Source of the DNA: a virus
Virus record (IMG/VR): IMGVR_UViG_3300008267_012882
Location: 1 to 26,951 of that record
Length of the DNA: 26,951 nt
Direction: 5' to 3' (one strand)
A program made the translations under genes and the position numbers. Below, piece by piece: positions 1 through 26,951 of the stretch (position 1 is its first letter; every line of letters begins with the position of its first letter). The notes beneath the pieces were generated by a model that saw only the letters and a list, made by a program, of their open reading frames with translations, was not told the origin of the DNA and ran no database searches.

Positions 1-12
1 CTAAAAAGATCT

Positions 13-46
13 GGCTACCCTATCACGGGTAGCCTTTTCTTTTTTT
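13..46 (+). terminator. Rho-independent terminator of an upstream gene
   Basis: A perfect 8-bp stem (GGCTACCC, 13-20, with GGGTAGCC, 27-34) with a 6-nt loop is followed by a T-rich tract at 35-46. It lies just before the ribosome site of the first gene, so it should end transcription of a gene left of the window. The GGAG at 47-50 serving the next gene directly abuts the T tract. Confidence 0.88.
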
Positions 47-55
47 GGAGTAAAG

Positions 56-1147
56 ATGGAAAAAAAATTATCAAATAAGACCGTTGTATCTGCTGACATT
101 ATATACGATATTCAGTATGGCGATTCTGGCAAAGGCAAGGTTTCTTCTTATCTTTCCTCACAATTGGGAAGATCTGCTTTGCTATTTGGATCAAAAAATA
201 AGCACTATAACTTTGTAGTTAGATGGGGCGGTGGTGCCAATGCTGGCCATACAGTCTATGTTGAAGGGAAGAAGTATAAGACACATATTATTCCATCTGG
301 TGTCTTTCATGGAATTAAATCTTTTATTGGCCCAGGTTGTGTAGTCAATCTTGAATCTTTAAAAGAAGAACTCTCTTATCTAAAGACCTCTGGATTTGAT
401 ACCTCCTTAGTAATGATCTCTCCTATGGCCCATATTGTCACAGAATCTCATATAGAGTCAGACAAGAAAGGCCTAGCTAAAAAGTGGGGTACAACTTCAA
501 GAGGTATTGCTCCCGCCTACTCCGATAAGTATGCTAGGGTTGGCATCAGGTTTGGCGATATTGCAGAAAATGATGATTTTTGGAAATCATTTTTATATAG
601 TGAGCCTCTATATGGGAATATCCTCTGTGAAGGGGCTCAGGGGTTTTATCTTGATATTAACTGGGGTAATTATCCATATGTCACAAGCAGCGAAACTCTG
701 CCATATGCTGCCTGCTCTGTAGGTTTCTCTCCAAAGAAAATTAGAAATATTTATGCTGTAGCTAAAATTTATGAAACAAGATCTGGTGAAGATCCTGATT
801 TTCCAGAAACACTATTTGATAATCCAGAGCTATCTAAGATAGGAGAGATTGGCAAAGAATATGGAGTTACTACTGGTCGTCGTCGCAAGGTTAACTATCT
901 AAATCTAGATCGTCTTATTTTTGCACTAAAAACTGGTGGCGGAAATAATTTAATTATCTCTAAATGCGATGTCTTGGAAGAATCCAAAATCTTTAAATTA
1001 TATCATAAAAATGAATTAGTATCTTTTGATTCATTGAAACTGATGAAGGATTATATTTCTGACCTAGTAGCAGAAGAGTGTAAGGAGGTAGAAAGAATCT
1101 ATTATTCTTCTTCACCAGAGGTAGTAGAAGGTCTTTTTATTGAATAG
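56..1147 (+). CDS. purA: Adenylosuccinate synthetase family protein (PurA; short phage/archaeal-length form)
   Basis: PurA joins IMP and L-aspartate using GTP to give adenylosuccinate, the first step from IMP to AMP. Visible family motifs are the P-loop-like GDSGKGK (22-28), NAGHT with the catalytic-type His65, GTTSRGI (145-151), EGAQG (192-196), PYVTSS (207-212), the aspartate-loop TTGRRR (272-277) and KCDV (303-306), whose Asp matches the guanine-reading Asp of PurA. At 363 residues it is shorter than bacterial PurA (about 430) and closer to archaeal and phage forms. The usual GDEGKG is GDSGKG here: the general-base Asp (Asp23) is kept but the next Glu is Ser. Phage PurZ (2-aminoadenine synthesis) typically, as I recall, loses that Asp, so PurA-type chemistry is more likely, though an ancestral PurZ-like enzyme is possible. 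GGAG at 47-50 supports the start. Confidence 0.9.
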   Translation: MEKKLSNKTVVSADIIYDIQYGDSGKGKVSSYLSSQLGRSALLFGSKNKHYNFVVRWGGGANAGHTVYVEGKKYKTHIIPSGVFHGIKSFIGPGCVVNLESLKEELSYLKTSGFDTSLVMISPMAHIVTESHIESDKKGLAKKWGTTSRGIAPAYSDKYARVGIRFGDIAENDDFWKSFLYSEPLYGNILCEGAQGFYLDINWGNYPYVTSSETLPYAACSVGFSPKKIRNIYAVAKIYETRSGEDPDFPETLFDNPELSKIGEIGKEYGVTTGRRRKVNYLNLDRLIFALKTGGGNNLIISKCDVLEESKIFKLYHKNELVSFDSLKLMKDYISDLVAEECKEVERIYYSSSPEVVEGLFIE

Positions 1148-1193
1148 TTATATGGAATATAGATCTTTTATCAATAAATAAAAAGAGAGTCAA

Positions 1194-2066
1194 ATGAAAC
1201 CGATTATTATCTATCATGCTAACTGTCCAGATGGTTTTGGTGCTGCCTGGTCTTTTTGGAAGAAATATGGAGAAGATGCAGATTATCATGCCGCCATTCA
1301 TGGAGAACCACCTCCAGAAGTCTCTGATAGAGAAGTCTATATTATAGATTTTTCTTACTCCAGAGAAATTACAGAGACTTTGGCACAATCGGCTAAGAAG
1401 ATTGTGATTCTAGACCATCATAAAACTGCAAAAGAGAATCTAGATGGACTCCCTTACTTTGAATATGATGTGACACATTCTGGAGCTTATTTAGCCTGGA
1501 GATATCTTTTTGGAGAACAAAATGTTCCCAAGCTAATTCTGGCTATAGAAGATAGAGATTTGTGGAACTGGAAGATCTCAGATTCCAAATTACTACTTAC
1601 AGTTCTAGATTCTCATCCTTATGACTTTCAGGCCTGGGACGAACTCTCCTCTAAAATGGAATTAGATAGCCCAGAGTATCTAAATGTCTTGATGGAAGGA
1701 GTCGCCATCTCTAGATATAGTAGTGCTGTTATTAAACAGATCTTAAAGACAGCTCATACACTCAAAATCTTGGGGCAGGATATTCCTGCCGTCAATTCCC
1801 CTTATTTTCAATCTGAAATGGGCGCTACTTTATCTCTAGGCCAGCCTTATGCTTGTGTTTATACTTGGGATGGTGACCACTATAGATTCTCTCTCCGCTC
1901 GGACTCTAATGGGCTAGATGTAGCTGAGATAGCCAAGAGATTCGGTGGCGGCGGTCATGCTAAAGCGGCTGGATTCAGAGTAAGTTCACTAGGGGAATTA
2001 AATGGAAGCGAAGATCACCTTGGGAATGGAAAACTACCAACAGTTAATCCCAACCATTCTGAGTAA
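1194..2066 (+). CDS. DHH/DHHA1 family phosphoesterase
   Basis: This is a 290-residue protein of the DHH superfamily, which holds manganese-dependent phosphoesterases acting on short oligonucleotides, cyclic dinucleotides or single-stranded DNA ends (NrnA, RecJ and GdpP relatives). The N-terminal domain shows HANCPDGFGAA (8-18), the Asp of IIDFS (52), the signature DHH (74-76) and a later DRD (120-122). The C-terminal DHHA1 domain shows GGGGHAKAAG (251-260). No extra N-terminal domains are present, so it is a minimal NrnA-like form. The exact substrate cannot be read from sequence; nanoRNA or pAp recycling is a reasonable guess. The ribosome site is AGAGAG near 1183-1188. The last 65 nt overlap the next gene in another frame, so the final 25 or so residues lie outside the domain. 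Confidence 0.88.
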   Translation: MKPIIIYHANCPDGFGAAWSFWKKYGEDADYHAAIHGEPPPEVSDREVYIIDFSYSREITETLAQSAKKIVILDHHKTAKENLDGLPYFEYDVTHSGAYLAWRYLFGEQNVPKLILAIEDRDLWNWKISDSKLLLTVLDSHPYDFQAWDELSSKMELDSPEYLNVLMEGVAISRYSSAVIKQILKTAHTLKILGQDIPAVNSPYFQSEMGATLSLGQPYACVYTWDGDHYRFSLRSDSNGLDVAEIAKRFGGGGHAKAAGFRVSSLGELNGSEDHLGNGKLPTVNPNHSE

Positions 2067-2799
2067 CATCAAGAAGATACAGAAACCAAACAAGGGATAT
2101 ATTCCAAGGGAGTCTATTTACGCAGAGCTTTCCGCCATGCCTATGCCGACAAAAGTAGAGATAGATTATCTTGTCTCTACTAGTTATGCCATGATTTGCC
2201 TTGATAAATTCATCAGAGAAAATCTCCATGAAAAAGGCGAACATTCATATTCAACATGGATAAATACTCCTATCATAAATAGTGTGACATGCTTCTATGT
2301 TCTGGAGAGGGAAAAGATTGAAGCTGGATTTATTGAGAGTTTGTACAAAAACTCTAATAATGAACACATGCTACATGTGTTGGTAAATAACTCTGTTTAT
2401 AGCAGTCTAAAGTGTCTTGAATTTCTAGCAGATAAGAGATCTTATGATCTGCAAAAGATTGCAGTCACCATTTCTAGCCTAGAAGTTGTAAAGAAGTTGA
2501 CCAAATCTAATTATGACAAAGTTAGAGCAGAGGCTTATAAGAGGCTAGGTCCGGCAGAATATTTAGACGAAATGCTAGTTGATAAGTCAAGACACGTTAG
2601 AGCTATCGCTGCATCATGGATGCCTATGGGATATACTGTGCCACAGAAAGCTCTATTGGATAGGGCTTATTGGTCCTTCACTCTTATTGCGGATAAAGTA
2701 TCTGTCGATCAAATTCCAATGCTTCTTGGAAATAAAAACCTAGCTAAAAACAAAGCACTAGTTCAAAAGCTTCAAGCTAGAATGGAATCAAAGGTTTAG
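2002..2799 (+). CDS. Hypothetical protein, probable HEAT-like helical repeats
   Basis: I do not recognise this 265-residue protein as a named family. It looks all-helical. In the second half, short helix pairs recur, including KVRAEAYKRLG and HVRAIAASW, which resemble HEAT or leucine-rich-variant repeats used for protein binding. There is no signal peptide, membrane segment or catalytic motif. The start at 2002 is favoured by AGGGG at 1991-1995, although it lies inside the end of the DHH gene; an in-frame ATG at 2026 is the alternative. It is followed after 29 nt by another helical protein of similar style, so the two may be related or act together (inference). Confidence 0.7.
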   Translation: MEAKITLGMENYQQLIPTILSNIKKIQKPNKGYIPRESIYAELSAMPMPTKVEIDYLVSTSYAMICLDKFIRENLHEKGEHSYSTWINTPIINSVTCFYVLEREKIEAGFIESLYKNSNNEHMLHVLVNNSVYSSLKCLEFLADKRSYDLQKIAVTISSLEVVKKLTKSNYDKVRAEAYKRLGPAEYLDEMLVDKSRHVRAIAASWMPMGYTVPQKALLDRAYWSFTLIADKVSVDQIPMLLGNKNLAKNKALVQKLQARMESKV

Positions 2800-2828
2800 T
2801 TGCTTATCAGCCTAAATACGGATATATA

Positions 2829-3761
2829 ATGAATAATCATAGTTCGGAAACTTCTACCAGCACTTCTAATGTACCAGCGGTTTTCGATGAAAACGCTACT
2901 CTGATCTTATCAGAAGAAGATAAGAAATACTTAATTAGTCTAGCCATTAAAACCTTGGTGACCAATACTTCTAGGTGGATCCTTTATGCCAAGGATCATA
3001 CCACGCCTCTAAACGAAAAGAATTTCGATGGAATGTGGAATGATCACCCTGAACTAAGGACAGATTTAATCAGCATCTTAATCTCCTGTTATCTTCAAAA
3101 TATTCCTATGACGCCATTGACGGCTGATTTTGCTTATAAAAAGCTAATATTTTTTGACTCCTCCTTCAAAGGTAAGGATGATGAATATTCAGACTTAATG
3201 AGGCGTCGAATTGTTCCAGTTATTTATCCTAACTTTGATTATAAATCAGAAATCATTCAAATGATGGGATCAGATAGTCGCAAGCAATCGGTTGCCCCAT
3301 GGATTGAATTGGCCTCAAATGTATCTAAAGATCAGGATCTTTTCGAGTTTCTCCTCTCAACTGTAAAGAGAGAGGAGGGGTCTACAGAGTTAAAGATAAA
3401 TATTATTAATAAGGCATTTGCAAATGGTATCGTTTGTGAAAATGCAATTAAAAAAATTGCTAATTCTGCCCCAATCTCTCTGAAAAGAAATGTTGTGGAT
3501 GGTTTGGCAAATATGATGCGTACATATGTATCTCAAATTCGCTATAGAACATTCACATTCGGCAGCGAAAATATTTTAGAAGAAAAAATTACCAAGATAG
3601 AAAATCTGGCTATGCTATTTGCGGGTCTGGATGACCCAAATATTCTTAGAGTCTTAGGTTCTTTTCTTTCGATTAAAAATCTTCCTTGGATTTTGCCAGC
3701 GGCGGCAAAACACCCATGGATTGCCAATGATATTCAACGCCGCATTGATAGAGGAGTATGA
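2829..3761 (+). CDS. Hypothetical helical protein
   Basis: This 310-residue protein is not recognised. It starts with a Ser/Thr-rich, probably disordered stretch of about 20 residues and continues as a mostly helical protein without membrane segments or obvious catalytic residues. Segments around 190-300 (for example SLKRNVVDGLA and a Leu/Ala-rich C-terminus ending in WIANDIQRR) could form helical repeats like those of the preceding gene. The ribosome site is weak (GGAT at 2820-2823). It ends 1 nt before the next start, so translation of the following small gene is probably coupled. Confidence 0.7.
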   Translation: MNNHSSETSTSTSNVPAVFDENATLILSEEDKKYLISLAIKTLVTNTSRWILYAKDHTTPLNEKNFDGMWNDHPELRTDLISILISCYLQNIPMTPLTADFAYKKLIFFDSSFKGKDDEYSDLMRRRIVPVIYPNFDYKSEIIQMMGSDSRKQSVAPWIELASNVSKDQDLFEFLLSTVKREEGSTELKINIINKAFANGIVCENAIKKIANSAPISLKRNVVDGLANMMRTYVSQIRYRTFTFGSENILEEKITKIENLAMLFAGLDDPNILRVLGSFLSIKNLPWILPAAAKHPWIANDIQRRIDRGV

Positions 3762-3762
3762 C

Positions 3763-3945
3763 ATGGATAATATTGAAGTCTGCAACATTAGAGTTATCAA
3801 TAGGGAGACAAGAATGGTCTATGAGCATAGAAAGGTTCCGGTAGAGCACGTTAAGCTCCTTGCTGGACACCCAAATCTTCAAGTAGAGATTCTTTCAACC
3901 TATAGAGTGAGTAGGGAAGATGTTGCTAGCACTGTTATTAGTTAG
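3763..3945 (+). CDS. Small hypothetical protein, 60 residues
   Basis: This is an unrecognised 60-residue protein of mixed beta/alpha composition, with no membrane segment or Cys cluster. The ATG at 3763 is chosen over a TTG further upstream in the same frame because GAGGAG (3751-3756) stands 6 nt before it and the upstream extension would run into the previous gene. Its last 26 nt overlap the start of the secreted peptidase, which suggests translational coupling. Confidence 0.65.
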   Translation: MDNIEVCNIRVINRETRMVYEHRKVPVEHVKLLAGHPNLQVEILSTYRVSREDVASTVIS

Positions 3946-4498
3946 TCTATCATGGGCTTCTAATAATGATTGGAGGCCCCGATATTTATCGGGGCTTCCC
4001 CTTTTAAGCCCTTACAAAAACACGGTCTTGGTTGATAAATATCCTGTCAGATATGATTATTATTATGAAGATGATATCTTAAACCAGCCTTATAAAAAAG
4101 AAAAGATTGAATCCATCTTAAACGATAGCTTGAGATACTCTATTCATAAAATGTCGAGCTTAGGAATTCCTCCTGTAGACTGCAAAGATGATCTTAATGT
4201 TCACCTTATTCAGCTTAGCGGGCAAACACTTAACAATGATGATAGATTTGGTTCATGGCGAAGTGTAAATGGCGGAAATTTAGTCATTATACATGGTCTT
4301 TATGACCCTACGATAGATGTTTATCGTGACTCTATTATCATGTATATGTTATTGCCGCAAAATAGCGATAGGGTTATTTTTCATGAGATGGTTCATTACT
4401 GGTACGATAGATTTTGTCTTTATGAAAAAAGTTCCATGAAAACAGAAACATTTGTCAAATCAGTAGAAAACGATTATATTATAAAGCTGCTACAGTAG
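3920..4498 (+). CDS. Putative secreted HExxH zinc metallopeptidase
   Basis: This 192-residue protein has an N-terminal hydrophobic segment (MLLALLLVSLSWAS) that resembles a signal peptide with a plausible cleavage site after Ala13 or Ser14, although a basic n-region is missing. Near residue 155 it carries HEMVHYW, an HExxH zinc site preceded by hydrophobic residues. A Glu about 20 residues further on (KTETFVK) could be the third ligand in gluzincin style. It probably acts in the host periplasm or at the envelope; the substrate is unknown. AGGGAAG lies just before the ATG, which is inside the end of the preceding gene. A strong hairpin (3972-3999) lies within the coding region just after the signal segment. 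The family is uncertain. Confidence 0.65.
   Translation: MLLALLLVSLSWASNNDWRPRYLSGLPLLSPYKNTVLVDKYPVRYDYYYEDDILNQPYKKEKIESILNDSLRYSIHKMSSLGIPPVDCKDDLNVHLIQLSGQTLNNDDRFGSWRSVNGGNLVIIHGLYDPTIDVYRDSIIMYMLLPQNSDRVIFHEMVHYWYDRFCLYEKSSMKTETFVKSVENDYIIKLLQ
3972..4005 (+). terminator. Terminator-like hairpin inside the 5' coding part of the peptidase gene
   Basis: GCCCCGATA (3976-3984) pairs with TATCGGGGC (3987-3995). The outer bases 3972-3975 pair with 3996-3999, including one G-T wobble, and TTTT follows at 4002-4005. It may end transcripts of the preceding gene unless ribosomes translating the peptidase prevent it. The T tract is short and the tight 2-nt loop must open to 4 nt, so efficiency is uncertain. 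Confidence 0.5.
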
Positions 4499-4506
4499 GA
4501 GGTTAG

Positions 4507-5403
4507 GTGAGAGATTTTTCAAATATACCAACTTGTTTATCATTTGACGATATAATGATTGTCCCAACCTATTCGGAGGTTAAGAGTAGGTCTGAGCCCA
4601 TAACTAAGACCAGGGTTGGCTCTATTTCATTAGACCTGCCAATTGTATCATCGCCAATGGATACCGTAACTGAATATGAAATGGCAGTTGCAATTTCACG
4701 GGCTGGAGGTATGGGTCTTATTCATAGATTTATGTCTCCAAGAGATCAAGGCCTTATGCTAAGAAGAGCTTTCGATGAAATAGAGGAATCTATAGTTGGA
4801 GATCAAGATTTAACAAGAAATACCTTTGGAACCATTGGTGCTGCGATTGGCGTTGGTCAAGCAGAATTTGATAGACTTAAGACAATCATTGATATCTCTG
4901 GAGTGGATAGGTTTACTACCCTAGCAATAGATGTGGCCAATGGATTCTCCTCCTATATGAAAGATATGATAGAAATGGTCAGATCATCTTATGGAGACTC
5001 AATTAATATTATTGCTGGAAATATTGCTACCGGAGAAGGCTTTGACTTTCTCTCTAAGGCTGGGGCCAATGCAATTAGAGGGGGAATAGGTGGAGGTTGT
5101 TTTACACCAGGTACTAAGGTACTAACTAATAGTGGTTTAAAGCCAATAGAGGAAATCATTATTGGTGATATGGTTCTGACCCACACAGCCTCTTGGAAGC
5201 CTGTAGTAAATACACTTCAATTTGAGAGGGATGAAGAAATTGTAGTAATTAATGGTATTGAATCTACAAAAAATCACGAATATTATGTGGTTAAAAAATC
5301 AGATTCAAAATTAATTACTGAAGATAATATTCATCAATATGCGTTTTGGATTGAGGCAGACCATCTAGATGAAAGGGAGCATCTGCTAATAGAACTGGAC
5401 TAG
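4507..5403 (+). CDS. guaB: IMP dehydrogenase/GMP reductase family, N-terminal part fused to split-intein N half
   Basis: Residues 1-197 are the N-terminal part of an IMPDH/GMPR TIM barrel: FDDIMIVP (13-20), SPMDTVTE (49-56), GGMGLIHR (67-74), DVANG (142-146), AGNIATGEG (170-178) and the start of the phosphate/active-site loop, GGIGGG (192-197). The CBS (Bateman) domain usual in IMPDH is absent: the chain runs straight on after the HRFMS segment. Cys198 begins a 101-residue intein N half that ends at a TAG stop. The protein is therefore not functional alone and must be trans-spliced to the product starting at 6209. The start is GTG at 4507, 4 nt after AGGAGG (4497-4502). DVANG is more typical of GMP reductase, while MDTVTE and GGMGLIHR are more like IMPDH, so the reaction is not settled. 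Confidence 0.9.
   Translation: MRDFSNIPTCLSFDDIMIVPTYSEVKSRSEPITKTRVGSISLDLPIVSSPMDTVTEYEMAVAISRAGGMGLIHRFMSPRDQGLMLRRAFDEIEESIVGDQDLTRNTFGTIGAAIGVGQAEFDRLKTIIDISGVDRFTTLAIDVANGFSSYMKDMIEMVRSSYGDSINIIAGNIATGEGFDFLSKAGANAIRGGIGGGCFTPGTKVLTNSGLKPIEEIIIGDMVLTHTASWKPVVNTLQFERDEEIVVINGIESTKNHEYYVVKKSDSKLITEDNIHQYAFWIEADHLDEREHLLIELD
5098..5400 (+). other. Split intein, N-terminal half (IMPDH-1 type)
   Basis: It begins with the nucleophile Cys1 in CFTPGTKVLTNSG (block A), continues with PIEEIIIGD and holds a block B with KNHEYYVV, including the conserved His. It ends with LLIELD before a stop codon, with no endonuclease and no C-terminal splice motifs. The length (101 residues), sequence and insertion point match, from memory, the metagenomic IMPDH-1 split intein noted for very fast trans-splicing. 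Its partner is at 6209-6328. Confidence 0.92.
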
Positions 5404-5424
5404 TTACAAGGAGTGTCTAGTCCA

Positions 5425-6249
5425 ATGCCCAAAGATATTAGTGGTCAAAAAAATCCTTTCTATGGTAAGAGGCACAAGGAAGAGAGTAAGAGGAAAATGG
5501 GCGGAGCAGTTGTTGATTATAGTGGACCCAATAACCCATTTTATGGTAAAAAGCATAAAGAAGAAACTATAAATAGTATGAAGGAAAAGTTGAGTGAAAT
5601 TTTTTCTGGAGAAAAAAATCCATTTTATGGAAAGACTCATTCAATAGATTCAATTGAAAAGATTAAACAAAAAAATAAAGAATTTAGAGAAAATAATAAA
5701 GAAAAAATTTTAGAGGACAGGCTTAAAAGATTAGGAATAACAAAAGAAAAAATAGAAAATGCATTTATAGATTATTCTAATACAAGAAAAAATGCAGATG
5801 ATATTCAAAATGATTTAAGTATTGATAAAAGAGTTTTTTTTAAATATGTAGAAGAATTCAAAATTGCTTCAAAAGAAGAAATTCAAGCTATAAAAAACAA
5901 AAAAAGAATGAATAATTCTAAGTCCTCTCCAGAAGAAAAATTTTACAAATTATTTTGTAGTAAATATGGAGAAGAAAATGTTATATGGACTCATAAGATA
6001 AACTCATATTTTTATGACTTCTTTATATTTAAAACTCTTCTCGTAGAATATGATGGTTATTATTGGCACTCAATTCTTCAATCAAAAAATGACAAGGCTA
6101 AAGATGAATTAGCAAAAAATCTCAATATTCCACTTTATAGAATAAAAGAAAATGAAAATAGAAAGTGTGATTTTGAATTAGAAATGCAAAAAATAGAAGA
6201 GGTATTAAATGAAATTCAAATTAGTCGAAATAAAATCCAAAAATTATAA
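5425..6249 (+). CDS. Free-standing Vsr-like homing endonuclease with NUMOD3-type repeats, inside the fractured gene
   Basis: This 274-residue protein starts with three copies of a NUMOD3-like DNA-binding unit, NPFYGK followed by one residue and His (about 10-17, 37-44 and 65-72). A Lys-rich linker with a possible helix-turn-helix follows (about 100-150). The C-terminal nuclease domain (168-250) shows SSPEE, YDFF (Asp198), VEYDGYYWH (Glu208, Asp210, His215) and PLYRIKE, a restriction-enzyme-like fold of the Vsr/EDxHD kind. Such endonucleases are known between the halves of split-intein genes, where they spread the locus by cutting uninterrupted copies. I prefer the ATG at 5425 (AAGGAG at 5408-5413); a GTG at 5413 is in the same frame. 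The gene is much more AT- and Lys-rich than its flanks, as expected for a mobile insert. Its last 41 nt overlap the next gene. Confidence 0.85.
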   Translation: MPKDISGQKNPFYGKRHKEESKRKMGGAVVDYSGPNNPFYGKKHKEETINSMKEKLSEIFSGEKNPFYGKTHSIDSIEKIKQKNKEFRENNKEKILEDRLKRLGITKEKIENAFIDYSNTRKNADDIQNDLSIDKRVFFKYVEEFKIASKEEIQAIKNKKRMNNSKSSPEEKFYKLFCSKYGEENVIWTHKINSYFYDFFIFKTLLVEYDGYYWHSILQSKNDKAKDELAKNLNIPLYRIKENENRKCDFELEMQKIEEVLNEIQISRNKIQKL

Positions 6250-6328
6250 ACATTATACTGGAGTTGTTCATGATCTAACAGTAGAAGGTGATCATTCTTA
6301 CAATGTTAATAAAATTATAGTTCATAAC
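6209..6328 (+). other. Split intein, C-terminal half
   Basis: This 40-residue segment starts with its own ATG ([10 protein letters not shown]) and carries block F ([14 protein letters not shown], with the conserved Asp) and block G ending HN, followed by extein Ser at 6329. The penultimate His, terminal Asn and +1 Ser are all present, so splicing looks intact. The junction falls two residues before the catalytic Cys of the enzyme. Confidence 0.92.
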
Positions 6329-7870
6329 AGCATCTGTAAAACAAGAATTCAGACTGGAATTGGCGTACCCACTCTTTCTACTATTCTTGATTCTGCCAGA
6401 TGGAAAAACTCTAATTTAAATTCTCCATCATTAATTGCAGACGGAGGCATTAGGTATCCAGGTGACTTTGCCAAGAGCATTGTGGCAGGAGCAGATGCTG
6501 TAATGGTAGGTAGAATTTTAGCAGGATCTAATGAAACACCTGGAGAAATAATTGATGGATACAAGATCTATAGAGGTATGGCGTGTTACTCTTCTGATAC
6601 AGAGGTTTTAACATCAGGAGGATGGAAGCTTTTTTCTAGTCTAGATAAAGATGATAAAATTGCAACTCTAAATCAACAAACAAAGGATATAGAATATGAT
6701 CGGCCAATAAACTTATTTAGCTATAAGTATTCTGGTGATATGTATAGAGTTAACTCAAAATCTGTTGATATTTTAGTTACCCCAAATCATAATTTATATA
6801 TTGGGAAAAAGAGTAGCTGTAGAGATACAAACTACTCTCTCATTAGAGCTGATGAGGCTTATTCATCTGACAATAAATATCAGAACTATAATTATAGGCT
6901 GCATGGTAATTGGATAGCAAATAGAGAAGATACTTTTGCCATTCCAGATTCAAATATAATTTTTGAAATGGATAAGTGGTTAGATTTTTATGGATTCTGG
7001 CTGGCAGAAGGATGCACCTATCAGTATATTCAGAAGGGCAAATATATCTGTAATGTTATATCTATATCAAATAATGATTCCAATCTAATTGAAAGATACA
7101 AGAATATTCTGGCAGAGGTTGGAATCAGATCTTCTATAAGATCTAGAAAGATAAAGTCTGGAAAGATAAATTACGAATTAAAAGCACATAATAAACATTT
7201 GTTTAATTATTTGGCAAAATTTGGAAAGGCAAAAGATAAGTTTATTTCAGAAGAATTTAAGATGTTATCTTCTGATCAATTAAACATTATTATTGATTCG
7301 ATATTTCTTGGTGATGGATCTAGATCAAGGGGTTCTATTACAACTATTTCCAAGAGACTTGCAGATGATATTTCTGAGTTGTGCATAAAGACAAAGAGAA
7401 ATGGCAAAATTCAGCTAGTAAGAAAAGGTGGTACTAGTTACAAACAATTTAATCATAACCATGATCTTTATAATGTTTCTGTAATAAAAGACTCAATAGT
7501 TGAGACTTTTGTACATTCTAAGAATGTTTCAGTGGAAAGTTATGATGGAGAGGTCTATTGTGCAGAGGTTGGTAATAGCGTTCTTTGTGTTAGAAGGAAT
7601 GGCAAGTTTGTTTGGTGTGGAAACTCAAAAGAGGTACAATCAGATAGAAGAGGTGGTTTGAAGCCAGGAACTTGTGCAGAGGGTGTTTCTACATTAATTA
7701 AGTGTACAGGTCCTGTATCAGATACTCTTCAAGAGTTTCGTGGAGGTCTAGTATCTTCCATGACTTATCTCAATGCTAGAACCATTGAAGAATATAGAAT
7801 GAATGCAAAGCTAATCAGAATTACTGCAGCTGGTATGGATGAATCTCATGCTTTTGGAACAAAGAAATGA
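6209..7870 (+). CDS. guaB: Split-intein C half, IMPDH/GMPR C-terminal part, and an in-frame LAGLIDADG intein
   Basis: Residues 1-40 are the intein C half. Residues 41-125 continue the enzyme from Ser41: [10 protein letters not shown] with the catalytic Cys43, then [19 protein letters not shown] and YRGMA. Residues 126-472 are a second, continuous intein. Residues 473-553 finish the enzyme with [26 protein letters not shown] and [10 protein letters not shown]. Joining the exteins gives 197+85+81 = 363 residues, the size of an IMPDH/GMPR without CBS domains. The ESH near the C-terminus resembles IMPDH. The flap between YRGMA and AEG is short (about 20 residues) and lacks the Arg-Tyr pair of IMPDH, resembling GMP reductase or the GuaB1 type. 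The ATG at 6209 follows AGAGG near 6198-6202. Confidence 0.9.
6584..7624 (+). mobile_element. Continuous LAGLIDADG-type intein in the IMPDH/GMPR C-terminal part
   Basis: This is a 347-residue insert between YRGMA and SKEV of the host enzyme. Block A is [15 protein letters not shown] with Cys1; block B is VTPNHNLYI. The two endonuclease motifs are YGFWLAEG and DSIFLGDG, each keeping its catalytic acidic residue, so the homing endonuclease may be active. Block F is VYCAEV with Cys in the usual Asp position, and the C-terminus is VWCGN before Ser, with Gly instead of the usual penultimate His. I recall this pair of variations from other phage inteins (VRRNGK followed by GN), so splicing is still likely. 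Confidence 0.9.
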
Positions 7871-8148
7871 AAAAACAATCTATTGAGGAAAAGCTAAATA
7901 CAATTGAAGAGCAATTTAAATCTATTAAGTTGCTTTTATCTGAAGTAAAAGAAATTATGTCTGCCTCAAATCAGGAGGGGGAGAATAAAGTAGTAAAACC
8001 ACAGACTGATACCACTCCTCAGAGAAGCTCTAATTCAAAAATTAAGAGAATTTCTGATGAAAGAGAGGACTTGCCAAAGGATACATTTGAGCAAAAGAAG
8101 TATGAAATTAAAGTTGTAGGACTTGGTGTAGAAAAAATAAAGGAGTAA
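7867..8148 (+). CDS. Small coiled-coil hypothetical protein
   Basis: This 93-residue protein overlaps the stop of the enzyme gene by ATGA, which implies translational coupling. Residues 1-32 form a heptad-like helix (IEEKLNTIEEQF, IKLLLSEVKEIM). A polar, likely disordered middle follows (about 34-72), then a short C-terminal beta-like stretch (YEIKVVGLGVEKI). There is no enzymatic motif. It could be a virion accessory or adaptor protein; the function is unknown. Confidence 0.65.
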   Translation: MKKQSIEEKLNTIEEQFKSIKLLLSEVKEIMSASNQEGENKVVKPQTDTTPQRSSNSKIKRISDEREDLPKDTFEQKKYEIKVVGLGVEKIKE

Positions 8149-8150
8149 TT

Positions 8151-8495
8151 ATGGAATACGGAACATATGAAGTTTTAATGGACTTAGTTGCACAGCTTAA
8201 ACTAACAAATGAGAAGCTAGAATCTTTAGAGGTTAAGTTTTTTCATTTTGAATCTAAGCTATGTGAGCTAGATGATAAGTTGGGAAGAGTGCTAGAGATC
8301 ACAGAGGGTGTCTCCTCTAGTTTTGGTGAGATGAATATCTCTCCAGAGCAAGTTCAGGGGGTTCTTAACTCTTTCGGTCTAACAGGTCAGGCTGGAGGGT
8401 CAGAGCTAGTAGGCACACTCCAAACCTTTAGGTCAAAGCTAGGAGATCTAAGCGCTAGATTATCGCAAATTTCTCAGGAATCAGAAAAAATCTGA
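8151..8495 (+). CDS. Small coiled-coil hypothetical protein
   Basis: This 114-residue acidic protein has AAGGAG about 8 nt before the ATG. Two helical, heptad-patterned parts (about 8-55 and 88-114) are joined by a Gly/Ser-containing middle (MNISPEQVQGVLNSFGLTGQAGG). It is similar in style to the preceding 93-residue protein and may partner it. I see no catalytic or metal-binding residues. It ends a gene cluster: the next 100 nt form a leader for the AAA+ gene. Confidence 0.65.
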   Translation: MEYGTYEVLMDLVAQLKLTNEKLESLEVKFFHFESKLCELDDKLGRVLEITEGVSSSFGEMNISPEQVQGVLNSFGLTGQAGGSELVGTLQTFRSKLGDLSARLSQISQESEKI

Positions 8496-8600
8496 TCCAT
8501 CTTCTTCCCAGCTTATACTGTCGGCGTGAGGGAAGTCGCCCTTGCGAGAGTCGAAAAACCCTGCAAAAAACGAAAGTCAAAAACAAAAGAGGTTGTAATT
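8496..8600 (+). promoter_or_regulatory. Probable promoter and leader of the MoxR-type ATPase gene
   Basis: This non-coding stretch has a TATACT (8514-8519) that could be a -10 box, but the -35 region 17 nt upstream is poor. After it comes a GC-richer segment with possible short hairpins (GGCG with CGCC, or AGGG with CCCT, between about 8522 and 8545) and then an A-rich run to the ribosome site AAAGAGG (about 8586-8592). A GTG-started extension of the ATPase frame through this region (from 8526) has low-complexity Lys-rich coding and is less likely than the ATG at 8601. Confidence 0.4.
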
Positions 8601-9674
8601 ATGAATATTGTTCAGACTAAGGAAACACTAAAGACGATGCCAAACGATAAGTCCATCATGCTTCATGCAAAGCATGGTGTGGGCAAGTCCAGCGTAGTTA
8701 AGCAGGTAGCCAAGGAGCTTACCCAGGAGAGTGGAGAGACTTACGGCTTTTGGGACGTTCGCCTCTCTCAATGTGAGGTTGGTGATATCAAGGGTATGCC
8801 ACAGGTAGATACTTCTGCCGGTATCACCCGCTTTCTTAAGCAGGAGTGGTGGCCTCGTGACCCTAACAGCAAGGGTATTCTCTTCTTCGATGAGTTGAAT
8901 CGTGCTTCCAAGGACGTTCTCCAGGCTGTTTTCGAGATTTGTCTCGACCGCAGACTTGACGGTGAAAAGCTCCCTGACGGCTGGCGTGTTGTAGCCGCAG
9001 TTAACTCGGATTCTGACTATGATGTGGTGGAGCTGGACCCCGCGCTCCATGACCGCTGGTTTCATATCGACTTTGACCCGTCTGTGAGCGAGTGGGTTTC
9101 TTGGGCAAGAACACAGTCTATTCATCCAGCAGTAGTTGAATTCGTTGACCGTAATCAGAACCTTCTGGACCCACCTGTGGGCAATCTGGAGGCGGGTAAG
9201 GTCTACCCCTCTCGTCGTTCTTGGCAGGCTTTCTCCGATTCTCTGATTGCTATGAAGCTGGAAGAGAGGGATGATGGTATGCTAACTCAGGTGGCGAAAG
9301 GCTGGCTCGGTCGAGAGATTTCTGTAATGTTCCAGAAGTTCATTACAAACGAGTTCTCTCTTCTTCGTCCAGAAGATGTTATTGACTCTCTGGAGAAGGT
9401 CAAGCCAAAGGTAGAGTCCTCCTGTAATGACATTGAGGTTATCGCCGCCCTTGCTCGCTCGGTAGTGGCAGAGGTTAACAATCGCTCTCTGACCAAGATG
9501 AAGGACAAGCAGAGGGACAATCTTCGTGAGTTCTTCATGATGCTTCCTAATGACGTTGCTTCTCAGGCTTGGGTAGCACTACTTGGCGGAGAGAAGAGCA
9601 AGAAGATTGTGATGGATTGGCAGTCTGACGATAAGTTCCGTGAGCATCTTCGTAAGATTTACCTTTCCAACTAG
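8601..9674 (+). CDS. MoxR-type AAA+ ATPase
   Basis: This is a 357-residue AAA+ ATPase of the MoxR kind, chaperone-like enzymes that remodel or insert cofactors into partner complexes, usually together with VWA-domain proteins. Walker A is HAKHGVGKSS (22-31), Walker B is ILFFDELNRA (93-102), and sensor 1 is AAVNSD (132-137). The FFDELNRA form is typical of MoxR/RavA-like proteins. The ATG at 8601 has AAAGAGG about 8 nt upstream. The gene uses many CGT/CGC Arg and CTC/CTT Leu codons and is less AT-rich than its neighbours, which prefer AGA. That may reflect high expression or separate origin. The VWA protein encoded at 9797 is its likely partner. Confidence 0.88.
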   Translation: MNIVQTKETLKTMPNDKSIMLHAKHGVGKSSVVKQVAKELTQESGETYGFWDVRLSQCEVGDIKGMPQVDTSAGITRFLKQEWWPRDPNSKGILFFDELNRASKDVLQAVFEICLDRRLDGEKLPDGWRVVAAVNSDSDYDVVELDPALHDRWFHIDFDPSVSEWVSWARTQSIHPAVVEFVDRNQNLLDPPVGNLEAGKVYPSRRSWQAFSDSLIAMKLEERDDGMLTQVAKGWLGREISVMFQKFITNEFSLLRPEDVIDSLEKVKPKVESSCNDIEVIAALARSVVAEVNNRSLTKMKDKQRDNLREFFMMLPNDVASQAWVALLGGEKSKKIVMDWQSDDKFREHLRKIYLSN

Positions 9675-9685
9675 TCAGATAGAAT

Positions 9686-9701
9686 CACGGGTGCTACCGT
9701 G
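9686..9701 (+). other. Short hairpin after the ATPase gene
   Basis: CACGG (9686-9690) and CCGTG (9697-9701) form a 5-bp stem with a 6-nt loop, just after the stop codon and before the stronger terminator. It has no T tract of its own. It may protect the mRNA 3' end; the role is a guess. Confidence 0.35.
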
Positions 9702-9710
9702 ACCCACGGG

Positions 9711-9747
9711 GAGGCACAGGGTTAACTGGTGCCTCATTTTGTTTTTA
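9711..9747 (+). terminator. Rho-independent terminator after the MoxR-type gene
   Basis: GAGGCAC (9711-9717) pairs with GTGCCTC (9729-9735). Inner bases can extend the stem by AG/CT, and the T-rich tract ATTTTGTTTTT follows (9737-9747). It separates the ATPase gene from the VWA gene despite their likely shared function, so the two transcripts may differ in amount. Confidence 0.82.
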
Positions 9748-9796
9748 ATGTACCTGAAAAAGACGCAGGTAAAAAGTCTTAAACTAGGGAGATAAT
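9748..9796 (+). promoter_or_regulatory. Leader of the VWA-protein gene with a hairpin before the ribosome site
   Basis: TACCTG (9751-9756) pairs with CAGGTA (9766-9771). An alternative weaker pairing, AAGAC (9760-9764) with GTCTT (9776-9780), would exclude the first. The ribosome site AGGGAG (9786-9791) lies just downstream. This could be a translational control element, but 5-6 bp stems may also occur by chance. No convincing -35/-10 pair is visible. Confidence 0.35.
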
Positions 9797-10936
9797 ATGG
9801 ATCGTGCAACCCGCGATAAGCTAGAGTCTGGAATCAGCAAACTCATTACTTTTCAGCCGCTTTATGGAGAGGTATTTCTTCATCTAAACAAGATTGAGCG
9901 AAAGGACATGCCTACAATGGCAGTAGGAGTCATTCGTAGAGTAGACCTGGCTCTTTACTATAATCCAGACTTTGTAAACAAGCTCTCTCCGACAGAGCTT
10001 CGTGGGGTACTAAAGCATGAGGCTTTGCACATCCTTCTTCATCACTTGACTCGCGCAAAGCATTTTGCCTATAATCCAAGGGGCTATAATATTGCGGCAG
10101 ATATGGCTATCAACTGCCATATTGAGGGTCTGCCGGAAGGTGCTATGTATCCAAAGACCTTCAATCTTGAAGATAATCAGTCGTCTGAATTTTACTATGA
10201 GAAGCTAAAGAAGGAGGCTGAAAATCAGAAGAAAGAAATTGGAGAGTTTGCAGAAGGTCTAGGTGATACCGTAGACGACCATTCTCTTTGGGATGAGTTT
10301 GATGATGATATTGTAGAAGAGAAGATTCGCAATATCGCTGATAAAGCTATCAAGGAGCAAGAGAAGAAGGGATGGGGCTCTATTGATGGTAAGCTGGCTC
10401 AGCAGATTATTGCAGCTAACAAGCCTGTAGTTAACTGGAAGAAGGAGGTGCGTTGGTTTATCAATAAGCTAGTCCTAATGGGTAGACTCAATACCCGTAT
10501 GCGCCCTAATCGTCGCTATGGCTTTCAGTCTCCCGGCTCTAAGAGGGACTATACCAGTCGTTTGCTAGTAGCCTTTGATACTTCCGGCTCTGTTTCTGAC
10601 AAGCAGTTGGAACACTTTGCCACAGAACTCAATGGTATGATTGACCACGTTGAGTGCGATTTTGTCCAGTTTGACTGGGTTGTTCATGGAGAGCCAAAGC
10701 CTTTCTCTAAGAAGGCTGGCAAGGTTAATATTGTTGGCAGGGGTGGTACTAACTTTGCTCCAGTTATTGAGTTGGCAGACAACCTTAACTACGATGGTCT
10801 AGTCATCTTTACGGACGGTTATGCTCCATTTCCACCTAAGCCAAAGACTCGCATGTTGTGGGCCGTCTGTGAGCAGGACCGTGGTGTAGAGTTTCCATAC
10901 GGAAAGAAAGTTGTAATTGAGCAGAAAAAGAACTGA
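9797..10936 (+). CDS. DUF2201-like protein: putative metallopeptidase domain plus VWA-like domain
   Basis: This 379-residue protein has two parts. The N-terminal part has KHEALHILLHH (73-83), an HExxH zinc-site pattern, followed by AADMAINCHI, as in the metallopeptidase-like half of the DUF2201 family. A charged, helical linker (about 130-205) leads to a VWA-like domain with the MIDAS-type DTSGSVS (261-267), GRGGTNF and FTDGYAPF. Proteins of this architecture usually lie next to MoxR-type ATPases, as here, and are thought to act as a remodelling pair in the cytoplasm; the substrate is unknown. AGGGAG stands 5 nt before the ATG. Arg codons CGT/CGC are common, as in the ATPase gene. It is followed by its own terminator. 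Confidence 0.85.
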   Translation: MDRATRDKLESGISKLITFQPLYGEVFLHLNKIERKDMPTMAVGVIRRVDLALYYNPDFVNKLSPTELRGVLKHEALHILLHHLTRAKHFAYNPRGYNIAADMAINCHIEGLPEGAMYPKTFNLEDNQSSEFYYEKLKKEAENQKKEIGEFAEGLGDTVDDHSLWDEFDDDIVEEKIRNIADKAIKEQEKKGWGSIDGKLAQQIIAANKPVVNWKKEVRWFINKLVLMGRLNTRMRPNRRYGFQSPGSKRDYTSRLLVAFDTSGSVSDKQLEHFATELNGMIDHVECDFVQFDWVVHGEPKPFSKKAGKVNIVGRGGTNFAPVIELADNLNYDGLVIFTDGYAPFPPKPKTRMLWAVCEQDRGVEFPYGKKVVIEQKKN

Positions 10937-10953
10937 TAATCAAGTAAAATAAG

Positions 10954-10984
10954 AGGGGGTAGGATTATCCTACTCCCTTTTTTT
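10954..10984 (+). terminator. Rho-independent terminator after the VWA gene
   Basis: AGGGGGTAGGA (10954-10964) pairs with TCCTACTCCCT (10968-10978) over 11 bp, including one G-T wobble, around a TTA loop. Seven T residues follow (10978-10984). This is a strong canonical terminator. Confidence 0.9.
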
Positions 10985-11000
10985 CAATATAGGGGATATA

Positions 11001-12191
11001 ATGATTCATTCTTTCACTAAGACACATAGTAGACTTTCAACCATTATTGTTGCCTTTGATGCAGGTTCAAGGTCAGAGGGCAAGAAATTTAACCCAGGTA
11101 TTGCCCATATGTTGGAGCATTGTATCTTTAAGGGTACAGAAAAAAGAGACTGGCAGAGCATCAATAGAGAGATTGCCTTTCTTGGTGGTAATGTTAATGC
11201 TTTTACTAGTCATGAAATGGTACAGTATTATATTTCTGTTCCAATAGAGAATCTAGATTCATGCATGGAGATTCTCTCTGATATGGTCTTTAATTCCACC
11301 TTTCCAGAGGAAGAATTTTTGAAGGAAAAGGAAGTAGTTAAGGAAGAGGAAGTCTCTAGAAATGATAGTCCAGAGGCTTATATCTGGAAGAATTTCTCAG
11401 AAAACTTCTTCTCTAATTATCTTGGAACTCCAGTCATTGGCACTCAGGAGTCTATCTCTAGATTTACAAGAGATGAAGTTGCTGCTTTTCATCAAAAGTT
11501 CTGTAAGAGAGAAGCTGCCGTAGTTTCTCTATGTTCAAATATGTCTAAGGCCGAAGCAAAGCTGCTTATGACTAAGCATTTTGGCAAGGCATCTGGCAGA
11601 ATTGCTGGCAGAAAGTCTTATGAGGGAACCTCATATAAAGACTCTAAGCTACTAGAAATTACAAAGGCTGGTATTGAGCATAGTTACGTCTATATGGGTA
11701 TGCCAAGCACAAGCACCCCTGGAGTAAAAGACCCTACTACTTCAGTAATGAACACCATTCTATCTGGCGGAATGGATGCAAGACTCTTTACAGAGATTAG
11801 GGAAAAGAGAGGTCTAGTTTATGGCATTTCTGCCGGCTCTATTTCCTGGCAGGGAGGAGGATCTTATATTGTTGATTTCTCGACTAGAGATAAGAATGTA
11901 GAAGAAGCTCTTTCTGTTACTAGGGAAGAGTTAGTTAGAATGGCAAATGTAAATGTAACAGATGAAGAGTTGCAGAGGGCCAAGAATAAGCTGCGCTCTA
12001 GCTTTTATGCTGCCAACGAGTCTAGCTCTAGTCTGGCCAATTGGTCGGTCAAGCAAGCTCTCTTTGGCGAGCTATCCATCGGTGATTATATTAATAGGGT
12101 GGAGGCTGTAAGCGCGGAACAGGTTAGGGAGCTTGCCGCTGAAACCTTTAATCTAGATAAGATGCTAACAGTTATCTGCAGAAAGGAGTGA
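11001..12191 (+). CDS. M16 family zinc metallopeptidase
   Basis: This is a 396-residue single-unit peptidase of the pitrilysin/processing-peptidase family. It has the inverted zinc motif HMLEH (36-40, HxxEH) and a run of Glu residues about 76 positions later (115-117, in VVKEEEVSRND) that supplies the third ligand. The C-terminal half has the non-catalytic M16 fold with the RGLVY substrate-binding motif near 273. Such enzymes cut unfolded peptides or leader sequences, often as dimers; a phage role in prohead or peptide processing is possible but unproved. There is no signal peptide, so it is probably cytoplasmic. AGGGGA (10991-10996) stands 4 nt before the ATG, right after a terminator, so a promoter may lie in or before that region. 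Confidence 0.9.
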   Translation: MIHSFTKTHSRLSTIIVAFDAGSRSEGKKFNPGIAHMLEHCIFKGTEKRDWQSINREIAFLGGNVNAFTSHEMVQYYISVPIENLDSCMEILSDMVFNSTFPEEEFLKEKEVVKEEEVSRNDSPEAYIWKNFSENFFSNYLGTPVIGTQESISRFTRDEVAAFHQKFCKREAAVVSLCSNMSKAEAKLLMTKHFGKASGRIAGRKSYEGTSYKDSKLLEITKAGIEHSYVYMGMPSTSTPGVKDPTTSVMNTILSGGMDARLFTEIREKRGLVYGISAGSISWQGGGSYIVDFSTRDKNVEEALSVTREELVRMANVNVTDEELQRAKNKLRSSFYAANESSSSLANWSVKQALFGELSIGDYINRVEAVSAEQVRELAAETFNLDKMLTVICRKE

Positions 12192-12194
12192 TTA

Positions 12195-12827
12195 ATGTCA
12201 GGTGGAAATAATATTGTTGAACTAGTTGGTTATTACGGCTCTGATGAAACACATGCCATGTCTGCTTGGACTTCTACTAGTAGAGATCTAACAGAAGAGA
12301 AGCGTGGTAGGATTGATAAACTGCTTAAGATGTTGGCAGAGGCAGGTCATAATACTGTCTTTGAGAAAAGCTCTCTGCACTTTTTGATTACATCTGATGT
12401 GGCTACACATATTCAGTTTCTAAAGCATAGAATTGGTGTTTCTATCAACGCAGAGTCGGCCAGATATAAAGAACTTAAGGATGATAAGTTTTATATTCCA
12501 CAAGATTGGCCAGAAGAAGAGGTGCAGAGATATGTGGCTCATATGGAGGTCTGTCTAGAGCAGTATCACAAGACTCTAGAGCGGCTGGTAGAGGCCGGAA
12601 TCTCTAGGAAAAGGGCCAAAGAGTCTGCAAGATTTTATCTACCATACGGCAATCAGATTACGATGGACGTAATGTTTAACTGGAGATCCTTTCACCATTT
12701 CCTTTCACTTAGGGCCAAGCCAGATGCTCAAAGAGAAATTGCTTGGCTGGCAGATGATATGCTTGAATTAGTGGCAGGAATTGAAGGCAATCCTTTTAAG
12801 CATACTATCTCTGCTTTTGGATACTAA
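12195..12827 (+). CDS. thyX: Flavin-dependent thymidylate synthase ThyX
   Basis: ThyX methylates dUMP to dTMP using methylenetetrahydrofolate, FAD and NADPH. The signature is KHRIGVSINAESARY (77-91), matching the RHR...S.N..S.RY ThyX motif with Lys for the first Arg. Other family parts are GHNTVFEKSS (51-60) and the C-terminal block LPYGNQITM, NWRSFHHFLSLR, and AQREI. The length of 210 residues is normal for phage ThyX. AAGGAG (about 12182-12187) stands 7 nt before the ATG, and the gene starts 3 nt after the M16 gene. It supplies thymidylate for AT-rich DNA synthesis. The Arg-to-Lys change at the motif start is conservative. Confidence 0.93.
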   Translation: MSGGNNIVELVGYYGSDETHAMSAWTSTSRDLTEEKRGRIDKLLKMLAEAGHNTVFEKSSLHFLITSDVATHIQFLKHRIGVSINAESARYKELKDDKFYIPQDWPEEEVQRYVAHMEVCLEQYHKTLERLVEAGISRKRAKESARFYLPYGNQITMDVMFNWRSFHHFLSLRAKPDAQREIAWLADDMLELVAGIEGNPFKHTISAFGY

Positions 12828-12830
12828 TTA

Positions 12831-13262
12831 ATGAGAAACCTTCAAACATTTATGTCATTACCTACAGCAATAGCCGTGTATTTTGCTACAGGTTTGGTTT
12901 GCAATATCTTGCCATACCTAATGGATTTTCTTTCATACTTTAATTCCCTCAGAGGAGTAGGTCAGGATTTCTTTGCTGTAGAGTTTGTGTATAACTGGAT
13001 ATTCTTGTTTTTAATTTATAGTATCTTTCCAGTTTTTACAGCAAACTTTGTAATGAATCTAATGTTGAAAAGAGAAGAGAGATTTTATATGTCACTTCTT
13101 CCTAAGGTTATTTTTGCCATCCTTGGTGTAGGATTCTATTCCTTTGCAATCGTTGCTAGTATTGCCTTGGGTATGGCGACCAAGGTTACTCTTGCAGGTT
13201 ATACACTGAGTATTCTTTCTTTTATGGTTACCCCATTAGTATTGAGCACTCAACCCGACTAA
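12831..13262 (+). CDS. Small membrane protein, about four transmembrane helices
   Basis: This 143-residue protein has hydrophobic segments at about 12-32, 52-77, 90-113 and 117-138, separated by short polar loops, with one basic loop (LKREER) between the second and third. No family is recognised and no catalytic residues are seen. It starts 3 nt after thyX, with only a weak GGAT upstream, so it is probably translated by coupling. A hairpin follows directly. A role in the host inner membrane, for instance in lysis timing or superinfection, is possible but not shown. Confidence 0.7.
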   Translation: MRNLQTFMSLPTAIAVYFATGLVCNILPYLMDFLSYFNSLRGVGQDFFAVEFVYNWIFLFLIYSIFPVFTANFVMNLMLKREERFYMSLLPKVIFAILGVGFYSFAIVASIALGMATKVTLAGYTLSILSFMVTPLVLSTQPD

Positions 13263-13265
13263 TCT

Positions 13266-13295
13266 CTCCCCGTCAGTCTTTTTTCTGACGGGGAG
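13266..13295 (+). other. Strong hairpin with T-rich loop at the end of the thyX cluster
   Basis: CTCCCCGTCAG (13266-13276) pairs perfectly with CTGACGGGGAG (13285-13295) over 11 bp with loop TCTTTTTT. Unlike a classic terminator, the T run is in the loop and no T tract follows the stem. It may mark the transcript 3' end after processing or be a poor terminator. Confidence 0.6.
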
Positions 13296-13341
13296 CCGGG
13301 CAAAAGTTATACAAAATAATTTGTAATTTTTCAAAAAAGAT

Positions 13342-13370
13342 TTGATTATCAATTCTATTTGTAGTATAAA
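13342..13370 (+). promoter_or_regulatory. Sigma-70-like promoter with operator-like inverted repeat
   Basis: TTGATT (13342-13347) and TATAAA (13365-13370) are spaced by 17 nt, close to the bacterial consensus, in an AT-rich 138-nt intergenic stretch. An inverted repeat TTTGTA (13358-13363) / TACAAA (13378-13383) brackets the -10 box and could be a repressor site. It would drive the cluster starting at 13401, which carries AAGGA before its ATG. This is the best promoter candidate in the window. Confidence 0.6.
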
Positions 13371-13400
13371 CTATGTATACAAATGTTTAAAGGAAAATAG

Positions 13401-13706
13401 ATGCCAATTGATGTACTAAGTTGTGTCGCAATAACCTGTATTGTTGTCCATAGCGAAATATTTAGACCTTTTAGAGAGCTGGTATCTAAAATCCACAATA
13501 CAATTGGTTACTGGATTTCCTGCCCCATGTGTTTTGGCTTTTGGGTTGGTCTATCATATGCTATTGCCTTTGGTCTTATGCCATTCCAGCTTGGCTTGCT
13601 AACAAGCCTGTCTAGCTGGGCTATATATAATATAGTGACAGCTTTCGGTGCCTTAGGTGATTATTATACTACTGTGCTGCAAAATGGAGAAAATGAAGAT
13701 GAGTAA
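13401..13706 (+). CDS. Small membrane protein with CPMCFGFW motif (DUF1360-like)
   Basis: This is a 101-residue protein with a short N-terminal hydrophobic segment (about 5-18), a second segment around CPMCFGFWVGLSYAIAFGL (about 41-59) and a third (about 64-85). The Cys-x-x-Cys followed by GFW resembles the DUF1360 group of small membrane proteins found in bacteria and phages. Their function is unknown; the Cys pair could bind metal or be redox active. AAGGAAAA lies about 7-12 nt before the ATG, and a good promoter is upstream. The last 8 nt overlap the Hsp20 gene. Confidence 0.65.
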   Translation: MPIDVLSCVAITCIVVHSEIFRPFRELVSKIHNTIGYWISCPMCFGFWVGLSYAIAFGLMPFQLGLLTSLSSWAIYNIVTAFGALGDYYTTVLQNGENEDE

Positions 13707-14202
13707 AGAAGCTGTAACTAGGGTGTCGATTCCTGGGAAAATTTATGATTTAATCTGGAGCGATGAAGAATTCTTTAGAGATATGTCTCAGAATAAAAAG
13801 GCATTAACTAACAATAAGTTCCCAAGATACGATCAGTGGTGTAGTGAAGATGGTCTACATATGGCCTTTGCTCTAGCTGGATATTCAGCCTCTGATGTAA
13901 AGGTCTCTATTAGAGATAGCGAAGTTACTGTTTGTTCTTTTTCAGAAAAACAAGAAGCAGATCATGAGCCAGAAACTGATGATAGTCTTGAGTTTACTGA
14001 GAGAAAGGCATTACCTTCTGTTAGTTATGGGGTTATAGTTAGAGGTATAGCTAGAAGAAACTTTAAAACAAAATTTGTCTTACATCAAATGTTTGACACT
14101 AGTATGACAAAAGCAACCATGAAGAATGGTCTCTTGGAGATTGTCGTACCAAAAAGAGAACAAGATAAAACTACAAAAACTATTGAAATAAAGGAGAGTT
14201 AA
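13699..14202 (+). CDS. Hsp20/alpha-crystallin family small heat-shock protein
   Basis: This 167-residue protein has an alpha-crystallin-like domain: an early beta strand set with LHMAFALAGYSASDVKVSIRD, then KATMKNGLLEIVVPK, matching the family pattern in which a Gly-hydrophobic-Leu strand ends in hydrophobic-Pro. The N-terminal arm is about 50 residues and the C-terminal tail is Lys/Thr-rich. Such holdase chaperones bind unfolding proteins, and homologues occur in many T4-like cyanophages. Upstream in-frame starts (13684, 13693) exist; I choose the ATG at 13699 because GGAG (13686-13689) is then 9 nt away and the earlier part is inside the preceding gene. It joins ATPase and peptidase genes nearby in a protein-handling theme. 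Confidence 0.82.
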   Translation: MSKEAVTRVSIPGKIYDLIWSDEEFFRDMSQNKKALTNNKFPRYDQWCSEDGLHMAFALAGYSASDVKVSIRDSEVTVCSFSEKQEADHEPETDDSLEFTERKALPSVSYGVIVRGIARRNFKTKFVLHQMFDTSMTKATMKNGLLEIVVPKREQDKTTKTIEIKES

Positions 14203-14203
14203 A

Positions 14204-14464
14204 ATGTCACAAGATCATATTGCAGAACTGCTGAGAACAATGGTTTCATCTATCGTTGATGATGTATCAGGGGTTGTAGTTGAAGAGGTTGAGTCTAAGA
14301 ATCCAGGCAGACTCTATCAGGTAAAAGTATCTAAAGACGATGTTGGCAAGGTAATTGGAAAAGAGGGCAGAATCGCCTCTTCACTAAGGACTATTGCTAA
14401 GGCGGCAGGAGCTAAGGCTGGTGTCAAAGTAATGGTAAATGTCTTTAATAAGCCAGTAGAGTAG
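14204..14464 (+). CDS. KH-domain RNA-binding protein (KhpA-like)
   Basis: This 86-residue protein is one type II KH domain of the KhpA/YlqC kind. The core shows VKVSKDDVGKVIGKEGRIASSLRTI, here split as the beta strand VKVSKDDVGKV and the GxxG loop IGKEGR (51-56), then a helix with LRTIAKAAGAKAG. Bacterial KhpA binds RNA, often together with KhpB. A phage-encoded copy could act on host or phage mRNA. GGAG is about 9 nt before the ATG, and the gene follows Hsp20 by 1 nt. Confidence 0.85.
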   Translation: MSQDHIAELLRTMVSSIVDDVSGVVVEEVESKNPGRLYQVKVSKDDVGKVIGKEGRIASSLRTIAKAAGAKAGVKVMVNVFNKPVE

Positions 14465-14466
14465 CC

Positions 14467-14847
14467 ATGAAAGATAGCTGGACACTTAGATGTAAAAAAT
14501 TTCCAAATTTAATGTTTGGAAAAGCTCTTTCTAATGCAAAGAAGAGGGCTAAAAAAAGAGGTGTTTCTTTTGAAATAGATAGAAACTATCTAATAGAGCT
14601 GTATGAAAGTCAGTCTGGCAATTGTTATTATTCTGGAATACCCCTTCATGTAATCAAGGATGGTTCAGTCAAAGTTCATGACGAAATGAAAATGACTTTG
14701 GATTGTATTAATCCAGAACTTGGTTACATTAAGGGCAATGTTGTTTGGTGCTCTTACTGTGTAAATAGCTTTAAACAAAATATGTCAAAAGAAGAAATGA
14801 TTAAGGTATGCATTTCAATATTACAAAATAATAATATTAAAATATAA
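14467..14847 (+). CDS. HNH-type endonuclease, probably free-standing homing enzyme
   Basis: This 126-residue protein has a basic N-terminal part (KKRAKKRG) and an HNH-like core: GNCYYSGIPL, then TLDCINPELGYIKGNVVW and CSYCVNSFK. This matches the phage HNH type where a Cys pair, an Asp-x-x-Asn element and GYxxGNVVW precede the metal-binding helix. The classic first His is not obvious (Asp-Cys-Ile-Asn stands in its place), so activity is uncertain. No good ribosome site is seen; it starts 2 nt after the KH gene. Its AT-rich composition and small size fit a mobile free-standing endonuclease inserted between unrelated genes. Confidence 0.75.
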   Translation: MKDSWTLRCKKFPNLMFGKALSNAKKRAKKRGVSFEIDRNYLIELYESQSGNCYYSGIPLHVIKDGSVKVHDEMKMTLDCINPELGYIKGNVVWCSYCVNSFKQNMSKEEMIKVCISILQNNNIKI

Positions 14848-14859
14848 TTTGGATATATC

Positions 14860-15081
14860 ATGTCAGACCAAAAAGATAAGAAAGAAATAAAAAAGAAAGT
14901 AGAACAAATTTATGAAAACTTTGGTCTTGACATGGAAGACATGGATACCGAAGAGCTAGAGAGAATCGTTGATTATTACGATAATAACAAAAAACAATTA
15001 GAAAAAGATTTCAAAAGCTCGCTAAAAACAAAAAAGATTCTATCCGATGCAGAACAGGTTGAGGAGGAGAGTTGCGAATAA
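14860..15081 (+). CDS. Small acidic, charged hypothetical protein
   Basis: This 73-residue protein consists almost wholly of charged residues (Lys/Glu/Asp) and looks helical, with an acidic centre (DMEDMDTEELERIVDYYD) and an acidic tail ending EEESCE. No family is recognised. A weak GGAT lies 8-9 nt before the ATG. It stands directly before the alternating CA/CG tract and the HU-like gene, so an interaction with a DNA-binding protein is conceivable, but nothing in the sequence proves it. Confidence 0.6.
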   Translation: MSDQKDKKEIKKKVEQIYENFGLDMEDMDTEELERIVDYYDNNKKQLEKDFKSSLKTKKILSDAEQVEEESCE

Positions 15082-15083
15082 TC

Positions 15084-15110
15084 CACACACGCGCGTGTGT
15101 GCGTGTGTGC
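15084..15110. repeat. 27-nt alternating pyrimidine-purine tract (Z-DNA-type) with an 18-nt perfect palindrome
   Basis: From 15084 to 15110 every base alternates pyrimidine and purine (CA, CG and TG steps). The first 18 nt (15084-15101) form a perfect palindrome centred on CGCG. Such sequence is a classic candidate for left-handed Z-DNA under negative supercoiling, or for a cruciform or RNA hairpin. It sits in the 42-nt gap between the acidic-protein gene and the HU-like gene and ends 13 nt before the HU start codon. Confidence 0.8.
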
Positions 15111-15123
15111 TCATGAGGATTTT

Positions 15124-15402
15124 ATGATTAATAAAAAAGATATTGCTAAAAAGTTAACAGAATCCAATCTTTTAACTGCAAAAGAAAGCTCAAAAATTGT
15201 AGAAGAAATTTTCGATTATATTCAGGACGCCCTTCTTGATGGTGAAGACGTATCAATCGTGGGTTTTGGAAAATTCTTTCTCTATGAACATGCCCCTCGA
15301 CCTGTTAGAAATCCAAAAACATTAGAGCCAATGACTCTAGTTCCATATAAGTCTATTAAATTTAAATTAAGTGATAAACTTAAAAGAAAATTTAAAAACT
15401 AG
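15124..15402 (+). CDS. HU/IHF-family DNA-binding protein
   Basis: This 92-residue protein is the size of HU. It shows the N-terminal helix pair (INKKDIAKKL, then ESSKIVEEIFDYI), DVSIVGFGKFFL (42-53), RNPKTLEP (62-69) in place of the usual GRNPxTGE, and VPYKSIKFKLSDKLK at the C-terminus. HU proteins bend and compact DNA; in a phage it may organise replicating or packaged DNA. The conserved Pro at the arm tip is kept (RNP). The ATG at 15124 has GAGG 5 nt upstream; an earlier in-frame start near 15097 would run through the alternating tract and is rejected. Confidence 0.9.
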   Translation: MINKKDIAKKLTESNLLTAKESSKIVEEIFDYIQDALLDGEDVSIVGFGKFFLYEHAPRPVRNPKTLEPMTLVPYKSIKFKLSDKLKRKFKN

Positions 15403-15413
15403 GAGACTTAATT

Positions 15414-16949
15414 ATGGCTACCACTAACAAGAATAAATTGACCGATTTTAAATCTGGTCAGACAATTGTTACTGCAGACTTCATGAACTTGCTTTATCAG
15501 GCTCCAAATGGAGAGACTGCTAGTGGTGGTCAGGCTTATGGTCACGTTCACGATGGCTCTAGATTGGATGGTCATGCTCAAAAGATCAATCTTGCAGAAC
15601 ATGTAGATGGATTGTTAGATCCGGAAAGAGTAGATGGCAATATTTTATCTCAGATCTTATTTTCATCTAGTGGCACAGGAACCTTGGTTGGTGATGCTCT
15701 AATTGCGCCAGACGGCCCTACAGGCTCCGTAAGCCTTATAGCGGGCGATGGCATCGAGATAGAGGCAGACGCGGATACAAGGACGGTTACGTTTAAAACG
15801 GCAGCAGAGGCGGTTGCCTATACCCTTTCGGCAGTCACCACCACTGGTGGTGCTGGAATCAGGCTAACCTCAAATGGCACAGATCAAGATGTCTTAATCA
15901 AGCAAGGTTCCAATGTAACTGTTTTTAAAAATTTGTCTGGAGAAATAGTTATTACCGCAGAGGATACCACCTATTCTATCTCAGGTCAAGAAGTAGTTGG
16001 AGGTGCTCTCATTAGATTGACGGGCTCTGATGCCATCAACGATGATCTTAAATTAGAGTCAGGTAACAATGTAACTGTGCAGAGAATATCTTCTGATGTA
16101 ATAAGAATTTCAGCCCAAGTTCCAACTATCCCCCTGACTAATAAGGGGGATATTTTAGTTTATGATAATTCAGGAAATGCCAGACTTCCCGTGGGAACTG
16201 ATGGTCAGATTCTATCTGCAAATTCTAGTGCTACTACTGGATTACAATGGATCAATACCGTAACTATACCCCTAACTACTGCGGGCGATTTGTTGGTTCA
16301 TAATGGAACTGCAAGTGTTAGACTTCCAGTTGGCTCCAACGGTCAGTTTTTAAAGGTTAATACTTCATTAGATTCTAAGTTAGAATGGTCAACTCTTCAG
16401 GTAGGCTCTGGAGATGTCATTGGTCCAGTTACCTCTACAGATAACGCTGTGGCCAGATATAATTTAGAGAGTGGAAAGATAATTCAAAACTCATCAGTCA
16501 CCATTGATGATAACGGTAATTTGTCCACCAATGCCGGTCTATATGGAACCTCTGTTGCTTATCGAGCCTTAAAAAGCGCACATGGAATTGTCAAGTATCT
16601 TGATCAGGCTACCTTTAATTCAAATCTAGCACTAGCAGAAGGCAGATACTATCTTGCAGCTCCATCAAATGGGGCTACATTTATGGTAACTATGCCAGGA
16701 GTAACTTCTGGCACCGGGCTGGTAGATAGAGTTTTGACCATATCCAATGTGGGAGTTGGATCAATTAAGATAAATATATCTAATTCGGACTTATTTATTA
16801 TTCCCTTTTCTGATTTAGCCGTCTCTCAAATAGAGCTAGTCGGTGGAGAATGGGTAGAGCTTGTTGCAAAGCCTGGAGTGGCTCCAGTAACAGGCCTTTG
16901 GATAGCTGTATGTGGTGGAGTTATGCCAGATTATAAACCGTTAATTTAA
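15414..16949 (+). CDS. Tail-fibre-like virion protein with internal repeats
   Basis: This 511-residue protein has typical phage fibre composition: rich in Ser, Thr, Gly, Asn and Val, with beta-type repeats. The N-terminal part carries GHVHDGSRLDGHA (43-55), common in phage tail or baseplate proteins. Two related repeats of about 50 residues lie at 135-184 and 186-233, and two of 42 residues at 238-279 and 284-325 (LPVG, then GQ and a terminal Trp). These are followed by DVIGPVTSTDNAVARY, a motif seen in many fibre proteins. The C-terminal part (about 390-511) looks like a globular beta domain. It would be at the virion tip and may bind the host. AGGAGA overlaps the HU stop codon. A GC-richer patch near 15690-15860 suggests mosaic origin. 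Confidence 0.8.
   Translation: MATTNKNKLTDFKSGQTIVTADFMNLLYQAPNGETASGGQAYGHVHDGSRLDGHAQKINLAEHVDGLLDPERVDGNILSQILFSSSGTGTLVGDALIAPDGPTGSVSLIAGDGIEIEADADTRTVTFKTAAEAVAYTLSAVTTTGGAGIRLTSNGTDQDVLIKQGSNVTVFKNLSGEIVITAEDTTYSISGQEVVGGALIRLTGSDAINDDLKLESGNNVTVQRISSDVIRISAQVPTIPLTNKGDILVYDNSGNARLPVGTDGQILSANSSATTGLQWINTVTIPLTTAGDLLVHNGTASVRLPVGSNGQFLKVNTSLDSKLEWSTLQVGSGDVIGPVTSTDNAVARYNLESGKIIQNSSVTIDDNGNLSTNAGLYGTSVAYRALKSAHGIVKYLDQATFNSNLALAEGRYYLAAPSNGATFMVTMPGVTSGTGLVDRVLTISNVGVGSIKINISNSDLFIIPFSDLAVSQIELVGGEWVELVAKPGVAPVTGLWIAVCGGVMPDYKPLI
15816..16112 (+). repeat. Two tandem ~50-residue repeats in the fibre gene
   Basis: Residues 135-184 and 186-233 align: each has Y-(T/S)-(L/I)-S, then GGA with (I)RLT, then GSNVTV or GNNVTV, and ends in an I-(T/S)-A strand. 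The coding copies have diverged at DNA level, so the duplication is old. Confidence 0.65.
16125..16388 (+). repeat. Two 42-residue repeats in the fibre gene
   Basis: Units 16125-16250 and 16263-16388 encode the pattern TIPLT..GD.LV.......RLPVG..GQ.L..N......L.W, identical at about half of the positions. They are separated by 4 codons. Confidence 0.8.
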
Positions 16950-16971
16950 AATAAATAATAGGAGTTAAAGC

Positions 16972-17307
16972 TTGAAAGCCTATTTGATCTTAGGTTGCAA
17001 CGGTTTTTTAGATCAAAATGGCATAACACACTGTCATTCAGTTGCCAACCCCATTCTAGATCTAGAAAAACTAGAAGATTCGCAATCTAAAAAAGTTCTA
17101 AGATTCTTGGAAAATGGATGCGGTCTTTTCGATAGGCCGTGCTTAGAGTACAATATGGTGGGTAACGCTATAAATATGCTGCATAGAAATTTTTCTGCAA
17201 TAGATGAAAAAATAATTCCAAGTATTCAGAATTTTCTAAGAATGCATAAAACTTGTGGTGTTTACCTAATTTTGGTTTTAAAAGAGGATTATGATGCCAG
17301 AAGATAA
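16972..17307 (+). CDS. Hypothetical protein, 111 residues
   Basis: The gene follows the fibre gene by 22 nt with GGAG (16961-16964) 7 nt before a TTG start. The protein has six Cys residues spread along it (positions about 9, 21, 50, 57 and 94, with a His-Cys-His at 20-22), which might bind metal, but no standard finger pattern is clear. It resembles no family I know. Location after a fibre gene would fit a small virion or chaperone protein, as a guess. Confidence 0.6.
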   Translation: MKAYLILGCNGFLDQNGITHCHSVANPILDLEKLEDSQSKKVLRFLENGCGLFDRPCLEYNMVGNAINMLHRNFSAIDEKIIPSIQNFLRMHKTCGVYLILVLKEDYDARR

Positions 17308-17650
17308 TATCAGACCACCACAAAATAACAGATATATGGATGCCAAGAAAAATCAGGCAAAGCAAAATGCTGAGTCTGCTATGGCAGAATTTAAAAAAAT
17401 TCTGACAGATAAAACTCATCCTGATAATCAGACGCCTGCATATCAGAATAATATTGTTCATGTTCTAAATAGACTCTTGGTATCTGCCGATGAGCTAGAC
17501 TCTCAAAATCCAGGAGAGGGAATTTTTGGCCTGATTATTCTTTCAATAAGATCTATTTTAAAATTAAAAGATGATAATATTAAATTAGAAGTTGAGATGA
17601 ATAATTTGAAAAAAGAAATCGAAAGACTAAAAAAACAAAAGATTAGCTAA
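17294..17650 (+). CDS. Hypothetical protein with C-terminal coiled coil
   Basis: This 118-residue protein has a Pro/Gln/Asn-rich N-terminus and ends in a clear heptad-patterned helix (about 88-118, LKLKDDNIKLEVEMNNLKKE). Two ATGs are adjacent (17291 and 17294); the second is better spaced from AGAGGA (17283-17288). It overlaps the preceding gene by 14 nt. No catalytic motif or membrane segment is present; the function is unknown. Confidence 0.6.
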   Translation: MPEDNIRPPQNNRYMDAKKNQAKQNAESAMAEFKKILTDKTHPDNQTPAYQNNIVHVLNRLLVSADELDSQNPGEGIFGLIILSIRSILKLKDDNIKLEVEMNNLKKEIERLKKQKIS

Positions 17651-17680
17651 AATTAAAATCCTTTTTATTAAAAAGCATTT

Positions 17681-17905
17681 ATGAAAGATATACAAGATAT
17701 TAAAATACATCTAATTTCTAAATCAGTAGATCTAACTAAAAAGATTAGAGACTGGGAAGAGTTGTGCCGAAAAGTTGGTGTAGATCCAAGTGCAGATCGT
17801 GCCTATACTGCTATTACGGCGTACCGCGATGCCGTAAATGAAATCTTGCAGGAGATAAAGGCATCCAATGACCAACCTACAAGCCCGGCCCAGCAACGTT
17901 ATTGA
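17681..17905 (+). CDS. Small helical hypothetical protein
   Basis: This 74-residue protein looks like two helices (about 8-32 and 38-65) with a polar Ser/Gln/Pro tail. No Shine-Dalgarno sequence is visible; the 30-nt gap upstream holds an AT-rich CTTTTT/AAAAAG inverted repeat (17661-17675). Its 3' end overlaps the FtsK-like gene by 38 nt in another frame, suggesting coupled translation. The family is not recognised. Confidence 0.55.
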   Translation: MKDIQDIKIHLISKSVDLTKKIRDWEELCRKVGVDPSADRAYTAITAYRDAVNEILQEIKASNDQPTSPAQQRY

Positions 17906-18968
17906 GATTTTTTCAAGGTCTAAAGAGGAGCTGTTTTTGTCCATCATGGACTCCTATAAAATTGGAGTGTATGATGTCTCCCTGTCTTCTTCTCATAACT
18001 TTGATATCTACTCCCTGAGGCTTTCTCCTGGATCTAAAATTTCTAAGATAGAAAAAATTCTTCCAGAGATTGGTCTGCACCTACAGGCTCTTTCCATTCC
18101 CCGTGGAAGACTCCTTATGGAAGAGGGTCTTTATGAGATTATAGTTCAGACTAAGAGGCCAGATAGTGTTTCTTTGGACTATAAAAAAACGGCAGAGAGT
18201 AATTCCAATCTTCTATGTCCAATTAACTTTGGAAAAGATGAATTTGGGTTCGATTTAATTGAAGACTTAAATCAGATGCCGAATTTGCTTGTAGCAGGAA
18301 CTACTGGTTCTGGCAAGAGTATGTTTCTGCATTCCATTTTTCTTTCTGTTGCCGCAAGTAATGCAGAAATATATTTAATTGATCCAAAGGGTGTAGAGTT
18401 TGCTTCCTACAAGGATCTTAGTTGTGTTGCCAATTTTACTACAACACTAGACGGAACTAGACAGATTTTATCTCATCTCTATCAGAATATGGAAGAAAGA
18501 TTCTCTTTATTTCAAAAGTCTGGATCTAGAAATATTTCAGAATATAATCTTATTATGAAAAATAAAATCAAGCCATTAGTACTTATTATTGATGAGTGGG
18601 CAGATCTTGTCTTGCAGGATAAAAAAATTCAGAATGATCTTTGCCTCGTAGCTCAAAAAGGCAGGGCTGCTGGAATTTCTATAGTACTAGCAACACAGAG
18701 GCCATCCTCTCAGATTATCTCTGGACCCATTAAGGCTAACTTTCCGGCCAGAGTAGCTATGAGGGTGGTGTCCCAGGTGGATAGCAGGGTGGTCCTAGAT
18801 TCTTCTGGAGCCGAAAAACTTGCCAAGGCTGGCTCTGGAATCTATCTTGATCCAAAGACTGGAGGGCTGAGATACTTCTTTGCTCCAAAGATTGACTCTA
18901 TCTCTGCTGAAATAAAGAAAATAGGGTTAAAAAGCAAGGTCTCTTTTTGGAAAAAATTATGGGGATAA
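17868..18968 (+). CDS. FtsK/SpoIIIE-type DNA translocase, soluble form
   Basis: This 366-residue protein has a short N-terminal part that resembles the FtsK alpha domain (about 50-110, SKISKIEKILPEIGLHLQAL) and a RecA-like motor: Walker A GTTGSGKS (144-151), IDPKGVEF (171-178), Walker B LVLIIDEWADL (237-247), then QKGRAAGISIVLATQRPS (265-282). There are no transmembrane segments and no gamma (KOPS-reading) domain, so it is a cytosolic pump for double-stranded DNA. Roles could be genome segregation, concatemer handling or clearing DNA for recombination. The ATG lies inside the preceding gene, with AAAGG 6 nt upstream. It overlaps the CHC2 gene by 10 nt. Confidence 0.9.
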   Translation: MTNLQARPSNVIEIFSRSKEELFLSIMDSYKIGVYDVSLSSSHNFDIYSLRLSPGSKISKIEKILPEIGLHLQALSIPRGRLLMEEGLYEIIVQTKRPDSVSLDYKKTAESNSNLLCPINFGKDEFGFDLIEDLNQMPNLLVAGTTGSGKSMFLHSIFLSVAASNAEIYLIDPKGVEFASYKDLSCVANFTTTLDGTRQILSHLYQNMEERFSLFQKSGSRNISEYNLIMKNKIKPLVLIIDEWADLVLQDKKIQNDLCLVAQKGRAAGISIVLATQRPSSQIISGPIKANFPARVAMRVVSQVDSRVVLDSSGAEKLAKAGSGIYLDPKTGGLRYFFAPKIDSISAEIKKIGLKSKVSFWKKLWG

Positions 18969-19507
18969 AAAGATATTCTAAATCTCAACTGATAAAAGCA
19001 GTAAGAATACTCTACCTCTGCGAGAGAGAGAGTATTTCCACCGAGCAGATTATTTCTGGAAATTTTACGCACAGATGCAAGTGTCCATTTTCCACTCATA
19101 AGAGTGGTAAAGAAAGAACACAGTCTTTGTATATTGATTCAATCAATAATAACTTCTACTGCTTTGGCTGCGGAGCTAGCAACAATTCTATAGATTTCTA
19201 TATGCTTCTTAGGGATATAGATTTTTCTACAGCCATTACAGAGCTATCAGAGATAGTTAGTCCTGACCTCATAGCCAATGAGCCTGCAAATTCTGATATT
19301 AGAAAAAATAATTTTTCAATTTTATTAGAAATATCTTCTATCTTTAGATCTCTATATTCAAATGAAAAATATAAAAATGAAAAATGGCTTGACGATTTAT
19401 CAAGAAAGACTGATCTAAAAATAGAATCTTTGGAAGTATATGATACAGAAGGTGCTTTAAAAGTTCTAAAACAAATCAAGTCATATCTTTCCAAAATAGG
19501 AGTTTAA
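18959..19507 (+). CDS. CHC2 zinc-finger protein (DnaG-like N-terminal domain only)
   Basis: This 182-residue protein carries a primase-type zinc ribbon at about 40-100: Cys40 and Cys42 in CKCPFSTHKSG, His47, then QSLYID, NNFYCFGCGASNNSIDFYM with Cys68 and Cys71, and a helix ending in TAITELSEIV. This matches the CHC2 domain of DnaG, which helps the primase read its DNA start site. The TOPRIM catalytic core is missing; the remaining 80 residues are helical. It may assist a primase-helicase encoded elsewhere, or have another role. The ATG at 18959 overlaps the FtsK stop; a TTG at 18947 is an alternative start in the same frame. Confidence 0.82.
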   Translation: MGIKRYSKSQLIKAVRILYLCERESISTEQIISGNFTHRCKCPFSTHKSGKERTQSLYIDSINNNFYCFGCGASNNSIDFYMLLRDIDFSTAITELSEIVSPDLIANEPANSDIRKNNFSILLEISSIFRSLYSNEKYKNEKWLDDLSRKTDLKIESLEVYDTEGALKVLKQIKSYLSKIGV

Positions 19508-19508
19508 G

Positions 19509-20681
19509 ATGAGAGCTATAATTTGTGGGGACGTTCATATTGGGGCGGTCTTTGGATTGGGTGGTCCCAATAAATCTGGCGGGAACACAAGAGTTGATGA
19601 TTACGCCTCTACTTTGAATTGGATTGTTGATTATACAATTAATTCTAATGCTGAAATTTTTATTCAAACAGGAGATCTATTTGAAGTTAGAAATCCAACT
19701 TTAGAGCACATGGCCATAGCAGATGCTGCTTTGAAGAGGTTATCAAGGGCTAATATTGCTACCTTTGTTATCATGGGCAACCATGACTATAGAAGATCTG
19801 GAACTGGATATACCAGTTCCATTTTGTCATTATCAGCAGGAGATTTACCAAATGTTAAAATCTTGGTCGATCCAAAGATTATACATTTTACTTCTATCAA
19901 AAATGAATCTGTAAACCTGCTTCTATTGCCCTACAGGGATAGAAGGCTCTTTTCTGGAAAGACCAACAGGGAGCAATCAGAGGATCTTAATAACCAGATA
20001 AGATCCATGATTTCTTCTGTTAAAAACAAATATCCCATCATAGCAGTGGGACATAACTTCTTTTACGAAGGAAGCTATCAGGAATACGGCGGTTCAGAGG
20101 TCATGCTAGAGCCTGCAGCTTTCATGGGGTGTGATGTAGTTATGATGGGCCACTTGCATCAATCAAGGGCTCTATCAGGTACTCCAATTCCATGCCTTTA
20201 TACTGGATCAATGGAAAGAACCAACTTTGGAGATATGAATCTTAAAAAGAATTTTATAGATTATAATATTTCTAATAAGAAAATCTCTATTATAGACACT
20301 CCAGTTAGAGATCTTTTGGATTTTACCATTGACTTGATTGATTCGGATTTTAGTAATATTATTAAAAATTTAGATACTGAGCTTTCAAAGCATAACGTTA
20401 AAGATAAAATTGTTAGAGCAAAAATTATTTGTGAAGACAAATTTTTTCCGGCACTAGATAAACAGTTAATTCAAGAAAAATTATATGCCAATGGTGCCCA
20501 CTATGTTTCCAAGGTTATTATAGAGGCATCTATCAAGAGAATCGTTAGAGATAACAGCATTTTAATGCACTCTGATGACTTTTCCATGTTAAAAGCTTTT
20601 ATTAATTCTCAAAGCTTGGACGAAGATTTCAGAAAAGAAATCTTGCAAGAGGCCAAATCTATCATTCTAGGAGTCCCATGA
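19509..20681 (+). CDS. SbcD/Mre11-type exonuclease subunit (T4 gp47-like)
   Basis: This is a 390-residue calcineurin-like phosphoesterase. Metal-site motifs are GDVHIG (Asp8, His10), QTGDLFE (Asp56), MGNHDYRR (Asn91, His92), VGHNFFYEG and MGHLHQS. With the SbcC/Rad50 ATPase encoded next it would form the nuclease that trims DNA ends for recombination-dependent replication, the role of gp46/gp47 in T4. An insertion after the first motif (AVFGLGGPNKSGGN) is Gly-rich. AGGAG (19498-19502) stands 6 nt before the ATG. The stop overlaps the next start by 4 nt (ATGA), which supports a tight 1:1 pair. Confidence 0.93.
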   Translation: MRAIICGDVHIGAVFGLGGPNKSGGNTRVDDYASTLNWIVDYTINSNAEIFIQTGDLFEVRNPTLEHMAIADAALKRLSRANIATFVIMGNHDYRRSGTGYTSSILSLSAGDLPNVKILVDPKIIHFTSIKNESVNLLLLPYRDRRLFSGKTNREQSEDLNNQIRSMISSVKNKYPIIAVGHNFFYEGSYQEYGGSEVMLEPAAFMGCDVVMMGHLHQSRALSGTPIPCLYTGSMERTNFGDMNLKKNFIDYNISNKKISIIDTPVRDLLDFTIDLIDSDFSNIIKNLDTELSKHNVKDKIVRAKIICEDKFFPALDKQLIQEKLYANGAHYVSKVIIEASIKRIVRDNSILMHSDDFSMLKAFINSQSLDEDFRKEILQEAKSIILGVP

Positions 20682-22783
20682 TACCATCTAAACTTTCTTT
20701 AGAAAATTTCTTTTCTCACAAAAATAGTGAGGTAGATTTTTCCTTATTTAGCTCTGCCCTCTTAATAGGAAATACAGAGGGGGATTATACCAAGAGTAAT
20801 GGTTCTGGTAAATCAGCCATCTTTGAAAGTATATTATGGTGCCTATTTAACAAGTCTAGGGTCGCCATGATGGACGATGTAATTAGATGGGGAGAAAATA
20901 CCTGCAAGGTATCTCTAGATTTCACCCACGATGGAAAGACTTATAGAGTTGTCAGAACTAGGAATAGAATCAATTCTAGTTCCAATGTAGAGTTAAAGAC
21001 TTTGGATTCTTTTGGAGAATGGAAGGATATTTCAGGCTCTACTTCTGGAGATACCAATCAAAAGATAGAAGAGACAATTAAGCTAGATTATAAGACATTT
21101 ATTAATTCTGTTTATTTTAGGCAGAATGATATATCTGAATTTGCAGAATCGGAGCCATCTAAGAAAAAAGAAATTTTAAAGTCTATTGTTGATATTTCTA
21201 GATGGGACGAGTACGAAAGATCTTCCAAGTCAAAATCAAAAGAACTTCTGGCAGAGTGCAAAATCCTGCAAGGCGTCCTGCAGGATTATGATAAAACAAA
21301 ACAGACCATCTTAGAATCAGAAGATGAGATGAAAAGCTTAGCTGAAAGTATTGAGACACTGAAGGTTAAAAGAGAGGATGTATCTAAGAATATTTCTGAA
21401 TTAAAAGATAATTATCAATCTATCAAACAGTCTTTGGATACCGCCGCCTATGATCGTGCAGTTTCAGAGATTGAAAAAATTAAAAAAGAAGGAAAGGAAA
21501 AGACCAATCAAAAATCTCAGGACTCTAGCTCTTTAGAGAGAGTTAAGATAGAAATCTCTGATGAAGAGCTAAAGCTTTTAAAACTATCAACAGATGGCCT
21601 TGAGGCTAAAGATGTTCCACCTCAAATTGTTGAGGAGTTGACTTCACAGCTAACTTATCATAAGTCTAATTTAATTGCCTTAAAATTAGAGCTAGATAAT
21701 ATCAACTCTCATAAAGAGTCATCTATAGATGGATCTTGTCCTACTTGTGGTCATGAGTTTTCACGGGAGGCTCATAATGCCTTTCTCTCCTCTCAGGAGG
21801 AAAGACTTCTAGAAGTTAAGAGGAATATTCAGCATCATAAGATAGAAGCAGATTCAATTTCCTCTCAAATTGATTCTTGGAATAAAATAATTAGAGACAA
21901 TCTAAGGCTAGAAAAAATATTATTACAGAAATCAAATATAGAATATAAAATTTCTCTTCTTTCAAAAGAAAGGGATAAATTAACACTTAATATTCTAAGC
22001 TTAGAAGAGGCGATCTCCAATTTAAAGCAGTCTTTAAAGGAGAATCAGGAAATTTTAGATTCTATTAAAAATGAAGATTTTCAAAAGCTCAGAGTTAAAA
22101 TAAAAGAACTAGAAGATATTTTTTCTTCTTTAGATCTTGAGATTTCAGAAAAAGATAAAATGGTAGGAAGATTACAGGAGAGGCTATCAGTTCTTCATCT
22201 AAGGTTAGAAGAGATGAATTCTAGCAAAAAATCTTTAGATGAAAAAATTCAAAAGATTTCAGTTTTTGAAAAGCTAACAAAATTTCTAAGCAAATCAGGT
22301 ATTCAAACTGTACTCTTGGACACTATTATCGAGGATTTGGAAAAGACATCAAATGTAATTCTGCAATCTATTTGCAACGAACCATCTATTATAGTCCTAG
22401 AGACACAGAGGGTCGGCTCTGATGGCAGCTCTATTGTTGAAACTTTGGACCTAAAAGTTAAAAAAGATGGAAATCTACAAAACTTTAAATCATTAAGTGG
22501 TGGTGAAAAGTTCAGAATCTCTCTAGCACTCAGGGTCGCCATGAGCGAGATCTCTAGTAGATATGGAGGTTCCTGTCTAGAGTTTCTTTTGTTGGACGAA
22601 GTCAACTCTCCACTGGATAGATATGGTGTAGAGACATTATTTGTCAACGTTATCAAGTCCCTAGAAGACAAATATAAAATTCTCACCATTACTCATGATG
22701 AAACTCTGAAGGAAAAATTTGATAATGTAATTAACGTTACAAAAATAAATAGTGAAAGTGAGATTGAATTTCTTACCAGATAA
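20678..22783 (+). CDS. SbcC/Rad50-type ATPase subunit (T4 gp46-like)
   Basis: This is a 701-residue SMC-like ATPase. The N-terminal lobe has Walker A ending SNGSGKS (40-46), preceded by an inserted EGDYTK loop, and a Q-loop YFRQND (146-151). Two long coiled-coil arms (about 180-345 and 365-590) flank a zinc hook CPTC (354-357). The C-terminal lobe has the ABC signature LSGGEK (606-611), Walker B LLLDE (637-641) and a switch His in ITHDE. It works with the Mre11-type nuclease. AGGAG is 4 nt before the ATG. The coiled coils are shorter than those of bacterial SbcC (about 1,050 residues), as is usual in phage gp46. Confidence 0.93.
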   Translation: MIPSKLSLENFFSHKNSEVDFSLFSSALLIGNTEGDYTKSNGSGKSAIFESILWCLFNKSRVAMMDDVIRWGENTCKVSLDFTHDGKTYRVVRTRNRINSSSNVELKTLDSFGEWKDISGSTSGDTNQKIEETIKLDYKTFINSVYFRQNDISEFAESEPSKKKEILKSIVDISRWDEYERSSKSKSKELLAECKILQGVLQDYDKTKQTILESEDEMKSLAESIETLKVKREDVSKNISELKDNYQSIKQSLDTAAYDRAVSEIEKIKKEGKEKTNQKSQDSSSLERVKIEISDEELKLLKLSTDGLEAKDVPPQIVEELTSQLTYHKSNLIALKLELDNINSHKESSIDGSCPTCGHEFSREAHNAFLSSQEERLLEVKRNIQHHKIEADSISSQIDSWNKIIRDNLRLEKILLQKSNIEYKISLLSKERDKLTLNILSLEEAISNLKQSLKENQEILDSIKNEDFQKLRVKIKELEDIFSSLDLEISEKDKMVGRLQERLSVLHLRLEEMNSSKKSLDEKIQKISVFEKLTKFLSKSGIQTVLLDTIIEDLEKTSNVILQSICNEPSIIVLETQRVGSDGSSIVETLDLKVKKDGNLQNFKSLSGGEKFRISLALRVAMSEISSRYGGSCLEFLLLDEVNSPLDRYGVETLFVNVIKSLEDKYKILTITHDETLKEKFDNVINVTKINSESEIEFLTR

Positions 22784-22794
22784 GCTAATATTTT

Positions 22795-22811
22795 TTATCA
22801 TTATATGATAA
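22795..22811. promoter_or_regulatory. Inverted repeat covering a start codon
   Basis: TTATCA (22795-22800) and TGATAA (22806-22811) form a 6-bp inverted repeat with a 5-nt spacer, and the ATG at 22805-22807 lies in it. No Shine-Dalgarno is present. It could hide the start codon in a hairpin or be a protein-binding site, but AT-rich 6-bp repeats also arise by chance. Confidence 0.35.
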
Positions 22812-23692
22812 GTCTTACCATAGAGAAAAGCCAAATAGAGTTAATTTCTGGTATTCCAGAATATATTATCTTTCTAACAGATGTTCCATCTACTGTTTTT
22901 TATACTTTAGATGGGACAGTACCCGATGCAGATTCCCTGGTTGCAGATGGAAGGGTCTACCTTCCTTCCAATCAGGGCTCTGTTGTTTTAACTGCCGTTG
23001 CAATCTCGGATGATGATAACTCTGATCTTATTGTAGAAGAGTTTTCAACTATAATGAAGATTAACAAGGTGCAGCATACTGGTTATGAGGGAATTAGAAT
23101 TCTGCCCGCAAATGGAGAGGCGATTCTTAATCTAGGCTATGACGAGAATGGTGAGGCTAGTCAGCAGTCATCTATTGTTTTAGAAGAGCTAGATATTGTA
23201 GCTTCTAGGACCGATTATACAGGTATGCCAATTTTAGGGGAAAATGATGGCAAAACCTCTAAAGAGTTTATCAATTTAATTAAAGATAAAACAAAATATT
23301 CTCATCCATATAAATCTAGCCCAAACAATAATAATGTTTTCTTTGATCCAAAGGCAAAGTACATTGAAATAGATGGAACTACATCTGCTGCCATGGAGGG
23401 TCAGATCGTAAAGATTGTCAATAGACCTTATGGAAATTTTGATCCAGTATCAAAAGGATACAATGAAGGTAAGAAGCAGTCTGAAAACGTAATCACTGGA
23501 AATCTAGTTAGATCAATCTACGATCCATTCACTGGATTGTACGTTTCTTTTTATTATGAGTCCAAGGATTCTAGATGGATTGTTTCTAAACAAAGGACCG
23601 ATAAGAAAATATTAACTATTAATTTCAACTCCGAGAAAAATCGCTTTGTTTTTAGGTGGGTCGAGGACCGCCACATGACTAGAATATTCTAG
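22805..23692 (+). CDS. Virion-like protein with chitobiase C-terminal-type beta domain
   Basis: This 295-residue protein begins with a beta-sandwich-like region: FLTDVPSTVFYTLDGTVPD (about 23-41) is the pattern of chitobiase/hexosaminidase C-terminal (CHB_HEX_C) repeats, in which YYTLDGTxP is typical. Phage neck, fibre and baseplate proteins often carry such domains. The rest is beta-rich and ends with Arg/Asp-rich motifs (RWVEDRHMTRIF). There is no signal peptide. It sits between SbcC and a RecB-like nuclease, a placement unusual for a structural gene. The start has no ribosome site, and an inverted repeat overlaps it. Assignment as a structural protein is an inference. Confidence 0.62.
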   Translation: MISLTIEKSQIELISGIPEYIIFLTDVPSTVFYTLDGTVPDADSLVADGRVYLPSNQGSVVLTAVAISDDDNSDLIVEEFSTIMKINKVQHTGYEGIRILPANGEAILNLGYDENGEASQQSSIVLEELDIVASRTDYTGMPILGENDGKTSKEFINLIKDKTKYSHPYKSSPNNNNVFFDPKAKYIEIDGTTSAAMEGQIVKIVNRPYGNFDPVSKGYNEGKKQSENVITGNLVRSIYDPFTGLYVSFYYESKDSRWIVSKQRTDKKILTINFNSEKNRFVFRWVEDRHMTRIF

Positions 23693-23702
23693 CGGAGATC
23701 GT

Positions 23703-24473
23703 ATGATAAAACTATCAGTGTCGTCAATGGACACCTTTGAGAAGTGTCCCAAAAAATATCACTATACCTATATAGAAAAGCCAAATATCCAAAAGCAGAA
23801 GTGGGGTCATACTGAATTTGGTTCTTGTGCTCACAAGATGCTAGAGCTCTTTCATCTAAGGCACATGAAAGATCCCTTTGACCTAAAGGAGGCTCCAGCG
23901 ATAATGAAGGAATGCTTCATAAGTGCTTTGGATGAGTTTGACTTAGACTTACTGAGTCAGAATACTTGGTCTCCCAATGGAGATACTCCTGGGATGGTTT
24001 TATTGAAAAATATTATGCAAAACTATCTACACAAGTTGAAGAAAGAGGGTATGCCCAAGATTGTCGGAGTAGAGGTTCCTTATTCCTTTAAGCATAGCGA
24101 TGATGTGGAGGTTAGGGGTTTTATAGATAGAATTGATCTTGTATCACCAGGTCATTACGAGGTGGTGGATTATAAGACCTCTAAGTCAGCGGATTACCTT
24201 ACACCTAGACAGCTCACTGTTTATGCAGAAGCCATCACCAGAAATTATCCAGACGCCAAGAAGCTTTCCGGAAAATACATTATGTTGAAGCTAAACTGTG
24301 AAGAAGTCAAATGGGACTTTAATCAAGAAGATTTAAATAAATTGATTAAAAATATTGATAAAATTGCAAATGGGATTAAAACAGAGACAAAGTGGCCAAA
24401 AAAGCCAACTGCTTTGTGTAATTTTTGTGATTTTAAATCAATATGCCAAGATACCTGGGCCGAAGGAGAATGA
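23703..24473 (+). CDS. RecB/Cas4-type PD-(D/E)XK nuclease with iron-sulfur cysteines
   Basis: This 256-residue nuclease has a first Cys in FEKCPKKY (Cys15), a His in GSCAHKMLELFH (His44), then VRGFIDRIDL with the motif-II Asp and VVDYKTSK with the D-x-K catalytic pair. It closes with CNFCDFKSIC, three Cys that with Cys15 are the usual [4Fe-4S] set of AddB/Cas4-like nucleases. The PDDEXK_1 family is common in phages and trims DNA ends. GGAG (23694-23697) is 5 nt before the ATG. The sequence between Asp and Lys includes QLTVYAEA, a RecB-family Gln-Tyr motif. It likely works with the SbcCD-like proteins in end resection (inference). Confidence 0.9.
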   Translation: MIKLSVSSMDTFEKCPKKYHYTYIEKPNIQKQKWGHTEFGSCAHKMLELFHLRHMKDPFDLKEAPAIMKECFISALDEFDLDLLSQNTWSPNGDTPGMVLLKNIMQNYLHKLKKEGMPKIVGVEVPYSFKHSDDVEVRGFIDRIDLVSPGHYEVVDYKTSKSADYLTPRQLTVYAEAITRNYPDAKKLSGKYIMLKLNCEEVKWDFNQEDLNKLIKNIDKIANGIKTETKWPKKPTALCNFCDFKSICQDTWAEGE

Positions 24474-24474
24474 G

Positions 24475-25242
24475 ATGTTTGAGGGCAACATTCAGATGTA
24501 TGAGGAGACAATTTATGTCTCAACTGTAACAAAACAGGGATATGAAAAAATATTAAAGAAAATAGACCCTTTAATCAGATCCATGTCAACAAAGGTTTAT
24601 ATTCCAGGTTATACCTTTGAGGATATTAAACAAGAAATTTCTAGAATAGCAATAGAGGGAATAGACTCTTTTGATCCAGAAAAAAAAGTAAGATTAAGTA
24701 CCTTTCTACATGTTCATCTAAGAAATAAAGTAATTTCTCTTATTAAGCATCATAATAAAATATCCAATGATGCCTCAGTATCTCTAGATATAGACATAGG
24801 CGCGTGCGAGTGTGGTGGTAAATTCATACAGAAAAAGCAAGATGATAACAACTTATATTCTGAAATTATTTGCTGCAATTCTTGTAATAAGATTACAAAT
24901 CAATTTTATAGAAGATCTAGAGAAGAATTGGTTTTCAGTTCCTTGGGCCCCAAGGAGTCAGCAGAAGATCAGGTAGATTTTCAATCTACCCTATCAACAG
25001 AAGACTCCTTTTATTCCAAGGACGGCTATACTGGTGGAGTTGATATTGATGCAGTATTAAAGAAAATAAAGGAAGAGATAGATCCAAATACAGCACATGT
25101 TCTAAAGAGAATCTGTATAGATGGTCTATCTATTAAAGATGCTGCAGCAGAAGTAGGAATGACCGGTTGGACTGCTAGTGTAAGAATAAAAAAACTGGCT
25201 GATCATGAGGAGATAAGATATTTATTAAAAGAGATTTCTTAA
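24475..25242 (+). CDS. Sigma-70-like factor (T4 gp55-related) with internal zinc ribbon
   Basis: This 255-residue protein has a sigma region-2-like part (about 44-95: GYTFEDIKQEI, then DSFDPEKKVRLSTFLHVHLRNKVISLI) and a region-4-like helix-turn-helix near the C-terminus (about 205-245: KRICIDGLSIKDAAAEVGM, then RIKKLADHE). Between them lies an apparent zinc ribbon with CECGG (Cys111, Cys113) and CCNSCN (Cys133/134, Cys137). Sigma factors direct RNA polymerase to promoters; in T4, gp55 serves late genes and lies near genes 46 and 47, as here. A ribbon in the middle is unusual. I choose the ATG at 24475 (AGGAG at 24464-24468) rather than upstream in-frame starts inside the nuclease gene. Confidence 0.78.
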   Translation: MFEGNIQMYEETIYVSTVTKQGYEKILKKIDPLIRSMSTKVYIPGYTFEDIKQEISRIAIEGIDSFDPEKKVRLSTFLHVHLRNKVISLIKHHNKISNDASVSLDIDIGACECGGKFIQKKQDDNNLYSEIICCNSCNKITNQFYRRSREELVFSSLGPKESAEDQVDFQSTLSTEDSFYSKDGYTGGVDIDAVLKKIKEEIDPNTAHVLKRICIDGLSIKDAAAEVGMTGWTASVRIKKLADHEEIRYLLKEIS

Positions 25243-25243
25243 T

Positions 25244-26593
25244 ATGAAGATTACTAATAAAATAGAAAAACACATAGAAGAAGAAAAACAGCTTTCCGAG
25301 TATAAACTCCAGCTTTTAAAAGCTGGAGAATCCAAGCCATATAAAGAAAGGCTGATTTTTAAGGAAGAAGATTTTATTAATTTTGATTTTTCCAAAATTC
25401 CGTTTTCTTCTCTAGAGGAAGTTAGAGAGGCAATTTTGTTATTTAAAACATCTAGAGAAGAGTTCGATGCAAAATATGGTGATTCTAAAAAGAAAAGCTT
25501 GGAAAGAATATCTCAAGCAGATTTAGATATTTTAAATGAAAAAATTTCTTTTTTTGAAGATAAGTGTAAATGGATTTTAGACAAAAAAATAAAAGAGATA
25601 AATATTATTGACAGCCCAACGATTAGGGGGCTGCTAAAAGATCCTCCTAGAGATCTTCAGAGTTTAAACTTGACTCAAATAAAGAAGATAGAAGGGGCTG
25701 CCATAGGAAAGTACAGGGCGAGAATACAGATATTATTATATTGTCTCGCAAGATATTTCTTTACAGAAATAAAAAAAATAAAGAAAAATATTGAAGAATT
25801 GTCTGTCATTTCTTTTAATGATTTAAAAATAATTAATATCAAATTGTTTTTATTATTTGAAGATTATAATAAATATTTTTATCAATATTTTAATATCGCA
25901 AAAGCAGAGTTACCATCGCTTTTATGCGGAAGTAATGGAGAAAATTCTCATATTAATTCAATTCATTCTTTAAAAAATATTTCTACAGAAATAGATAACT
26001 TTAAAATTGTAAAAATTGCAGATAGATCAACAATAGTTTATGAGGATGGAGGGGCTAGGGTTGATAAAAAATCATCAGAAAGAGCGTATGGTATTAATAC
26101 TGGAATTAAAAGAGTTGGAAATGAATCAATAGATATTCTACATATAGATATCTATACAGAAGATGGGTGGAACGTCACACATCTATTTGATAGATCATTT
26201 TTCAATAATTATGTCAAAGGTGACTATATTAAATCTATTTCAACCATTCCAATCTGGAATCTCTTAAAGGAAATTGAAAATTCAGATTTTAAAGATATTT
26301 TTTCCTCTTTTTACAAAGAAAATCATCAAGATATAAATTATGAAAAAATAAATAAAGGTTTAGTAGATCCAATAAAATTAAGCTCTCAAGATAGTACAAT
26401 CTTAATTGCAGAAACAAGATCAGATGCCGAGCATCTGAAAGATATAGAAAAAGTCATTTATTTACTAATAAGTCTTCTTAAGAAAGAATATCAAGAAAAA
26501 TTTAATTATCATTTTTCATTAGAGTCAATAGAAGAAACTTCTAGAAAAAGTATTTTGAAAAGATTTTTGGAGCCAAAAAAATGCCAAATTTAG
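25244..26593 (+). CDS. Hypothetical protein, 449 residues
   Basis: I do not recognise this protein. It is charged and mainly helical: a Lys/Glu-rich N-terminus with coiled-coil tendency (about 1-35), a helical middle (about 85-215) and a mixed region (about 250-330) with IVYEDGGARVDKKSSERAYG and DILHIDIYTEDGW that looks beta-rich. The tail is helical again. There is no membrane segment, Cys cluster or nucleotide-binding loop. Its ATG comes 1 nt after the sigma gene stop with no clear ribosome site, so it is likely coupled. The C-terminal 13 nt overlap the next gene. Base composition is more AT-rich than the genes before it. Confidence 0.72.
   Translation: MKITNKIEKHIEEEKQLSEYKLQLLKAGESKPYKERLIFKEEDFINFDFSKIPFSSLEEVREAILLFKTSREEFDAKYGDSKKKSLERISQADLDILNEKISFFEDKCKWILDKKIKEINIIDSPTIRGLLKDPPRDLQSLNLTQIKKIEGAAIGKYRARIQILLYCLARYFFTEIKKIKKNIEELSVISFNDLKIINIKLFLLFEDYNKYFYQYFNIAKAELPSLLCGSNGENSHINSIHSLKNISTEIDNFKIVKIADRSTIVYEDGGARVDKKSSERAYGINTGIKRVGNESIDILHIDIYTEDGWNVTHLFDRSFFNNYVKGDYIKSISTIPIWNLLKEIENSDFKDIFSSFYKENHQDINYEKINKGLVDPIKLSSQDSTILIAETRSDAEHLKDIEKVIYLLISLLKKEYQEKFNYHFSLESIEETSRKSILKRFLEPKKCQI
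25307..25328. repeat. 22-nt perfect palindrome near the start of the 449-residue gene
   Basis: Positions 25307-25317 (CTCCAGCTTTT) are the exact reverse complement of 25318-25328 (AAAAGCTGGAG). The palindrome is coding (residues about 22-29) and has no T tract behind it. It could be a site for a dimeric DNA-binding protein or an mRNA hairpin. Confidence 0.7.
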
Positions 26594-26951
26594 ATTTGCA
26601 GAATCATTATTTAAATCTCGTTAACAATAAAGTATCAGATTTTAAAATAGAGTTAGGTAGAGTTAAAGATGAGTATACAAGTGCAATTTCATACCTACAA
26701 AAATATCATCTAGATGAGGCAAGAGAGAATAATGATAACTTCACAATTAGTCACTTATCTGATGAAGATAAGACAGTAGCTTATTTTACAAAGAAAGAAC
26801 AGAAATTCTCCAATGCTATTGATAAGATTAATAATCTAATATCAATTTTATATTTGGATGAAAATTTTAAAATTAAAAAGAGTATCGATTTCGATATTTC
26901 TGCTTTTTTAGATATTTTTATTTCAGATTACGGATTAGTTAAATTTTATAA
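26581..26951 (+). CDS. Hypothetical protein, 5' part only (cut by window end)
   Basis: This open frame runs from the ATG at 26581 to the window end without a stop (123 codons visible). GGAG (26569-26572) is 8 nt upstream, and the start overlaps the preceding gene by 13 nt. The visible part is helical and charged, with a coiled-coil-like stretch (NKVSDFKIELGRVKDEY) and a hydrophobic segment near the end (FDISAFLDIFISDYGLV). No family is recognised. Composition is AT- and Asn/Lys-rich like the preceding gene. Confidence 0.7.
   Translation, partial: MPNLDLQNHYLNLVNNKVSDFKIELGRVKDEYTSAISYLQKYHLDEARENNDNFTISHLSDEDKTVAYFTKKEQKFSNAIDKINNLISILYLDENFKIKKSIDFDISAFLDIFISDYGLVKFY

What the first reader, a model, noticed from the sequence alone, without database searches (positions are those of the whole stretch)
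4507..7870. Fractured IMPDH/GMPR gene: split intein halves flanking a Vsr-like homing endonuclease
The enzyme gene is cut into two separate reading frames. The first ends in a 101-residue intein N half with a stop codon. A 274-residue Vsr-like endonuclease gene follows, then a second frame opens with a 40-residue intein C half. Block A Cys1, block B His, block F Asp, terminal His-Asn and +1 Ser are all present, so the two proteins should be joined by trans-splicing just before the catalytic Cys. This matches the 'fractured gene' class described from marine metagenomes and the fast IMPDH-1 split intein, here seen with its full phage context. The class itself is known.
Basis: partly seen in the sequence, partly recalled or inferred. 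Interest (0 to 1): 0.85.

Follow-up and report, generated by a model that had tools for sequence, protein, structure and literature searches.

The report
Phage gene broken by split intein

Summary
An IMPDH/GMPR-family gene is split into a precursor ending in a 101-aa intein N half (4507-5403) and one opening with a 40-aa intein C half (6209-7870), with a NUMOD3/EDxHD (Vsr-like) endonuclease gene between them (5425-6249). It belongs to the known 'fractured gene' class and is a homolog of the IMPDH-1 split intein. Removing both inteins gives a 363-aa enzyme; intact relatives are 358-370 aa. None of the other phage IMPDH/GMPR loci read here has an intein at the second site.

At the first site, IMG/VR yields 29 distinct inteins including this one: 18 split with a nuclease, 9 split without (5 keep nuclease remnants) and 2 fused. 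At least 55 distinct empty genes also exist, and two more have a free-standing nuclease beside them. Trees, conflict between host-gene and intein phylogeny, and one DNA-identity profile indicate repeated movement, nuclease loss and one probable re-fusion. The locus is a new member of a known kind. Splicing and cleavage activity are inferred, not shown.

The parts
4507..5097 (+). N-extein of IMPDH/GMPR-family enzyme (197 aa)
   Evidence: Pfam PF00478 E 8e-43; junction ...GGIGGG| matches uninterrupted relatives
5098..5403 (+). Split intein N half (101 aa, CFTPGTKV...LLIELD) and TAG stop
   Evidence: Hint_2 above cutoff, intein_Nterm below cutoff; 54-68% identical to IN of other IMPDH inteins in its clade
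5396..5424 (+). Inverted repeat TGGACTAG/CTAGTCCA; the AAGGAG Shine-Dalgarno-like site (5408-5413) lies in its loop, just before the endonuclease ATG; its 5' arm contains the IN stop codon
   Evidence: fold -16.2 kcal/mol, z -1.98 for the 62-nt segment, but z -0.77 for a 90-nt segment; found elsewhere only in the contigs of L118/L121
5425..6249 (+). Free-standing homing endonuclease gene, 274 aa, three NUMOD3 motifs and a C-terminal EDxHD/Vsr-like nuclease domain
   Evidence: NUMOD3 E 5e-22; catalytic E170, D198, H215, D223 conserved in all 20 relatives aligned; structure match 3r3p; GC 25% against 36% for the window
6209..6328 (+). Split intein C half (40 aa, MKFKLVEI...IIVHN), overlapping the endonuclease frame by 41 nt
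   Evidence: intein_Cterm above cutoff; 57-80% identical to IC of other IMPDH inteins in its clade
6329..6583 (+). C-extein part 1 (85 aa, starts S-I-C with the catalytic Cys at +3)
   Evidence: PF00478
6584..7624 (+). Second, contiguous intein with LAGLIDADG endonuclease (347 aa, CYSSDTEVL...VWCGN), at GMA|SKEV
   Evidence: LAGLIDADG_3 E 7e-11 above cutoff, intein_Nterm above cutoff; Prevotella phage Lak-A1 intein aligns end to end, 28.7%, E 2e-32; site empty in syntenic relatives
7625..7870 (+). C-extein part 2 (81 aa) and stop
   Evidence: PF00478 match 7637-7852

Best explanation
The locus is a fractured phage IMPDH/GMPR gene with two mobile inteins. Two precursors are translated separately. 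IN and IC associate, fold into one HINT domain and trans-splice, joining GGG to SIC just before the catalytic Cys. Independently, the LAGLIDADG intein in the C precursor excises itself in cis and joins GMA to SKEV. The product is one 363-aa enzyme chain. The EDxHD (Vsr-like) endonuclease made from the gene between the intein halves cuts intein-less copies of the gene at or near site 1 in co-infecting phages, and recombination copies the whole cassette in; the LAGLIDADG intein does the same at site 2. Shown: gene structure, motifs, recurrence at one codon, mobility of site-1 inteins between lineages, nuclease loss. Inferred: splicing, cleavage, target sites, phenotype.
For: Reading frames and motifs. 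Removing both inteins gives 363 aa; intact relatives are 358 and 370 aa. Both sites are uninterrupted in syntenic relatives. A contiguous relative (L114 intein, 68% and 80% identical in IN and IC) is modelled at pLDDT 95.8 and matches gp41-1 (6qaz) and NrdJ-1 (8ubs) inteins in the PDB. Endonuclease model matches I-Bth0305I, E 0.009, prob 0.99; EDxHD residues conserved in all 20 aligned. 27 of 29 inteins at site 1 are split and 18 carry a NUMOD3/Vsr-like gene in the gap. Intein presence needs at least 12 changes on the extein tree. Extein data reject the clade of 13 inteins, p 3.6e-5. L018 and L019 are 98-100% identical across the intein and about 60-75% a few hundred bp away. Purifying selection on IN, endonuclease and IC, dN/dS 0.03-0.28 (dS high in some pairs).
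Against: No splicing or cleavage assay exists for this copy. The second intein has Gly instead of His before its terminal Asn, though its Lak-A1 relative has the same CGN|S end. The endonuclease structure match covers the catalytic domain only and is weak in overall TM-score. The conversion-like identity profile is from one pair of contigs. IMPDH and GMPR cannot be told apart for this extein: the closest intact relatives score well below the equivalog cutoffs.
Confidence: 0.88

Rival explanations
1. The insert is a group I or group II intron that carries the endonuclease, removed from RNA rather than protein.
For: NUMOD3 and EDxHD endonucleases also live in group I introns; the endonuclease also matches the group I intron endonuclease family below cutoff.
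Against: No Rfam match anywhere in the window. Both flanks of the endonuclease gene encode in-frame intein halves with intact splicing motifs under purifying selection. Two relatives carry the same halves as one continuous intein.
Confidence: 0.02
2. The gene is decaying: the halves no longer splice and the enzyme is lost.
For: Two insertions in one gene and a GTG start; no close copy of this exact double arrangement was found.
Against: All splicing residues are intact in both inteins, no frameshift in extein or inteins, intein/extein dN/dS 0.19-0.35 against L118 (dS near saturation), and the spliced length equals that of intact relatives.
Confidence: 0.06
3. The endonuclease is not the mobility factor of this split intein but an independent free-standing gene that settled in the gap, targeting another site.
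For: Relatives sit free-standing beside intact IMPDH genes (L007 upstream, L014 downstream), and nine split inteins persist without it.
Against: All the full-length endonuclease relatives I examined lie in or beside this gene; two endonuclease subfamilies occupy the same gap; its loss leaves remnants at the same place.
Confidence: 0.15

Closest known systems
Fractured genes with split inteins and Vsr-like homing endonucleases (Dassa et al. 2009, NAR 37:2560, doi 10.1093/nar/gkp095; not held, known from memory and citations in PMC7090010, PMC12350094, PMC10448857)
   Same: Enzyme gene broken by a split intein with a free-standing Vsr-related endonuclease gene between the halves; phage-borne
   Different: This copy has a second, contiguous LAGLIDADG intein in the same enzyme
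IMPDH-1 split intein (Carvajal-Vallejos et al. 2012; among the fastest in PMC7090010)
   Same: Same host-gene family, same codon (GGG|SIC), same split position (101 + 40 aa), homologous halves
   Different: About 57% identical in IN; splicing rate of this one unknown
I-Bth0305I, EDxHD homing endonuclease family (PDB 3r3p; PMC3943268)
   Same: EDxHD catalytic domain, multi-domain phage enzyme with modular DNA-binding parts
   Different: I-Bth0305I is intron-encoded; this one has three NUMOD3 motifs and lies between intein halves
Trichodesmium erythraeum dnaE (Liu and Yang 2003, title cited in PMC5874633)
   Same: One protein assembled with both a split intein and contiguous inteins (from memory)
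   Different: Cellular dnaE, no endonuclease gene between the halves (from memory)
[quoted passage not shown]
   Same: Two inteins with separate endonucleases close together in one gene
   Different: Both contiguous and archaeal; there co-homing into an empty gene was inefficient

Membership tests
Fractured gene class | Conserved enzyme broken into two frames by intein halves | tested here: met
Fractured gene class | Free-standing endonuclease gene between the halves | tested here: met
   ORF 5425-6249, own start and SD-like site; NUMOD3
Fractured gene class | Vsr-related endonuclease (found in about half of the described loci, from memory) | tested here: met
   EDxHD residues, 3r3p match; a sister-type endonuclease (L056) hits Pfam Vsr, E 0.001, below cutoff
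Fractured gene class | Trans-splicing of the two products | not testable with these tools
   motifs intact; activity shown in the literature for IMPDH-1 (PMC7090010)
IMPDH-1 split intein family | Same insertion codon, same split point, sequence homology | tested here: met
   IMPDH-1 letters were recalled, then matched 95% in L018/L019
EDxHD homing endonuclease | Conserved E, D, H, D catalytic residues in a PD-(D/E)xK-like fold | tested here: met
   all 20 sequences aligned; model pLDDT 76.7, E 0.009 to 3r3p
EDxHD homing endonuclease | Site-specific cleavage of the intein-less allele | not testable with these tools
   needs protein
Class 1 LAGLIDADG intein (site 2) | Cys1, block B TxxH, two LAGLIDADG motifs, terminal Asn, +1 Ser | tested here: met
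   TPNH, FWLAEG and FLGDG, CGN|S
Class 1 LAGLIDADG intein (site 2) | Penultimate His (common, not universal) | tested here: not met
   Gly, as in the Lak-A1 relative
Group I/II intron | Recognisable intron RNA structure | tested here: not met
   no Rfam match
IMP dehydrogenase versus GMP reductase | Score over the curated equivalog cutoff | tested here: inconclusive
   syntenic intact relatives reach 257-267 of 481.5 bits for IMPDH and about 200 of 397 for GMPR

The most novel reading that the evidence does not exclude
At this one codon the fractured state is a reversible phase of a homing cycle. Free-standing Vsr-like endonucleases next to intein-less IMPDH genes (L007, L014) cut the intein site and came to home together with the split intein (collaborative homing); the endonuclease is then repeatedly deleted while the split persists (nine loci, five with remnants), and the halves can re-fuse into one contiguous mini-intein (L114). 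In the window phage a second, LAGLIDADG intein has been added to the same cycle.
Probability: 0.3. Interest if true: 0.72.

Novelty: new member of a known kind. Interest (0 to 1): 0.5.

Why it matters
The locus itself adds one member to a known class, with the uncommon feature that one enzyme needs both a trans- and a cis-splicing intein. Its relatives matter more: one codon in one phage gene exists empty, empty with a neighbouring endonuclease, split with either of two endonuclease subfamilies, split with endonuclease remnants, split with none, and fused. That makes two open questions directly testable: how collaborative homing arrangements arise (called unclear in PMC10448857), and whether split inteins are a one-way product of endonuclease insertion. 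It also gives about 27 natural split inteins related to one of the fastest known, plus two natural fused versions.

Tried and rejected
Intron explanation: Rfam gave nothing. Assembly artefact: rejected by recurrence and clean empty sites. Cellular copies: a scan of genome contigs found no IMPDH split intein, only short or distant Hint-type matches. Isolated phages: INPHARED holds IMPDH genes but none with this split intein. Relatives of the second intein in IMG/VR by single-sequence patterns: none. Aligning IN and IC together with the fused intein failed, because MAFFT placed IC under the wrong columns; the model was built from an alignment of IN rows and the two fused inteins. The endonuclease hairpin as a general feature is only suggestive: endonuclease-bearing loci fold somewhat better than endonuclease-less ones (median z -1.8 against 0.3, p 0.02, not corrected for kinship). 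The window's own z is -0.77 over 90 nt. The AU test on {L004, L115, L159} was not significant (p 0.15). The founding papers (Dassa 2009, Carvajal-Vallejos 2012) are not held, so statements about them rest on memory and on citing papers.

Full report
Observation. The window is one IMG/VR virus record of 26,951 bases, linear. The three frames exist as described. The first, GTG 4507 to TAG 5403, is an IMPDH/GMPR-family N-extein of 197 aa followed by a 101-aa intein N half. The second is a 274-aa endonuclease gene from ATG 5425 behind AAGGAG. The third, ATG 6209 to 7870, opens with a 40-aa intein C half and overlaps the endonuclease by 41 nt. Pfam, NCBIfam and motif evidence agree.

Residues 126-472 of the C precursor (6584-7624, 347 aa) are a second, contiguous intein with an LAGLIDADG endonuclease domain. 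LAGLIDADG_3 and intein_Nterm are both over their curated cutoffs. An intein in Prevotella phage Lak-A1 aligns to it end to end (28.7%, E 2e-32) and shares the unusual CGN|S end. Syntenic relatives read straight through both sites. Removing both inteins leaves 363 aa; the intact relatives L203 and L175 have 358 and 370 aa. Every other C-extein read here is 140-186 aa, so none has an insert at site 2.

Nature of the split intein. A recalled sequence of the N half of the IMPDH-1 split intein matched phage contigs L018 and L019 at 95%. The window's IN is 56-57% and its IC 70-72% identical to theirs. A natural contiguous relative, the 143-aa L114 intein, was modelled at pLDDT 95.8 from an alignment of 26 sequences. 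Its PDB matches are HINT domains, among them gp41-1 (6qaz, E 2e-7) and NrdJ-1 (8ubs, E 1e-6).

Nature of the endonuclease. It has three NUMOD3 motifs and a C-terminal domain whose E170, D198, H215 and D223 are kept in all 20 relatives aligned. The model (pLDDT 76.7) finds the EDxHD enzyme I-Bth0305I first, E 0.009, probability 0.99. Two subfamilies, each with full support, occur at this site: type A (EYDGYYWH, as here) and type B (EV.GDYWHGNP). A type-B member, L056, hits Pfam Vsr weakly.

One site, many states. Profile searches of IMG/VR and junction analysis gave 29 distinct inteins at GGG|S(I/L/V)C, the window included. Ten are split with a type-A endonuclease, eight split with type B, nine split without an endonuclease, and two fused. 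At least 55 distinct genes are intact. L007 and L014 are intact with a type-A endonuclease as the next gene. In five endonuclease-less loci (L018, L119, L122, L134, L138) the gap still holds the C-terminal end of an endonuclease (blastx E 3e-7 to 3e-21), which gives the direction: loss. L114 is fused, is the sister of the window intein (99/93) inside a starred clade of 13 whose other members are split, and still carries the internal MKFKL that starts IC elsewhere. Re-fusion is therefore more likely than repeated splitting at the same point; it rests on one contig.

Mobility. On the extein tree the intein's presence needs at least 12 changes, with intein-bearing and empty genes as close sisters: L004 and L194, L115 and L214, L114 and L203, L006 and L007. 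The extein data reject the 13-intein clade (AU p 3.6e-5), and the intein data reject the extein pair L123 + L130 (p 0.005). L018 and L019 are 98-100% identical across the intein, falling to about 60-75% within a few hundred bases upstream and beyond the C-extein downstream, as expected after homing with co-conversion (one pair). The hosts of the intein include genes related to true GMP reductase: L056 and L139 are sisters of L022, which is over the GMPR cutoff.

Regulation. An 8-bp inverted repeat (5396-5424) puts the endonuclease's Shine-Dalgarno-like site in its loop and the IN stop codon in its 5' arm. It is otherwise found only in the contigs of L118 and L121. Differently spelled hairpins stand at the same place in L004, L019-L021 and L038. 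A role in coupling or damping endonuclease translation is a guess; the statistics are weak.

Mechanism. Most likely both precursors are made, trans-spliced at site 1 and cis-spliced at site 2, so that the loop before the catalytic Cys and the GMA|SKEV loop are restored. The endonucleases drive spread into empty alleles. Neither step was tested on this copy. With two inteins 255 extein bases apart, co-homing into an empty gene may be inefficient, as shown for haloarchaeal MCM inteins (PMC10643990).

Novelty. The class (Dassa 2009) and this very intein family (IMPDH-1) are known; a split intein plus contiguous inteins in one protein has a precedent in Trichodesmium dnaE. This locus is a new member with an unusual combination. 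The wider series at one codon is the part a specialist would want, and I found no description of it in the papers held; the two founding papers could not be read.

Noticed in passing
L048:4385-7524: The gap between the intein halves holds, besides a type-B endonuclease, a type II DNA methyltransferase gene (6383-7405, PADLOC E 6e-82) and an unassigned 231-aa ORF (5691-6386): possibly a restriction-modification pair carried as cargo inside a split intein.
   Followed up: partly
window 56-1147: Adenylosuccinate-synthetase-like gene with YGDSGKGK in place of GDEGKGK; its only PHROG match is annotated '2-aminooxy adenylosuccinate synthetase', but it is far below the NCBIfam PurZ cutoff. A homolog lies near the IMPDH gene in 26 of the loci fetched, which may point to a modified-purine nucleotide pathway.
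   Followed up: partly
L006 and L007: Related phages (77% DNA identity in flanks): in L006 the endonuclease lies inside the split intein, in L007 a sister endonuclease (95/95) lies directly upstream of an intact IMPDH gene and overlaps its start.
   Followed up: partly
L022:3563-4645 and L056, L139: L022 is an intact gene over the GMP reductase cutoff (469 bits against 397); its sisters L056 and L139 carry the split intein at the homologous codon, so the intein occurs in both GMPR and IMPDH-type genes.
   Followed up: partly
window 9797-10936 and 8526-9674: VWA/DUF2201 and AAA_5 ATPase genes, next to an M16 peptidase gene (11001-12191), form a block conserved with PurA/Z, DHH and IMPDH in relatives L175, L165, L203, L163, L201, L114.
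   Followed up: no
window 5425-6249: The endonuclease gene has 25% GC (GC3 16%) against 36% for the window.
   Followed up: no
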